Assembly (NCBI GenBank): GCA_016125335.1
Contig: WGLY01000027.1
Span: forward strand, 1 to 64,000
DNA length: 64,000 bases
Source: Frankiales bacterium
Lineage (GTDB): Bacteria; Actinomycetota; Actinomycetes; S36-B12; CAIYMF01
Direction of reading: 5' to 3'
Below the pieces are notes generated by a model, which saw only the letters and a list, made by a program, of their open reading frames with translations, was not told where the DNA came from and did not search any database. Positions 1 through 64,000 of this stretch are shown here, piece by piece (the first letter of the stretch is position 1; each line of letters begins with the position of its first letter). The translations under genes and the position numbers were made by a program.

Positions 1-106
1 CGCCGGTCAGCCACGCGATCGGGTCGTGCACGTCCCAGTCCGGGTGGAACCCGAGACCCACCGGGCCGAACGAGGGGGTGGTGTCCCGGTCGTCGACGGC
101 GGTCAT
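1..106 (-). CDS. Hypothetical protein, 5' end only (runs off window)
   Basis: Only the first 35 codons are visible, and the rest of the gene lies to the left of the window. The ATG at 106-104 is preceded by a good GGGAGG ribosome binding site at about 112-117. The visible N-terminus is polar with no signal peptide or membrane segment. It contains a Gly/Pro-rich stretch followed by the motif FHPDWDVHDP. I do not recognise a family from so short a piece. It is divergent from the dxr cluster and separated by about 190 bp from the convergent end of the GNAT gene. Confidence 0.6.
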   Translation of the reverse strand, partial: MTAVDDRDTTPSFGPVGLGFHPDWDVHDPIAWLTG

Positions 107-292
107 CGGGCACCTCCCACGGGCTCGGCTGGTTTCGGATGGATGTAGGAATGATACCGGAGACCACCGACAGCCACAACCCCCAATCCCCAGTATTTCC
201 AAGGGATTCCGCCGATCCGCTATCCACAGCCTGTGGACACGGCGACGGTGTCGGAGGACAGGTGAGCACCTGCCCACCTACTACGGGGGCCT
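107..292. other. Intergenic region with inverted repeats and a DnaA-box-like site
   Basis: No gene is visible, and the stretch is less G+C-rich than its surroundings. It holds a possible minus-strand -10 (TATCAT, 156-151) for the truncated left gene. A 15-bp inverted repeat TCCACAG-C-CTGTGGA lies at 223-237, and its left part reads CTATCCACA at 220-228, one mismatch from a DnaA box. CAGGTG-AG-CACCTG at 259-272 lies about 20 nt beyond the stop of the minus-strand GNAT gene and could form a terminator stem, though without a U-tract. Confidence 0.45.
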
Positions 293-802
293 CTACGGAC
301 CGAGCACCCCGGTCTGCCCCTGAGCCTGCGCAGCCGGGGCGAGGGGCAGACCGAAGCAGACCGTGCGGGGGTCGTGGGCGTACTGCCCGTAGGCGGGCAG
401 CGGCTGCCATCCGCTGCTGCGGTAGAGGCCGACCGCCTCGTGCTGCACGGTGCCGGTCTCGAGCTGCAGCCACGTGTAGCCGAGCCCGCGCGCGAGCTCG
501 ACGAGGGCGTCCATGAGCACGCGCGAGTGACCGCGACCACGATGGGCCGGGTCGACGTACACCCGCTTGATCTCGCCGTGCTCCGCCGGTGCGTCGGGGA
601 GGGTGGTGCGCAGCGGCTGCACCGCGCCGCAGCCGACGACGTGCCCGGCGTCGTCGCGCAGCAGGAGCCAGGCGGCGTCCGGGTGCGGCGGCTCGATCTC
701 GCCGGGGTCGTCGCGGTAGCGCTCGCCCATCTCGTCGAGCAGCGCGCGGGTCAGCGCGAGCACGCGGGCGTCGTCGCCCTCGACGGGCTCGGTGGTGGGC
801 AC
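293..802 (-). CDS. GNAT family N-acetyltransferase
   Basis: This 169-residue protein has the fold signature of a GNAT acetyltransferase, which transfers an acetyl group from acetyl-CoA to an unknown amine. The middle of the protein carries a strand ending in [19 protein letters not shown], the R/Q-x-x-G-x-G/A acetyl-CoA loop (here HRGRGHS). A downstream GLYRSSGW motif is typical of the C-terminal half of the domain. The GTG start at 802 is chosen because a CAGGAT hexamer lies 6 nt upstream, suggesting a leaderless transcript. The upstream in-frame Arg-rich extension is antisense to the dxr leader and looks non-coding. Substrate unknown. Confidence 0.85.
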
Positions 803-808
803 CGGGCC

Positions 809-814
809 ATCCTG
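809..814 (-). promoter_or_regulatory. -10 element of GNAT gene (leaderless)
   Basis: CAGGAT on the minus strand sits 6 nt upstream of the GTG start at 802, so transcription would begin at or next to the start codon. Confidence 0.45.
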
Positions 815-881
815 GGGGACGCCGCGGACCGACGTTCGGCGGGTCCCCGGCCGCAGGGGGCGCGGCGGCGCCGGCATCGGG

Positions 882-887
882 GACACT
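882..887 (+). promoter_or_regulatory. -10 element of dxr (leaderless)
   Basis: GACACT lies 7 nt upstream of the dxr ATG at 895, with no Shine-Dalgarno sequence. The same arrangement recurs at 5606-5611 before the MFS gene. Confidence 0.45.
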
Positions 888-894
888 GGTGGGC

Positions 895-2076
895 ATGCAG
901 GCGGGTCGTGCGCGCGAGGTCGTGGTGCTGGGCAGCACCGGGTCCATCGGCACCCAGGCGCTCGACGTCGTGCGCCGCAACCCGGACGCGTTCCGCGTCG
1001 TGGCCCTGGCGGCTGGCGGGGGCGACGTCGCGGCGCTGGCCGGGCAGGCCGCGGAGCACGGCGTCCCGGTCGTCGCCGTCGCGGACCCCGCCGCCGAGCA
1101 GCCGCTGCGCGCCGCACTGCGGGAGCGGGGGGTCGACCCCACCCTGCTGGTGGGCCCGCAGGCGGCCACCGAGGCGGCGGCGCTGCCGGCCGACGTGGTG
1201 CTCAACGGCATGACCGGCTCGATCGGATTGGGCCCCACCCTGGCCGCGCTGCGCGCCGGGAGCACCCTGGCGCTGGCCAACAAGGAGTCGCTCGTCGCCG
1301 GCGGCCCGCTGGTGCGGGCGGCCGCCTCGCCGGGCCAGATCGTCCCGGTCGACTCCGAGCACTCCGCGCTCGCCCAGTGCCTGCGCGGCGGCCGGGCGCA
1401 GGAGGTGCGCCGCCTCGTCGTGACGGCCAGCGGCGGGCCGTTCCGCGGCCGCGCCCGCGAGACCCTGCGGCACGTGACGCCCGAGCAGGCGCTGGCCCAC
1501 CCCACGTGGAGCATGGGACCGGTCGTCACGATCAACTCGGCCACCATGGTCAACAAGAGCCTCGAGGTGATCGAGGCGCACTTGCTCTTCGACATCCCCT
1601 ACGACCGGATCGAGGTCGTCGTGCACCCGCAGTCGGTCGTGCACTCGATGGTGGAGTTCGTCGACGGCTCCACCCTCGCGCAGGCCAGCCCGCCGGACAT
1701 GCGCCTGCCCATCGCGCTGGGCCTGTCGTGGCCGGACCGCGTGCCCGACGCCGCACCGCCGTGCGACTGGACCACGGCGTCCACCTGGACCTTCGAGCCG
1801 CTCGACCCGGTCGCCTTCCCGGCCGTGGGCCTGGCCCGCCGGGCCGGCGCCGCCGGGGGCACCGCCCCCGCCGTGCTCAACGCGGCCAACGAGGAGTGCG
1901 TCGAGGCCTTCCTGCGCGGCCGGCTGCCGTTCCTCGGCATCGTGGACACCGTGACGGCGGTGGTGGAGGAGCACCTGGCGGCCGGGGGCGGGAACCCCCG
2001 CACGGTGCAGGACGTCCTAGCCGCCGAGGACTGGGCGCGCTCCCGCGCCCGCGAGCTGACAGGGGCCGCCGCGTGA
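895..2076 (+). CDS. dxr: 1-deoxy-D-xylulose 5-phosphate reductoisomerase
   Basis: Converts 1-deoxy-D-xylulose 5-phosphate to 2-C-methyl-D-erythritol 4-phosphate with NADPH, the committed step of the MEP isoprenoid pathway, in the cytosol. The 393-residue length is normal for the family. The N-terminal NADPH-binding loop GSTGSIG is at residues 13-19, NKES at 129-132, and the metal/substrate motif VDSEHSA at 152-158, followed by an SGGPF segment. The gene overlaps the following protease gene by 4 bp (GTGA) and is near ispG, another MEP enzyme. That dxr-site-2 protease-ispG order is standard in actinomycetes. The ATG at 895 fits a leaderless start. Confidence 0.97.
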
Positions 2077-3410
2077 CCGCCGTGCTGTTCGTCCTCGGCG
2101 TCCTCATCTTCCTCGTGGGCATCGGCCTCTCGATCGGCCTGCACGAGATCGGCCACCTGCTCCCGGCGAAGCTCTTCGGGGTCAAGGTCACCCAGTACAT
2201 GGTCGGCTTCGGTCCCACCGTGTGGTCGCGCCGCCGCGGCGAGACGGAGTACGGCGTCAAGGCCGTGCCGCTCGGCGGCTACATCCGCATGATCGGCATG
2301 TACCCGCCGGCCCCCGGCAGCGACGGCACCACGCTGCGCACCTCGACCACCGGTCGGTTCGCGAACCTCGTCGAGAGCGCCCGCGCGGCGTCCTTCGAGG
2401 AGATCCCGCCCGAGGACGCCGACCGCGTCTTCTACAAGCTGCCGGTGCACAAGCGGATCGTGGTCATGCTCGGCGGCCCCACGATGAACCTGATCATCGC
2501 CCTCGTGCTGTTCGTCGTCGTGCTCTGCGGCATCGGGATCTTCCAGCAGACGGCCACAGCCACCGTGGGCAGCGTCGTCCCCTGCTCGACGACGGCCACC
2601 AACACCAGCGGCGCGCTCGACGCGCAGGGCACCTGCGGCACGGGGCACCCCTCGCCGGCCCAGCTCGGCGGCCTCCAGCCCGGCGACGTGATCGTCTCGT
2701 TCGACGGCACCCCCGTGTCGACGTGGGACGACCTGCTCGTCGCGATCCAGAAGGCGCCGCAGGCGCCGGTGCCCGTGGTGGTCGAGCGCAACGGCTCCAC
2801 CGTCACCCTCACCGTGCCGGTCTCCACGGCCCTGCGCCCGGTGACCGGCCCCGACGGCGCGCCCACGCGGCAGACCGAGACGAAGAACTTCGTCGGCATC
2901 GGCGCGGCGGGGGAGTACGTCCGCCAGCCGGTCAGCGCGGTGCCCTCGTTCGTGTGGACGCTCACCACCGAGTCGGTGCAGAAGATCGTCACCCTGCCCG
3001 CCCGGATGTGGGACCTCGTGCGCCAGACGTTCACCAGCGAGCAGCGCGACCCCAACGGCATCGTCGGCGTCGTCGGCGTCACCCGGCTCAGCGGCGACGT
3101 GGTGGCCCTCCAGAACACCCCGGTCATCGACAAGACGGCCCAGGTGCTGTTCATGCTCGCCGGGCTGAACCTGTTCCTGTTCCTGTTCAACCTCATCCCG
3201 CTGCTGCCGCTCGACGGCGGGCACGTCGCGGGCGCCCTCTGGGAGGCGGTCAAGCGGGGCTGGGCCCGGCTGCGCCACCTGCCGGACCCGGGCCCGGTCG
3301 ACATCGCCAAGGCCCTGCCGCTCACCTACGCCATGTCGATCGTGCTGATCTTCTTCGGCGCCATCACGATCGTGGCCGACCTCGTGAAGCCGATCACCAT
3401 CGGCGGCTGA
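2073..3410 (+). CDS. M50 family site-2 intramembrane metalloprotease (RseP/Rip1-like)
   Basis: A polytopic zinc protease that cleaves membrane-embedded substrates such as anti-sigma factors. The catalytic HEIGH motif is at residues 24-28 within the first membrane segment. A PDZ-like domain with an [12 protein letters not shown] segment follows in the middle. The second metal-ligand region is [12 protein letters not shown], with LDGGH at about 380-384. At 445 residues it matches actinobacterial Rip1. The GTG start overlaps the dxr stop (GTGA), indicating translational coupling. It is co-oriented with dxr and ispG. The substrate here is not known. Confidence 0.93.
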
Positions 3411-3476
3411 GCCGGGATCGCCACGGGCGTAGCGGGCGGACCGGCGCGCCGGCGCCGCAGGGGGGATGATGAGCGC

Positions 3477-4646
3477 ATGAACGTCGGACTCGGCATGCCC
3501 GCCCTCCCCGCCCCCGTGCTGGCCCCCCGCCGCCCGAGCCGCAAGATCCGGCTCAACCACCCCACCCACCCGGTGGAGGTCGGCGGCGACGCCCCCATCT
3601 CGGTGCAGTCCATGACCACCACCCTGACCAGCGACGTCAACGCGACCCTTCAGCAGATCGCGGAGCTCACCGCGGCCGGCTGCCAGGTCGTGCGCGTGGC
3701 CGTCCCCAGCCAGGACGACGCCGATGCGCTGCCGCAGATCGCGCGCAAGTCGCAGATCCCCGTCATCGCCGACATCCACTTCCAGCCCAAGTACGTCTTC
3801 GCCGCGATCGACGCCGGCTGCGCGGGCGTGCGGGTCAACCCGGGCAACATCAAGCAGTTCGACGACCGTGTGGGCGAGATCGCCCGGGCCGCGAAGGACG
3901 CCGGCGTCCCCATCCGCATCGGCGTCAACGCCGGCTCGCTCGACAAGCGGCTGCTCGAGAAGCACGGCCGCGCCACCCCCGAGGCGCTGGTTGAGTCGGC
4001 GCTGTGGGAGTGCTCGCTGTTCGAGGAGCACGACTTCCGCGACATCAAGATCTCGGTCAAGCACAACGACCCGGTCGTCATGGTGTCGGCCTACCGGCTG
4101 CTCGCCGAGCGCTGCGACTACCCGCTGCACCTCGGCGTCACCGAGGCCGGCCCCGCCTTCCAGGGCACGATCAAGTCGGCTGTCGCGTTCGGGGCGCTGC
4201 TCTCGCAGGGCATCGGCGACACGATCCGGGTGTCGCTGTCCGCGCCGCCGGTCGAGGAGGTCAAGGTCGGCACGCAGATCCTGGAGTCGCTCAACCTGCG
4301 CAAGCGCGGGCTCGAGATCGTGTCCTGCCCCTCGTGCGGGCGGGCCCAGGTCGACGTCTACACCCTCGCCGACCAGGTCACCGCGGGCCTGCAGGGGCTG
4401 GCGGTGCCGCTGCGCGTCGCGGTCATGGGCTGCGTCGTCAACGGCCCGGGCGAGGCCCGCGAGGCCGATCTCGGCGTGGCCTCCGGCAACGGCAAGGGCC
4501 AGATCTTCAAGCACGGCGAGGTGGTCACCACGGTGCCCGAGTCGCAGATCGTGGAGACCCTCGTCGAGATGGCCCTGGAGATGGCCGAGGAGATGGGCGT
4601 CGACCCGGAGTCCGGCGAGAGCACCCCGCTCGTCACCGTCTCCTGA
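3477..4646 (+). CDS. ispG: 4-hydroxy-3-methylbut-2-enyl diphosphate synthase (GcpE)
   Basis: A [4Fe-4S] enzyme of the MEP pathway that reductively converts ME-cPP to HMBPP. The TIM-barrel N-terminal part carries SVQSMTTT and ADIHFQPK. The cluster ligands are C284 and C287 (CPSCGR) and C319 in [11 protein letters not shown]. Length 389 residues is typical. A GATGAT hexamer lies 6 nt before the ATG, which fits leaderless transcription, although read-through from the upstream protease gene is also likely. It acts in the same pathway as dxr, two genes upstream. Confidence 0.97.
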
Positions 4647-4691
4647 CCCCGGAGCCTCGCGTGGGTGCGCCCCATCGCCGCCGGGGTCGGG

Positions 4692-4697
4692 CAGGAT
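4692..4697 (+). promoter_or_regulatory. -10 element of DUF4081/GNAT gene
   Basis: CAGGAT is placed 7 nt before GTG 4705, with no Shine-Dalgarno sequence in between. Confidence 0.4.
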
Positions 4698-4704
4698 GCT
4701 CCCC

Positions 4705-5553
4705 GTGACCACCGCGACGACCGGCGTCCTGCGGGTGCTCAGCCCGCGCGACCTGCCGCAGGCGCAGCGGGTCCTCGACCGCGACCCCGTGGCGCACTGC
4801 TTCGTGGCCTCGCGCGTGCGCGCCAGCGGGCTCGACCCCTGGCGCCTCGGCGGCGAGGTGTGGGGCTGGTCCGAGGGCGGCGAGCTCGTCTCGCTGCTCT
4901 ACCTGGGCGCCAACCTGGTGCCGGTCGAGACCACCGCGGAGGCGCGCGCCGCGTTCGTCGACCGGTGCCGGCGCATCGGGCGGCGCTGCTCCTCCATCGT
5001 GGGCCCGGCCTACGAGGTGACCTCGATGTGGCCGGGGCTGGCCGACTCATGGGGGCCGGCGCGCGAGATCCGCGCGCACCAGCCGCTCATGGTGATCGAC
5101 ACCGACTCGGAGCTCGGGGCCGATCCGGGGGTCCGCCGGGTCCGCGAGGACGAGATCGACCTGCTGATCCCGGCGTGCGTCGCCATGTTCACCGAGGAGG
5201 TCGGCGTCTCGCCCCTGGCCGGCGGTGGTGCGGAGGCCTACCGCGCGCGCATCGCGGAGCTGGTCCGGCTCGGCCGCGCCTACGCCCGCATCGACGACGG
5301 CGAGATCGTGTTCAAGGCGGAGATCGGCGCCGTGAGCCACCAGGCCTGCCAGGTGCAGGGGGTGTGGGTGGCGCCGCACCTGAGGGGCCGCGGGCTGGCC
5401 GCCCCCGGCATGGCCGCCGTCGTGCGGCTCGCCCGGCGCGAGCACAGCCCCGTGGTGAGCCTGTACGTCAACGACTTCAACACCGTGGCCCGTCGCGCCT
5501 ACGAGACCGCCGGCTTCCGCACCGTCGGCGAGTTCGCCACCGTCCTGTTCTGA
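4705..5553 (+). CDS. DUF4081 domain-containing GNAT acetyltransferase
   Basis: A protein of about 282 residues. The N-terminal half (VLRVLSPRDLPQAQRVLDRDP...) matches the actinobacterial DUF4081 domain. The C-terminal half is a GNAT domain with VQGVWVAPHLRGRGLA (acetyl-CoA binding loop) and SLYVNDFNTVARRAYETAGF. This family is regularly found downstream of ispG in actinomycetes; its substrate is not established. I chose GTG 4705 because CAGGAT ends 7 nt upstream. An ATG 9 bp further upstream overlaps that hexamer and would also be in frame. Confidence 0.88.
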   Translation: MTTATTGVLRVLSPRDLPQAQRVLDRDPVAHCFVASRVRASGLDPWRLGGEVWGWSEGGELVSLLYLGANLVPVETTAEARAAFVDRCRRIGRRCSSIVGPAYEVTSMWPGLADSWGPAREIRAHQPLMVIDTDSELGADPGVRRVREDEIDLLIPACVAMFTEEVGVSPLAGGGAEAYRARIAELVRLGRAYARIDDGEIVFKAEIGAVSHQACQVQGVWVAPHLRGRGLAAPGMAAVVRLARREHSPVVSLYVNDFNTVARRAYETAGFRTVGEFATVLF

Positions 5554-5605
5554 GCCGGTGCCGCCCGCCCGGGAAACCGGTGCCGGGGCCGCGGCCGGCG
5601 TCGGG

Positions 5606-5611
5606 GACACT
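5606..5611 (+). promoter_or_regulatory. -10 element of MFS gene (leaderless)
   Basis: GACACT lies 6 nt upstream of GTG 5618, the same hexamer and spacing type as at dxr. Confidence 0.4.
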
Positions 5612-5617
5612 GTGCGG

Positions 5618-6865
5618 GTGCTGCGCCGTCGTCCGCCCGGGAGCCTGTGGGCCGAGCCCGACTGGTGGCGCTACTGGCTGAGCCGGCTCGTGTCGTACGC
5701 CGGCGGCACGGTCACCTACGTCGCCGCGCCGATCCTGGTCTACGCGCTGTCCGGCTCGGCCCTGCTCACCGGCGTCACCGCCGCCACGGAGGGACTGCCC
5801 TACCTGCTCTTCGGGCTGGTGGCCGGCGCGCTCTCCGACCGCGTGGACCGCAAGCGGCTCATGGTGTCCTGCGACCTCGTCAACGGGCTCGTCCTGCTCA
5901 CGGTGCCGGTGGCCGCGGCCCTCGGCCACCTCACGGTGGCCCACGTGATCGGCGCCGGCTTCGTCTCGAGCACCGTGTTCGTCTTCTTCGACTCCGCGAA
6001 CTTCGGAGCCGTGCCCACCCTCGTGGGGCGCGACCGGATCCCGGCGGCCAACGCCGCGGTCTGGGGCACCGCGCAGGTGTTCGACGTCGCGCTCCCGGGC
6101 CTGGTGGGCCTCTCGGTGGCCGTGGTGTCGCCGTCAAGCCTCTACTGGGTGCAGGCCTTCACCTTCCTGGCCTCGGCCGCGCTGATCCGGGCGATCCGGC
6201 GCAGCCTGTCCGTCGAGCGCGAGCTGACCCACCGGCTGCGCGACGACGTGCTCACCGGCGTCCGCTGGCTGTGGTCGCACCCCACCCTGCGGGCGATGAC
6301 CGGCGTCGGCACCGCGACGTCGTTCGCGCTCGGGGGGATCGTGGGCCAGCTGGTGCCCTTCGCCGACCAGCAGCTGGGGATCCGTCAGGGCGACGCCCGG
6401 CTCGGCGCGGTGTTCGCCGCGTTCAGCCTCGGCGGTCTGCTGGGCACCGGGCTGCGCCGGTTCGTCGCGCCCTACTCGCCGGCGCGCATCAGCCTCGTGG
6501 CGATGACCTCCATGTCGGTGCTGCTGCTCCTGCTGCCGTGGCCGCACGACTGGCGGCTCACGGTCAGCGTCGTGTTCCTGTTCGGCGTCGCCGACATCGT
6601 CGCGGTGATGAACGTCATCAACTTCCGGCAGGAGGAGACGCCGGAGGACATGCAGGGCCGCGTGAACACGACGGGCCGGATGCTGTCGTGGGGCCTGGGC
6701 AGCCCGGCGGGCGCGCTGCTCGGCGGTGTGGTCGCCGGGATCCACGGCTCGCCCGCCGCGGTCCTCGCCGGCGCCGTGGTGCTGGCCGTGGCGACGGTGC
6801 TGGCCTGGACCTCGAGCCTCGGCCGGGTGCCGGCGCTGCGCACCGAGCTCGCCGGCTCCGGCTGA
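5618..6865 (+). CDS. MFS transporter
   Basis: A 415-residue membrane protein with about 12 hydrophobic segments. The MFS loop 2-3 signature [13 protein letters not shown] lies near residues 70-82. The long N-terminal half, the central [18 protein letters not shown] loop and the overall form resemble the enterobactin exporter/macrolide efflux (EntS/MefA-like) group. Substrate cannot be deduced. It stands alone between a GNAT gene and proS. A second GTG 6 bp upstream is also in frame, but the spacing to GACACT favours 5618. Confidence 0.88.
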
Positions 6866-6935
6866 GCCGACGCCGCCCCGCGTCGGGTCGCGGACCACCG
6901 CCGGAACGGGTGCGAGCCGGACCGGTCCCGGCCGA

Positions 6936-6941
6936 TATCCT
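6936..6941 (+). promoter_or_regulatory. -10 element of proS
   Basis: TATCCT lies 30 nt before the GTG start, leaving a short leader that contains GAGGAG at 6959-6964. This is a leadered promoter, unlike most of its neighbours. Confidence 0.4.
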
Positions 6942-6971
6942 GCGGATCCGTCCCGACCCGAGGAGATCACC

Positions 6972-8735
6972 GTGCTGCTCCGCATGTCGTCGCTGTTCCT
7001 GCGCACCCTGCGCGAGGACCCGGCGGACGCGGAGGTCCCCAGCCACCGGCTGCTCGTCCGCGCCGGCTACGTGCGGCGCGTGGCGCCGGGCATCTTCTCG
7101 TGGCTGCCGCTGGGCTACCACGTGTTCCGCAACGTGGAGCGCATCGTGCGCGAGGAGATGGACGCCGCGGGCTTCCAGGAGGTGCACTTCCCGGCTCTGC
7201 TGCCGCGCGAGCCCTACGAGGAGACCGGCCGCTGGACCGAGTACGGGGACGGCATCTTCCGGCTCAAGGACCGCCGCGGCAACGACTACCTCCTCGGGCC
7301 GACGCACGAGGAGATGTTCACGCTCATGGTCAAGGGCGAGTACTCCTCCTACAAGGACCTCCCGCTCGCGCTCTACCAGATCCAGACGAAGTACCGCGAC
7401 GAGGCGCGGCCGCGGGCCGGCATCCTGCGCGGGCGCGAGTTCGTCATGAAGGACAGCTACTCCTTCGACGTCGACGACGCCGGGCTCCAGGTTTCCTACG
7501 ACAAGCACCGGGCCGCCTACATCCGCACCTTCGACCGGATGGGGCTCGACTACGTCATCGTCTCGGCGATGTCCGGCGCCATGGGCGGCTCGGCGTCTGA
7601 GGAGTTCCTCGCCACGGCCGAGAACGGCGAGGACACCTACGTCCGCTGCGTCACCGGCGACTACGCCGCCAACGTCGAGGCCGTCGTCACGCCGGTGCCG
7701 CCGGCGCAGCCGGTCGACGACGCGCCCGCGGCCCATGTCGAGGACACGCCGGACACCCCGACCATCGACACCCTCGTCGCGCACGCGAACGCCCACCTCC
7801 CGCGGGCCGACCGGGCCTGGACCGCCGCCGACACGCTCAAGAACGTGGTCCTCACGGTGCGCCGCCCGGACGGCACCTCCTACCCGCTCGTGGTGGGCCT
7901 GCCGGGCGACCGCGAGGTCGACATGAAGCGGCTCGAGGCCGTGCTGCACCCAGATGCGCCGGAGCCGATGGACGAGGCCGAGCTGGCCCGCCACCCGGAG
8001 CTGGTGAAGGGCTACATCGGCCCGCAGGTGCTCGGTGAGGCGTCGGCGTCGACGATCCGCTACCTCGTCGACCCGCGGGTGGTCGAGGGCACGCGCTGGA
8101 TCACCGGTGCCAACGAGCCGGGGCGGCACGTGTTCGACCTCGTCGCCGGCCGCGACTTCACCGCCGACGGCACCATCGAGGCCGCCGAGGTGGTCGCGGG
8201 CGACGCCTGCCCGCGCTGCGGGTCGGCGCTGGAGATGGCGCGCGGCATCGAGATCGGCCACATCTTCCAGCTCGGCCGCAAGTTCGCGAAGGCGCTCGAC
8301 CTCCAGGTGCTCGACGAGAACGGCAAGCTGGTCACGGTCACCATGGGCTCCTACGGCATCGGCGTCTCGCGCGCCGTGGCCGCCGTCGCCGAGCAGAGCC
8401 ACGACGAGCTCGGCCTGCGGTGGCCGCGCGAGGTCGCGCCGGCCGACGTCCACCTCGTCGCCACGGGCAAGGACGACGCCGTGTGGACCTTCGCCGAGGA
8501 CTTCGCCGTCGAGCTCGAGCGCGCCGGCCTGCGCGTGCTCTACGACGACCGGCGCCAGGCCTCGCCGGGCGTGAAGTTCAAGGACTCCGAGCTCATCGGG
8601 GTCCCGACCATCGTCGTCGTGGGCAAGGGGCTCGCCGACGGCGAGGTCGAGGTGAGGGACCGCGCCACCGGCGAGCGCACGCAGGTCGCGGTGGGCGACG
8701 CGCTGGCGCACGTCGTCGGCGTCTGCACGGCATGA
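6972..8735 (+). CDS. proS: Prolyl-tRNA synthetase (bacterial type)
   Basis: Charges tRNA-Pro with proline. The 587-residue protein has the class II core: motif 2 region [21 protein letters not shown], and motif 3 region [17 protein letters not shown]. Between them lies the long editing (INS/YbaK-like) insertion at roughly residues 225-390, followed by a C-terminal anticodon-binding domain. This is the bacterial type, as expected. Translation starts at GTG 6972 behind GAGGAG. The stop overlaps the start of the following HAD gene (ATGA), implying coupling. Confidence 0.97.
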
Positions 8736-9478
8736 CGCCCGCGGCGCCGGTCGAGGCGGTCGTCTTCGACTGGGGCGGCACCCTCACGCCCTGGCACTCG
8801 ATCGACCTCGTGGCCCAGTGGTACGCCTACGCCCAGGTCTACGACCCGGTGCACGGGGCCGAGCTCGCGCGGCGGCTGTTCGAGGCCGAGGAGTCGCTGT
8901 GGCGCCGCCAGCGCGACTCGGGCGGGGCCCACGGCACCGGCCACCTCGACGACGTGTTCGCGGCGTGCGGCATCGACGTCGAGTCGTGGCAGCACGCCGA
9001 GGCGCTGCAGACCTACCTCGAGGCGTGGGACCCGCACACCTACACCGACCCCGACGTCGTGCCGCTGCTTCAGGCGCTGCGGGCCGACGGCGTGCGCACC
9101 GGGATCCTGTCCAACACGATGTGGCCGCGGCAGCACCACGAGGCGGTGCTCGAGCGCGACGGCGTCCTGCACCTGGTCGACGGCGCGGTCTTCACCAGCG
9201 AGACCCCGACCGGCAAGCCGCACGCCGACTCCTTCCGCGCCGCCCTGGCGGCCGTCGGCTGCGACGACCCGGCGCGGGTCGTCTTCGTCGGCGACCGTCC
9301 GTGGGACGACGTCCACGGGGCCCAGCAGGTGGGCATGCGCGCGATCCTCGTGCCGCACAGCGACATCCCGCTGCACCAGCAGGTACCCGTCGACGTGGTG
9401 CCGGACGGCGTCGCGCACCGCCTGCTCGACGTGCTGACGCTCGTGCGGGCGTGGAACTCCGCGGCGCTGCGCGCCTGA
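8732..9478 (+). CDS. HAD-superfamily hydrolase-like protein
   Basis: A 248-residue HAD-IA type protein. Motif I is FDWGGTLT with the nucleophile D13. The expected second Asp at position +2 is a glycine (G15). Motif II is SNTMWPR. The motif III lysine is in PTGKPH, and motif IV is [14 protein letters not shown]. It is therefore a probable phosphatase-fold protein whose general acid/base residue is replaced, so catalytic activity is uncertain. It overlaps proS by 4 bp and is followed after 1 bp by the TSUP gene. Substrate unknown. Confidence 0.88.
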
Positions 9479-9479
9479 C

Positions 9480-10277
9480 GTGGAGTCCCTCTACGGCGTG
9501 GCGCCCGCCGTCCTGGTCGCCCTCGTGGCCGCGGCGGGCCTGGCCGGCTGGGTCGACGCCGTCTCGGGCGGCGGCGGGCTGATCCAGCTGCCGGCGCTGC
9601 TGGTGGGCCTGCCCGACGCGGCCCCCGCCACGGTGCTGGGCACCAACAAGCTGTCGTCGATCGTCGGCACGTCCGCGGCCGCGCTCACCTACGGCCGCGC
9701 CGCCGTGACCGACCTCGGCACCGCGGTCCCGATGGCGGGCGCCGCCTTCCTCGGCTCGGCGGCCGGGGCGGCCGTGGCCACGCACCTGCCGGGCACGTTC
9801 TTCCGCCCGCTCGCCCTGGTGCTGCTCGTCGTCGTGGGGGTCTGGACCCTCGTGCGCCCGGCCCTCGGCGACGAGCAGTCGCTGCGCTGGCACGGCACGC
9901 CGGACCACGGCAGGCACCGGGTCGCCGCCGTCGTCATGGGCGCGGTGATCGGGCTCTACGACGGCGTGTTCGGGCCCGGCACGGGGACGTTCCTCGTGTT
10001 CGGCCTCGTGGCGCTGCTCGGCTACTCGTTCCTCAACGCCTCGGCGATCGCCAAGGTCGTGAACGTGGCCACCAACCTCGCGGCCCTGATCGTGTTCGGC
10101 CTCGGCGGCCACGTGCTCTGGGCGCTCGGGCTCACGATGGGCGCCGCGAACCTCGTCGGCGGGGTGCTCGGCGCCCGCACCGCCGTGCGCCGCGGCTCGG
10201 CGTTCGTGCGCGTCGTGTTCCTGGTCGTCGTCGGCGTGCTGCTGCTCAAGCTGGCCTACGACGTCCTCCACGGCTGA
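9480..10277 (+). CDS. TSUP (TauE/SafE) family membrane permease
   Basis: A 265-residue integral membrane protein with about 8 hydrophobic segments. The two internal repeats typical of the TSUP family are visible: AGWVDAVSGGGGLIQLPALL followed by GTNKLSS in the first half, and YDGVFGPGTGTFLVF followed by AKVVNVATNLAAL in the second. Members move sulfite, sulfonates or other organic anions; the substrate here is unknown. The GTG start lies 1 bp after the HAD stop, so the two are co-transcribed with proS. It converges on the DUF4439 gene with only 5 bp between stops. Confidence 0.92.
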   Translation: MESLYGVAPAVLVALVAAAGLAGWVDAVSGGGGLIQLPALLVGLPDAAPATVLGTNKLSSIVGTSAAALTYGRAAVTDLGTAVPMAGAAFLGSAAGAAVATHLPGTFFRPLALVLLVVVGVWTLVRPALGDEQSLRWHGTPDHGRHRVAAVVMGAVIGLYDGVFGPGTGTFLVFGLVALLGYSFLNASAIAKVVNVATNLAALIVFGLGGHVLWALGLTMGAANLVGGVLGARTAVRRGSAFVRVVFLVVVGVLLLKLAYDVLHG

Positions 10278-10282
10278 GGCCG

Positions 10283-10690
10283 TCAGCGGCTGCCGCTCCA
10301 CACTGGGGCGGGGCCGCCCCACGACACCGAGCGCACGGCGCAGGCCTGGGCCACCAGCGCGCCGTCCGAGCGCGATCGCCCGGTCGACTGCGCGGCCAGG
10401 CCGGCCCACTGCCCGGCCAGCCGGTCCTCCACGAGCGCGGCGAGGCGCCGGGCGGTGCCGGCGTCGACCACCTCGAACGGCGGGGTGTACGCCGCGGCGC
10501 CCGCGGGCGGGGTGCCGCCGAGGGCGGTGATGCGGGCGCGCAGCCGGTCGCGCTGCGCCCGGTGGTCGGCCATCGCGGCCAGGGCGCGCTGCTCCTCGCT
10601 GCCGGTCAGCCGGGCCGCCACGAGCCCGTAGGCGTACACCGCGGCCTGCTCGCCGGCGAGGACCACCGCAGCGGCGTCGACCTCGCTCAC
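10283..10690 (-). CDS. DUF4439 (ferritin-like) domain protein
   Basis: A 135-residue, Ala-rich, mainly helical protein. It contains AGEQAAVYAYGLVAARL and MADHRAQRDRLRARI, which match the ferritin-like DUF4439 family found only in actinomycetes. The E and H residues in these helices are the usual ferritin-like positions, but metal binding is not shown. The GTG start overlaps the stop of the upstream lipoprotein gene by 4 bp, so the two form a coupled pair. Function unknown. Confidence 0.8.
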   Translation of the reverse strand: MSEVDAAAVVLAGEQAAVYAYGLVAARLTGSEEQRALAAMADHRAQRDRLRARITALGGTPPAGAAAYTPPFEVVDAGTARRLAALVEDRLAGQWAGLAAQSTGRSRSDGALVAQACAVRSVSWGGPAPVWSGSR

Positions 10691-11226
10691 GACCCGACCG
10701 TCCGCAGCTTCTCGGCGGCTGCCGCGGCCCCGGTGCCCGCCAGCACCAGCACGCGGGCGAGCTCGGGGTCCTGCGCCCGCACGGACTGCGCGGCCCGGGC
10801 CCTGGCCGCGGCGGTCTCGGCCCGGCGCAGGCGCGTCACGGCGTCCACCGCGGAGGGCAGCGGCCCGGGGCTCGCAGGGGAGACCGCGGCGCCCGGCGAG
10901 ACGGCGTCCCGGTAGGCCGTGTGCCGCGTGCCGAGCTGGGTCAGCTGCGCGCGCAGCGCGGCGGGCGCCTTCGGCACGAGCGCGTCGTAGAGCGCGCTCA
11001 GCTGCTGCTCGTCGGCCGAGACCTCCAGCCGCAGGGCCGCGTCGGGGTCGTCCGGCCCCCCGGGCGAGGCCGTGATGCTGCCGGAGGAGGCCGACGGCGA
11101 CCCGTTCGACGCCGTCGTGCACGCCGCCAGGCCCGCGCCCACGGCGACCGCGCCCGCGGCGCGCAGCAGCGCGCGGCGCGTGACAGGAGGGGCCGGGGAG
11201 CCGGCCGGGGGAGGGGGGACGGGCAC
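10687..11226 (-). CDS. Probable lipoprotein, partner of DUF4439 gene
   Basis: A 179-residue protein with a Tat-like twin arginine at residues 17-18 followed by a hydrophobic stretch and the lipobox LAAC (C36), so it is predicted to be a lipid-anchored exported protein. The mature part is Ser/Pro-rich and then helical, with a helix bearing LSALYDALV. That arrangement is compatible with a diverged ferritin-like domain, though I cannot prove it. It is divergent from rimP. The GTG at 11226 is chosen because an AGCCT-type -10 lies about 7 nt upstream. Confidence 0.72.
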   Translation of the reverse strand: MPVPPPPAGSPAPPVTRRALLRAAGAVAVGAGLAACTTASNGSPSASSGSITASPGGPDDPDAALRLEVSADEQQLSALYDALVPKAPAALRAQLTQLGTRHTAYRDAVSPGAAVSPASPGPLPSAVDAVTRLRRAETAAARARAAQSVRAQDPELARVLVLAGTGAAAAAEKLRTVGS

Positions 11227-11313
11227 GACGGACAGGCTCTCACGACGCGGCGCGCTCCCCGGCCTGCGGCCCGGACGTGCCGTGACGCGCCCGGGGCCGG
11301 CCGCGGTCGCGGG

Positions 11314-11319
11314 TAGGCT
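11314..11319 (+). promoter_or_regulatory. -10 element of the rimP-nusA-infB operon
   Basis: TAGGCT lies about 70 nt upstream of the rimP start, in the divergent region shared with the minus-strand lipoprotein gene. Confidence 0.4.
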
Positions 11320-11389
11320 GGCCCCGACAACTGAGCGACCACAACAGCACAGCACGCGGTCACCGGCCGGCCGTGCCACAGGAGGCGAG

Positions 11390-12073
11390 ATGTCCGCCCG
11401 ACCCCCGAAGGGCCGTCGGCCCCCGGAGCCCTCCGGCCGCCGTCCGTCCGCCCCGGCCCGATCGGGTCGCTCCTCCTCCTCGGCCGCCCGCGGCGGCGCC
11501 GACCGCCGCGACGCCGTCGTCGCGCTGCTGACCCCCGTCGTCGGCGGCGCCGGCCTCGACCTCGAGGACGTCGAGCTGCGCACGGTGGGCCGCCGGCTCG
11601 TGCTGCGGGTGCTCGTGGACACCGACGGCGGGGTGAGCCTCGACCAGGTGGCCGCCGCCTCGCAGGCCGTGTCGGAGGCCCTCGACTCCAGCGACGTGCT
11701 CGGCGACGAGCCCTACACCCTCGAGGTGTCCTCGCCCGGCGTCGAGCGGCCGCTGACCCTGCCGCGGCACTGGCGCCGGGCGCTGGGCCGCCTCGTGGAG
11801 GCCACCCACGACTCCGGCCGCCGCACCACCGGGCGGGTGGCCGCCGCCACGGACGACGAGGTGACGCTCGAGGTGGCCGAGAAGGGCCGCACGCGCCAGG
11901 TCGTCCTGCCCCTCGCGTCGGTGACCCGGGCCGTGGTCCAGGTGGAGTTCACCCGCGCCGCCGCCGACGAGCCGGACGACACCGACGACACCGAAGACAC
12001 CGGCGACACCCAGGACGCCGGGGCCGCCTCGGGCGGCGCCGCCGCCGACACCCCCGACGAGGACGAGGACTGA
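11390..12073 (+). CDS. rimP: Ribosome maturation factor RimP
   Basis: Needed for maturation of the 30S subunit. The 227-residue protein is longer than usual because of a basic, low-complexity N-terminus (about 40 residues) and an acidic Asp/Thr-rich tail. The core has [24 protein letters not shown] and [13 protein letters not shown], both characteristic of RimP. The tail is built from near-repeats of the codons for Asp-Thr (about 11980-12010). ATG at 11390 follows GGAGG at 11381-11385. It is the first gene of the rimP-nusA-ylxR-infB operon, with 2 bp between its stop and nusA. Confidence 0.95.
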
Positions 12074-12075
12074 CC

Positions 12076-13125
12076 ATGGACATCGACGTCTCCGCGCTGC
12101 GCGCCCTGGTGCGCGAGAAGGAGCTGAGCTACGACGTCGTCGTGCAGACCCTCGAGCAGGCGCTGCTGCTGGCGTACCACCGCACGGAGGGCTCGGCCGC
12201 CCAGGCGCGCGTGGAGCTCGACCGCAAGACCGGCCACGTCACGGTGTGGGCGCGCGAGGCGCCCGGCGAGGACGGCACGCCCGGGCGCGAGTACGACGAC
12301 ACCCCGTCCGGGTTCGGCCGCGTGGCCGCCACGACGGCCCGGCAGGTGATCCTCCAGCGCCTGCGCGAGGCCGAGGACGAGGCGACGTTCGGCGAGTTCG
12401 CCGGCACGGAGGGCGACCTGGTCTCGGGCATCGTCCAGCAGGGCAACGACCCGCGGACGGTGCTGGTCGACCTCGGCAAGGTGGAGGCCGTGCTGCCGCC
12501 GCAGGAGCAGGTGCCCGGCGAGCGCTACGCCCACGGCACGCGGCTCAAGTGCCACGTGGTGTCCATCGCCAAGACCCCGCGCGGGCCGCGGGTGACGCTC
12601 AGCCGCACCCACCCCAACCTGGTGAAGTCGCTGTTCGCGCTCGAGGTGCCCGAGATCGCCGACGGCTCCGTGCAGATCATGGCGATCGCGCGGGAGGCTG
12701 GTCACCGCACCAAGATCGCCGTGCACTCCACCGTCGAGGGGCTCAACGCCAAGGGCGCCTGCATCGGTCCGATGGGCCAGCGGGTGCGCGCGGTGATGAC
12801 CGAGCTGCACGGCGAGAAGATCGACATCGTCGACTGGTCCGACGACCCCGCCGAGATGGTGGGCTACGCCCTCTCGCCGGCCCGGGTGACGTCGGTGACC
12901 GTGGTCGACGAGGCCGCCCGCGCGGCGCGCGTCGTCGTGCCGGACTACCAGCTCTCGCTGGCCATCGGCAAGGAGGGGCAGAACGCCCGCCTCGCGGCCC
13001 GCCTGACCGGCTGGCGCATCGACATCCGGTCCGACACCGCCCCGGCCGAGCAGCCCGCGGCGCCCCCGGCCGCGGCCGAGGGCGGCGGGGCGCCGTCCGC
13101 CCCCTCGCCCGACGCGGGGACGTGA
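12076..13125 (+). CDS. nusA: Transcription termination/antitermination factor NusA
   Basis: Binds RNA polymerase and nascent RNA to control pausing, termination and antitermination. The 349 residues comprise an N-terminal RNAP-binding domain, an S1 domain ([19 protein letters not shown]), and two KH domains. The KH domains are marked by [19 protein letters not shown] and [20 protein letters not shown]. Like other actinobacterial NusA it lacks the C-terminal acidic repeats of enterobacteria and ends in a short Ala/Pro-rich tail. Its stop overlaps the ylxR start (GTGA). Confidence 0.97.
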
Positions 13126-13511
13126 GCGTCCGGGACGGCGCCCTCGGCGGGGTAGACTCGACGGCGGCCGGTCGCCCGGCCCCCCGTGCCGAGGCGCGCA
13201 CCCCGGTGCGCACCTGCGTCGGATGCCGGGGCAGAGGCGGCCGACCCGACCTGGTGCGCGTCGTCGTGGTCGAGGGCGTCCTCGTCCCCGACCCGCGGGC
13301 GCGCATCGCCGGCCGGGGGGCATGGCTGCACCCCGATCCGGCCTGTCTCGACCTCGCCGTACGCCGGCGGGCGCTGCCGAGGGCCCTGCGGGTCCCGGGA
13401 CCGCTCGACGACACCGCGGTGCGCGCCGAGATCGAGCGTCGGCAGGGCACCACCGCACCACCCCCATCCGCCCGCGTCCCCAGGAGCGACGAGGACATGA
13501 GCACCCGATGA
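13122..13511 (+). CDS. ylxR: YlxR family (DUF448) RNA-binding protein
   Basis: A small 129-residue member of the YlxR/DUF448 family, standard between nusA and infB. The family signature [19 protein letters not shown] is present, together with [19 protein letters not shown]. The family is thought to bind nucleic acid; in some species it has been linked to RNase P or to transcription regulation. GTG 13122 overlaps the nusA stop by 4 bp. A TAGACT hexamer at 13153-13158 inside the N-terminal part may be an internal promoter. Confidence 0.92.
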
Positions 13512-13589
13512 ACGCCCAGCGATGAGCGTGTCCGTGCACGTCTAAGAGGTCCGGGTCGACCACGCCCCGGACCGAGAACCAGGAGAACT

Positions 13590-16325
13590 GTGTCGAAGGT
13601 CCGGGTCTACGAGCTCGCGAAGGAGCTCGGAGTCGAGAGCAAGGTCGTCGTGGCCAAGCTCCAGGAAATGGGTGAGTTCGTCCGTTCGGCGAGCTCCACG
13701 ATCGAGCCCCCCGTCGTGCGGCGCCTGCGCGAGGCGTTCCCCGACGCGCCGGCCGCACCCGCGGCACCGGCGAAGAAGGCGGCGCCCAAGCCGGCGCCCG
13801 CGGCCCCCGCACCGGCGGCCCCGGCCCCCGAGCCCGTGGTGGCGGCGGCCCCCGCCGCGCCCGCCCCGGCGGCTCCCGCGCCCGCGCCCGTGCCGGCTGC
13901 TCCGGCGGCCTCCGCGGCACCCGCGCCGGCCGCACCGGCACCGGCCGCGCCGCGCGCGCCGCGTCCGGGCAACAACCCCTTCACCGACCGCAGCGCCGAG
14001 GCCCCGCCCCGGCCCGCGGCCCCCGCACCGGGCGCCCCGCGCGCGCCGCGTCCGGGCAACAACCCCTTCACCGACCGCAGCACCGAGCGCCCCTCCGGCG
14101 TGCCCGGCGCCCCGCGGCCGGTCCCGCGCCCGGGCGGCGTCCCCGGCGCCCCGCGCCCCAACCCCGGGATGATGCCCGGCATGCGCCCGGCCGGTCCGGG
14201 CGCGCGCCCGGGAGCGCCCGGCGGTCGCTCCGGCGGCCCCGGGGCCCGTCCCGGCGGCGGTCGCCCCGGCGGCCCCGGCGGTCGTCCCGGTGGCGGCTTC
14301 GGCGGCCCCGGTGGCGGCGGTGGCGGCGGGGGTGGCTACGGCGCCCCGCGCCCCGGCGGCTTCTCCGGCCGTCCCGGCCCCGGCGGGCGCGGCACCACCG
14401 CGGGCGCCTTCGGCCGTCCCGGCGGCAAGCCCGCGCGCGGCCGCAAGAGCAAGCGGGCCAAGCGCCAGGAGTTCGACAACATGTCGGCCCCGTCCATGGG
14501 CGGCGAGATCCGTCCCATGGGCAACGGCGAGGTCGTCCGCCTCGCCCGCGGCTCCTCGCTGACCGACTTCTCCGACAAGATCAACGTGCCCGCCGGCGTC
14601 CTCGTCACGGTCATGTTCAAGCTCGGCGAGATGGTCACGGCCACGCAGTCGCTGTCCGACGACGCCCTGGTGCTGCTGGGCACCGAGCTCAACTTCGACG
14701 TCCAGATCATCAGCCCGGAGGACGAGGACCGCGAGCTGCTCGAGAGCTTCGACCTCGAGTTCGGCGAGGACGAGGGCGACGAGAGCGACCTCGAGACCCG
14801 TCCGCCGGTCGTCACGGTCATGGGCCACGTCGACCACGGCAAGACCCGCCTGCTCGACGCCATCCGCAACACCAACGTGGTGGCGAAGGAGGCCGGCGGC
14901 ATCACGCAGCACATCGGCGCCTACCAGGTGCAGGCACGGGTGGGCGACGAGGAGCCGCGCGCGATCACCTTCATCGACACCCCGGGCCACGAGGCGTTCA
15001 CCGCCATGCGTGCCCGCGGTGCCCAGGTCACCGACATCGCGATCCTCGTGGTGGCGGCCGACGACGGCGTGAAGCCGCAGACGATCGAGGCGCTCAACCA
15101 CGCCAAGGCGGCCGACGTCCCGATCGTGGTGGCGGTCAACAAGATCGACAAGGAGGGCGCCGACCCGGCCAAGGTGCGCGGCCAGCTCACCGAGTACGGC
15201 CTGGTCCCCGAGGAGTACGGCGGCGACACGATGTTCGTCGACGTCTCCGCGCGGGAGGGCATGGGCATCGAGGACCTCCTCGCGGCCGTCCTGCTCACCG
15301 CCGACGCCGCCCTGGACCTGCGGGCCAACCCGCACCAGGACGCGCAGGGCGTGTCGATCGAGGCCCACCTCGACCGGGGCCGCGGCCCCGTCGCGACGGT
15401 GCTCGTCCAGCGCGGCACCCTGCACCCGGGCGACTCGATCGTCGTCGGGGATGCCTACGGCCGCGTCCGCGCGATGCTCGACGAGTTCGGCAACACCCTC
15501 ACCGAGGCGCCGCCGGCGCGTCCTGTCCAGGTGCTCGGCCTCACCGCCGTGCCGGGCGCGGGCGACAACTTCCTCGTCGTCGAGGACGATCGCACCGCCC
15601 GTCAGATCGCCACCACCCGCGCGGCGCGCGAGCGCAACGCGGCACTGGCGCAGGCGCGCGGCCGCCGCACGCTGGAGGACTTCCTCAAGTCGCTCGAGCG
15701 CGGCGAGGTCGAGGAGCTCAAGCTCATCCTCAAGGGCGACGTGTCGGGCTCGGTCGAGGCGCTGGAGTCGGCCCTCATGGCCATCGAGGTCAGCGACGAG
15801 GTCAGCTTGCGGGTCATCGACCGCGGCGTCGGCGCGATCACGCAGAACGACGTCAACCTCGCGGTCGCGTCGGACGCCGTGATCATCGGCTTCAACGCCC
15901 GGCCGGCCGAGCGGGTGCAGGACATCATCGACCGCGAGCGGGTCGACGTCCGCTACTACACGGTGATCTACCAGGCCATCGACGAGGTCGAGGCGGCGCT
16001 CAAGGGCATGCTCAAGCCCGAGTACGAGGAGGTCGCGCTCGGCAGCGCCGAGGTGCGCGAGGTGTTCCGCTCGAGCAAGTTCGGCAACATCGCCGGCTGC
16101 CTCGTCCGGTCCGGCCTCATCCGCCGCAACGCCAAGGCGCGCCTCGTGCGCGACGGCGCGGTGGTGGCGGAGAACCTCAGCATCGAGTCGCTGCGCCGGT
16201 TCAAGGACGACGCCACGGAGGTCCGCGAGGGCTTCGAGTGCGGTATCGGCCTGGGGTCGTTCAACGACATCAAGGTCGACGACGTGATCGAGACCTTCGA
16301 GATGCGCGAGAAGCCGCGCGTCTGA
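13590..16325 (+). CDS. infB: Translation initiation factor IF-2
   Basis: A GTPase that delivers initiator fMet-tRNA to the 30S subunit. It is 911 residues. The short N-terminal IF2_N domain is at residues 1-50. A long Ala/Pro- then Gly/Arg-rich linker spans about 55-290. The G domain has the P-loop GHVDHGKT at 412-419, DTPGHEAF and NKID, followed by domains II-IV. The linker contains an in-frame duplication of [11 protein letters not shown], 29 codons apart. The GTG start has AGGAGA just upstream. The linker length and composition vary widely in actinomycetes. Confidence 0.98.
13950..14083 (+). repeat. In-frame direct repeat in the IF-2 linker
   Basis: A stretch of about 45 bp encoding [14 protein letters not shown] occurs twice, offset by 87 bp (29 codons), inside the low-complexity linker of infB. 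The second copy differs only at its edges. Confidence 0.7.
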
Positions 16326-16350
16326 CCAGTCGCACGCCGGGAGGACGTCG

Positions 16351-16647
16351 ATGTTCGTGGGCACCCTCGAGCTCGACGTCCTCCTGGGCGACGTGCACTC
16401 GCTCAAGGAGAGGCGCGGCCTGGTCCGGCCCGTGGTGGCCGACCTGCGCCGCCGCTTCGAGGTCACCGTGGCGGAGGTGGGCATGCACGACCTGCACCGG
16501 CGCTCGCTCATCGGCGTCGCGGTGGTGGGCGCCGACCCGGCGCGCTGCACCCACCTGCTCGACTCGTGCGAGCGCGCCGTGGCGGCCCGGCCCGAGCTCG
16601 AGCTGCTCAGCGCGCGGCGCACGCTGCGCGACACCGACGACGACTAG
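16351..16647 (+). CDS. DUF503 family protein
   Basis: A 98-residue protein of the DUF503 family (YlxP-like), commonly placed between infB and rbfA. It begins MFVGTLELDVLLGDVHSLKERRGLVRPVV and has the family's conserved SLK.RR and VGMHDLHRR segments. B. subtilis YlxP is in the same locus; its role is poorly defined, possibly in ribosome assembly. GGGAGG lies 10 nt upstream of the ATG. Co-directional with infB, 25 bp away. Confidence 0.9.
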   Translation: MFVGTLELDVLLGDVHSLKERRGLVRPVVADLRRRFEVTVAEVGMHDLHRRSLIGVAVVGADPARCTHLLDSCERAVAARPELELLSARRTLRDTDDD

Positions 16648-16752
16648 CGCACAGCACCAGCACCCAGCACGGACCGGGGCGCGGACAGCCCGCGACCCCG
16701 CCACCGCCGGACCGGCCCGCCCCGGTCGGTCCGCCGAGGAGAGGACGACGCC

Positions 16753-17229
16753 ATGGCCGACCCGGCCCGCGCCCGCAAGCTCGCCGACCGGATCAAGGTG
16801 ATCGTCGCCGAGATGCTCGAGCAGCGGATCAAGGACCCCCGGCTGGGCTTCGTGACCATCACCGACGCCCGGGTCACCGGCGACCTGCACGACGCCACGG
16901 TGTACTACACCGTCTACGGCACCGACGAGGAGAAGGCCGCGACCGCGGCCGCGCTCGAGAGCGCCCGCGGCGTGCTGCGCAGCGAGATCGGCCGGCAGAC
17001 CGGCGTCCGCTTCACCCCCACGCTCGCGTTCGTCGCGGACGCCGTGCCCGAGAACGCCCTGGCCATCGAGGACCTGCTGCACCAGGCCGCGGCGGCCGAC
17101 GCCGAGGTGCACGAGCGGGCCGCCCGCGCGAGCTACGCGGGCGAGGCGGACCCCTACCGCCGGCCGCGCGCGGACGAGCTCGACGAGGAGGAGCCCGAGG
17201 ACTCGCTGGTCGACGGGCCCCGCGCGTGA
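16753..17229 (+). CDS. rbfA: 30S ribosome-binding factor A
   Basis: A KH-type factor that binds the 30S subunit during late 16S rRNA maturation and cold adaptation. 158 residues. The core has [43 protein letters not shown] and [15 protein letters not shown]; the tail is acidic. A purine-rich GAGGAGAGG site precedes the ATG. The stop overlaps the nrnA start (GTGA). Confidence 0.96.
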
Positions 17230-18239
17230 CCTGGTCCACCGCCCCCGCTGCCGCGGACTGGGACGCCGCCGTCGCGGCGCTGTCCGGCGGCGGCCCGGTG
17301 CTGCTGCTCGCCCACGTCGCCCCGGACGCCGACGCGCTCGGCTCGGCCCTGGCCACCGGGATCGCGCTGGAGCGGCTCGGCGTCGACGTCGCCGTGTCCT
17401 TCGGCGACGAGCCCTTCGCCGTCCCTCGGGTGCTGCGGACGCTGCCCGGCCAGCACCTGCTCGTCGCCCCGGACTCCGTCGGCGACCGCCCGGTGGTGGC
17501 CACCTTCGACGTCAGCTCCATCGAGCGGCTCGGCGTCCTGCGCGCCGCCGCCGAGCGGGCGCGCACCTTCGTCGCGATCGACCACCACGCCTCCTACACC
17601 GGCTTCGGCCACGTGCACGTGGTCGACGTCGCGGCGCCGGCCACCGCCGTGCTGGCGCTCGAGCTCGTCGACCGGCTGGGCGTGGAGCTCGACGTCGACA
17701 TCGCCACCGCGGTGTACGCGGGCCTGGTCACCGACACCGGCTCGTTCAAGTACGCCGGCACCACCTCGGCCACCCACCTGGTGGCGGCGCGGCTGCTCGG
17801 CACGGGGATGCGCCACGACCACGTCGCCCGGCTCATCTACGACGACGAGCCGTTCGCCGCGCTGCGGCTGCTCGGCGGCGCGCTCGACAAGGCGGTGCTC
17901 GAGGAGACCGCGGTCGGCGGCCTCGGGTTCGTGTGGACGGTCGTCTCCGACCTCGACCGCGCCGCGCTCGACCTCCCGCTCGACGCCGTGGAGCGGGTGA
18001 TCGACGTCCTGCGCATCGCCACGGAGGCGGAGGTGGCCTGCGTGCTCAAGCAGGACGACACCGGCGCCTGGCGGGTGAGCATGCGCAGCAAGGGGCGCGT
18101 CGACGTCGCTGCCGTCGCCACCGCGCTCGGCGGCGGCGGGCACCGGTTCGCGGCCGGGTTCACCGGCGACGGCGGCCCCCGCGAGGTGCTCCACGCCGTC
18201 CGCGAGCGGCTCGCCGCCGCCCCCCACCTGCCGGGCTGA
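17226..18239 (+). CDS. DHH/DHHA1 family oligoribonuclease/pAp phosphatase (NrnA-like)
   Basis: Degrades short RNA oligomers and 3'-phosphoadenosine 5'-phosphate in the NrnA family. It is 337 residues. The DHH motifs are [14 protein letters not shown] (metal ligands), TFDVSS, and [11 protein letters not shown]. The C-terminal DHHA1 domain carries [11 protein letters not shown], which binds substrate. The position between rbfA and truB is conserved in actinomycetes and firmicutes. GTG 17226 overlaps the rbfA stop; truB follows after 3 bp. Confidence 0.93.
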
Positions 18240-18242
18240 CCG

Positions 18243-19157
18243 ATGGCCAGGGGCCCGCGCCCGCGCACCGCACCCGACGGCCTCGTCGTGCTCGACAAGC
18301 CGGCGGGGATGACCAGCCACGACGTCGTGGGCGCGGTGCGCCGCGCCCTGGGCACGCGCAAGGTCGGGCACGCCGGCACGCTCGACCCGATGGCGACCGG
18401 CGTGCTGCTGCTCGGCGTCGAGCGGGCCACGCGGCTGCTCGGGCACCTCGCGCTGGTCGACAAGGCCTACGACGCCACGGTGCGCCTCGGCGCCGCCACG
18501 GTCACCGACGACGTCGAGGGCGAGGTGCTCGCCCGGTCCGACGCCTCCGGCGTGCTCGACGCCGACGTCGAGGCCGCGCTGCCCGCGCTGCGCGGCCGGA
18601 TCCGGCAGCGGCCCTCCGCCGTCAGCGCCGTGAAGGTCGACGGCGTGCGCTCCTACGCCCGCGTGCGCGCGGGGGAGGACGTCGAGCTGCCGGCGCGCGA
18701 GGTCACGGTGTCGCGGCTCGACGTGGTCGCGGCGCGCCGCGACACCGTGGCCGGCCTCGGCGTCCTCGACCTCGACGTGCACGTGGAGTGCAGCTCGGGC
18801 ACGTACGTGCGCGCGCTGGCCCGCGACCTCGGCGAGGCCCTCGGGGTGGGCGGGCACCTCACCTCGCTGCGCCGCACCCGCGTAGGGCCGTTCGACCTGT
18901 CCGCCGCGCGCACCCTCGACGAGCTCGAGGCCGACCCGGTCGTGCTCCCGCTCGACGACGTCGTGCGCTCGGCCTTCCCCACCGTCACGGTGGGGAAGGA
19001 GCAGGTGCGGCTCGTGCTCCACGGGGTGCGCATCCCCGCGCCCGACCCAGTGGGCGGGGCCGTGGGCCCCGTGGGGGTGCTGGGCCCCGACGGCGCCGTG
19101 CTCGCGCTCGCCGACGTCTCCGGCCCGACCCTGGCCTACCGCGTCGTGTTCGCCTGA
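18243..19157 (+). CDS. truB: tRNA pseudouridine(55) synthase
   Basis: Forms pseudouridine at position 55 of tRNA. The 304-residue protein has the catalytic Asp in HAGTLDPMATGVL (D48), a KAYDATVRLG segment, and RQRPSAVSAVKVDG. The actinobacterial C-terminal extension is present. It starts 3 bp after the nrnA stop and is the last gene of the rimP-to-truB run. Confidence 0.97.
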   Translation: MARGPRPRTAPDGLVVLDKPAGMTSHDVVGAVRRALGTRKVGHAGTLDPMATGVLLLGVERATRLLGHLALVDKAYDATVRLGAATVTDDVEGEVLARSDASGVLDADVEAALPALRGRIRQRPSAVSAVKVDGVRSYARVRAGEDVELPAREVTVSRLDVVAARRDTVAGLGVLDLDVHVECSSGTYVRALARDLGEALGVGGHLTSLRRTRVGPFDLSAARTLDELEADPVVLPLDDVVRSAFPTVTVGKEQVRLVLHGVRIPAPDPVGGAVGPVGVLGPDGAVLALADVSGPTLAYRVVFA

Positions 19158-19238
19158 GCGGCGCCGCGACACCGGCCGGCGTGCTCGGGGCTAGCCCCGC
19201 GCCGGCTATCCGGTGCGCGAGCCGTGCTCGGGCCCTGG

Positions 19239-19244
19239 CAGGCT
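19239..19244 (+). promoter_or_regulatory. -10 element of ribF (leaderless)
   Basis: CAGGCT is placed 7 nt upstream of GTG 19252, and no ribosome binding site is visible. Confidence 0.4.
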
Positions 19245-19251
19245 GTGCGCC

Positions 19252-20232
19252 GTGCAGCGCTGGCAGGGACTGGAGGACGTGCCGGACGACCAGCCCCGGT
19301 CGGTCGTCGCGATCGGCGTGTTCGACGGCGTCCACTACGGGCATCGGCAGGTGATCGGGCGAGCGGTCGCGCACGGCCGCGAGCTCGGCGCCCCCGTCGT
19401 GGTCGTCACGTTCGACCCGCACCCGGACGAGGTGGTGCGCCCGGGGACCCACCCGGCGCTGCTGTCCACGGTCGACCAGCGCTGCGCGCTGCTCGCCGAG
19501 CTCGGCGTCGACGCCGTCTGCGTGCTGCCCTTCACCCTCGAGCTCGCCGCGCTGAGCCCCGAGGAGTTCGTGGAGCAGGTGATCGTCGAGCGGTTCCACG
19601 CGCTGGCCGTCGTCGTGGGCGACAACTTCCGCTTCGGGCACCGCGCCGCGGGCGACACCGAGACCCTGGCCGACCTCGGCGCCGAGCGCGGCTTCGTCGT
19701 CGACGCCGCCCCGCTGGTGGCAGGGGAGGGCGGCGTCTGGTCGTCCACCTACGTGCGGGGGCTGATCCGGGCCGGCGACGTGGCCCAGGCGGCCTACAGC
19801 CTGCTGCGGCCGCACCGCGTCGAGGGCAGCGTCGTGCACGGCGACAAGCGCGGCCGCGAGCTCGGCTACCCCACCGCCAACCTCGCCACCACCCCCCACG
19901 CGGCCGTGCCGGCCGACGGCGTCTACGCCGCCTGGCTCGTCGTGGCGCCGTACACCGAGCACGCCGTGCGGCTGCCGGCCGCGGTGAGCGTGGGCACCAA
20001 CCCGACCTTCGGCGGGCGCGAGCGCCGCGTGGAGGCACACGTGCTCGACCGCGACGACCTCGACCTCTACGGCGCGCACGTGGCCCTGGACTTCGTGGCC
20101 CGGATCCGCGGCCAGCTCACCTTCAGCGGCGACGACGCCGCCCTCGCGCTCACCGCGCAGATGGCCCGCGACGTCGACAGCGCCCGGCTGCTGCTCGCCG
20201 AGCCGCCCGTGGCGCGGCCGACCGGCCCCTGA
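19252..20232 (+). CDS. ribF: Bifunctional riboflavin kinase / FAD synthetase
   Basis: Phosphorylates riboflavin to FMN and adenylylates FMN to FAD. 326 residues. The N-terminal FAD synthetase domain has GVFDGVHYGH (residues 22-31), TFDPHP and GDNFRFGHRAAGD, and SSTYVRGLI. The C-terminal riboflavin kinase domain carries GDKRGRELGYPTANL and SVGTNPTFGG. The truB-ribF-rpsO-pnp order is conserved across bacteria. GTG 19252 fits a leaderless start; a 94-bp gap separates it from truB. Confidence 0.97.
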   Translation: MQRWQGLEDVPDDQPRSVVAIGVFDGVHYGHRQVIGRAVAHGRELGAPVVVVTFDPHPDEVVRPGTHPALLSTVDQRCALLAELGVDAVCVLPFTLELAALSPEEFVEQVIVERFHALAVVVGDNFRFGHRAAGDTETLADLGAERGFVVDAAPLVAGEGGVWSSTYVRGLIRAGDVAQAAYSLLRPHRVEGSVVHGDKRGRELGYPTANLATTPHAAVPADGVYAAWLVVAPYTEHAVRLPAAVSVGTNPTFGGRERRVEAHVLDRDDLDLYGAHVALDFVARIRGQLTFSGDDAALALTAQMARDVDSARLLLAEPPVARPTGP

Positions 20233-20259
20233 CCAGCGCAGACGCTGCTCGCGCTCGTT

Positions 20260-20288
20260 TTGGGCCGTCGGCGGCCCGCTGGTAGTCT
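20260..20288 (+). promoter_or_regulatory. rpsO promoter (-35 TTGGGC, -10 TAGTCT, 17-bp spacer)
   Basis: A -35-like TTGGGC at 20260-20265 and TAGTCT at 20283-20288 are spaced 17 bp. The start of transcription would be near 20295, giving a leader of about 95 nt. Confidence 0.45.
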
Positions 20289-20294
20289 GCACCC

Positions 20295-20388
20295 GACGGC
20301 TGCGGGGCAGGGCGCCCTGCGGTTCGCGACTTCCCAGGGTCGGCGCAGTTCCGCGCCGCCCGCGACGCGCCCTGAAGGACACCCCCGC
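20295..20388 (+). promoter_or_regulatory. rpsO 5' leader with palindrome (candidate S15 control region)
   Basis: The leader holds a perfect 14-bp palindrome GCAGGGCGCCCTGC at 20307-20320 and further G+C-rich pairing segments before the GAAGGA ribosome binding site. S15 represses its own translation through mRNA structures in several bacteria; that this leader does so is inference. Confidence 0.3.
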
Positions 20389-20658
20389 ATGTCGCTCGAC
20401 ACCGCGACCAAGAACGCGATCATCGCCGAGTACGCCCTCTCCGAGGGTGACACCGGCTCCCCGGAGGTCCAGATCGCGCTGCTCACCCGGCGCATCAACG
20501 ACCTCACGGAGCACCTCAAGACGCACAAGCACGACCACCACAGCCGCCGCGGGCTGCTGCTGCTGGTCGGGCAGCGCCGTCGGCTGCTCCAGTACCTGAC
20601 CAAGAAGGACATCAGCCGCTACCGCGCGATCATCGAGCGACTCGGGATCCGCCGCTAG
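20389..20658 (+). CDS. rpsO: 30S ribosomal protein S15
   Basis: Primary 16S rRNA-binding protein of the platform. The 89-residue length is exact for the family. It contains [46 protein letters not shown], and ends with [11 protein letters not shown] 20389 follows GAAGGA. A strong hairpin follows the stop, before pnp. Confidence 0.98.
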
Positions 20659-20664
20659 CGACAC

Positions 20665-20703
20665 CGAGGGGAGTGACCGGCACCGGCCGCGTCGCTCCCC
20701 TCG
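20665..20703 (+). terminator. rpsO-pnp intergenic hairpin
   Basis: CGAGGGGAG and CTCCCCTCG form a 9-bp stem at 20665-20703 with further internal pairing. There is no U-tract. Hairpins at this junction act as a partial terminator or RNase processing site in other bacteria; here that is inferred. Confidence 0.5.
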
Positions 20704-21008
20704 AACGCTCCGTGCCTGCGGTAGAACGTCCGCGGGGCCGAGCGCCCCGGGCCACGGCCCGTACAACTGAACAGTCCCGCGGCTGGCCACACCAGCCGCG
20801 CACCACAGGGACGGACTAGGGGCGGACGCCCCGGAGACGCCCGACTCGTCGTCGGTCCTCGGTAGTGGTGCCCGGGCACGTCGCCCTCCGCGCAGGAGCG
20901 GGAGCGGCCCGCCGCCCGGGTGCTTCGATCGAAGACCGGCCTCCTGCCGACAGGTGGGTTCTCCCGCGCTCGCTCCTCGTCGTCCCACGACACACGAGGA
21001 GGGCACCC
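20704..21008 (+). promoter_or_regulatory. pnp leader region, structured, no gene
   Basis: About 300 bp without a convincing gene. It holds possible -10 hexamers (TAGAAC at 20722-20727), a 9-bp hairpin CGCGGCTGG-CCACA-CCAGCCGCG at 20778-20800, and a perfect palindrome GTGCCCGGGCAC at 20868-20879. AGGAGGG directly precedes the pnp GTG. A long structured leader fits PNPase autoregulation, but this is not proven. Confidence 0.4.
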
Positions 21009-23246
21009 GTGGAGGGTCCCGAGATCCACTCGTCCGAAGCCGTCATCGACAACGGCAGCTTCGGCACCCGCACGATCCGCTTCGAGATGGGCCGCCTGGC
21101 CCAGCAGGCCGCCGGCTCCGCCGTCGCCTATCTCGACGACGACACGATGCTGCTGTCGGCCACCAGCGCCGGCAAGCACCCCAAGGACCAGTTCGACTTC
21201 TTCCCGCTCACGATCGACGTCGAGGAGCGGATGTACGCCGTGGGCCGCATCCCCGGCTCGTTCTTCCGCCGCGAGGGCCGCCCCAGCGAGGACGCGATCC
21301 TCACCTGCCGGCTCATCGACCGTCCGCTGCGCCCCTCGTTCGTCAAGGGCCTGCGCAACGAGATCCAGGTCGTCATCACGGTGATGTCGCTCAACCCCGA
21401 CCACCTCTACGACGTGGTCGCGATCAACGCCGCCTCCATGTCGACCCAGATCGCCGGCCTGCCCTTCAGCGGCCCCATCGGCGGCGTGCGGGTGGCGCTC
21501 ATCCGCGGCCAGTGGGTGGCGTTCCCGACCCACAGCCAGCTCGAGGAGGCCGTGTTCGACATGGTCGTCGCGGGCCGGGTCGTCGGCGACGACGTCGCGA
21601 TCATGATGGTCGAGGCCGAGGCCACCAGCCAGACGATCGAGCTCGTCCGCGGCGGCGCCACGGCGCCCACCGAGGAGGTCGTCGCCCAGGGCCTCGAGGC
21701 GTCCAAGAAGTTCATCCGCGTGCTGTGCGAGGCGCAGAGCGAGCTGGCCGCCAAGTCCACCAAGGAGACCGCGGAGTTCCCGCTGTTCCCGGACTACCAG
21801 CCCGACGCCTTCGACGCCGTCGCCGGTGCCGTCACCGACGAGCTCGCCGCAGCGCTCACGATCGCCGGCAAGCAGGAGCGCGAGGCCGAGCTCGACCGCG
21901 TCAAGGGTCTGGCCGCCGAGCGGCTCGCCGGCCAGTTCGAGGGCCGCGAGAAGGAGATCGGCGCCGCGCTGCGGTCGCTGACCAAGAAGCTCGTGCGCCA
22001 GCGGGTGCTGCGCGACAAGGTGCGCATCGACGGCCGCGGCCTCACCGACATCCGCACGCTGTCGGCCGAGGTCGACGTCGTCCCGCGGGCGCACGGCTCG
22101 GCGCTGTTCGAGCGCGGCGAGACGCAGATCCTCGGCGTCTCGACGCTGAACATGCTCCGCATGGAGCAGCAGCTCGACACGCTCTCGCCCGAGACGCGCA
22201 AGCGCTACATGCACAACTACAACTTCCCGCCCTACAGCACCGGCGAGACCGGTCGCGTGGGCTCGCCCAAGCGCCGCGAGATCGGCCACGGCGCGCTCGC
22301 CGAGCGCGCCCTCGTGCCGGTGCTCCCGACCAAGGACGAGTTCCCCTACGCGATCCGCCAGGTGTCCGAGGCCCTCGGCTCCAACGGCTCGACGTCCATG
22401 GGCTCGGTCTGTGCCTCGACCATGTCGCTGCTCAACGCCGGTGTCCCGCTCAAGGCGCCCGTCGCGGGCATCGCGATGGGCCTCATCTCCGACGAGGTCG
22501 ACGGGTCGACGCAGTACGTCACCCTCACCGACATCCTCGGGGCCGAGGACGCGTACGGCGACATGGACTTCAAGGTCGCCGGCACGCGCGAGTTCGTCAC
22601 GGCGCTCCAGCTCGACACCAAGCTCGACGGAATCCCCGCCTCGGTGCTCGGCGGCGCGCTGACCCAGGCCCGCGACGCGCGCCTGGCGATCCTCGACGTC
22701 ATGCTGGAGGCGATCGACGCCCCCGACGAGATGTCGCCGTTCGCGCCGCGGATCATCACGATCCAGATCCCGGTGGACAAGATCGGAGAGGTCATCGGCC
22801 CGAAGGGCAAGATGATCAATCAGATCCAGGACGAGACCGGCGCCGAGATCACCATCCAGGACGACGGCACGATCTACATCGGCGCGACCGACGGCCCCAA
22901 GGCCGAGGCCGCCCGGGCGCAGATCAACGCCATCGCCAACCCGCACATGCCGGAGGTCGGCGAGCGCTACCTGGGCACCGTCGTGAAGACCACGACGTTC
23001 GGCGCCTTCGTGTCGCTCATGCCGGGCAAGGACGGCCTGCTGCACATCTCCAAGCTGCGCGCGCTCGCGGGCGGCAAGCGGGTGGAGAACGTCGACGACG
23101 TGGTGTCGATCGGGCAGAAGGTGCTCGTCGAGATCTCCGAGATCGACTCCCGCGGCAAGCTGTCGCTGACGCCGGTCGAGGAGGACGGCGCCTCTGCCCC
23201 GGCCGACGCGCCGGCCGAGGCCGCCGACGAGACCGTCGACGCCTGA
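21009..23246 (+). CDS. pnp: Polyribonucleotide nucleotidyltransferase (PNPase)
   Basis: A phosphorolytic 3'-5' exoribonuclease of RNA turnover. The 745-residue chain has two RNase PH domains (first with [30 protein letters not shown], second with [14 protein letters not shown] and [18 protein letters not shown]). These are followed by a KH domain ([15 protein letters not shown]) and an S1 domain ([24 protein letters not shown]). GTG 21009 is chosen for the AGGAGGG just upstream. It precedes the M16 peptidase gene by 8 bp. Confidence 0.98.
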
Positions 23247-23254
23247 CGACGTCG

Positions 23255-25391
<2,137 letters not shown>

Positions 25392-25400
25392 ACCGACGCG

Positions 25401-25421
25401 GCACGCCCGCCGGGCGCGCCC
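25401..25421. terminator. Candidate bidirectional terminator between dapB and minus-strand gene
   Basis: GGCACGCCC and GGGCGCGCC pair over 9 bp with one mismatch, between convergent stops at 25391 and 25434. No U-tract is present. Confidence 0.35.
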
Positions 25422-25433
25422 CGGATGCCAGGG

Positions 25434-25934
25434 CTATGGCTCCAGATCGCCGACAGCCAGCTCGCGAAGCCGGTCCGCGTCGATCAGCCCGACTGCACAC
25501 GCGAGGGCGAGCACCCCGTCCTCGGCGAACCCGTAGTCGGCCGAGAGCACGGCCTGCACACGGGGGACGGCCTCGGGCGGCACGGGGAGAGTGGCCGCCA
25601 GGGTGGCGTCGTCGAACGTCTCGACGTCCAACCCGTACGCGTCGGCCTCGTCGGGATTCACGGTCAGGGCTATCGCGTCGGACCCCGGTGGCTGCCACTG
25701 CACCCAGGCGACATCGCTGTCGGCGACGTAGGCGCACACGAGGGTCGACCCGATCTCCTCTGCCAGGCGACGGACCTCGCTCGCCTCCGGCACGTGGGCG
25801 CCATGCACCGAGACGAAGCGCCACCCCGAGGCTTCGACCCAGTCGGCGTCCACCTCGCCGCCGAACGATTCCGTGAGAAGCGCGCCGAGCTGGCCCGTCC
25901 ACGGCGAGAACGCCACGATCCCCCAGAAGCCCAT
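25434..25934 (-). CDS. Hypothetical protein (166 aa)
   Basis: I do not recognise the family. It is a soluble, acidic protein that begins GFWGIVAFSPWTGQLGALL, has a central segment AYVADSDVAWVQWQPP and an acidic middle, and has no signal peptide or membrane segment. It starts 7 bp after the stop of the 321-residue gene, so the two appear to be one transcription unit. The lone, acidic, unplaced pair resembles orphan immunity or stress-protein genes often seen in accessory regions, but no toxin partner is nearby. That remains speculation. Confidence 0.7.
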   Translation of the reverse strand: MGFWGIVAFSPWTGQLGALLTESFGGEVDADWVEASGWRFVSVHGAHVPEASEVRRLAEEIGSTLVCAYVADSDVAWVQWQPPGSDAIALTVNPDEADAYGLDVETFDDATLAATLPVPPEAVPRVQAVLSADYGFAEDGVLALACAVGLIDADRLRELAVGDLEP

Positions 25935-25941
25935 GTCTGAC

Positions 25942-26907
25942 CTACGCCGTCATCCACTCGGGGACCATCCACAACCTGGATCGGTTGTTCACCCGTGGCT
26001 CGAACTCCGCGGGCGGGCGTGGCCGCACGCGGGACCGGTGAAGGAGCGGGGCGACCAGGTCGTACACCTGTGACGAGTGCTCCTCGTCGTAGTCACCGAA
26101 GTCCTGGGACGCCTTGAGGCACATCACGCCGCCGGGCCACAGCTCGGCCAGCGGCCCTGGCGTCAGCCGCCCGGCCTCCACCAGCGGAGCCGGCACGAGC
26201 GTCAGCCAGCCGACGCCACGCAGCACGGACAGGCACTCCCGCGTCCCCACCCAGCCGGCCTTGCTCCAACCGTCCGAGGCCTCCTCCCACGGGGTCTCAT
26301 GCCCTCCGAAACCGATCTGGCCATACCCGACCTCGAAGCGCGCGCACCCCTCACGGAGCAACCCGACCCAGCGCTCCTGCACGTCCGTCGAACCGCGCAG
26401 CGCACCTGTCGAGATGGCCGAGACCAACCGGACCCAGCCGGGTGCCTCGCTCTGGTCGACACTGGCGCTCACCTCTAGGGCTCGTGAGGTGCCCATGGAG
26501 GCGCCGAAGTCACGCGAGAGCGAGGACAGGCACCCTCTGTCGTCGAGCCACTCCAGGACCAGCGACACGTCCTCGACCTTGTCGCCCAGCTTCCCCGCGA
26601 CGCGCTCCTCGATGCCTTCTTCGAAGGTGCGCGACTTCGCCCGCACGCGACCGTTCGTCATCGACAGCTCGTTGAGGAAGGCGAAGGGCGCGCCCGGCGG
26701 CCCCACCACCGTGCCCGCGTCGAAGACAGGCACGTAGGCCGGGCTCCCGTGGCTGGACAGAACCGCCGCAGCCTCAGGGGCTATGCCCTCCAGCACTCGA
26801 CGAAGCCACCATGCCGCAGCCGTCGAGGCATCGGAGCGGACGTCGAGCATGGCAAACACCCGAGTGTCAGGCGGCAAGTCACGAACCCCGAGCACGATGA
26901 ACCTCAC
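25942..26907 (-). CDS. Hypothetical protein (321 aa), first gene of a two-gene unit
   Basis: Not recognised with certainty. A soluble protein with an N-terminal segment RVFAMLDVRSD, a Trp-rich middle, and a C-terminal segment GVMCLKASQDFGDYDEEHSSQVYDLVAPLL. The last resembles the end of DUF3396-type immunity proteins, though this is a weak impression. Codon use is noticeably less G+C-biased than in the flanking housekeeping genes, suggesting transfer. A minus-strand TAGGGT lies about 40 nt upstream of the ATG, followed by a GTGAGG ribosome binding site. Confidence 0.68.
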   Translation of the reverse strand: MRFIVLGVRDLPPDTRVFAMLDVRSDASTAAAWWLRRVLEGIAPEAAAVLSSHGSPAYVPVFDAGTVVGPPGAPFAFLNELSMTNGRVRAKSRTFEEGIEERVAGKLGDKVEDVSLVLEWLDDRGCLSSLSRDFGASMGTSRALEVSASVDQSEAPGWVRLVSAISTGALRGSTDVQERWVGLLREGCARFEVGYGQIGFGGHETPWEEASDGWSKAGWVGTRECLSVLRGVGWLTLVPAPLVEAGRLTPGPLAELWPGGVMCLKASQDFGDYDEEHSSQVYDLVAPLLHRSRVRPRPPAEFEPRVNNRSRLWMVPEWMTA

Positions 26908-27120
26908 GCAGACGTCGACAACCCTGGGTCACACCTCACCACCCTAGGGCCGAACAGTGTGACGAACACCGTCACCGTCGTGTACTCGGCGAACCATGTG
27001 GGGAAGGCAGCCAGGTCGTGGAGCGGCCTCACGTCGCGTCGAAACCCAGGTGGACGCACGGGGTGATCCTGTCACGGGTCCGATGCTTCCTCGGCGATTG
27101 AGAACGGCAGACAAGCGCGC
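26908..27120. other. Intergenic region in the lower-G+C island
   Basis: Contains the leader of the 321-residue gene on the minus strand, including TAGGGT within the palindrome CCCTAGGG near 26942-26949. I see no other gene or repeat. Confidence 0.4.
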
Positions 27121-28002
27121 TCAATCGGGGAGTCCGAGTCGCCTCTTCACTTCCTGGACTGACGGCTTGTAGTGGCGCCGGTTCATCATGCGAAGGTCCC
27201 GCAGGGCGAGGAGACCCAACACCGGGCTGAGGTCTCCGTCTGCGATCCGGGTGCTCTCGTAAGCGTGGAGCCGCTGCAGCCGCTGCATGTCGCCGATGGG
27301 CAGGAGCGACTCGACGGGACCGCAGTTCGCGATGCCCAGTACTTCGAGCAGCTTCTGCCCGGAAAGGGGCTCGAGGGATGTGAACGCCGAGCAGCTGTCC
27401 AGGTTGAGGCGCTCGAGCGTTGGAGCCCCTGCTCTGATGTCGAGTGCCGAGATGTCGTCCATGGCTCGCGCGCCGAAGATTCCGACTTCCCGCATCGAGC
27501 GCAGCTCCGCAAGTCCGTCTAGCGACCTCAGCTTGGGGTGCTGCTTCATCTGCAGCCGGACCAGGGCTTCGTTACGCCGTAGCGGATGCAGGTCGGGCGC
27601 GTTGTACGACGCCGCAAACAGGTCGTTGAGTGCGAGGGCGTACTCGATCGTGTCCGCAACCTGCTGCCAATCGGCAGCGACGGCAGTGAGCCACGGGAGC
27701 CGGCGTAGGTCTATCCGGGCGCTCGGTGACGACTGCACGGAGAGCCGTTCCAGTGTCGGCGCCGTGCGATACACCGGGGTCAGATCCGTGATGGTCCTGG
27801 CGAGGATCGTGAGTCGGCGAATGGGCCAATCGCGTAGGAACTCCAGATCGGGCTCCTGGAATCCAAGGGCGTAGTTGAGGGTCAGGCCAGTGACGTCTCC
27901 CACCCCAAGCCGTCGTTCTGCTTCCGTCGACCAGCCTGAGGTGACCACCATCGTCAGCCCATCAGGGCCGTCCTCGATCTCGAACCCCCCGAGCTCCGAC
28001 AC
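27121..28002 (-). CDS. Leucine-rich-repeat-like hypothetical protein (start uncertain)
   Basis: About 293 residues with repeated Leu-rich segments of roughly 22-25 residues (RRLTILARTITDLTPVYR, LERLSVQSS, LRSLDGLAELRSMREVGIFGA, LERLNLDSCSAFTSLEPL, KLLEVLGIANCGPVESL). This arrangement is typical of a solvent-exposed LRR array used for protein contacts. G+C is about 63% in 27421-27480 against more than 70% in its neighbours. The GTG at 28002 lacks a good ribosome binding site. The frame stays open upstream, where a CTG would overlap the ltrA stop by 4 bp. The gene may be truncated at its 5' end. Function unknown. Confidence 0.6.
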   Translation of the reverse strand: MSELGGFEIEDGPDGLTMVVTSGWSTEAERRLGVGDVTGLTLNYALGFQEPDLEFLRDWPIRRLTILARTITDLTPVYRTAPTLERLSVQSSPSARIDLRRLPWLTAVAADWQQVADTIEYALALNDLFAASYNAPDLHPLRRNEALVRLQMKQHPKLRSLDGLAELRSMREVGIFGARAMDDISALDIRAGAPTLERLNLDSCSAFTSLEPLSGQKLLEVLGIANCGPVESLLPIGDMQRLQRLHAYESTRIADGDLSPVLGLLALRDLRMMNRRHYKPSVQEVKRRLGLPD

Positions 28003-28073
28003 ACCTCGATCATGCCGGACGAAGCGATACCGAATGCCGAATCTGGAGGGGGTTGGGGCGGCGACGCGGAGTG

Positions 28074-29264
28074 TCAGGCGCTTTCGGGGGCGGCGGCCCT
28101 GGTCGTCGTCGAGGCGCGCACGTCGAGGACGACGTTGGCGGCGACCGTGAGCGCGGCGGCGAGGCCGGCCAGCAGCACCGGCTGCGGCCCGAACGTCGCG
28201 AGCAGGACGAGGCCCACACCCAGGAGGGTGAAGGACCGGCTGTCGGTGCCCTCCTGGGGGCGCAGGTGCAGCCACCACACCGTGGCGAGGTAGAGCGCGG
28301 CGGGCACCGTCACGCAGGCCGCTGCGAGCCGCAGGTCGATGTCGGCGACGCCCGTCGCCTGGTCGACGGCCACGGCGATCCCGGCCCCGGTCGCCGCGGC
28401 CGAGGCGAACACCACGAGGTGGCCGTAGCCCCAGACGAACCCCTGCCGGGTGCTCGTGAGCAGCGCGACCGCGGTGCGGGCGAAGTACTTCCACCACATG
28501 GAGAACACCAGCAGAAGCCCGCCGACAGCGATGCCCCACACCAGGGCGAGCTGGCCGGATCCGGTCACCGCGGCGCCGATGGCCACCGAGCCGGACAGCA
28601 CCGACTCGCCCAGCACGATGAGCGTGAACAGGCCGTAGCGCTCGCTGATGTGCCCGGGGTGCCACTGTGTGGGGTTGGCGCGCTCGGCGACCACGGGCAC
28701 GACCAGCTCGCACACCACGAGCAGCGCGAAGCCGGGCAGCTTGAGCCCGACCGGCACGAGCAGCAGCGCGACCCAGCCGAGCTGGCACAGGCTCACCCCG
28801 GTCGCCATGCGCACGGCGGTGTCGCGCCGGGGCGGGTCGTCGTGCGCCGCGCGCAGCCACAGCTGCACGAGGGAGAGCCGCATCACGCAGTAGCCGACCG
28901 TCACGACCGTGAAGTCGCGCTCCTCGAACGCGCGCGGAACACCGGCAGCGAGCACCAGGGCACCCGCCATCACGACGAGGACCGACAGCCGGTAGAGCAC
29001 GTCGTCCGGGTCGTACGCCGAGGCGAACCACGTGACGTTCATCCACGCCCACCAGATGGCGAAGAACACCATCAGGTAGGACACCACCCCGGCGGCCAGG
29101 TGCCCAGGCTCGGTCTCGCTGTGGTGCAGCTCGGTCGACGCCGCCGCGACCGCCACGACGAAGCACAGGTCGAAGAAGAGCTCGAGCGGCGTCGACGCGC
29201 GGTGCTCCTCGCCGGAGTCGCGGGCCACCATCGGGCGCCGCCAGGCGACCGCCGGCGCGCTCAC
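28074..29264 (-). CDS. Low temperature requirement A (LtrA) family membrane protein
   Basis: A 396-residue integral membrane protein with about 10-12 hydrophobic segments. It contains family landmarks near the N-terminus (STPLELFFDLCFVVAVAA) and centre (HISERYGLFTLIVLGESVL). The family is named for Listeria LtrA, needed for growth in the cold; its transport or signalling role is unknown. GTG 29264 overlaps the azlD stop (GTGA). It is the fourth gene of the DUF2461-azlC-azlD-ltrA operon. Confidence 0.92.
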   Translation of the reverse strand: MSAPAVAWRRPMVARDSGEEHRASTPLELFFDLCFVVAVAAASTELHHSETEPGHLAAGVVSYLMVFFAIWWAWMNVTWFASAYDPDDVLYRLSVLVVMAGALVLAAGVPRAFEERDFTVVTVGYCVMRLSLVQLWLRAAHDDPPRRDTAVRMATGVSLCQLGWVALLLVPVGLKLPGFALLVVCELVVPVVAERANPTQWHPGHISERYGLFTLIVLGESVLSGSVAIGAAVTGSGQLALVWGIAVGGLLLVFSMWWKYFARTAVALLTSTRQGFVWGYGHLVVFASAAATGAGIAVAVDQATGVADIDLRLAAACVTVPAALYLATVWWLHLRPQEGTDSRSFTLLGVGLVLLATFGPQPVLLAGLAAALTVAANVVLDVRASTTTRAAAPESA

Positions 29265-29578
29265 GCCGCCCACCCGAGCGCCCGCACGGCCGCCGCCACG
29301 GCCGCGGCCACCACCACGACGACCACGAACGGGGCGCGGAGCAGCAGCGCGACGACGGCGGCGGCGAGCCCGGCCGCGCGCGCGTCGATGACCAGCGACT
29401 GCCCTGCCGAGAAGGTCTGGACGGCCACCAGCGCCATGAGCAGCGCGAGGGGCAGCGCGTCCGCGATCTCGCGCGTGAGCGGCTGGTCGAGGAAGCGCTG
29501 CGGCACCGACTGCCCGGCCAGCTTGGCCGCGTAGCAGGCCAGGGTGGACACGACGACCGCCCACCACACGGCGCTCAC
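29261..29578 (-). CDS. azlD: Branched-chain amino acid exporter small subunit (AzlD)
   Basis: A 105-residue protein with about four membrane segments, matching the small subunit of AzlCD-type branched-chain amino acid exporters. The segment QRFLDQPLTREIADALPLALL is typical. It overlaps azlC upstream and ltrA downstream by 4 bp each, so the subunits are translationally coupled. Branched-chain amino acid export is known for the B. subtilis and C. glutamicum (BrnFE) relatives; the substrate here is inferred. Confidence 0.9.
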   Translation of the reverse strand: MSAVWWAVVVSTLACYAAKLAGQSVPQRFLDQPLTREIADALPLALLMALVAVQTFSAGQSLVIDARAAGLAAAVVALLLRAPFVVVVVVAAAVAAAVRALGWAA

Positions 29579-30297
29579 GGCTGCGCCGCCTTGCGCCGCA
29601 CCGCGAGCACGCCCGCCACCACGGCCACGACGCTGGTGAGCAGCACCGGGACGCCGGGCCGCAGGAACGGGGTCAGCACGAGCGCGACCGCCGCCGCGCT
29701 CAGGCCGATCGTCCACGAGCGGGCGTCGCGCAGCCGGGGCCACACCAGGGCGATGAACCCGGCCGGGATGGCGGCGTCGAGCCCGTAGACCTTGGGGTCG
29801 CCCAGGGCGCTCGCGCCCAGCGAGCCGGCCAGCGTGGCGAGGTTCCACACCACGTACACCGACAGGCCCGTGGCCCAGAACGCCAGCCGCGAGGCTCGGC
29901 CGTCGTCGTGCTCGAGGGTGCGGCCCACCGCCATGGCGGTCGACTCGTCGATCGTGAGCTGCGCGGCGACCAGCCGCCGCGCGCCGCGCACCCGCAGGAT
30001 CGGCGCCATCGTCAGGCCGTAGAAGGAGTTGCGCAGGCCGAGCAGCACGCTCGTGGCCACGGCCGACGCCGCGCCGCCGCCGGCCGCCAGCACCCCCACG
30101 AGGGCGAACTGCGAGCCGCCGGTGAACATGAGCACGGAGAGCACCTGCGTCTGGAGCACGGTGAGCCCCCCGGTGACCGACACCGCACCGAAGGAGACGC
30201 CGTACACGCCCGTGGCCAGCCCCACGGACAACGCGTTGACGAGGATCTCGCGCCGCTCCGCGCTCCAGGGCGCCGGCGTCCCGGTCAGCGCGCTCAC
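29575..30297 (-). CDS. azlC: Branched-chain amino acid exporter large subunit (AzlC)
   Basis: A 240-residue membrane protein of the AzlC/BrnF family. It shows VGLATGVYGVSFGAVSV near the N-terminus, then FTGGSQFALVGVLAAGG and LGLRNSFYGLTMAPIL, and QLTIDESTAMAV, all conserved in the family. GTG 30297 overlaps the DUF2461 stop. With azlD it should form a two-component exporter for excess Ile, Leu, Val or Met. Confidence 0.93.
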   Translation of the reverse strand: MSALTGTPAPWSAERREILVNALSVGLATGVYGVSFGAVSVTGGLTVLQTQVLSVLMFTGGSQFALVGVLAAGGGAASAVATSVLLGLRNSFYGLTMAPILRVRGARRLVAAQLTIDESTAMAVGRTLEHDDGRASRLAFWATGLSVYVVWNLATLAGSLGASALGDPKVYGLDAAIPAGFIALVWPRLRDARSWTIGLSAAAVALVLTPFLRPGVPVLLTSVVAVVAGVLAVRRKAAQP

Positions 30298-30956
30298 GGC
30301 GGCTCCGGCGGGATGCCGTCGTCCACCGGGCCCACGTGATCGGCCAGCCAGTCGACCAGCGGCGTCATCGCACGCCACGCGGAGCGCACGCGCGTGAGGG
30401 CGGTGCGGCTGGCGAGCCACGCGGGCGCGCCGTACTGGGTCGAGACGGTGAGCGACCGGTGGCGCAGCAGGTCGAGGTGGGGGTGGTCCTCGGGCACGCC
30501 GCGCGGTCGCGTCTTCATGACGTCGCCGCCGATCTCCAGCCGCCCCTTGCGGGCGGCGGCCAGCGCCGTCTCGAGCGTCGCCACCACGGGGGAGTCGACG
30601 GCGGCACGGAACCGGGCGAGCTGCACGGGCGACGAGGAGTACCAGCCGCCGGCCACCATGAGGCCCGCAGCCGACACCTGGACGTACCAGCCGATGCCGT
30701 CCTCCGCCCCCACGAACGCGCCCTGGTGGTCCTTGTACGGCGTCTTCTCCTTCGAGAAGCGGACGTCGCGGTACGGGCGGAACACCTTCGCCGCGCCGAA
30801 CTCGCCCTCGAGCTCGGCGACGAGGTCGGTGAGCGGCCCGCGCACGTCGCGCTCGTAGGCGTCCTTGTGCGCCGTCCACCACGTGCGGGTGTTGTCGACG
30901 GCGAGCGCCTCGTAGAAGTCGAGCGCGGCGAGGGGGATCCCGGTGAACGCGGCCAC
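30294..30956 (-). CDS. DUF2461 (TIGR02453) family protein
   Basis: A 220-residue soluble protein of the DUF2461 family. It has the typical N-terminus (ALDFYEALAVDNTRTWWTAHKD) and the conserved block FRPYRDVRFSKEKTPYKDHQGA, with GGWYSSSPVQLARFR further on. The biochemical role of the family is unknown. It leads the azlCD-ltrA operon. The GTG start lies 6 nt behind a TAGGGT -10, suggesting a leaderless message. Confidence 0.92.
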   Translation of the reverse strand: MAAFTGIPLAALDFYEALAVDNTRTWWTAHKDAYERDVRGPLTDLVAELEGEFGAAKVFRPYRDVRFSKEKTPYKDHQGAFVGAEDGIGWYVQVSAAGLMVAGGWYSSSPVQLARFRAAVDSPVVATLETALAAARKGRLEIGGDVMKTRPRGVPEDHPHLDLLRHRSLTVSTQYGAPAWLASRTALTRVRSAWRAMTPLVDWLADHVGPVDDGIPPEPP

Positions 30957-30962
30957 GTCGGC

Positions 30963-30968
30963 ACCCTA
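30963..30968 (-). promoter_or_regulatory. -10 element of DUF2461-azlCD-ltrA operon (leaderless)
   Basis: TAGGGT on the minus strand is 6 nt upstream of GTG 30956. Confidence 0.45.
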
Positions 30969-31015
30969 GGCGGGGCGACCGCGGCGCCGCCCGCGGGATC
31001 GGCGCGACGGCAGGC

Positions 31016-31594
31016 TCAGGCCAGCGACGCGGAGAAGCGCACCTGCTCCACGCCCCGGCTGCCCGGACCGCTGTCGAGCACCCGGGTGGCGCCGTCCGCG
31101 TCGAGGCCCGCGGAGCGCAGGAACGCCGCCCGCGGGGCGTCGGACGCGGCCGCCCACGAGGTGAGCCCGCGCACGCCGCGCTCGCGCAGCAGGTCCGTCG
31201 CCGCCGCGAGCAGGCGCGACCCGTGGCCGGCGCGCTGGTGATCCGGGTGCACCACGAGGTCGAGCACCTCGGCGACGTCGTCGGCGCCGGCGGAGTCCGG
31301 GTCGGCCGCCGGGGCGGTGACGGCGTACCCCACCACGCGGTCGGCCTCGACCGCGACGAGCACGAGGTGCCGCGGGGTCGGGGCCGCGTCGGCGGCGGCC
31401 CGCCACTCGTCGGCCAGGGCGTCCTCGCGCAGCGAGGCCGCCGCCCCCTCGGGCAGCAGCGCGGCGTACGGCCCGGTCCAGCCGGCGTACGTCACCGCGG
31501 CGAGCTCGGCGGCGTCCTCGGGGCGGGCCGGGCGCACGGAGACGTCGGCGTGATCATGGGGATGGGGGCTGGACGGGGAGGCCACGGGCCCCAT
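31016..31594 (-). CDS. GNAT family N-acetyltransferase
   Basis: 192 residues. GNAT domain with an N-terminal VRPARPEDAAELAAVTYAGW, the acetyl-CoA binding strand/loop EVLDLVVHPDHQRAGHGSRLLAAA, and RAAFLRSAGLDADG near the end. It is divergent from the FAD oxidoreductase gene, and the two promoters share the CTAGCG sequence near 31602. Substrate unknown. Confidence 0.88.
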   Translation of the reverse strand: MGPVASPSSPHPHDHADVSVRPARPEDAAELAAVTYAGWTGPYAALLPEGAAASLREDALADEWRAAADAAPTPRHLVLVAVEADRVVGYAVTAPAADPDSAGADDVAEVLDLVVHPDHQRAGHGSRLLAAATDLLRERGVRGLTSWAAASDAPRAAFLRSAGLDADGATRVLDSGPGSRGVEQVRFSASLA

Positions 31595-31602
31595 CCTCCC
31601 GC

Positions 31603-31608
31603 TAGCGT
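31603..31608 (+). promoter_or_regulatory. -10 element of FAD oxidoreductase gene (leaderless)
   Basis: TAGCGT is placed 7 nt before GTG 31616. On the other strand the same GCTAGC core lies just upstream of the GNAT start. Confidence 0.4.
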
Positions 31609-31615
31609 GGCGCGC

Positions 31616-32752
31616 GTGAGGGCCGTGGTGGTCGGAGCCGGTGCGTGGGGCCTGCCCGCGGCGGCCGAGCTCGCCCGCCGCGGCCACGACGTCACCCTCC
31701 TGGACCGGCACGGCACCGCCCACCAGCTCGGGTCCTCCTCCGGCCCCACCCGGCTGTGGCGCCTCGCGCACCCGGACCGACTGCGCGTGCGCCTGGCCCA
31801 GCGCTCGGTGGAGGCCTGGCACCGGCTGGAGGCAGCCTCCGGCATCACCGCGATCCTCGAGCGCGGCCTCGTCTGGCGCGACGACGTCACGTGGGAGAAG
31901 GTCGACGCCGCCCTCACCGCCGAGGGCGTGCCGCACGAGGTGGTCGAGCCCCAGGACGTCGGACGGGTCTTCCCGGGGCTGCGCCCCGACGGCCGCGTCG
32001 CCGTGTGGCAGCGCGACGCCGGCCCGGTGCTCGCCCGGGCGGCCCTCGACGCGCAGGCGGCGCTGTTCGCGATGGCCCGCGGGGAGCTGGTGTGCGGGCC
32101 TGTCGTGCGGGAGATCGACACCACCTCCGACGGCGTGCTCCTGCTCGCCGAGGGCGGCCGCTCCTTCCGGGCCGACGTCGCCGTCCTCGCGCCCGGGCCC
32201 GGGGCCGGGGCGCTGCTGCGCGCCCTCGGCGTCCCGCTCACCCTCTACCCGGTGCTCGAGCAGGTGTGCCACGTGGGCCACGCCCCGGACACCGACGCCA
32301 TGCCCTGCCTCTACGACGGGCCGATGGGCCAGGAGCCCGGGATGTACGCGATGCCCACCCCGGGTCGTGGCTACAAGCTCGGCGTCGACCAGCCGCTGCG
32401 CGCCTGGCGCGAGGACGACCTCGACCGGGTGCCCGACCCCGGCGTCTCCGCCCACATCTCGGCGCGGGTGTCGCGCAACTTCGTCGACCTCGACCCCACC
32501 GTGCTCGACGCTCAGGTGTGCTCGTGGACCGACTCCCCGGACGGCCGCTTCGTGATCGACACCGTGGCGGACGGGCGGGTGGTGATCGCCTGCGGCGACT
32601 CCGGCGAGGGCTTCAAGTTCTCCGCCCTCATGGGGCTGATCCTGGCCGACCTGGCCGAGGGCCGGGCGCCCGACGCCGACGTCGCGACGTTCGGGCTGGC
32701 CAGGTTCGCCGGCGGCGAGCCGGTCCGCCTCCCGCACGTGCTCGGCCGGTAG
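31616..32752 (+). CDS. FAD-dependent amino acid oxidase (DAO/monomeric sarcosine oxidase type)
   Basis: 378 residues. An N-terminal Rossmann FAD-binding motif VVVGAGAWGLPAAAELARRGHDVTLLD is followed by SSSGPTRLWRLAHPD, reminiscent of the N-methyltryptophan oxidase/sarcosine oxidase (SoxA/MTOX) group. The C-terminal GDSGEGFKFSALMG, with Lys, matches their flavin-proximal region. It probably oxidises a secondary or N-methylated amino acid and releases peroxide; the exact substrate cannot be read from sequence. It does not appear linked in pathway to thyX downstream. Confidence 0.87.
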   Translation: MRAVVVGAGAWGLPAAAELARRGHDVTLLDRHGTAHQLGSSSGPTRLWRLAHPDRLRVRLAQRSVEAWHRLEAASGITAILERGLVWRDDVTWEKVDAALTAEGVPHEVVEPQDVGRVFPGLRPDGRVAVWQRDAGPVLARAALDAQAALFAMARGELVCGPVVREIDTTSDGVLLLAEGGRSFRADVAVLAPGPGAGALLRALGVPLTLYPVLEQVCHVGHAPDTDAMPCLYDGPMGQEPGMYAMPTPGRGYKLGVDQPLRAWREDDLDRVPDPGVSAHISARVSRNFVDLDPTVLDAQVCSWTDSPDGRFVIDTVADGRVVIACGDSGEGFKFSALMGLILADLAEGRAPDADVATFGLARFAGGEPVRLPHVLGR

Positions 32753-32789
32753 CCTCGCGGGCGTCCCCCACCGACCGCAGGAGAGCCCC

Positions 32790-33521
32790 ATGACCGACGG
32801 TGCCGCGCCCGAGATCTCCTTCCGGAGCGACGTCACCGTCGAGCTCGTGAAGTCCTCGGCGTCCGACGCCGACGTCCTGTTCGCGGCACGGGTGTCCACC
32901 AAGGGCGAGCAGTCGCTCGAGGACGTCGACTCCGACGCCGGGCGCTCCGCGGGGCTCATCAACTACCTCATGCGGGACCGGCACGGGAGCCCGTTCGAGC
33001 ACAACTCCTTCACCTTCTTCGTGCGCGCCCCGATCTTCGTGTGGCGCGAGCACATGCGGCACCGCATCACGTCGTACAACGAGGAGTCCGGCCGCTACCG
33101 CGAGCTCGAGCCGGTGTTCTACGTGCCCGGCCCGGAGCGCAACCTCGTGCAGCAGGGCAAGCCCGGGGCCTACGAGTTCGTGCCGGGGTCCCCGGAGCAG
33201 CACGCCCTGGTCGACTCCACGGTGCGCGCGTCGTGCGAGCAGGCCTACGCCGCCTACCGCGCGATGCTCGACGCCGGCGTCGCCCGCGAGGTGGCCCGCA
33301 TCGTGCTCCCCGTCACGATCTACTCCTCGGCCTACGTCACGATGAACGCGCGGGCGCTGATGAACTTCCTCTCCCTGCGCACCAAGCGCGAGGGGTCGCA
33401 CTTCCCGTCGTTCCCGCAGCGCGAGATCGAGCTGGTGGCCGAGCGCTACGAGCAGGAGTTCGAGCGGCTCATGCCCCTGACCTACGCCGCGTTCCAGGCC
33501 AACGGACGGGTCGCGCCCTGA
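32790..33521 (+). CDS. thyX: Flavin-dependent thymidylate synthase
   Basis: Makes dTMP from dUMP with FAD, NADPH and methylene-tetrahydrofolate. The diagnostic RHR-x7-S motif is R90-H91-R92...S100. The 243-residue length is normal. GGAGAG precedes the ATG; TAGCCT at 32751-32756 is a plausible -10 with a short leader. It sits next to dapA, the usual order in actinomycetes. Confidence 0.97.
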   Translation: MTDGAAPEISFRSDVTVELVKSSASDADVLFAARVSTKGEQSLEDVDSDAGRSAGLINYLMRDRHGSPFEHNSFTFFVRAPIFVWREHMRHRITSYNEESGRYRELEPVFYVPGPERNLVQQGKPGAYEFVPGSPEQHALVDSTVRASCEQAYAAYRAMLDAGVAREVARIVLPVTIYSSAYVTMNARALMNFLSLRTKREGSHFPSFPQREIELVAERYEQEFERLMPLTYAAFQANGRVAP

Positions 33522-33565
33522 CGCCCGTCCGGCCGCGGGAGGAGACCGCCGGGGCGCGGGACCAC

Positions 33566-33571
33566 TAGTCT
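33566..33571 (+). promoter_or_regulatory. -10 element of dapA
   Basis: TAGTCT is 7 nt before ATG 33579. A GGAGG sits between them but would be at or upstream of the transcript start, so the message could be leaderless. Confidence 0.4.
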
Positions 33572-33578
33572 GGAGGCC

Positions 33579-34499
33579 ATGCCCCGCACGTCGACCCCCC
33601 AGCGTCCGTTCGGCCGGATGCTCACGGCGATGGTCACGCCCTTCCACGCCGACGGGTCGCTGGACACCCACGCCGCCGCCGCCCTCGCCGAGGACCTCGT
33701 CGAGCTCGGCAACGACGGCCTGGTGATCAGCGGCACCACGGGGGAGTCGCCCACCACGAGCGACGACGAGAAGGAGCGCCTGCTGCGCGCCGTCGTCGAG
33801 GCGGTCGGCGACCGGGCGCACGTGCTCGCCGGCGTCGGCACCTACGACACCCACCACTCGATCGAGCTGGCCCGCACCGCGGAGAAGGCGGGCGCGCACG
33901 GCCTGCTCGTGGTGACGCCCTACTACAGCAAGCCGCCGCAGGAGGGGCTCGTCGCCCACTTCACCGCGGTCGCCGAGGCCACCGGCCTGCCGGTGATGCT
34001 CTACGACATCCCCGGCCGCACCGGCACCGCGATCGCGGCCGAGACCCTGCTGCGCCTGGCCGGGCACCCGCAGGTGGTGGCCGTGAAGGACGCCGCCGGC
34101 GACCCGTTCAAGGCGCAGCGGGTGATGTCGCGCTGCGAGCTCGTCTACTACTCCGGCGACGACGCGATGAACCTCCCGCTGCTGGCCGTCGGCGCCGTCG
34201 GCGCGGTGAGCGTGACCGGCCACGTCGTGGCCGACCGGATCGCCGCCATGATCGCCGCGCACGAGGCCGGCGACGTCGAGCTCGCCCGCGAGCTCAACGA
34301 CGAGCTCGTCCCCGTCACCGAGGGGATCATGACCAGGACCCAGGGGGTCATCGCCGTGAAGGCAGCGCTCGAGCACCAGGGCCGTCCGGGCGGTGGCGCG
34401 CTGCGGCTGCCTCTGCTGCCCATGCCGGCCGCGGACCGCCACGCCCTCGTGGAGTCGCTCGCGGACGGCGGCGTGCCGGGCTTCGAGTCGGTCGCATGA
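33579..34499 (+). CDS. dapA: 4-hydroxy-tetrahydrodipicolinate synthase
   Basis: Condenses pyruvate with aspartate semialdehyde, first step of the diaminopimelate/lysine branch. The Schiff-base lysine is K170 in VVAVKDAAGD. Y142 lies in LYDIPGRTG and the GTTGE motif is at 52-56. 306 residues. The stop overlaps the RNase J start (ATGA), suggesting coupling. Confidence 0.97.
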   Translation: MPRTSTPQRPFGRMLTAMVTPFHADGSLDTHAAAALAEDLVELGNDGLVISGTTGESPTTSDDEKERLLRAVVEAVGDRAHVLAGVGTYDTHHSIELARTAEKAGAHGLLVVTPYYSKPPQEGLVAHFTAVAEATGLPVMLYDIPGRTGTAIAAETLLRLAGHPQVVAVKDAAGDPFKAQRVMSRCELVYYSGDDAMNLPLLAVGAVGAVSVTGHVVADRIAAMIAAHEAGDVELARELNDELVPVTEGIMTRTQGVIAVKAALEHQGRPGGGALRLPLLPMPAADRHALVESLADGGVPGFESVA

Positions 34500-36181
34500 G
34501 CCACGCCCACCCGGAGCTCGGGACGCCTCCCGCGCTCCCCGCCGACGGGCTGCGCGTCGTCCCCCTCGGGGGCCTCGGCGACATCGGCCGCAACATGACC
34601 GTGTTCGAGCACGCCGGGCGGCTGCTCGTCGTCGACTGCGGCGTGCTGTTCCCGGAGGACGCCCAGCCCGGCGTCGACCTGATCCTCCCGGACTTCGACT
34701 TCATCCGGGACCGCCTCGACGCGGTCGAGGCGATCGTGCTCACGCACGCCCACGAGGACCACATCGGCGCGGTGCCCTACCTGCTGCGCGAGCGCGCCGA
34801 CATCCCCGTGTACGGCTCGAGGCTCACCCTGGCGCTGCTCGAGTCCAAGCTGCGCGAGCACCGCATCAAGGGCACCACCGTGGAGGTCGCCGAGGGCGGC
34901 ACCACGACGGCCGGCCCGTTCGAGCTCGAGTTCGTCGCGGTCAACCACTCCATCCCGGACGCGCTCGCGGTCTTCATCGCCACCCCGGCCGGCACCGTGC
35001 TGCACACCGGCGACTTCAAGATGGACCAGCTCCCGCTCGACGGGCGCATCACCGACCTGCGGTCCTTCGCCCGGCTCGGCGAGCGCGGCGTCGACCTGTT
35101 CCTCGTCGACTCGACCAACGCCGAGGTGTCGGGCTTCGTCTCCAGCGAGCGCGACATCGAGCCGGCGCTCGACCGGGTCTTCACCGGCGCCCAGGGGCGG
35201 ATCGTCGTCGCCTCCTTCGCCTCGCACATCCACCGGATCCAGCAGGTCGTCGACATCGCCCGCCGGCACGGCCGGCACGTCGCGTTCTTCGGCCGCTCGA
35301 TGGTGCGCAACATGGGCGTCGCGCGCGAGCTCGGCTACCTCACGATGCCCGACGACATGGTCGTCACCCCGGAGCAGCTCGCCCAGCTGCCCGACGACAA
35401 GGTCGTGCTCGTGTGCACCGGGTCGCAGGGCGAGCCGATGGCGGCGCTGTCGCGCATCGCGAACAACGACCACCAGATCAAGGTCGGCCCCGGCGACACC
35501 GTGGTGCTCGCCTCCTCGCTCATCCCCGGCAACGAGAACGCCGTGAGCCGCGTGATCAACGGGCTCACGCGCCTCGGGGCGAAGGTCGTGCACAAGGGCA
35601 ACGCGATGGTCCACGTCAGCGGTCACGCGGCGGCGGGCGAGCTGCTCTACTGCTACAACGTCGTCAAGCCGCGCAACGTGATGCCGGTGCACGGCGAGCC
35701 CCGTCACCTCAAGGCCAACGCCGAGCTCGCCCTGGCCACGGGTGTCCCGGCCGAGCGCATCGTGCTCACCCTCGACGGCGGGGTGGTCGACCTCGTGGGC
35801 GGCGTCGCCCGCGTCACCGGCGCCGTGCCGTGCGGCTACGTCTACGTCGACGGCGCCAGCGTCGGCGACCTCACGGAGTCCTCGCTCAAGGACCGCCGCG
35901 TGCTGGGCACCGAGGGCTTCGTCACCTGCTTCGTCGTCGTCGACAGCGTCGACGGCAAGGTCACCGCGGGCCCGGAGATCCAGGCCCGCGGCTTCGTCGA
36001 GGACGACTCGGTCTTCGACGAGGTGATCCCGGTCATCCGCGCCGCGGTCGAGGACGCCCTGCGCAACGGCAGCACGGACCAGTACGCGCTCCAGCAGCTG
36101 GTCCGCCGCGTCCTCGGCCGGTGGGTCAACGACCAGCACCGCCGGCGTCCGATGATCGTGCCGGTCGTCGTCGAGGCCTGA
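34496..36181 (+). CDS. rnj: Ribonuclease J
   Basis: A metallo-beta-lactamase/beta-CASP ribonuclease with 5'-3' exo- and endonuclease activity. The zinc motif HAHEDH is at residues 84-89, with NHSIPDALA, HTGDFKMDQ, and the beta-CASP SSLIPGNE and HVSGHA further on. 561 residues is typical. The dapA-rnj order is conserved in actinomycetes. It probably acts with PNPase and RNase Y encoded in the same window. Confidence 0.96.
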   Translation: MSHAHPELGTPPALPADGLRVVPLGGLGDIGRNMTVFEHAGRLLVVDCGVLFPEDAQPGVDLILPDFDFIRDRLDAVEAIVLTHAHEDHIGAVPYLLRERADIPVYGSRLTLALLESKLREHRIKGTTVEVAEGGTTTAGPFELEFVAVNHSIPDALAVFIATPAGTVLHTGDFKMDQLPLDGRITDLRSFARLGERGVDLFLVDSTNAEVSGFVSSERDIEPALDRVFTGAQGRIVVASFASHIHRIQQVVDIARRHGRHVAFFGRSMVRNMGVARELGYLTMPDDMVVTPEQLAQLPDDKVVLVCTGSQGEPMAALSRIANNDHQIKVGPGDTVVLASSLIPGNENAVSRVINGLTRLGAKVVHKGNAMVHVSGHAAAGELLYCYNVVKPRNVMPVHGEPRHLKANAELALATGVPAERIVLTLDGGVVDLVGGVARVTGAVPCGYVYVDGASVGDLTESSLKDRRVLGTEGFVTCFVVVDSVDGKVTAGPEIQARGFVEDDSVFDEVIPVIRAAVEDALRNGSTDQYALQQLVRRVLGRWVNDQHRRRPMIVPVVVEA

Positions 36182-36261
36182 GCCGCCCCACCCGTCCACC
36201 GCCCGACCCCCGCCTCCGTGCCGCTGGGTCCGGTGTGGCGTACGGGGCTGGTGGGAGCCGT

Positions 36262-38901
36262 GTGAGTACGCTGCCGGACATGGCGACCCGTTCGCCCGCG
36301 CCGTCGCGCTCCCGCTCGGGGTCGGGACGGTCCGGGTCTTCCCCGACGAGCCGCCCGAAGGCCCCGGCGAGCAGCCGGTCGTCGTCGGCGCGCGCCTCCC
36401 GTCCGCGCATGTCCGCGTCCGAGTCCCGGGCGGCCCGGGCCGCGCGCCCGCCCGGCCCCTCGGCGTTCTCCCGCGTCGTGGGCGGGATCCTGGGCGCGTT
36501 CGTGGCCGTGTGGGTCGGCATCGGGCACCTGCTCGGCGCCGTGGTGCGCCGCGTCGGCCACGGCGCGCGCGACCTCGACCCGGCGCACCGCCGCGACGGC
36601 CTGGGGCTGGTGCTGGTGGGCCTGGCCATCCTCGTCGCGTTCGCCACCTGGTGGAACGTCACCTCGGGGCTCGGCGGCATCGTCGGCACGATCGTCACCG
36701 GCGCGCTCGGCAGCCTCGACTGGGCCCTGCCGTTCCTGCTGCTCGGCCTCGCCTGGCGCGTGCTGCGGCGTCCGGACGAGAGCGCGGCCACCGGCCGCAT
36801 CACCATCGGCTGGACCGCCCTCGTGCTCGCTGCGTGCGGGCTGGTGCACGTCGCGCACGGCACGCCCGTCCCCGCGGACGGCGCCGACGCGATGGCCGCG
36901 GGCGGCGGCGCCGTCGGCTGGCTTGCCTCCGCCCCGGTCGTGTCGGCCACCCACCCGGTGGTCGCCGCGCTGCTGCTCGTGCTGCTCGCCGTCTTCGGTC
37001 TCCTCGTCGTCACCGCCACGCCGGTCGCCGCGGTGCCCGAGCGGCTGCGCTACGTCCGCGACCGCCTGCTCGGCGTCGCGCCGATCCCGGTCGAGGGGGA
37101 GGAGGAGCCGGCTCCCACCACCGAGACGCGCGCCCAGCGCCGCCGCCGGCGCAAGGCCGAGGCGGCCGCCACGGCCGCCGGATCGGCGCACGGGCTCGGC
37201 GACCTCGCCGGCGACGTCGCGTTCGAGACGCCGGTGGTCGCGGAGCAGCCCCCGAAGGGCAGGCGACGCCGCGGCGCCGTGGCCGACGACGAGCACGTCG
37301 CGCCGGGCCCCGACGAGCAGTCCACCGTGATCGTGGACCTCACCGAGGACACCGTCGTCACCGCGCCGGCCCGCGTCGTGGCCGACCCGTTGCCCGAGAC
37401 GCCCTCACGCGTGGAGCAGCTGCCGCTGTCCGGCGACGTCACCTACCACCTGCCGCCGGTCGACGCGCTCAAGCCGGGGGCGGTGCACAAGCCGACGAGC
37501 AAGGCCTCCGACGCGGTGGTCGGCTCGCTCACCGAGGTGCTCGAGCAGTTCGGGATCGACGCGCAGGTGACCGGCTACATGCGCGGACCCACCGTGACCC
37601 GCTACGAGGTCGAGCTCGGGCCGGCGGTCAAGGTCGAGCGCGTCACCCAGCTGAGCAAGAACATCGCCTACGCCGTCGCGAGCGCCGACGTCCGGATCCT
37701 GTCCCCGATCCCGGGCAAGTCGGCCATCGGCATCGAGATCCCCAACACCGACCGCGAGCTGGTGAGCCTCGGCGACGTGCTGCGCAGCAAGGCGGCCACG
37801 AGCGACCACCACCCGATGCTCGTGGGCCTGGGCAAGGACGTCGAGGGCGGCTTCGTCTGCGGCAACCTCGCGAAGATGCCGCACATCCTCGTCGCGGGCG
37901 CCACCGGCGCGGGCAAGTCCGGCTGCATGAACACGCTCATCACCAGCGTGCTCATGCGCTCGACGCCCGACGAGGTGCGCATGGTGCTCATCGACCCCAA
38001 GCGCGTCGAGCTCACCGCCTACGACGGCGTGCCGCACCTCATCACGCCGATCATCACCAGCCCCAAGAAGGCGGCGGAGGCGCTGCAGTGGGTCGTGCGC
38101 GAGATGGACCTGCGCTACGACGACCTCGCGCAGTTCGGGTTCCGCCACATCGACGACTTCAACAAGGCCGTCCGCGCGGGGCAGGTGCAGCCGCTGCCGG
38201 GCAGCGAGCGCGTCATCACGCCCTACCCCTACCTGCTCGTGATCGTCGACGAGCTCGCGGACCTCATGATGGTGGCGCCGCGCGACGTCGAGGAGTCCAT
38301 CGTCCGCATCACGCAGCTCGCGCGGGCAGCGGGCATCCACCTCGTGCTCGCCACGCAGCGCCCGAGCGTCGACGTCGTCACGGGCCTCATCAAGGCCAAC
38401 GTGCCGAGCCGGCTCGCGTTCGCCACCTCGAGCCTGGCCGACAGCCGCGTCATCCTCGACCAGCCCGGCGCGGAGAAGCTCGTCGGCCAGGGCGACGCGC
38501 TGTTCCTGCCGATGGGCGCGAGCAAGCCCATCCGCATCCAGGGCTCGTGGGTGACCGAGAACGAGATCCGCGCCGTCGTCGCGCACTGCAAGACGCAGAT
38601 GGCGCCGGCCTACCGCTCGGACATCACGGCGCCGGCCTCGGCGAAGAAGGACGTCGACGAGGAGATCGGCGACGACCTCGACCTGCTGCGCGCCGCCGTG
38701 GAGCTCGTCGTCACGACCCAGTTCGGCTCGACGTCGATGCTCCAGCGCAAGCTGCGCGTGGGCTTCGCCAAGGCCGGCCGGCTCATGGACCTCATGGAGA
38801 GCCGCGGGATCGTCGGCCCGAGCGAGGGCAGCAAGGCCCGCGACGTGCTGGTCACGGTCGAGGAGCTCGAGAGCGTGCTCGCCCTGCTCGGCGGCGAGTA
38901 G
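36262..38901 (+). CDS. ftsK: DNA translocase FtsK/SpoIIIE
   Basis: A septal DNA pump that segregates chromosome termini at division. About 879 residues. A basic Ser/Arg/Pro-rich N-terminus is followed by about four membrane segments (roughly residues 70-260) and an acidic linker. The motor has Walker A GATGAGKS at 546-553, Walker B LVIVDELADLMMV, and LVLATQRPSVDVVTG. The C-terminal winged-helix gamma domain has ASMLQRKLRVGFAKAGRLMD-like sequence. GTG 36262 follows GGGAG at 36253-36257; an in-frame ATG at 36280 lacks a ribosome binding site. Confidence 0.95.
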   Translation: MSTLPDMATRSPAPSRSRSGSGRSGSSPTSRPKAPASSRSSSARASRPRMSASESRAARAARPPGPSAFSRVVGGILGAFVAVWVGIGHLLGAVVRRVGHGARDLDPAHRRDGLGLVLVGLAILVAFATWWNVTSGLGGIVGTIVTGALGSLDWALPFLLLGLAWRVLRRPDESAATGRITIGWTALVLAACGLVHVAHGTPVPADGADAMAAGGGAVGWLASAPVVSATHPVVAALLLVLLAVFGLLVVTATPVAAVPERLRYVRDRLLGVAPIPVEGEEEPAPTTETRAQRRRRRKAEAAATAAGSAHGLGDLAGDVAFETPVVAEQPPKGRRRRGAVADDEHVAPGPDEQSTVIVDLTEDTVVTAPARVVADPLPETPSRVEQLPLSGDVTYHLPPVDALKPGAVHKPTSKASDAVVGSLTEVLEQFGIDAQVTGYMRGPTVTRYEVELGPAVKVERVTQLSKNIAYAVASADVRILSPIPGKSAIGIEIPNTDRELVSLGDVLRSKAATSDHHPMLVGLGKDVEGGFVCGNLAKMPHILVAGATGAGKSGCMNTLITSVLMRSTPDEVRMVLIDPKRVELTAYDGVPHLITPIITSPKKAAEALQWVVREMDLRYDDLAQFGFRHIDDFNKAVRAGQVQPLPGSERVITPYPYLLVIVDELADLMMVAPRDVEESIVRITQLARAAGIHLVLATQRPSVDVVTGLIKANVPSRLAFATSSLADSRVILDQPGAEKLVGQGDALFLPMGASKPIRIQGSWVTENEIRAVVAHCKTQMAPAYRSDITAPASAKKDVDEEIGDDLDLLRAAVELVVTTQFGSTSMLQRKLRVGFAKAGRLMDLMESRGIVGPSEGSKARDVLVTVEELESVLALLGGE

Positions 38902-39191
38902 CCGCCTGCCGGCACCCAGGGTGACCGTCGCGCCCGGGGGGCCCGTGATGGGCAGGCCCGAGGCGGACGGAGGGGCCGGCCGGACCGCACGCGTGGTCCT
39001 GCCGGGTGTCCGGGGGTCGGACGCCCACCGCTGCCGCGGCCGAACCCCGCTGACCTGCGGGGACACCGCCCGGACGGCGGAAGTCGATCTTGGTCGGGTG
39101 GATCGGGGTCACGAACCGGCCTAGCATGGTCGACCGGCGGCAGTCGGAGTGCGCACCCGGTCACTCTCCGTCGACAGGGGAGGGGTCCGGC
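38902..39191 (+). promoter_or_regulatory. ftsK-rodZ intergenic region with promoter
   Basis: About 290 bp without a gene. TAGCAT at 39122-39127 is a plausible -10 for the RodZ-like gene, and AGGGGAGGGG precedes its ATG. Several G+C-rich inverted repeats are present, but no clear terminator with a U-tract. Confidence 0.35.
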
Positions 39192-40049
39192 ATGTCCGAG
39201 GCACCGCTGACGGTCGGCCAGACCGTCGAGCGCGCGCGCACGGCTGCCGGCATGACCGTCGCCCAGGTCGCGGCCGCCACCCGGGTGCGGGCGACCGTCA
39301 TCTCCGCCATCGAGAAGGACGACTTCCGCCTCTGCGGCGGCGACGTCTACGCCCGCGGCCACCTCAAGAGCATCGCGACCGCCGTGGGCATCGACCCGGC
39401 CGAGCTCGCCGCGCATTTCGACGAGCAGCAGGGGGCCAGCCGGCCCGCCGTGCCCGTCGTGGAGCCCATCGACCAGCCCACCCGCGTGATGGACGCCAGC
39501 GGCAGCCTCAGCGCGCTGGCCGGCACGCTGGGCTCCTCGAGCACCGACCGCCGCGGGGCCAACTGGACCGCCGTCATGGCGCTCGCCTTCGTCGCGGTGG
39601 TCGTCGTCGGCGCGATCTCGCTGCTGAGCAACCGCGGCGGCGAGGTGCCGGCGGCCGCGAACACGCCGACGCCCACGCCGTCCTCCACGCCGAGCGTCAC
39701 CGCCCCGGCGAGCAGCCCCGCGGCCACGCCCAGCGACTCGGCGTCGCCCACCACCTCGCCGTCCGACGTCGTGGCCGAGGGCAACGGCGTCACCGTCGTG
39801 CTCGACGTCACCGGGTCCGCGTCGTGGATCCGCGCCACCACGGCCAGCGGCAAGACCCTCTACGAGGGCACCCTCCAGCAGGGCGAGCGCAAGACCTTCC
39901 GCGACAAGACGAAGGTGAAGCTCCTCATCGGGAGCGCGGGCGCGGTCGAGCTCACCGTCAACGGCAAGAGCCTCGGCAGCCCCGGCGGCAACGGCCAGGT
40001 CGTGCGCACCGAGTTCGGGCCGGGCGACCCCACCAACCCCTCCGCCTGA
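39192..40049 (+). CDS. RodZ-like protein: HTH domain, one membrane segment, DUF4115
   Basis: 285 residues. An N-terminal HTH_25 domain is present (LTVGQTVERARTAAGMTVAQVAAATRVRATVISAIEKDDF). A single membrane segment follows near residues 133-150, then a Thr/Ser/Pro-rich extracytoplasmic linker. The C-terminal DUF4115 domain has ASWIRATTASGKTLYEGTLQQGE and an SAGAVELTVNGK strand. The architecture is that of RodZ, which links MreB to the wall elongation machinery; actinobacterial members next to ftsK and rimO are not functionally proven. Confidence 0.88.
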   Translation: MSEAPLTVGQTVERARTAAGMTVAQVAAATRVRATVISAIEKDDFRLCGGDVYARGHLKSIATAVGIDPAELAAHFDEQQGASRPAVPVVEPIDQPTRVMDASGSLSALAGTLGSSSTDRRGANWTAVMALAFVAVVVVGAISLLSNRGGEVPAAANTPTPTPSSTPSVTAPASSPAATPSDSASPTTSPSDVVAEGNGVTVVLDVTGSASWIRATTASGKTLYEGTLQQGERKTFRDKTKVKLLIGSAGAVELTVNGKSLGSPGGNGQVVRTEFGPGDPTNPSA

Positions 40050-40103
40050 CGCCGTCCGCGCCGACCGCCGGCATCGCCGCACGTGAGCGGTGCCGCCGAC
40101 CCG

Positions 40104-40109
40104 TAGGCT
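40104..40109 (+). promoter_or_regulatory. -10 element of rimO (leaderless)
   Basis: TAGGCT lies 7 nt upstream of ATG 40117, with no ribosome binding site. Confidence 0.45.
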
Positions 40110-40116
40110 CTCCTGC

Positions 40117-41601
40117 ATGACCTCTCCCGCCGACGCGACCGTGCGCCGCGTCGCGCTCGTCACCCTCGGGTGCGCGCGCAACGAGGTCGACTCCGAGGAG
40201 CTCGCCGGCCGGCTCGCCGCCGACGGCTGGGAGCTCGTCGACGACGCCGCGGACGCGGATGCGGTGGTGGTCAACACCTGCGGGTTCGTCGAGGCGGCCA
40301 AGAAGGACTCCGTCGACACCCTGCTCGAGGCGGCCGACCTCAAGGCCCACGGGCGCCCGCAGGCGGTCGTGGCCGTGGGCTGCCTGGCCGAGCGCTACGG
40401 CGACCAGCTCGCGGAGTCGCTGCCCGAGGCCGACGCCGTGCTCGGCTTCGACGACTACTCCGACATCGGCGCGCGGCTGCGCCGCATCGTCGCCGGCGAG
40501 GCGCACGTGCCCCACGCCCCGCGCGACCGTCGCCTGCTGCTGCCCCTCTCGCCGGTGGAGCGGTCCGAGGCGGACGTCGCGCTGCGGGGCCACGGCCAGC
40601 TCGACGAGCCGGACCTGCCCGCGGGCGTGGCGCCGGCCAGCGGGCCGCGCGTGGTGCGGCGGCGCCTGGGCACCGGGCCGTCCGCGCCGCTCAAGCTGGC
40701 CTCCGGCTGCGACCGGCGCTGCTCCTTCTGCGCCATCCCCGCGTTCCGCGGCTCCTTCGTGTCGCGCCGCCCGTCCGACGTCGTCGCCGAGGCGCGGTGG
40801 CTGGCCGGCCAGGGGGTCCGCGAGGTGGTCCTCGTCTCGGAGAACTCCACCTCCTACGGCAAGGACCTCGGCGACCTGCGCCTGCTCGAGACGCTGCTGC
40901 CCGAGGTGGCGGCCGTCGACGGCATCGAGTGGGTGCGCGTGTCCTACCTCCAGCCGGCCGAGACCCGCCCGTCCCTGCTCGAGGCCATCGCGACGACCCC
41001 CGGCGTCGTCCCGTACTTCGACCTCTCGTTCCAGCACGCCTCGTCCACCGTGCTGCGCCGCATGCGGCGCTTCGGCGGCACCGAGTCGTTCCTCGAGCTG
41101 CTCGCCTCCGCCCGGGCGCTCTCGCCGGGCGCCGGGGCGCGCAGCAACGTCATCGTGGGCTTCCCCGGCGAGACCGAGGCCGACGTCGAGGAGCTCGAGG
41201 CGTTCCTCGTGGCCGCCCGGCTCGACGCCGTCGGCGTCTTCGGCTACTCCGACGAGGACGGCACCGAGGCCGCCGGCTACGACGGCAAGCTCGACGAGGA
41301 CGTCGTGCGCGAGCGGGTCGAGCGGGTCGCCGCGCTGGTGGAGGAGCTCACGGCGCAGCGCGCCGAGGACCGGCTGGGCGACACCGTGGAGGTGCTCGTC
41401 GAGCACGTGGGGCTCGACGACGACGGCGCGCCCGTGGTCGAGGGCCGCGCGGCCCACCAGGCGCCCGAGGTCGACGGCGCCACGGCGCTGGTCGACGGTG
41501 CCCTGCCGCTGGGGTCCGTCCGCGTCGGCGACCTGGTGACCGCCCGGGTCGTGGCCTGCGACGGCGTCGACCTCGTCGCCGCGGCGGAGGCCCGCCGGTG
41601 A
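40117..41601 (+). CDS. rimO: Ribosomal protein S12 methylthiotransferase RimO
   Basis: A radical-SAM enzyme that methylthiolates an Asp of ribosomal protein S12. The N-terminal [4Fe-4S] cluster cysteines are C19, C55 and C89. The radical-SAM motif CDRRCSFC is at C198, C202, C205, and there is a C-terminal TRAM domain. The 494-residue chain has an Arg-rich insertion of about 40 residues before the radical-SAM domain, as in other actinomycetes. It is a paralogue of miaB at 61408. Confidence 0.95.
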
Positions 41602-41629
41602 CCTCGAGCGGGCACCGCGGGGCGGCCGG

Positions 41630-42238
41630 ATGAGGCCGGCACCCCCCGACCACGTCGGCGACCCGGTCCAGTCGCCCTCGGCCTGGAACCTGCCCAACGC
41701 GCTCACCGTGCTGCGCCTGCTCCTCGTGCCGGTCTTCGCCTGGCTCCTGCTGCGCGAGGACGGCGCCGACACCGCCTCGCGGGTGTGGGCGGCCGCGGTC
41801 TTCGTCGTCGCCGGCACCACCGACTTCGTCGACGGCGAGCTCGCCCGGCGCCAGGGCCTGGTCACCAGCTTCGGCAAGGTGGCCGACCCCATCGCCGACA
41901 AGGCCCTCACCGGCACCGCCCTCGTGGGGCTGAGCTGGCTGGGCGAGCTGCCGTGGTGGGTCACCGTGGTGATCCTCGTGCGCGAGGTGGGCGTCACGCT
42001 GCTGCGGTTCTGGGTGATCCGCATCGGCGTGATCCCGGCCAGCCGCGGCGGCAAGGCGAAGACCGCGGCGCAGATGCTCGCGATCCTGCTCTACCTGCTC
42101 CCGGTGGGCGGCTGGCTGCTCACCGCCCGCGCGCTGGTGATGGCCGTCGCCCTGGTGCTCACCGTGGTGACCGGCGTGGACTACGTCCTGCGGGCCTGGC
42201 GCCTGCGCCGCTTCGGCGCCGCGCCGGACGTGCCGTGA
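41630..42238 (+). CDS. pgsA: CDP-diacylglycerol-glycerol-3-phosphate 3-phosphatidyltransferase
   Basis: Makes phosphatidylglycerophosphate from CDP-diacylglycerol and glycerol 3-phosphate. The CDP-alcohol phosphotransferase signature D-x2-DG-x2-AR-x8-G-x3-D-x3-D is complete in DFVDGELARR...GKVADPIAD. About five membrane segments; 202 residues. The stop overlaps the cinA start (GTGA). Confidence 0.96.
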   Translation: MRPAPPDHVGDPVQSPSAWNLPNALTVLRLLLVPVFAWLLLREDGADTASRVWAAAVFVVAGTTDFVDGELARRQGLVTSFGKVADPIADKALTGTALVGLSWLGELPWWVTVVILVREVGVTLLRFWVIRIGVIPASRGGKAKTAAQMLAILLYLLPVGGWLLTARALVMAVALVLTVVTGVDYVLRAWRLRRFGAAPDVP

Positions 42239-42744
42239 GCGCGGGCCCGGATCCGGCCGGGGCGCCGGCGCCGCAGGCGGCCGAGGTGGTGCGCCGCTGC
42301 GCCGCGCAGGGGCTCACCCTCGCCGTGGCCGAGTCGCTCACCGGCGGGCTGCTCGTCTCCGCGCTCGTCGCCGTGCCCGGCGCCTCCACCGTGGTCCGCG
42401 GGGGCGTCGTCGCCTACGCCACGGACCTCAAGGCCACCCTGCTGGGGGTCGACGCCGGCCTGCTCGAGCGGGCCGGCGCGGTCGACCCCGAGGTCGCGCG
42501 CGCCATGGCGCACGGGGCCGCCGCGCGCCTGGGTGCCGACCTCGGCGTCGCCACCACGGGGGTGGCCGGCCCGGACCCGCAGGACGGCCACCCGCCGGGC
42601 ACGGTGCACCTGGGCTGGGCCACGGCCGCGGGGAGCGGGTCGCGCACGCTGGACCTCGCCGGCGTCGACGGACGCCAGGCCGTGCGCGAGGCCACCGTGG
42701 CGGCGGCGCTCGCGCTCCTGCTCGAGCTCGTCGATCCCGCCTGA
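42235..42744 (+). CDS. cinA: CinA C-terminal domain: nicotinamide-nucleotide amidase
   Basis: 169 residues, the PncC-type deamidase domain alone. It has [25 protein letters not shown] and [12 protein letters not shown], and [25 protein letters not shown]. It hydrolyses nicotinamide mononucleotide in NAD recycling. The N-terminal MoCF domain is absent, as in most actinomycete copies. pgsA-cinA-clgR is a conserved actinobacterial order. Confidence 0.93.
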
Positions 42745-42842
42745 GCCGCGCCGGGCGCCCCGCCGCGCGCGGTGCGCCGGCCCGACGGAAACCCGGTCGC
42801 GCGGGCGGGAACACCGACGGACGATTACACCGTTACACCTTC

Positions 42843-42860
42843 GACGGCCTCCGGGCCGTC
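42843..42860 (+). terminator. Hairpin downstream of cinA
   Basis: GACGGCC-TCCG-GGCCGTC forms a 7-bp stem with a tetraloop, about 100 nt after the cinA stop. No U-tract follows. Confidence 0.4.
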
Positions 42861-43105
42861 TCCCGCCGGACGGACCTCCGCACCCGGTGGGACCCGCCGG
42901 GCGCGATCTGCCGTCCGGCGGACCCTGCTCCCCGAGAGGTGCGCCCGTGATCCCCACCCCCGCCGCCGCTCCCACCACGGTCCCGACGCGACGCGCCGTG
43001 ATCGCCCGAGCGGGTAGTGCTCCTGCACCGACCGCCCCTGCCGGGTACGGTGTGCACACCGCTCCCGGCGGTGAGTCCCGGGTCCGCGCGAGAGGAGGTG
43101 CCCCC
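42861..43105 (+). promoter_or_regulatory. clgR leader with perfect 14-bp palindrome
   Basis: CGGTGTGCACACCG at 43048-43061 is a perfect palindrome that overlaps a possible -10 (TACGGT, 43046-43051). It is a good candidate operator, possibly for autoregulation. The reading frame of clgR is open upstream to a GTG at 42948, so an N-terminal extension cannot be excluded. Confidence 0.45.
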
Positions 43106-43399
43106 GTGGTGGTGCTGCGCCGCGTCATCGGCGACGAGCTCCGGCGTCGTCGCCAGGACCAGGGCCGCACGCTGCGCGAGGTCTCCAGTGCCGCGCGCGT
43201 CTCCCTGGGCTACCTCTCCGAGGTCGAGCGGGGCCAGAAGGAGGCCAGCAGCGAGCTGCTCGCGTCCATCTGCACCGCGCTCGACGTCCCCCTCTCGACC
43301 GTGCTGCGCGCGGTGAGCGACGAGGTCGAGGTGCTCGAGACCGTCGCCCAGGTCACCGACCTCCCGGTCCCCACCGCGTCCGTCGTCGCGGCCGCCTGA
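43106..43399 (+). CDS. clgR: ClgR-like XRE family transcriptional regulator
   Basis: 97 residues, a Cro/CI-type HTH domain. It begins [26 protein letters not shown] and continues [21 protein letters not shown], closely matching ClgR, the activator of clp protease and stress genes in Streptomyces, Corynebacterium and Mycobacterium. Position after pgsA-cinA supports this. GTG 43106 is 7 nt behind AGGAGG. ClgR is normally itself turned over by ClpP; its C-terminus here ends in VVAAA, compatible with recognition by Clp proteases. Confidence 0.9.
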
Positions 43400-43409
43400 C
43401 CCCGGTCCC

Positions 43410-43997
43410 GTGCCGGAGCGGTCCCCGCGGTCGCGCGCGGGCAACGCGATGGGCCGCACCCGTGCGGCGGCTCTCGACGGCGCCCGCCGCGTCCTGGCCG
43501 AGCGCGGCGTCCGCAAGGCGACCATGGGCGACGTCGCCGTCCGCGGCGGCCTCGCCAAGGCCACGCTCTACAACCACTTCCGCACCAAGGACGACCTCGT
43601 CGCCGGACTCGTCCACGACGAGGTCGTCGACCTGTCCGCCGACTGCGCCGACCTCGCCGCCGACGACCTCGCCGTGGCCCTGACCCGGGCCGCGGACGCG
43701 GTCGCGGGCCACGTCGTCGTCGTCGGCCTGCGCGCCGTGGAGCCGGCGTCGCTGGTCGCCCTCGCGGCCCCGGGCAGCGGGGAGGGCTGGGACCTCGTGC
43801 GGGCGCAGGTGGCCCGCGTGCTCGACGTCGCCGGCCGCTCCGACGCCGCCGAGCACGTCGACCTCGTGTGCCGGTGGCTGGCCACGCACACCGTCGCCCC
43901 CGGCACGCGGGCCTCCCGCGAGGCGCAGGCGCGCGTGCTCGCGGCCGCGCTGCCGGCCGCCGTTCGCACCACGGCGTTCGCCGCCCCCACCACCTGA
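43410..43997 (+). CDS. TetR family transcriptional regulator
   Basis: Up to 195 residues. The N-terminal HTH is ALDGARRVLAERGVRKATMGDVAVRGGLAKATLYNHFRTKDDLV, a clear TetR pattern. The C-terminal ligand-binding part is unspecific and Ala-rich. The start could be GTG 43410 or ATG 43449 (13 codons on); neither has a strong ribosome binding site. It is 10 bp after clgR and may be co-transcribed. Target genes unknown. Confidence 0.85.
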   Translation: MPERSPRSRAGNAMGRTRAAALDGARRVLAERGVRKATMGDVAVRGGLAKATLYNHFRTKDDLVAGLVHDEVVDLSADCADLAADDLAVALTRAADAVAGHVVVVGLRAVEPASLVALAAPGSGEGWDLVRAQVARVLDVAGRSDAAEHVDLVCRWLATHTVAPGTRASREAQARVLAAALPAAVRTTAFAAPTT

Positions 43998-44019
43998 CCC
44001 GCGCACCCGGCGCCCGGGC

Positions 44020-44859
44020 TCACCGCCGTGGGCCGGCCCGACGGGACGGGGGCCGGGCGTCCGCGGCCGGGGCCGGGCCGGGCTGGCAGACGGGGCACCA
44101 GAAGGTGACCCGCTCGCGCGGCGGCTCGCCCTGCGGCGCCGTGCGCACCGGGGTGCCGCAGCGGCGGCAGGGCCGGCCCGCGCGGCCGTGCACGTAGTGC
44201 TCGTGCCCGCGCCGCGGGTCGCCGGTGGTCACCTGGGCCGCGTGGTCGCGGTTGGCGAGCAGGAACCGGCGTGCGGTCCCGACCACGGCGGGCAGGTCGG
44301 CGACCTCGCCCACCGGCGTCCACGGCGAGGTCCGGTGCACGAACAGCGTCTCGGCCATGTAGAGGTTGCCGATCCCGGCGAGCAGCCGCTGGTCGAGCAG
44401 TGCGGGCCCGATCTCGCGGCCCGGGTCGGCCCGCAGCCGGGCCAGCGCCGCGTCGGCGTCGAAGCCCGGGTCGAGCAGGTCCGGGCCCAGATGCCCCACC
44501 ACCTGCTCCTCGGCGTCGGTTGGCACCAGCTCGAGCACGGGGAGGCGGTAGCCGACGGCGTCCCACGCGGCGGTCGAGAGCACCGCGCGCACCTGCCAGT
44601 CCGGCCCGCCGGCCCAGCGCGCCCCCGGGCGGTAGAGGTGCCACATCCCGTCCATGCGCAGGTGGCTGTGCAGCGTGAGGCCGCCCTCGAGCCGCAGCAG
44701 CAGGTGCTTGCCCCGCGCGGCCGACCCGAGCACGTGCCGCCCGGACAGGTCGGTCGTGGCCAGCGAGGGCACCCGGAGGTCGGTGCGGGTCAGCACGTCG
44801 CCGGCCAGGGCGTCGTGCAGGCGCCGCGCCACGAGCCACACGGTGTCGCCCTCGGGCAC
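44020..44859 (-). CDS. Fpg/Nei family DNA glycosylase (endonuclease VIII type)
   Basis: Removes oxidised bases from DNA and cleaves the abasic site. After the start the sequence is P2-E3-G-D-T, the catalytic N-terminus of the family. The H2TH region has LLDQRLLAGIGNLYMAE, and the C-terminal zinc finger has CRRCG...CPVC. The 279-residue chain resembles actinobacterial Nei2. GTG 44859 follows AGGAGGAG. It converges on the tetR gene. Confidence 0.93.
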   Translation of the reverse strand: MPEGDTVWLVARRLHDALAGDVLTRTDLRVPSLATTDLSGRHVLGSAARGKHLLLRLEGGLTLHSHLRMDGMWHLYRPGARWAGGPDWQVRAVLSTAAWDAVGYRLPVLELVPTDAEEQVVGHLGPDLLDPGFDADAALARLRADPGREIGPALLDQRLLAGIGNLYMAETLFVHRTSPWTPVGEVADLPAVVGTARRFLLANRDHAAQVTTGDPRRGHEHYVHGRAGRPCRRCGTPVRTAPQGEPPRERVTFWCPVCQPGPAPAADARPPSRRAGPRR

Positions 44860-44989
44860 CGGCTCCTCCTCCCGCGCCGTCCCCGCTCGGGACGCCGCGG
44901 CCACCGTCGCACGGGAACAACGCCGGGCGCGAGCGGTGTTGCCCCGCCGTGCGGCGGGCGCCGTACCTCGGACGGGACGGAGCAGGCCG

Positions 44990-45643
44990 GTGCGGATCGC
45001 GGTGCTGGGTACGGGAGTGGTGGGCACGACCCTGGGGACGGCGTTCGTCCGCTCCGGGCACGAGGTGCGGCTCGGGTCGCGCACGGCCGACAACGCGACG
45101 GCGGCGGCGTGGGCGCGCGACCTCGGCGCGCCGGCGGGGCACGGCACGTTCCACGACGTCGCCGCGTGGGGCGAGGTGGTGGTCAACGCCACCGCCGGGC
45201 TGGTGACCCTCGACGTGCTGCGCAGCGCGGGCGCCGACGCGCTCGAGGGCAAGGCCGTGCTCGACGTGTCGAACCCGCTGGACTTCTCCGGCGGCTTCCC
45301 GCCCGCGGTGCTCCAGCCGGAGGGGCGCAGCGTCGGCGAGCACGTGCAGGAGGCCTTCCCGGGCGCCCGCGTGGTCAAGACGCTCAACACGATGACCGCC
45401 GCCGTGATGGTCGACCCGCGGTCGCTGCCGGCCGCGCACACCGTCTTCGTCGCCGGCGACGACGCCGAGGCCAAGACGCTGGTCGGCGGTCTGCTGGCCG
45501 ACCTCGGCTGGGCCCCCGACGAGGTGGTCGACGTCGGCGGCATCGTCGCGGCCCGCGGGCTGGAGCTGTACCTGCCCCTGTGGCTCTCGCTCATGAGCTC
45601 GTTCGGGACGCCGGCGTTCAACATCCGCGTGGTGCGCGGCTGA
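44990..45643 (+). CDS. NADPH:F420 oxidoreductase-like (NADP-binding) protein
   Basis: 217 residues. An N-terminal Rossmann motif RIAVLGTGVVGTTLGTAFVRSGHEV is followed by SRT at the NADP-phosphate site. VLDVSNPLDF and VVKTLNTMTAAVM match the F420H2:NADP oxidoreductase-like/YrxC family. Some homologues reduce other substrates, so the reaction is not certain. Divergent from the glycosylase gene and convergent with lhr. Confidence 0.85.
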   Translation: MRIAVLGTGVVGTTLGTAFVRSGHEVRLGSRTADNATAAAWARDLGAPAGHGTFHDVAAWGEVVVNATAGLVTLDVLRSAGADALEGKAVLDVSNPLDFSGGFPPAVLQPEGRSVGEHVQEAFPGARVVKTLNTMTAAVMVDPRSLPAAHTVFVAGDDAEAKTLVGGLLADLGWAPDEVVDVGGIVAARGLELYLPLWLSLMSSFGTPAFNIRVVRG

Positions 45644-45662
45644 GCGAGGGGCCCGCGCCGGC

Positions 45663-48600
45663 TCAGGCGCGCAGCCGCAGGCCCTGCGGCGTGGCGGTGA
45701 ACCCCGCCGCCTCGAGCGCCGAGCCGAGCGGCGAGCGGGAGGTGAGCACCGGCTCGCCGTCGGCGGTCTGCACGGTGAGCCGACCGAGGACGCCGCCGCG
45801 CACGGCCGCAGCGAGGGCCGCGCACGCCGCGGAGAGCGCCCGCTCGTCCTCGTCGTCCCACGTGAGCAGGGTGCGCCCGCCCCGCTCGACGTAGATCACC
45901 AGGCGGCCGTCGACCAGCACCACCAGCGCGCCGGCCTTGCGGCCGGGGCGGTGGCCGCCGGCGGCGTCCTCGGCGCGGGCCGGCCAGGCCAGCGCGGCGC
46001 CGTAGGGGTTGGCCGGGTCCGTGGCGGCGAGCACCACCGCGTGCGGCGCGGCGGCGGGGTCGCGCTTGTCGGGCGCGGCCGCGCGCACCCGGTCCACGGC
46101 GCCGGGCAGCGCGAACTGCGCGGCGCCGAGCCCCTCCACGACGTACCCGCGCCGGCAGCGGCCGGCGTCCTCGTACGCCGAGAGCACGCGGTAGACGCCC
46201 GCGAACCCGCCCGGCACCCGCTCGGCGGCGACGGCGCCGCGGGTGACGACGCCGTGCCGGTCGAGCAGCCCCTCGGCGAGCGCGGCGGCGCGCAGCGTGA
46301 GGTCCGGCTCGCGCGGCTCGAGCGCCGACCAGCGGCCGGCGACCCCCGGGGGCACCAGCCGGGCCGCCGCGGCCGACCGCGACGGCCGGGCGTAGCGGGC
46401 GCGCGAGGGCCGCCGCGGCGGCGCGGCGGCGGTGCGCACCCGGCGCCCGCTGCCCGCCAGCCGGGCCCGCAGCGGCGCCCAGGTGTCGCCGGTGACCCGG
46501 CCGGACCACACGAGGTCCCACAGCGCCTCGGCCAGCTCGGCGTCCTCGACCCGGCCGGCGCTGCCCTCGACCATCGGCGCGGCCAGCCGCGAGACCCGCT
46601 CGGCGAGCTCGCGGAAGAACCAGCCGCCGCCGGCCTCGAGGGTCTCGAGCAGGGCCGCGTGCACCGGGGTGGGCTCGAGCTCGCCGGCCTCCGGCAGCAC
46701 GAGCGCGGCCGACTCCGCCGGCGCCAGGGCCACCCAGCCGTCGCCGCCCTGCAGGCCGCCCGCCCCGGCCCAGACCACCTCGCCGGAGGACGTGAGCTCG
46801 TCGAGCATCGCGGGCTGGTAGCCCTCCACCCGCGCCGGCAGCACGAGGGTCTCCCACGCGGACGCGGGCACCGCGACGCCGGCCAGCTGCTCGACGACGC
46901 GCAGCACGCCGTCCGGGCCGCGCAGCCGGCCGCCGACGTGCTGCCACGCCGGCAGGAACGCGCCGAGCGACTCGGGCGGCACCGGCTCGGCCTCGCGGCG
47001 CAGCGCCGCCATCGAGCGCCGCCGCACGAGACGCAGCACCTCGGCGTCGCACCACTCGGTGCCCGTGCCCCCGGGCCGGAACTCCCCGGTGACCACGCGG
47101 CCGACGGCCGCCAGGCGGGCCAGCGCCCCGGCCACCACGGCCGGGCCGAGCCCGAAGGCGCCTGCGACGTCGGCCACGACGAACGGGCCGTGCGTGCGCG
47201 CGAAGCGCGAGACGAGGTCGCCGACGGGGTCCGCCACCGGCTCGAGGAACGCGTCGGGCAGCCCCACCGGCAGCGCCGTGCCGAGTGCGTCGCGCAGCCG
47301 GGCGGCGTCCTCCACGGCCGCCACGCGCGCCTCGCCCGCCACGCGCACCTCGATGGCGCGGCGGGCGGCGAGCAGCTCGTCGACCCACGCCGACGTGCCG
47401 CCGCGCGCCTCGATCGCCGCGCGGGTGAGCGGCCCGAGCCGGCGCAGGAGGTCGGCCACCCCCTCGGCGCTGCGGGCGTGCCGCTCGGCGGCCAGGCACT
47501 GCAGCTCCGCCTCGACGGTGGCCAGCGACGCCGGGTCGAGCAGGTCGCGCAGCTCGGCCTGGCCGAGCAGCTCGGAGAGCAGCGCGGTGTCGAGGGCCAG
47601 GGCCGCGGCCCGCCGCTCGGCCAGCGGTGAGTCGCCCTCGTAGAGGTAGGCCGCGACGTAGCCGAAGAGCAGCGAGCGGGCGAAGGGCGACGGCGTCGCG
47701 GTCTCGACCTCGACCACCCGGACCTCGCGCGCCTGCACCGACCGCATGAGCGCCACCAGGCCCGGCACGTCGTAGACGTCCTGGAGCACCTCGCGCATCG
47801 TCTCCAGGACGATCGGGAACGAGCCATACTGCGCCGCCACCGACAGCAGCTGGGCCGAGCGCTGCCGCTGCTGCCACAGGGGCGACCTCTTGCCCGGGTC
47901 GCGGCGCGGCAGCAGCAGGGCGCGGGCCGCGGACTCGCGGAAGCGCGCGGCGAACAGCGCCGAGCCGCCGGCCTCCGCCGTCACGAGCGCCTCGACCTCG
48001 TCGGGGTCGAGCAGCGCCGCCTCGAGCACGCCGCGCACGACGTCGTCGTCCTCGACGTCGGGCAGCCGCAGCACGATGCCGTCGTCGGCGTGCATGACCT
48101 GCGCGTCGACGCCGTGCCGCTCGCGGATGCGCGCCCCGATCGCCAGCGCCCAGGGGGCGTGCACCTGCGCGCCGAACGGGGAGTGCACGATCACACGCCA
48201 GTCGCCGAGCTCGTCGCGGCTGCGCTCGACCACGAGCGTGCGGTCGTCCGGCACGTGGCCGGTCGAGGCGCGCTGCTCGTCGAGGTAGGCGCGCAGGTTG
48301 GTGCGGGCCCGCTCGTCGAGGCCCACCGCGGCCAGGCGCTGGTCGGCGTCCGCGGCCGGCAGCGCCGCCACCTCGCGCACGAACGCGCCCATGGCCCGGC
48401 CGAGCTCGTAGGGCCGGCCGAGGGCGTCGCCCTTCCAGAACGGGAGCCGTCCGGCCAGCCCCGGCGCGGGCGAGACGAGCACGCGGTCGTGGGTGATGTC
48501 CTCGATGCGCCAGCTCGACGCGCCGAGGGCGAACACGTCGCCCACGCGGGACTCGTAGACCATCTCCTCGTCGAGCTCGCCCACCCGCGAGGCCTTCTCG

Positions 48601-50327
48601 CCCACGAGGAAGACGCCGAAAAGCCCGCGGTCCGGGATGGTGCCGCCGCTGGTGACGGCCAGCCGCTGCGCGCCGGGGCGTCCCGTGAGCGTGCCGGCGG
48701 TGCGGTCCCACACCAGCCGCGGGCGCAGCTCGGCGAACTCGTCGCTGGGGTAGCGCCCGGCCAGCATGTCCAGCACGGCGTCGTACGCCGACTGCGGGAG
48801 GGTCGCGAACGGGGCGGCCCGGCGGACCAGCGCGAGCAGGTCGTCCACGTGCCAGGTGTCGAGCGCGGTCATCGCGACCACCTGCTGCGCGAGCACGTCG
48901 AGCGGGTTGCGCGGCATGCGCAGCTCCTCGATGAGCCCGGCCCGCATGCGCTCGGCGACCACCGCGGTCTGCACGAGGTCGCCCCGGTACTTGGGCAGCA
49001 CCACGCCCTTGCTCACCGCGCCCACCTGGTGGCCGGCGCGGCCCACGCGCTGCAGCCCGCTGGCGACGCTGGGCGGCGACTCCACCTGCACCACGAGGTC
49101 GACGGCGCCCATGTCGACGCCGAGCTCGAGGCTGCTCGTGGCCACGACCGCGGGCAGCCGGCCGGCCTTGAGGTCGTCCTCGATCAGCGCCCGCTGCTCC
49201 TTGCTCACCGAGCCGTGGTGGGCCCGTGCCAGCACGGCGGGGGCGCCGCCAGTGGACCCCGCCTGCCCCATGAGCGCGGCCGGCGCGGCCCCCGTCTCGA
49301 GCGCGTCGCCGGTGGTGCGCTCGACCCAGATCTCGTTGAGCCGTGCGGTGAGCCGCTCGGCCAGCCGCCGGGAGTTCGCGAACACGATCGTCGAGCGGTG
49401 CGCGGCGATGAGGTCGACGACGCGCTCCTCGACGAACGGCCAGATCGACGTGCGCGGCTCGTCGCCCGCGGCGGACCCGGACACCTCACCGGTGGGCGCG
49501 CCGAGCTCGGCCATGTCGTCGACCGGCACGACCACCTCGAGGTCGACCTCCTTCGCCGAGGGCGGCCGCACCACGGTGACCGGGCGCGTGCCGCCGAGGT
49601 AGGACGCGACCTCCTCGACCGGGCGCACGGTCGCCGAGAGGCCGATGCGCTGGGCCGGCCGCTCGAGCAGGGCGTCGAGCCGCTCCAGCGAGACCGCGAG
49701 GTGGGCGCCGCGCTTGGTGCCGGCCAGCGCGTGCACCTCGTCGACGATCACCGTCTCGACTCCGCGCAGCGACTCGCGCGCGGCCGAGGTGAGCACGAGG
49801 AAGAGCGACTCCGGGGTGGTGATGACGACGTCGGGCGGGCGCGTGCCGAGCCGGCGCCGCTCGTCCGCGGGCGTGTCGCCGCTGCGCACGGCGACCGCGA
49901 CCTCGGGCTCGGGCAGCCCCAGCCGCACGGACTCGCGGCGGATCCCGGTGAGCGGGCTGCGCAGGTTGCGCTCGACGTCGACGGCGAGGGCCTTGAGCGG
50001 GGAGACGTAGAGCACCCGGCAGCGGCGCAGCGGGTCGGCCGGGCGCTCCTCGGCGGCGACGCGGTCGAGCGCCCACAGGAACGCCGCGAGCGTCTTGCCC
50101 GAGCCGGTGGGCGCGACCACCAGGGCGTGCTGGCCGCCGGAGACGGCGTCCCAGGCGCCCACCTGCGCGGCGGTGGGCGCGGCGAACGCCGAGGCGAACC
50201 ACGCACGGGTCGCGGGGAAGAAGCGGCCGAGGACGTCCTCGGCCACCGCGTCGCCCACCTCCGCCTCCGGCACCGGGCCATCCTCCACCGCCGGTCCGAC
50301 GCCCGCCCCCGTCGGCCCCGATGTCAC
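45663..50327 (-). CDS. lhr: Lhr-type ATP-dependent 3'-5' helicase
   Basis: A very large superfamily 2 DNA helicase, 1554 residues. Motif I APTGSGKT is at residues 72-79, motif II DEVH follows in VIVDEVHALAGTKRG, and motif III is LSATVRP. Motif VI QRVGRAGHQ completes the core. The Lhr-core winged-helix and WH domains and the long Lhr-CTD (ending near TPQGLRLRA) follow. The full length is like mycobacterial Lhr, which is induced by DNA damage. The GTG at 50327 lies within a dispersed palindromic repeat (50320-50389), so the first codons are uncertain. Confidence 0.95.
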   Translation of the reverse strand: MTSGPTGAGVGPAVEDGPVPEAEVGDAVAEDVLGRFFPATRAWFASAFAAPTAAQVGAWDAVSGGQHALVVAPTGSGKTLAAFLWALDRVAAEERPADPLRRCRVLYVSPLKALAVDVERNLRSPLTGIRRESVRLGLPEPEVAVAVRSGDTPADERRRLGTRPPDVVITTPESLFLVLTSAARESLRGVETVIVDEVHALAGTKRGAHLAVSLERLDALLERPAQRIGLSATVRPVEEVASYLGGTRPVTVVRPPSAKEVDLEVVVPVDDMAELGAPTGEVSGSAAGDEPRTSIWPFVEERVVDLIAAHRSTIVFANSRRLAERLTARLNEIWVERTTGDALETGAAPAALMGQAGSTGGAPAVLARAHHGSVSKEQRALIEDDLKAGRLPAVVATSSLELGVDMGAVDLVVQVESPPSVASGLQRVGRAGHQVGAVSKGVVLPKYRGDLVQTAVVAERMRAGLIEELRMPRNPLDVLAQQVVAMTALDTWHVDDLLALVRRAAPFATLPQSAYDAVLDMLAGRYPSDEFAELRPRLVWDRTAGTLTGRPGAQRLAVTSGGTIPDRGLFGVFLVGEKASRVGELDEEMVYESRVGDVFALGASSWRIEDITHDRVLVSPAPGLAGRLPFWKGDALGRPYELGRAMGAFVREVAALPAADADQRLAAVGLDERARTNLRAYLDEQRASTGHVPDDRTLVVERSRDELGDWRVIVHSPFGAQVHAPWALAIGARIRERHGVDAQVMHADDGIVLRLPDVEDDDVVRGVLEAALLDPDEVEALVTAEAGGSALFAARFRESAARALLLPRRDPGKRSPLWQQRQRSAQLLSVAAQYGSFPIVLETMREVLQDVYDVPGLVALMRSVQAREVRVVEVETATPSPFARSLLFGYVAAYLYEGDSPLAERRAAALALDTALLSELLGQAELRDLLDPASLATVEAELQCLAAERHARSAEGVADLLRRLGPLTRAAIEARGGTSAWVDELLAARRAIEVRVAGEARVAAVEDAARLRDALGTALPVGLPDAFLEPVADPVGDLVSRFARTHGPFVVADVAGAFGLGPAVVAGALARLAAVGRVVTGEFRPGGTGTEWCDAEVLRLVRRRSMAALRREAEPVPPESLGAFLPAWQHVGGRLRGPDGVLRVVEQLAGVAVPASAWETLVLPARVEGYQPAMLDELTSSGEVVWAGAGGLQGGDGWVALAPAESAALVLPEAGELEPTPVHAALLETLEAGGGWFFRELAERVSRLAAPMVEGSAGRVEDAELAEALWDLVWSGRVTGDTWAPLRARLAGSGRRVRTAAAPPRRPSRARYARPSRSAAAARLVPPGVAGRWSALEPREPDLTLRAAALAEGLLDRHGVVTRGAVAAERVPGGFAGVYRVLSAYEDAGRCRRGYVVEGLGAAQFALPGAVDRVRAAAPDKRDPAAAPHAVVLAATDPANPYGAALAWPARAEDAAGGHRPGRKAGALVVLVDGRLVIYVERGGRTLLTWDDEDERALSAACAALAAAVRGGVLGRLTVQTADGEPVLTSRSPLGSALEAAGFTATPQGLRLRA

Positions 50328-50389
50328 TGGTGAAAGGGTCGCCTCCCGCCGCCGGAAGCGACCGTTCCGCCAGTGAGGTCCGGTCCGGG
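50320..50389. repeat. 70-bp palindromic repeat, copy A
   Basis: Begins GATGTCACTGGTGA and ends GGTCCGGTCCGGG. It matches copy B at 62891-62960 over its full length without gaps, at about three quarters of positions. It can fold through TCACTGG/CCAGTGA and GGTCGC/GCGACC stems. It covers the start codon of lhr. Confidence 0.75.
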
Positions 50390-50405
50390 GGCGGATGATC
50401 GGGGG

Positions 50406-50567
50406 GTGGACCTCGTGCCCTGGCTGGTGGCCGCCGCCGTGCTGCTCGTGCTGGCCGCGCTCCTCGTGCTCGCGCTGCGCGGGGCGGCGGGCCGCTCGCC
50501 CGCCGACGACCCCGGACCGCGGGGCGACCCGCCGGCCGCCGACGGCCCCGAGCCGCCCGCCGGCTGA
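50406..50567 (+). CDS. Small single-span membrane protein (53 aa)
   Basis: Begins VDLVPWLVAAAVLLVLAALL, a hydrophobic anchor of about 22 residues. A short, acidic, Pro/Gly/Asp-rich tail follows. GTG 50406 is 7 nt after a GATGAT hexamer. No family recognised. Coding is plausible from frame and start context but not certain. Confidence 0.5.
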   Translation: MDLVPWLVAAAVLLVLAALLVLALRGAAGRSPADDPGPRGDPPAADGPEPPAG

Positions 50568-50651
50568 CGCCGGTCCGTCCGCCGTCGCCACGAGAGCCCG
50601 ACGGCGTCCGGGCCGGGCCGGGGGACGCACGCGCACCGCCGCGGGACGTCG

Positions 50652-50657
50652 TAGCCT
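50652..50657 (+). promoter_or_regulatory. -10 element of DUF3046 gene (leaderless)
   Basis: TAGCCT is 6 nt upstream of ATG 50664. Confidence 0.45.
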
Positions 50658-50663
50658 CACCGC

Positions 50664-50858
50664 ATGCGGCTCACGGAGTTCTGGCGGCGGATGGAGGGGG
50701 TCCTCGGCCCCGCCTACGCCCGCTCCTGGGCGGCCGACCACGTGCTGGCGGCCCTGGGCGGCCGCACCGTCGACGAGGCGATCGCCGGCGGCGAGGAGAC
50801 CGTCGTGGTCTGGCGCGCCGTGCACGCCGAGCTCGGCCTGCACGCGCGCGAGCGCTGA
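50664..50858 (+). CDS. DUF3046 protein
   Basis: A 64-residue protein that matches the actinobacterial DUF3046 family: MRLTEFWRRMEGVLG, YARSWAADHVLAALGGRTVDEAI, VVWRAVHAELGL. The family is regularly found upstream of recA in actinomycetes, as here. Function unknown; a strong hairpin follows it. Confidence 0.92.
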   Translation: MRLTEFWRRMEGVLGPAYARSWAADHVLAALGGRTVDEAIAGGEETVVVWRAVHAELGLHARER

Positions 50859-50871
50859 GCCCCCGTACGAC

Positions 50872-50907
50872 GACGGCCGCCGCCCCGGAACGGGGACGGC
50901 GGCCGTC
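50872..50907. terminator. Strong hairpin between DUF3046 and MFS genes
   Basis: ACGGCCGCCGCCCCG pairs with CGGGG-A-CGGCGGCCGT around a GAA loop. It can serve both convergent genes. Confidence 0.6.
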
Positions 50908-50924
50908 GACGCGGTCGTGCGGTG

Positions 50925-52499
50925 TCAGTCCAGCGAGGGCATCGGCACGCCGGCGTCCTCGGCGAGGGCGTGCGCGGTGTCCTGGTGGGTGCGCAGGCGC
51001 ACCTCGGGCAGCAGCAGCGCGAGCACGAACGCCACCGCCATGAACGGCACCGCCACGAGGAACGTGGTGTCCATCGCGCGGGCGAAGGCGCCGAGCACGA
51101 TCTCCTGCACGGGCTCGGGGAGCGCCTGGATGTTGGTGATCGACGACGTGATGTCGCCGCTCCCGGCGCCGGTGCCCGGCGGCAGGCTCGAGCTGAGCTC
51201 GGTGGCCAGCCGCGCCGTCCACACGGCACCGAAGAACGCGGTGCCGAACGAGCCGCCGATCGAGCGGAAGAAGGTCGAGCCGCTCGTGGCCGCGCCCATC
51301 TCCTGCGGTGCCACGGTGTTCTGCACCGCGAGGACGAGCACCTGCATCACGTTGCCGAGGCCCGCACCGAGCACGAACATCGCCAGCGCGGAGAACCAGA
51401 ACGGCGTGTCGACCCCCATGTGGCTCATGAGGTAGAGGCCCACCGTGGCCAGCGCGGTGCCGATGACCGGGAACATCTTGTAGCGGCCCAGCCGGGTGAT
51501 GAGCTGGCCCGACAGGATCGAGGTCAGCAGCACGCCCACCATGAGCGGCAGCAGCATGAGGCCGGCCTCGGTCGGCGACGCGCCGCGCACCACCTGGAAG
51601 TAGATGGACAGGTAGACGATCGAGCCGAACATCGCGAACCCGACGATGAACCCGATGCCCGAGGTCACCCGGAACACCTTGTTGCGGAACAGCGACATGG
51701 GGACGATCGGCTCCTCGGTGCGCAGCTCGTGCACCACGAACCAGGCGCCCACGGCGAGGCCGAACACGGTGAGGCCGACGATCTGCGCGGAGAGCCAGTC
51801 GTACTGGTGCCCGCCCCAGACGGTCACGAGCAGCAGCGAGACGACGCTGGCCACGAGCAGGCCCGAGCCCATCCAGTCGATCTTGCGGCGCTGGTGGGTG
51901 ATCGGCAGGTGCAGCACCGCGCCGAGGACGACGAACGCCGCGATGCCCAGCGGCACGTTGATGTAGAAGATCCAGCGCCACGACAGGTGCTGGGTGAAGA
52001 AGCCGCCGAGCAGCGGCCCCACCACCGAGGAGATGCCGAACACCGCGCCGAACAGGCCGGCGTAGCGGCCGCGCTCGCGCGGCGGGATCAGGTCGGCGAT
52101 GACCGCCATCACCAGCACCATGAGGCCACCGCCGCCGACGCCCTGCAGGGCGCGGGTGGCGATCAGCTCGCCCATGTTCTGGGCCGCGCCGGCGAGCATC
52201 GAGCCGACGACGAACACGACGATCGACAGCTGCAGCATGCGCTTGCGGCCGTAGAGGTCGGAGATCTTGCCCCAGATGGGCGTGGTCGCGGTGGAGGCGA
52301 GCAGGTACGCCGTCACCACCCACGAGAGCTCGTTGAGGCCGCCGAGGTCGCTGGTGATGACGGGCAGCGCGGTCGAGACGATGGTCTGGTCCAGGGCGGC
52401 CAGCAGCATCGTGAGCATGAGGGCGCCGAGGATCAGCCGCAGGTGCTTGCGGCTCTCCTCGACGTCGGGGTCGAAGACGAACGGGTCTTGCGTGGTCAC
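50925..52499 (-). CDS. DHA2-type MFS multidrug exporter
   Basis: 524 residues with about 14 membrane segments, as in EmrB/QacA exporters. Motif A is GKISDLYGRKRML and motif D-like LDQTIVSTALPVI is in the first segment; LQGVGGGGLMVLVMAVIADLI and GPLLGGFF (motif C) follow. Proton-driven drug export is likely; the substrate is unknown. The GTG start overlaps the stop of the marR gene by 4 bp, so the regulator is upstream in the same operon. Confidence 0.94.
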   Translation of the reverse strand: MTTQDPFVFDPDVEESRKHLRLILGALMLTMLLAALDQTIVSTALPVITSDLGGLNELSWVVTAYLLASTATTPIWGKISDLYGRKRMLQLSIVVFVVGSMLAGAAQNMGELIATRALQGVGGGGLMVLVMAVIADLIPPRERGRYAGLFGAVFGISSVVGPLLGGFFTQHLSWRWIFYINVPLGIAAFVVLGAVLHLPITHQRRKIDWMGSGLLVASVVSLLLVTVWGGHQYDWLSAQIVGLTVFGLAVGAWFVVHELRTEEPIVPMSLFRNKVFRVTSGIGFIVGFAMFGSIVYLSIYFQVVRGASPTEAGLMLLPLMVGVLLTSILSGQLITRLGRYKMFPVIGTALATVGLYLMSHMGVDTPFWFSALAMFVLGAGLGNVMQVLVLAVQNTVAPQEMGAATSGSTFFRSIGGSFGTAFFGAVWTARLATELSSSLPPGTGAGSGDITSSITNIQALPEPVQEIVLGAFARAMDTTFLVAVPFMAVAFVLALLLPEVRLRTHQDTAHALAEDAGVPMPSLD

Positions 52500-52987
52500 A
52501 GCGTCTCCAGTTCCTGGGCGAGGAGGTCGAGCAGGCGGGACAGGTCCGCCACGTCGTGGTCCGGCCACCCGTCGGTGGCGCGGGAGAACAGCTCGGAGCG
52601 GGCGCGGGCGGCGTGGTCGAGCACCTCGCGGCCGGCGTCGGACACCTCGAGCAGGGCGGCCCGACGGTCGTCGGGGTCGGGGGAGCGCAGCACGAGTCCG
52701 GCGTCCTCGAGGCTGCGCAGGTGGCGGCTCACCGTGGAGGCGTCGAGCCCCGCGTGGTCGGCGACGTCGGTGGCCCGCACCGGGGCGAGGGCGTCGACGT
52801 GCTTGAGCAGGAACACGCGGGCGTGGGTCTCCGGGTCGCCCGAGCGGCGCTTGAGCTGGGTGAGCACGCGCATCAGGGCGTCGATGACGTCGTCGCCGCG
52901 CCCCCCGGCCGGGGCGGGCGCGCGGCCGTCCCCGAGGCCGGGGAGACGGACGCCGGCCGCCTCCGCCGCACTAATTGCTTGTGTCAT
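52496..52987 (-). CDS. MarR family repressor of the MFS exporter operon
   Basis: 163 residues. The winged helix has VRATDVADHAGLDASTVSRHLRSLEDAGLVLRSPDPDDRRAALLEVSDAG, a clear MarR pattern. The ATG follows TAGGAT by 6 nt, suggesting a leaderless message. Two inverted repeats straddle the promoter: TTGCTTG-TGT-CATGCAA over the start codon and a 22-bp near-perfect palindrome upstream. It likely represses itself and the exporter until a ligand binds. Confidence 0.92.
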   Translation of the reverse strand: MTQAISAAEAAGVRLPGLGDGRAPAPAGGRGDDVIDALMRVLTQLKRRSGDPETHARVFLLKHVDALAPVRATDVADHAGLDASTVSRHLRSLEDAGLVLRSPDPDDRRAALLEVSDAGREVLDHAARARSELFSRATDGWPDHDVADLSRLLDLLAQELETL

Positions 52988-53026
52988 GCAACCATCCTAG
53001 CACGGCGGTGAGGGTGCCCTCACCGC
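52975..53026 (-). promoter_or_regulatory. Operator/promoter region of the marR-MFS operon
   Basis: TAGGAT on the minus strand at 52999-52994 is the -10. TTGCTTG-TGT-CATGCAA spans 52975-52991, covering the start codon. GCGGTGAGGG-TG-CCCTCACCGC spans 53005-53026, over the expected -35. Either palindrome could bind the MarR dimer. Confidence 0.55.
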
Positions 53027-53147
53027 GTCGTCCTGCGGGGGAGCGGCGGGACGCGCACCCCGGGTGGGGCGGGGCCCGGTGGCCCGTGCGGTGGCCCCGG
53101 CGGGGACCGGACACCTGTTCGAACGCCGTCGGCGTGTCGCGTGGCCG

Positions 53148-53163
53148 TCGAACACCCGTTCGA
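53148..53163 (+). promoter_or_regulatory. LexA (SOS) box of recA
   Basis: TCGAACACCCGTTCGA is a perfect match to the actinobacterial SOS box CGAAC-N4-GTTCG. It lies just upstream of TAGCCT at 53166-53171, a likely -10, with the recA start 220 bp on. A second TGTTCGAACG lies at 53116-53125. Confidence 0.8.
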
Positions 53164-53390
53164 CCTAGCCTGGGCGCGTCGTCGGGCATCCCGGCCCTGC
53201 GAGGGGCCGGCCCGCACGGCCTGCACCACCGCTCCAACCGCTCCACCGCACGCCCCGCACGAGCCCGTCCGCAGGGCCGCCGGTCCCGGCCGGTCGTCCC
53301 CAGGCCGGCTCCGCACCGGCCCCGGTGTCGGACCCGGTCCGTAGCGTCCGGCCCGACGAACCACCCGCGATCACACGAAGGCAGGTCCCG

Positions 53391-54482
<1,092 letters not shown>

Positions 54483-54503
54483 GCGCGCGCCCGGACGCCC
54501 CGC

Positions 54504-55109
54504 ATGAGCACCGCACGCGGCCCGGCCGACGGTCCCACCCCGGGATCGTCGGCCGATGCCGTCCCCGACGCCGATCCGCGCGACGTGGCGCGCGAGATCT
54601 GCCTGGCGCAGCTGGCGTCCTCGCCCAAGTCGCGCGCCCAGCTCGCCACCGTCCTGCGCCGCCGGGGCACCGATCCCGCCGTAGCGGCCGAGGTCCTCGA
54701 CCGGCTCGAGGACGTCCGGCTCCTCGACGACGCCGCCTTCGCCGAGACGGTCGTGCACTCCCGCCGCGCGGCGGGCATGTCGCGGCGCGCGCTCGGCGCC
54801 GACCTGCGGGCCAAGGGCGTCTCCGGGGAGGTCGTCACCGAGACCCTCGACCGGCTCGACCCGGACGCCGAGCTCGCCAGCGCCCGGGCGCTGGTCGCCA
54901 GGCGGCTGCTCGCCACCCGGGCGCTCCCTGTGGACGTCCGCGTGCGACGGCTGGTCGGGATGCTCGCGCGCAAGGGGTTCCCCGGCGGGATGTCGCTGCG
55001 CGTCGTGCGCGAGGCCCTGGCCGGCGAGGCGGAGCTCGACGCGCTCGAGCGCGCCCTGCTCGACGACCTCGACGTCGACCTCAGCGACGCCGCGCGCCTG
55101 GGGGAGTGA
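54504..55109 (+). CDS. recX: Regulatory protein RecX
   Basis: A modulator of RecA filament activity. 201 residues of helical repeats: ICLAQLASSPKSRAQLATVLRRRG, LLDDAAFAETVVHSRRAAGMSRRALGADLRAKGV, and LARKGFPGGMSLRVVREAL. It has a disordered N-terminus. Expected to be co-transcribed with recA under SOS control. Converges on the second marR gene, 18 bp apart. Confidence 0.95.
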   Translation: MSTARGPADGPTPGSSADAVPDADPRDVAREICLAQLASSPKSRAQLATVLRRRGTDPAVAAEVLDRLEDVRLLDDAAFAETVVHSRRAAGMSRRALGADLRAKGVSGEVVTETLDRLDPDAELASARALVARRLLATRALPVDVRVRRLVGMLARKGFPGGMSLRVVREALAGEAELDALERALLDDLDVDLSDAARLGE

Positions 55110-55127
55110 CCCGGGCGGGTCCGGTCG

Positions 55128-55751
55128 TCAGTCCCCCGTGCCGCAGGCGAGGTCGGTCAGCGACTCGGGCGGCAGGCCGTGCGCGCGGCGCAGCTCGTCG
55201 AGCGCGAGCTGGGGCAGGTCCGCCAGCCGCTCCTGCACGGTGTCGGCCAGGCGGCCGAGCAGCCGGGTGAGCTGCTCCACGTCGTGCTCGGGCCAGTCGG
55301 TGAGCAGCGTGCGGGTGAAGAACCGGGTCATGGTCGTGGCGTCGCTCACCACCGCCTCGCCGAGCTCGGTGAGGGTGACGATGGTGCGCCGGCGGTCGTC
55401 CGGGTCCGCGCTGCGCACGAGCAGCCCGTCCTCCTCGATCTCGGAGAGCAGCCGGCTCACCGTGGAGTGCTCGAGGCCCAGCGCCGTCGCGACGTCCTTG
55501 ACCGCCACGGAGCCCGAGCGGCCGGCGAGCTCGGCGATCGCGTCGCACGCGGCGATCTTGGGGAACTCCAGCTGGCGCCCGAGGGCGGGCACCGGCACCA
55601 TCCCGGCCGGCGGCTTGATCATCGTGCGGCGCAGCCGGCGGAACGCGCGGTCGAGGGCGTCCACGAGGTGGTCGGGCAGCGGGGCGCGCACGACGGGAGA
55701 CGGCTGCTCCCCGGGTGCGAGACTGGCTCTGCGCGTGCGCGCGACGCTCAT
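55128..55751 (-). CDS. MarR family regulator, divergent from MmpL gene
   Basis: 207 residues, MarR winged helix with VAVKDVATALGLEHSTVSRLLSEIEEDGLLVRSADPDDRRRTIVTLTELG. An N-terminal extension of about 50 residues precedes it. ATG 55751 follows GGGAGGGAG. It likely controls the adjacent mmpL and itself through two TGTG-Y-AGCACA sites in the shared control region. Confidence 0.9.
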   Translation of the reverse strand: MSVARTRRASLAPGEQPSPVVRAPLPDHLVDALDRAFRRLRRTMIKPPAGMVPVPALGRQLEFPKIAACDAIAELAGRSGSVAVKDVATALGLEHSTVSRLLSEIEEDGLLVRSADPDDRRRTIVTLTELGEAVVSDATTMTRFFTRTLLTDWPEHDVEQLTRLLGRLADTVQERLADLPQLALDELRRAHGLPPESLTDLACGTGD

Positions 55752-55801
55752 GCGGTGCTCCCTCCCGCGTGGTCGTGGCGGCTCGTCGTCGCCGAACGGA
55801 A

Positions 55802-55854
55802 TTGCATGTGCAGCACACATATCTTAGGCTCGTCGCCGGTATCTGTGTAGCACA
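55802..55854. promoter_or_regulatory. Divergent marR-mmpL control region with two operator-like sites
   Basis: TGTGCAGCACA at 55807-55817 and TGTGTAGCACA at 55844-55854 are two near-identical inverted repeats 37 bp apart. Between them lie a plus-strand promoter (TTGCAT 55802-55807, 17-bp spacer, TAGGCT 55825-55830) and a minus-strand TAAGAT (55826-55821). A larger imperfect inverted repeat (AATTGCATGTGC...GCACATGCATT) brackets the whole region. Confidence 0.6.
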
Positions 55855-55931
55855 TGCATTCGGGCCATGCGCCCGCACCGGCGTCCGCAGCGGACGCCGT
55901 CGGACCCGCCGCAAGAGAAGAGACGAACCTC

Positions 55932-58478
55932 ATGGGTGGACTGTCACGCTGGGCCGTGCGCCGGCCGTGGTGGGCGCTGGGCGCCTTCCTCGTGCTCGCC
56001 GTCGTCATCGGGTTCCTCGGCACGGCGAAGAAGGGGACGCTCAACGACTCCTTCTCGCTGCCCGACACCGAGTCCAAGACCGCGACCGACCTGCTCTCGC
56101 AGACCTCGTTCGGCAACTACGACGCGATCACCGCGACGATCCTGTGGTCGCCGCAGAGCGGCTCGGTGACCGACCCGGCCGTCGCGACGCAGATCGTCCC
56201 GCTGCTCACGCAGATCTCGAAGCTGCCGGGCGTGGGCTGCGTCACCAACCCCTACGACGCGCAGGGCGGCGGCCTCGGCTCCGCCTGCACCCCGCCGCAG
56301 GCGCCCCAGCCCAAGCCGGGGCTGACCGCCGAGCAGACCGCCGCCTACAAGGCGGGCCTGGCCGCCCTGGCCAAGGCCGCCTCGCCGATCAGCCCGGACG
56401 GGCAGGTCGCCCGGTCGACGATCACCTTCACGGCGAAGGCGATCGGTGACGTCCCCTCGGCGAGCAGCAACGAGATCGTCAGCCTGGTCAAGGCGGCCAA
56501 CGGCGTCGACGGCATCCAGGTGGGCGCCAACGGCGACGCGCTCACCTTCGCCGGCCAGGAGCCGCCCTCGAGCGAGGGCATCGGCGTCACGATCGCGCTC
56601 ATCATCCTGCTGCTGGCGTTCGGCTCCCTCGTGGCCGCCGGGCTGCCGCTGCTCACCGCCGGCGTCGGCGTGGGGCTCGGCGGGATGCTGCTCTACTTCG
56701 TGGCGAACTTCTACGACGTCGCGACCTTCGCCCCCACGCTCGCCTCGATGATCGGTCTGGGCGTCGGCATCGACTACTCGCTGTTCGTCATCAACCGCTA
56801 CCGCCAGGCCATCCACGCCGGCCACAGCCCGCGTGAGGCGGCACTGGAGGCGGTCAACACCTCGGGTCGCGCCGTGGTGTTCGCGGCGAGCACGGTGATC
56901 ATCGCCCTGCTCGGCCTGTGGATCATGCGGATCAGCTTCTTCAACGGGCTCTCGCTCGCGGCCGCGGGCACGGTGCTGCTCGTCATGCTCTCGGCCGTGT
57001 GGCTGCTGCCCGCGATCCTGTCGCTGCTCGGCGAGCGCGCGGTCACCCCGGTCTCCGGCCTCATCCGGCACGGGCTCGCGGGCGGCGGCGTGCGGCGCGT
57101 GGTCGCCGTCGTGGCGCTCGTGCTCATCTGGCTCGTGGCGGCCGGCCTCGCGGCCAGCGTGGTCGCCGGCGACCAGGGGGTGGGCGCCAAGATCGTGCTG
57201 CCGCTCGTCGCCCTCGGTGCCGCGGCGATGGCCACGTGGGGCTACCGCTTCACCCGCCACCACCGCCACGAGCAGGACTTCCACCCCGAGGGCGGGCGCT
57301 GGGCGCACTACGCGCGGCTCCTGCAGCGGCGGCCGATCGTGCCGGCGCTGCTCGCCCTCGGCGCGGTGCTGCTGCTCGCCGTCCCGGCGCTGTCCCTGCG
57401 CCTGGGCTTCCCCGACGACTCCGGCACGGCGCCGGGCTCGCCGTCGCGGATCGCCTACGACCTCACCTCGCAGGGCTGGGGCCCGGGCGCCAACGGCCCG
57501 TTCCTCGTCGCGGTCGACCTGTCCAAGGCGACCGACCAGCAGGCCTTCGCCTCGGTGATCACGGCCCTGGCCCAGACCGACGGCGTCGCCCGGGTGAACC
57601 CCACCGTCGAGATGCTGCCGGCGTACGCCTTCTCCGCGGGCAACGCCTCCGCGCAGACGGTGGCGGTCGTGTCGGTGCAGCCCACCACCGGGCCGCAGGA
57701 CGAGGCGACCACCCAGCTGCTCGACCGGCTGCGCACGCAGACGCTGCCCCCGGTCGACCAGAAGACGGGTGCTGCCTCCTACGTCGGCGGCACCACGGCG
57801 ATCACCGCGGACTTCTCCACGGTGATGGCGCAGGCGCTCCCGCTGTTCCTCACGGTGGTCGTGGGCCTCGGGTTCCTCATGCTGCTGGTGCTCTTCCGCG
57901 CGCCGGTGGTGTCGCTCACCGCGGTGGTCACCTCGCTGCTGTCCTTCGCCGCCTCGCTCGGCGTCACGGTGGCGGTGTTCCAGTGGGGCTGGCTCAACGA
58001 CCTGCTGGGAGTCACCGGCACGGGGCCGATCTTCCCGTTCCTGCCCGTGATGGTGTTCTCGATCCTGTTCGGCCTCTCCATGGACTACCAGGTCTTCCTG
58101 GTCAGCCGCATGCAGGAGGAGTGGTCGCGCGGGATCGACAACCTGTCCTCGGTGCGCCGCGGGCTGGCCGGCTCCGGGCGCGTGGTGCTCATGGCCGCGC
58201 TCATCATGGCCAGCGTGTTCGGGGCGTTCATCCCGACGCCGAACAACACGATCAAGCTGTTCGGCGTGGCGCTCACGGCGGCGGTGCTGGTGGACGCGTT
58301 CCTCATCCGCCTGGTGTTCGTCCCGTCGTTCATGTCGATCCTCGGGCGGGTCAACTGGTGGCTCCCCGGCTGGCTGGACCGGATCCTGCCGCACTTCGAG
58401 CTGGAGGCCGGCGCCGACGAGATCGGCGACGACGAGCCCGATCCGGGCGTGCGCGACACCGACCAGGCGCTGGTGTAG
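55932..58478 (+). CDS. MmpL-type RND transporter
   Basis: 848 residues with about 11-12 membrane segments and two large extracytoplasmic loops. The proton-relay Asp-Tyr pairs are D281-Y282 (GLGVGIDYSLFVINRYR) and D718-Y719 (FGLSMDYQVFLVSRMQEE). It resembles actinobacterial MMPL exporters of lipids, siderophores or drugs. ATG 55932 is chosen because the first membrane segment follows at once (LSRWAVRRPWWAL); the upstream in-frame ATG 55854 overlaps the operator. A strong terminator follows. Confidence 0.94.
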   Translation: MGGLSRWAVRRPWWALGAFLVLAVVIGFLGTAKKGTLNDSFSLPDTESKTATDLLSQTSFGNYDAITATILWSPQSGSVTDPAVATQIVPLLTQISKLPGVGCVTNPYDAQGGGLGSACTPPQAPQPKPGLTAEQTAAYKAGLAALAKAASPISPDGQVARSTITFTAKAIGDVPSASSNEIVSLVKAANGVDGIQVGANGDALTFAGQEPPSSEGIGVTIALIILLLAFGSLVAAGLPLLTAGVGVGLGGMLLYFVANFYDVATFAPTLASMIGLGVGIDYSLFVINRYRQAIHAGHSPREAALEAVNTSGRAVVFAASTVIIALLGLWIMRISFFNGLSLAAAGTVLLVMLSAVWLLPAILSLLGERAVTPVSGLIRHGLAGGGVRRVVAVVALVLIWLVAAGLAASVVAGDQGVGAKIVLPLVALGAAAMATWGYRFTRHHRHEQDFHPEGGRWAHYARLLQRRPIVPALLALGAVLLLAVPALSLRLGFPDDSGTAPGSPSRIAYDLTSQGWGPGANGPFLVAVDLSKATDQQAFASVITALAQTDGVARVNPTVEMLPAYAFSAGNASAQTVAVVSVQPTTGPQDEATTQLLDRLRTQTLPPVDQKTGAASYVGGTTAITADFSTVMAQALPLFLTVVVGLGFLMLLVLFRAPVVSLTAVVTSLLSFAASLGVTVAVFQWGWLNDLLGVTGTGPIFPFLPVMVFSILFGLSMDYQVFLVSRMQEEWSRGIDNLSSVRRGLAGSGRVVLMAALIMASVFGAFIPTPNNTIKLFGVALTAAVLVDAFLIRLVFVPSFMSILGRVNWWLPGWLDRILPHFELEAGADEIGDDEPDPGVRDTDQALV

Positions 58479-58494
58479 CGAGGCACGGCGCACG

Positions 58495-58529
58495 GGCCCG
58501 GGACGGCGACCACGGTCGCGTCCCGGGCC
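58495..58529 (+). terminator. Hairpin terminator after mmpL
   Basis: GGCCCGGGAC and GTCCCGGGCC form a 10-bp stem, with inner pairing GCGACC/GGTCGC, directly after the mmpL stop. Confidence 0.65.
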
Positions 58530-58783
58530 TGTCCCGCGTCCTGGCGCCCTGACGGTCACCGGTGCCCCGGGCGCCGCGGCGTCGACGGCCGGCTGCGGGC
58601 ATCGGGTCGTGGCGAGGTCACGGCGCGGTTACGCTGCTTCGTGGTCGGGCCGCACGGCCCGCCCCCGACGAACGGACGCTGACCCCGGCCCTGCTGGGCC
58701 GACCTTGACCCGCCGGACCGTGCCCGCCACGGCCCGGCGCTCGGCGCCCGCCTCCTCGGGCCCTGCGAGGGGGGAGGCCACCC
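58530..58783 (+). other. rny upstream region
   Basis: About 250 bp between the mmpL terminator and rny with no gene. It contains a GGTTACGCTGCTTCG segment near 58628 with a possible -10 (TACGCT), and AGGGGGGAGG upstream of the rny ATG. Confidence 0.35.
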
Positions 58784-60478
58784 ATGGACCCGGTCGCCGT
58801 CGCGGCCCTGGTGCTGGCCGCAGCCCTCGCCGGTGCGCTGCTGGTGGTGCTCACGCGGGCCCGGCGCGCCGGCGCCGACGCCGAGCGCGAGCGCGCCGCC
58901 GAGATCGCCGCCGGCGTCGACGCCGAGCTCACCCGGCGTCAGCACGAGGCCGACGCCCGCGCCGAGGCGATCCGCACGGCGGCCCAGGCCGACGCCGAGC
59001 GCACCCGGGGCGTCGCGGAGCAGGCGCTGGCGGCGGCCGAGCGCGTGCGGGCCGAGGCGGCCGAGGACGTGCGCCGGGCCGAGGAGCGCCGGGCGGCCGT
59101 GGACGCCGACGTCGCCACCGCCCGCGCCGAGATCGCCGCGGCCCGCGCGGAGCTCGCCGGCGTCCGCGAGGAGGCCCAGCGGCGCGAGGACCGGCTCGCC
59201 GAGCGCGAGGCCCGGCTCGACGCCGAGCTGCTCGCCCTGGCGGATCGGCGCACCGCGCTCGACCACGCCGAGGACGACGTCGCCCGCCGGCTCGCCGACG
59301 TCGCCGAGGCCGAGGCGGCCGTCGCGGCCCAGCGCGACGCCGCGCTCGAGCGCGTGGCCGGGCTCAGCGCCGCCGAGGCCAAGGGCGAGCTCGTGACGCA
59401 GGTGGAGGCACAGGCCAAGCGGGAGGCCGCGCTGCGGGTCCGCGAGATCGAGCGCGAGGCGCGCGAGGACGGTGACGAGCGGGCCCGGCGCATCGTCACC
59501 CTCGCCGTGCAGCGGCTGGCGTCCGAGCAGACCGCGGAGTCTACGGTGTCCGTGCTGCACCTGCCCGACGACGCCATGAAGGGCCGCATCATCGGCCGCG
59601 AGGGCCGCAACATCCGCACGTTCGAGGCGGTCACCGGCGTCAACCTGCTCATCGACGACACCCCCGAGGCGGTGCTGCTCTCCAGCTTCGACCCGGTGCG
59701 CCGCGAGGTGGCCCGGCGTGCGCTGGAGGCACTCGTCGCCGACGGGCGCATCCAGCCCTCGCGCATCGAGGAGCAGTACGAGCGCAGCCGGCTCGAGGTC
59801 GAGGCCACGGTGGTCCGCGCCGGCGAGGACGCGCTGGTGGCCGTCGGCATCGGCGAGATGCACCCGGACCTCGTCGCGCTGCTCGGCCGGCTGCGCTACC
59901 GCACGTCCTACGGCCAGAACGTGCTGGGCCACCTGGTCGAGAGCGCCCACCTCGCGGGGATCATGGCGGCCGAGCTGCGGCTGCCGGTCGAGCACGCCAA
60001 GCGCTGCGCCCTGCTGCACGACGTCGGCAAGGCGCTCACCCACGAGGTGGAGGGCTCGCACGCCCTCATCGGTGCCGAGCTCGCCCGGCGCTACGGCGAG
60101 AACGAGGACGTCGTGCACGCGATCGAGGCGCACCACAACGAGGTGGAGGTGCGCACGCTCGAGGCCGTGCTCACCCAGGCCGCCGACGCGATCAGCGGCG
60201 GACGGCCCGGGGCGCGGCGCGAGTCCCTGGAGCACTACGTCGAGCGGCTCGAGCGGCTCGAGCAGATCGCCTCGTCCTACGACGGCGTCGACAAGGTGTT
60301 CGCCATGCAGGCCGGGCGCGAGGTGCGCGTGGTGGTGCTCCCAGAGGTCGTCGACGACGTCGGCGCCACGGTGCTCGCCCGCGACATCGCGGCCGAGATC
60401 GAGAAGGAGCTCACCTACCCCGGGCAGATCCGGGTGACCGTCGTGCGCGAGTCGCGCGCCACAGGCCTGGCCCACTGA
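58784..60478 (+). CDS. rny: Ribonuclease Y
   Basis: A membrane-anchored endoribonuclease that starts mRNA decay. 564 residues. N-terminal membrane anchor (about residues 3-22), a very long coiled coil rich in Ala/Arg/Glu (about 30-250), KH domain [19 protein letters not shown], and HD domain with catalytic H412-D413 in [10 protein letters not shown]. Many actinomycetes rely on RNase E and lack RNase Y, so its presence here, with RNase J, is noteworthy. It precedes the miaB locus. Confidence 0.96.
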
Positions 60479-60548
60479 GCCCTCGGCGCGAGCGCCTCCC
60501 GGGACCGCCGCCGGCGTCCGGCGCGCCGTCGCCCGCCCGGCGAGCACG

Positions 60549-60554
60549 TATCCT
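60549..60554 (+). promoter_or_regulatory. Native miaB -10 element (now displaced)
   Basis: TATCCT lies 9 nt before the ATG at 60564. It would have driven miaB before insertion and now faces only the truncated 33-codon copy, unless transcripts read through the insert. Confidence 0.45.
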
Positions 60555-60562
60555 CGACGCAC

Positions 60563-60616
60563 CATGAGCGCGCGCACGTACGAGGTCCGCACCTTCGGGT
60601 GCCAGATGAACGTCCA
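60563..60616 (+). repeat. 54-bp direct repeat, left copy (attL candidate)
   Basis: Identical at all 54 positions to 61407-61460, 844 bp away. It covers the start codon and first 17 codons of miaB. Identity stops abruptly on both sides, as expected for integration by site-specific recombination. Confidence 0.9.
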
Positions 60617-60665
60617 GATAGCGAGCGCCAACACGCCGTGGTTTGAACGTGTCTATTCGTGTTAG
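60564..60665 (+). pseudogene. Displaced 5' end of miaB (33 codons, then stop)
   Basis: The reading frame starts with the native MiaB N-terminus including FGCQMN and the first cluster cysteine. It diverges after codon 17 into element sequence and ends at a TAG at 60663. It is the original 5' end of miaB, cut off by the inserted DNA. The product could not hold an iron-sulfur cluster on its own. Confidence 0.85.
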
Positions 60666-60669
60666 CCCA

Positions 60670-60684
60670 GCAGGCGGGGCCTGC
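60670..60684 (+). promoter_or_regulatory. Hairpin before the insert gene
   Basis: GCAGGC-GGG-GCCTGC forms a 6-bp stem just upstream of the GGGGG ribosome binding site at 60691-60695. It could stop transcripts from the displaced miaB promoter or modulate translation; neither is shown. Confidence 0.35.
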
Positions 60685-60704
60685 GTCTAAGGGGGCCTAG
60701 AACC

Positions 60705-61175
60705 ATGACCGGCTGGCAGGACCAATGGGCACGCATAGAGCGATGGACAGAGCGTGTTAGGGCCGTTCAGCAGGGTCAGGCTGACTACTTCCTCGGCACT
60801 GAGCATTACCGGGACGAAGTGTTTGCCCTCTTTGAAGGCCTATGGCATCTGAAGGACTGGCTACATAACGACCCTGCTGTGCGCGTCAGCAAGGAGGATG
60901 TAGACGGCTGGGTGTTCAGCGAGACAAGCCCTGTGCTCAGCCTGAAAGCAGCCAAGGACGTTGCCAATGGCAGCAAGCACCTACGCCTGGCCAACCCTGC
61001 TGTTGACGCAGCCCAGACACGCAACGACGCCACGTTTGGGGGAGACAACAAGCACGTCTTCTACATCGAACTGGCCAGGACGGGGCAGGAATATGACGCT
61101 TTGACCCTTGCTGAGATGTGTACCCAGGACTGGCGTAGGTTCCTTGCCTTGCACAACATCACAGCACCATCTTGA
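60705..61175 (+). CDS. Hypothetical protein (156 aa) of the miaB insert
   Basis: A soluble, largely helical protein with no signal peptide or membrane segment. Notable motifs are FALFEGLWHLKDWLHND (residues about 40-56) and DVANGSKHLRLANP (about 85-98). I recall this WHLKDW/NGSKH combination in other small proteins of unknown function, and it gives a HEPN-like helical impression, but no Rx4-6H catalytic motif is certain. The codon use is clearly foreign. ATG 60705 follows GGGGG by 9 nt. Its stop is 11 bp from the stop of the convergent integrase fragment. Function unknown; it is the only intact gene of the element. Confidence 0.8.
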   Translation: MTGWQDQWARIERWTERVRAVQQGQADYFLGTEHYRDEVFALFEGLWHLKDWLHNDPAVRVSKEDVDGWVFSETSPVLSLKAAKDVANGSKHLRLANPAVDAAQTRNDATFGGDNKHVFYIELARTGQEYDALTLAEMCTQDWRRFLALHNITAPS

Positions 61176-61186
61176 ATTGCCTCTCC

Positions 61187-61405
61187 CTACCCGCTATCCC
61201 TGGACGGGGGAGGACCAGCAGTCCTGGTCATCACGTCATGTTCGGTGACAGTCTCAAAGACTCTGTCCAGCAAGGACATACGGGCAAGGAGACGTTCGTA
61301 ACTGTAGACAGTTGACTGACGTAGGCTCTTCTCCGTCGCTACAGCAAAGTGCCTGTCCCGAACCAGCATGGTTGTTGCCCCCTTCTGCCAGAGATGAACC
61401 ACCAC
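61187..61405 (-). pseudogene. Integrase-like N-terminal fragment (72 codons)
   Basis: Reads inward from the right repeat. The segment [20 protein letters not shown] followed by [12 protein letters not shown] resembles the SAM-like core-binding domain of tyrosine recombinases (pattern: sTv-x-Y-x-x-l...vT-x-x-dv). The catalytic domain with the R, H-x-x-R and Y residues is absent; a stop follows after a Pro/Ser-rich tail. Start could be GTG 61405 or ATG 61369. An integrase gene next to the attachment site is the usual layout, so this is probably the stump of int after an internal deletion. Confidence 0.6.
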
Positions 61406-61406
61406 G

Positions 61407-61460
61407 CATGAGCGCGCGCACGTACGAGGTCCGCACCTTCGGGTGCCAGATGAACGTCCA
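61407..61460 (+). repeat. 54-bp direct repeat, right copy (attR candidate)
   Basis: Identical to 60563-60616. It provides the intact miaB with its start codon and first 17 codons, so the gene is rebuilt on this side of the insert. Confidence 0.9.
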
Positions 61461-62877
61461 CGACTCCGAGCGGCTCTCCGGGCTGCTCGAGGACGCCGGC
61501 TACGCGCGCCCCGCCGAGGGCCAGGAGCCCGACGTCGTGGTGTTCAACACGTGCGCCGTGCGCGAGAACGCCGACAACCGCCTGTACGGCAACCTCGGCC
61601 ACCTCAAGCCGGTCAAGGACGCCCACCCCGGCATGCAGATCGCCGTCGGCGGGTGCCTCGCGCAGAAGGACCGCGGCGAGATCACCCGGCGCGCGCCGTG
61701 GGTCGACGTCGTCTTCGGCACCCACAACATCGGGTCGCTGCCGGTGCTGCTCGAGCGCTCGCGGGTCAACGCCGAGGCGCAGGTGGAGATCCTCGAGTCG
61801 CTCGAGACCTTCCCCTCGACGCTGCCGAGCCGGCGCGAGTCGGCGTACGCCGCGTGGGTCGCGATCAGCGTCGGGTGCAACAACACCTGCACGTTCTGCA
61901 TCGTCCCAAGCCTGCGCGGCAAGGAGAAGGACCGCCGGCCTGGCGACGTGCTCGCCGAGGTGGAGGCGCTCGTGGCCGAGGGCGTCCTCGAGGTGACGCT
62001 GCTCGGCCAGAACGTCAACGCCTACGGCGTGGAGTTCGGCGACCGGGCCGCCTTCGCGAAGCTGCTCCGCGCGTGCGGCGGGATCGAGGGCCTCGAGCGC
62101 GTGCGCTTCACCAGTCCGCACCCGGCCGACTTCACCGACGACGTCATCGCCGCGATGGCCGAGACGCCCAACGTCATGCCGCAGCTGCACATGCCGCTGC
62201 AGAGCGGCAGCGACCGCGTCCTGCGCGCCATGCGCCGCTCGTACCGCAGCGAGCGCTACCTCGGGATCATCGACCGGGTCCGCGCCGCGATGCCGGACGC
62301 CGCCATCACCACCGACATCATCGTGGGCTTCCCGGGCGAGACCGACGAGGACTTCGCCGCGACCCTCGACGTCGTGCGCCGCGCGCGTTTCGCCTCGGCG
62401 TTCACCTTCCAGTACTCCCCGCGCCCGGGCACGCCGGCGGCGACGTACGAGGATCAGGTGCCGCCCGAGGTGGTGCGCGAGCGCTACGCCGCCCTGCAGG
62501 CGCTGGTCGACGAGATCGCCTGGGACGAGAACAAGCGGCTGGTCGGCCGCACGGTGGAGCTGCTCGTCGCCGAGGGCGAGGGGCGCAAGGACGGCGAGAC
62601 GCACCGCATGTCCGGCCGCGCGCCGGACAACCGGCTCGTGCACTTCGTGCCCGGCGAGCACGCACCGCGCCCGGGCGACGTCGTCACCGTCGAGGTCTCC
62701 TACGCCGCGCCGCACCACCTGGTGAGCGACGTCCCCGCGGCCGGGCTGCGCCGCACCCGGGCGGGCGACGCGTGGGAGGCCCGCCAGGCCGCGCCCGCCC
62801 CGGCGTCCGCTGCTGCGTCCGCCACGGCATCCGGCGCGGCCCCGGTGCTGCTGGGCCTGCCCACCGTCCGCACCTGA
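61408..62877 (+). CDS. miaB: tRNA-2-methylthio-N6-dimethylallyladenosine synthase
   Basis: A radical-SAM enzyme that methylthiolates i6A37 of tRNAs. 489 residues. N-terminal cluster cysteines C13, C49 and C83; radical-SAM motif CNNTCTFC at C157, C161, C164; C-terminal TRAM domain with [12 protein letters not shown]. It has an Ala-rich tail. The gene is intact, but its first 17 codons come from the right repeat. The ATG has no strong ribosome binding site, and the native promoter is 845 bp upstream. An in-frame TTG at 61312 would add 32 element-encoded residues, which I regard as unlikely. Confidence 0.95.
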
Positions 62878-62890
62878 CCCTGCCGGCTGC

Positions 62891-62960
62891 GATGTCACTG
62901 GTGACACGGTCGCTTCCCGGCCCGGGAAGCAGCCATCTCACCAGTGACATCGGGTCCGGG
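62891..62960. repeat. 70-bp palindromic repeat, copy B
   Basis: GATGTCACTGGTGA at the left pairs perfectly with TCACCAGTGACATC at 62937-62950, and the centre GCTTCCCGG-CC-CGGGAAGC is itself a hairpin. It aligns without gaps to copy A at 50320. It lies 13 bp after the miaB stop and could also act as a terminator. Confidence 0.78.
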
Positions 62961-62987
62961 CCGGGCTGAGAGCGCGAGGAGGTCGAC

Positions 62988-63539
62988 GTGCTGCGACGTC
63001 TGGGGTGCCTGGCCGCCCTGGTGTCATTGCTGGTGTTCCTGGCGGTGCTCGCCGTCGTCGGCTGGTTCGGGTACGCCGCATACACCCACGCCCGCGACGT
63101 GCAGGCCGTCGCCTCGCGCACCCAGGAGGTGGGCACGGCCTGGGCGAACGACCCCGCCGCGCTGGCGAAGGCGGCCGGCGGCACGGGCGGCGTGCGGCCC
63201 TCCGGCCTGTCCACGCAGCCGTTCCAGCAGCTCGGCGCCCGCCCCACCACCGGCTACACGGTGTCGCGCGCCACGCTCACCCTGCGCACGTCCACGGTGG
63301 GCTGTCACCCCGCACCGCTCACGGTCGACGTCGTGGAGACCCCGGTGCTGGTGCAGGTGCTCGTGCGGCCGGAGAACCCGTGGCTGCCCGACGTCGGGCG
63401 GTTCTGGGAGCAGCTGCGCGACTCCAGCGGCTGCACCGACAAGGCGGCACCGGCCACCGTGACGGTGACCCTCGGGTCCGGCCTGGGCAAGCGGGTGCTG
63501 GTGGACGCCGTCACCGGGACCTCTGTGCGCAAGCGCTGA
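62988..63539 (+). CDS. Membrane-anchored hypothetical protein (183 aa)
   Basis: One hydrophobic N-terminal segment (VSLLVFLAVLAVVGWFGYAAY, residues about 12-32) is followed by an extracytoplasmic domain with two Cys about 40 residues apart (VGCH and SGCTD), possibly a disulfide. GAGGAGG precedes GTG 62988. No family recognised. Located between miaB and the dioxygenase-like gene, where actinomycetes often carry a poorly conserved small membrane protein. Confidence 0.75.
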   Translation: MLRRLGCLAALVSLLVFLAVLAVVGWFGYAAYTHARDVQAVASRTQEVGTAWANDPAALAKAAGGTGGVRPSGLSTQPFQQLGARPTTGYTVSRATLTLRTSTVGCHPAPLTVDVVETPVLVQVLVRPENPWLPDVGRFWEQLRDSSGCTDKAAPATVTVTLGSGLGKRVLVDAVTGTSVRKR

Positions 63540-63574
63540 GCGCACCCCGACGGGCCGAGGGCCGCGGGCCGACC

Positions 63575-63580
63575 TAAGGT
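63575..63580 (+). promoter_or_regulatory. -10 element of extradiol-like gene (leaderless)
   Basis: TAAGGT is 6 nt upstream of GTG 63587. Confidence 0.45.
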
Positions 63581-63586
63581 CGACGG

Positions 63587-64000
63587 GTGATCATCGGCGC
63601 CGCGTTCGTCCCCGCCACGCCGCTGCTCGTCCCCGAGGTCGCGTCCGGCGCCGCCGGCGAGCTCGACGACGTCCGCGGGGCCGCGCTCACCGCGCTGCGG
63701 GAGGCCGCGAGCGGGGCCGAGCGGGTCGTGGTGGTGGGTGCCGGTGCCGCGATGCGCGAGCACCGCGACGGCGTCGGGTCGCTGCGCGGCCTCGGTGTCG
63801 CCTACGACGTCCCCCTCGATCCCGGCGCGCCGCCCGCAGCCGTGGACGGCCAGGGGCGGCTGGTCCTGCCGCTGACGCTCGGGGCGTGGCTGCTCGCCCG
63901 GGTCGGCTGGCCGGGCGACCGCGTGGCGCTCGAGGTCGACCCCGCGGCGGCCGACGACGTCCTCGACGCCGCCGGTGCCGCGCTGGCGGCCGACCCGGGG
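63587..64000 (+). CDS. Class III extradiol dioxygenase-like protein, 5' part
   Basis: 138 codons are visible and the gene runs off the window. The start IIGAAFVPATPLLVPEVASG matches the actinobacterial class III extradiol dioxygenase subunit B-like family (LigB/MEMO fold), which is usually found between miaB and miaA. The metal ligands typical of true dioxygenases are not evident in this part. Function unknown. Confidence 0.8.
   Translation, partial: MIIGAAFVPATPLLVPEVASGAAGELDDVRGAALTALREAASGAERVVVVGAGAAMREHRDGVGSLRGLGVAYDVPLDPGAPPAAVDGQGRLVLPLTLGAWLLARVGWPGDRVALEVDPAAADDVLDAAGAALAADPG

Follow-up and report, generated by a model that had tools for sequence, protein, structure and literature searches.

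In a 64,000-nucleotide stretch of a Frankiales bacterium (hereafter the window, meaning the whole stretch of DNA that was analysed), a short insert at the 5' end of miaB is read here as the decayed, integrase-less remnant of a miaB-specific temperate phage or of a phage-like satellite. Our overall explanation, which we consider likely, is that this remnant has left a single gene, and that the gene encodes a solitary HEPN-like anti-phage protein. The insert is ordinary in kind, an att-bounded scrap of prophage whose anatomy is largely explained, and its gene content suggests a remnant incapable of moving itself. Beyond this one insert, the analysis puts on record a group of small phages that have the 5' end of miaB as their attachment site, and it links to phage biology a protein family that lacks a library assignment and is spread over many phyla and on mobile DNA.

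Anatomy of the insert

The insert occupies the interval between rny and miaB and is bounded by two direct repeats (60563-60616 and 61407-61460) that are identical at 54/54 positions, each made up of the opening 53 bases of miaB and the single base ahead of them. The repeats are spaced 844 bp start to start and enclose 790 bp; the original description gave an element of under 1 kb. Composition is foreign: GC of 60617-61460 (the insert plus one repeat) is 58%, and GC3 of the cargo ORF is 67%, against 97.5% for rny and 98% for miaB. The features are as follows.

60549..60554, plus strand: TATCCT, a possible native miaB -10 box upstream of attL, now reading into the insert (by eye)
60563..60616, plus strand: attL, the left copy of the miaB 5' end and attachment core (repeat comparison, phage core match)
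60564..60665, plus strand: truncated miaB frame left by the insertion, 33 codons, ATG to TAG (sequence, translated start)
60648..60662, plus strand: right attachment arm CGTGTCTATTCGTGT, 35 nt past the core (arm motif search)
60690..60695, plus strand: AGGGGG, likely ribosome binding site (sequence)
60705..61175, plus strand: cargo (moron-like) gene, 156 aa, HLKDW/DLANGSKH family, HEPN-like model (ORF, homologues, model)
61247..61372, minus strand: integrase stub, residues ~4-45 of the miaB-phage tyrosine integrase (profile and pairwise matches)
61393..61406, plus strand: left attachment arm GATGAACCACCACG (arm motif search)
61407..61460, plus strand: attR, the right core copy and functional miaB start (repeat comparison, phage core match)
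61408..62877, plus strand: full miaB coding frame, its start supplied from the element side (ORF list)

Apart from the cargo gene and the integrase stub, no further gene was recognised in the insert from the ORF list, and because structural and replication genes are thus lacking we speak of a remnant and not of a prophage. The cargo gene had been described as the sole survivor of the element, which holds for intact genes, of which there is one; a truncated integrase (61247-61372) nevertheless persists on the other strand. Within the cargo ORF there is also an imperfect inverted repeat of 14 nt (60979-60992 and 61127-61140; 86% complementary).

These features suggest how the insert may have arisen. 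A temperate phage or satellite would have integrated into the miaB 5' end via a small tyrosine integrase, with an attP carrying a copy of that 5' end such that the miaB reading frame would be kept, as it is in the window. Everything from about int codon 45 to the attL side is absent except for one gene, and one or more deletions would have removed the missing phage DNA. We call the remnant integrase-less because only the start of the integrase survives, beside attR.

Phages that mimic the miaB 5' end

The attachment core has clear counterparts in phages. An exact 20-mer of the repeat, searched in IMG/VR, matched five records (L055-L059), all of them phages with terminase-, portal-, capsid- or tail-like genes (gene types as read from translations). 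In all five the 20-mer falls inside a site mimicking the miaB 5' end, whose core is 82-96% identical to that of the window across the aligned part. An integrase of 253-255 aa adjoins the mimic in L055, L056, L057 and L059, while in L058 the locus breaks off after the first int codons and the remainder lies at the other end of the record; its identity as a tyrosine integrase comes from tblastn to annotated phage integrases. Searching with an integrase alignment returned 12 records, the original five included. In two that were found by integrase alone (L065, L070), int again adjoins a mimic; L066-L069 start at most 36 bases from the integrase, where the attachment site would fall outside the record; and in L071, which shows no mimic, the match is restricted to integrase residues 176-250. 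The mimic is visible in 7 of the 12 integrase records, with five of those seven ascertained through the 20-mer. Across L055-L059, L065 and L070, the side of the core on which int is found varies from phage to phage, and most sites in this group bear inverted GATGAAYC..CACG arms.

The same arms can be located around the window's cores. At attR, the left arm GATGAACC stops 57 nt short of the core end, a distance of 56-57 in L055, L058, L059 and L065 and of 66-67 in L056, L057 and L070. The right arm CGTGTnnATnCGTGT starts 35 nt past the core at attL and 34 nt past it in L055-L059, with one extra middle base; it was not found in L065 or L070, and the window has no counterpart of the distal GATTCAT seen in the phages. 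The exact form of the right-arm motif, which was defined post hoc after the phages had been examined, occurred in 0/20000 shuffles of the window stretch.

Beside attR, the minus-strand integrase stub is identical to the integrase of L057 at 21/41 positions (pairwise E 4e-11) and is the top match of the genome to the integrase profile (residues 4-45, E 1.4e-7); positive controls L057, L066 and L069 scored E 2.7e-84 or better in the same search. Three further genome matches, short, C-terminal and inside long frames (E 3.4e-6 to 6.4e-4), are taken as other recombinases, and this profile search found no full-length integrase of the miaB-phage family in the bacterium's own genome. At E<=1e-40, a search lacking a positive control found no such integrase among 166 genomes of the order; it was rerun at E<=0.001, with controls included, on 7 of the 166.

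The miaB locus in relatives and a possible captured promoter

The miaB locus was recovered in 16/17 genomes of the bacterial family. In the same-genus genome G006 (locus L044), the left arm recurs in the miaB leader with its spacing unchanged, rny ends 93 bases ahead of the miaB motif, and the intervening bases read, by eye, as about a dozen minus-strand int codons; tblastn gave no integrase match in this stretch, which is too short. By this reading G006 looks like an apparently independent, smaller scar of the same kind. None of the other 14 family loci had a tblastn integrase match better than E 0.11. Three same-genus loci (L041, L051, L052) have extra DNA between rny and miaB, with distances of 814, 530 and 941 bases.

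A TAnnnT box, recognised by eye and post hoc, lies shortly ahead of the miaB start in 12/15 family loci; it was not seen in L053 or L054 and is replaced in L044. In the window the corresponding TATCCT stays on the attL side and is missing at attR, as it likewise is in G006, and the cargo gene starts 151 bp past it in the same direction. Within 60400-61500, scanning by consensus revealed neither a sigma-70-like site nor a terminator. Since the cargo gene adjoins attL, on the strand opposite int and downstream of the old miaB promoter region, it is possibly transcribed from that captured promoter.

The cargo gene and its family

As had been claimed, the 156-codon frame (60705-61175) is intact, with an ATG start, a plausible ribosome binding site (AGGGGG, 9 nt before the ATG) and both WHLKDW and NGSKH in its translation. 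Length alone is weak evidence of a gene: a stop-free run of at least 156 codons occurred in some frame in 242/2000 first-order Markov sequences modelled on the insert. Rather, we regard the gene as real because family homologues exist and because the near-invariant residues are retained. Specifically, across the 26 rows of an alignment W52 never varies, while D51, D85, N88, K91, H92 and W143 reach 90%, and the window protein keeps all seven.

The prediction of a defined but uncharacterised family is borne out, in that homologues were found and no library model is convincing; the family's motifs are HLKDW and DLANGSKH. For the window protein, neither Pfam nor NCBIfam gave a model at E<=10, and PHROGs gave one match, at E 0.24; PADLOC gave 0 models at E<=5 for it and three homologues; and Pfam gave only scattered marginal matches (best E 0.0022) to 26 family members. 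Sequence searches of solved structures returned nothing credible. By tblastn, the cargo protein had no match in phages and three in plasmids (E 2e-14, 4e-13 and 3e-8, covering 84-94% of the query) from Pseudarthrobacter, Streptomyces violaceoruber (pSV2) and Paraburkholderia, and other family members as query added three Burkholderia-group plasmid records. Among species genomes, 27/56 candidate stretches are family loci, in hosts ranging from Streptomyces and Nocardia to Chloroflexi, Acidobacteriota, Planctomycetota, Proteobacteria and a Methanofastidiosum MAG (archaeal). The family is found in 5/395 other genomes of the phylum, and the gene in 0/165 other genomes of the order.

Two virus records carry family members, with the surrounding gene types read from translations: in L032 the member lies on the strand opposite to structural-type genes, and in L074 it lies beyond lysis-type genes, again on the opposite strand. 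We take both arrangements to be the layout of a moron. The cargo gene was present in 0/11 tested of the 12 miaB-integrase records, which may be fragments, and in L056, where int points the same way, other, minus-strand genes occupy the site next to the core. Because of this absence and the different L056 site, we infer the gene's origin in a miaB phage from its position only, and the gene would be an accessory one.

A search for homologues in phages, satellites and defence islands had been proposed as a check; the plasmids and virus records are joined by some loci near defence genes. We collected 185 ORFs of at least 80 aa within 3 kb of the 27 loci, where ORF calls are rough if GC-rich, and chose 105 for scanning. 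The neighbours include a type I methyltransferase (L007), a NACHT/STAND protein (L015), a type IIG restriction-modification enzyme (L016, E 3.7e-296), PD-Lambda-3_B (L014), a helicase matching restriction models (L012), a Schlafen AlbA_2 domain (L010), a CAP12-type TIR slightly below the Pfam cut-off (L011) and a PemK-like protein that, by its sequence, we take to be at L030. At L026 (Litchfieldella), a short pAgo with an APAZ-REase partner lies <1 kb upstream of the family member. Neighbours at L006, L013 and L027 appear ordinary in our own reading, and PADLOC, run singly on 19 chosen neighbours, matched 6 and left 13 without a match. For these chosen ORFs, the proximity to defence genes at some loci is no more than suggestive. 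The cargo is probably a phage moron serving as an anti-phage factor; its likeliest role, which we put forward tentatively and at somewhat under even chances, would be lysogenic conversion in which RNA is cleaved or bound to counter other phages.

An apparently recent insertion and the question of selection

That retention of the open frame may mean selection, as originally proposed, is not supported, and we reject an argument for selection from openness, as the att repeats point to a recent insertion. With attL and attR diverged at 0/54 positions, neutral divergence is bounded at ~5.5% (95%), although the insertion could seem younger than it is if the repeats have exchanged sequence by gene conversion. 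A random substitution in the ORF creates a stop in about 4% of cases, and the neutral probability of no nonsense change, an estimate that covers substitutions and not indels, is 0.36 at 5.5% divergence, 0.83 at 1% and 0.91 at 0.5%. The insertion looks recent because attL still equals attR at 54/54 although miaB should no longer need attL, and openness of the frame is therefore not evidence of selection. Close homologues that would allow dN/dS were not found, the gene being in 0/165 other genomes of the order. More generally, the att repeats of a reduced element should be used to date an intact cargo gene before selection is inferred.

The same data lend weight to a neutral bystander, a gene merely left by a recent deletion, whose expression is weak or absent and which will decay. 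We give this possibility close to, yet below, an even chance. It accords with the identity of attL and attR over 54 bp, with the 0.36-0.91 neutral probability of an open frame for divergences of 0.055-0.005, with the gene's absence from 165 other order genomes and with the lack of a recognisable sigma-70-like promoter or terminator. Against it, all near-invariant family residues are kept, though this is equally expected in a young insertion, and the gene sits downstream of the old miaB promoter region. Such a bystander is compatible with the phage-remnant part of our explanation and differs from it on function only.

Predicted structure and possible likeness to HEPN proteins

An AlphaFold2 model built with the 26-row alignment is confident (pLDDT 89.6, pTM 0.86; a single-sequence fold reached pLDDT 62) and consists of four helices, a beta hairpin at 102-123 and a last helix at 132-149. 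Comparison with HEPN folds, which had been suggested as a check, gave a mixed answer: the model leans to HEPN toxins, but neither Foldseek nor profile comparison added support. Foldseek found nothing at E<=0.001 and placed HEPN toxins at E 3.1-8.8, and a BFVD fold search likewise found nothing at E<=0.001. Near the top of VIA-align were ANT-4'' (6nmk, Z 6.9) and the HEPN toxin 7ae6 (Z 6.8, rmsd 4.2, 108 aligned), with further HEPN toxins close by (7ae9, 7ae8, 6m6w, 7bxo; HEPN-titled entries span Z 4.8-6.8); the HEPN homologues 1wol and 1o3u ranked lower, and cytochromes c' and b562 match as well. A Z below 7 is inside the tool's stated background for helical folds, and no listed HEPN chain was above it. 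Profile-profile hhalign against two HEPN families gave a probability of 0.2-0.3, where those two sets score only 7.7 mutually.

Sequence motifs bear on the same question. According to the part of PMC3710099 available to us, the HEPN Rx4-6H motif occupies the C-terminal stretch of helix 3 together with the loop leading into helix 4, the R is followed by a polar residue (N, D or H in most cases), an acid lies in helix 2, and some HEPN families keep the H without the R. The window protein has A87-x4-H92 in place of Rx4-6H, and the arginine is not conserved: position 84 is K in the window protein, A or R in relatives, and R in 8/26 rows. Those eight (L011, L015, L018, L023, L024, L026, L030, L031) read R-D-L/V-A-N-x-S-K-H, and 5/7 DUF4145 sequences read R-x3-N-x3-H, the pattern of these eight family members. 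The cargo family resembles the HEPN superfamily, as described in that part of the source, in its helical layout, the helix-2 acid (D51) and an N-x3-H ending the penultimate helix; it differs in the lack of a sequence-level match, in the beta-hairpin insert, in the additional conserved HLKDW and K91 and, for the window protein, in having no arginine (PMC3710099).

We regard the cargo protein as probably HEPN-like and stop short of claiming full membership of the superfamily. D51 in helix 2 together with N88 and H92 of the N-x3-H may form an active or RNA-binding site, and D51, N88, K91 and H92 provide a candidate active-site hypothesis for the whole family. A different helical fold with a beta hairpin, for instance a DNA- or protein-binding anti-repressor or a plasmid or phage maintenance factor, has a chance that we rate as appreciable, if clearly short of even: weak fold matches are spread across cytochromes c', b562 and HEPN proteins and hhalign gave nil, whereas the D-x-A-N-x-S-K-H that ends the penultimate helix and the helix-2 D fit the HEPN layout as given in the available part of PMC3710099.

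Alternative origins of the insert

A sub-kilobase mobile cassette would reverse the order of events: deletion came first, and a miaB phage residing in the same cell then supplied, in trans, the integrase that inserted a 0.84-kb circle holding the arms, the core, one gene and the int stub. The presence of the arms and both cores with only a stub of int would suit this history, and att-flanked elements without an integrase are known as CIMEs (PMC5704250, available part). We nonetheless hold it improbable, as no second copy was seen, the other scar (in G006) differs and is one-sided, and the right arm lacks its distal GATTCAT. More doubtful still is the bolder proposal of a new minimal kind of element, a complete, self-sufficient one-gene att cassette of sub-kilobase size for a solitary HEPN-like anti-phage protein; if it were true, the cassette would rely on the phages that it wards off for the integrase that carries it, in trans, into miaB, and would borrow its promoter from miaB. 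Finally, a chromosomal housekeeping gene or a tandem-duplication artefact has the direct repeat itself in its favour and nothing else, and we reject it as having next to no chance, since the repeat equals a phage core, an int stub is present, homologues are scattered on mobile DNA and the gene was found in 0/165 other genomes of the order.

Comparison with known systems

We return to the remnant of a miaB-specific phage or satellite. No report of miaB as an attachment site was found in the literature searched, the nearest targets being rimO and dusA, and the available parts of PMC4482086, PMC9144972 and PMC12593503 do not report it. As far as the consulted part of PMC4482086 describes them, dusA islands and prophages resemble the insert in that they enter a tRNA-modification gene at its start and provide it with a new 5' end; they have their own integrase family and leave the old 5' end as a remnant. 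The target here is instead miaB, and this copy has lost its integrase. Burkholderia phage JC1 similarly uses the 5' end of a methylthiotransferase gene, the MiaB-like rimO, as its attachment site, but with an 18-bp overlap, a predicted serine recombinase and another host group and target gene (PMC9144972, in the part available). Among satellites, the Mulch/Flayer elements of Streptomyces (PMC10690885, likewise in part) include in MulchRoom the tyrosine integrase that is the best named relative among the matches listed (34% over 93%); a six-frame search of MulchRoom found no miaB mimic. A further parallel concerns what has been kept: like the CIMEs described in the accessible part of PMC5704250, the insert retains attL and attR and has lost its integration genes, with both att sites present and a complete recombinase absent, and it departs from them in being phage-like and not ICE- or IME-derived, and in holding one gene in <1 kb.
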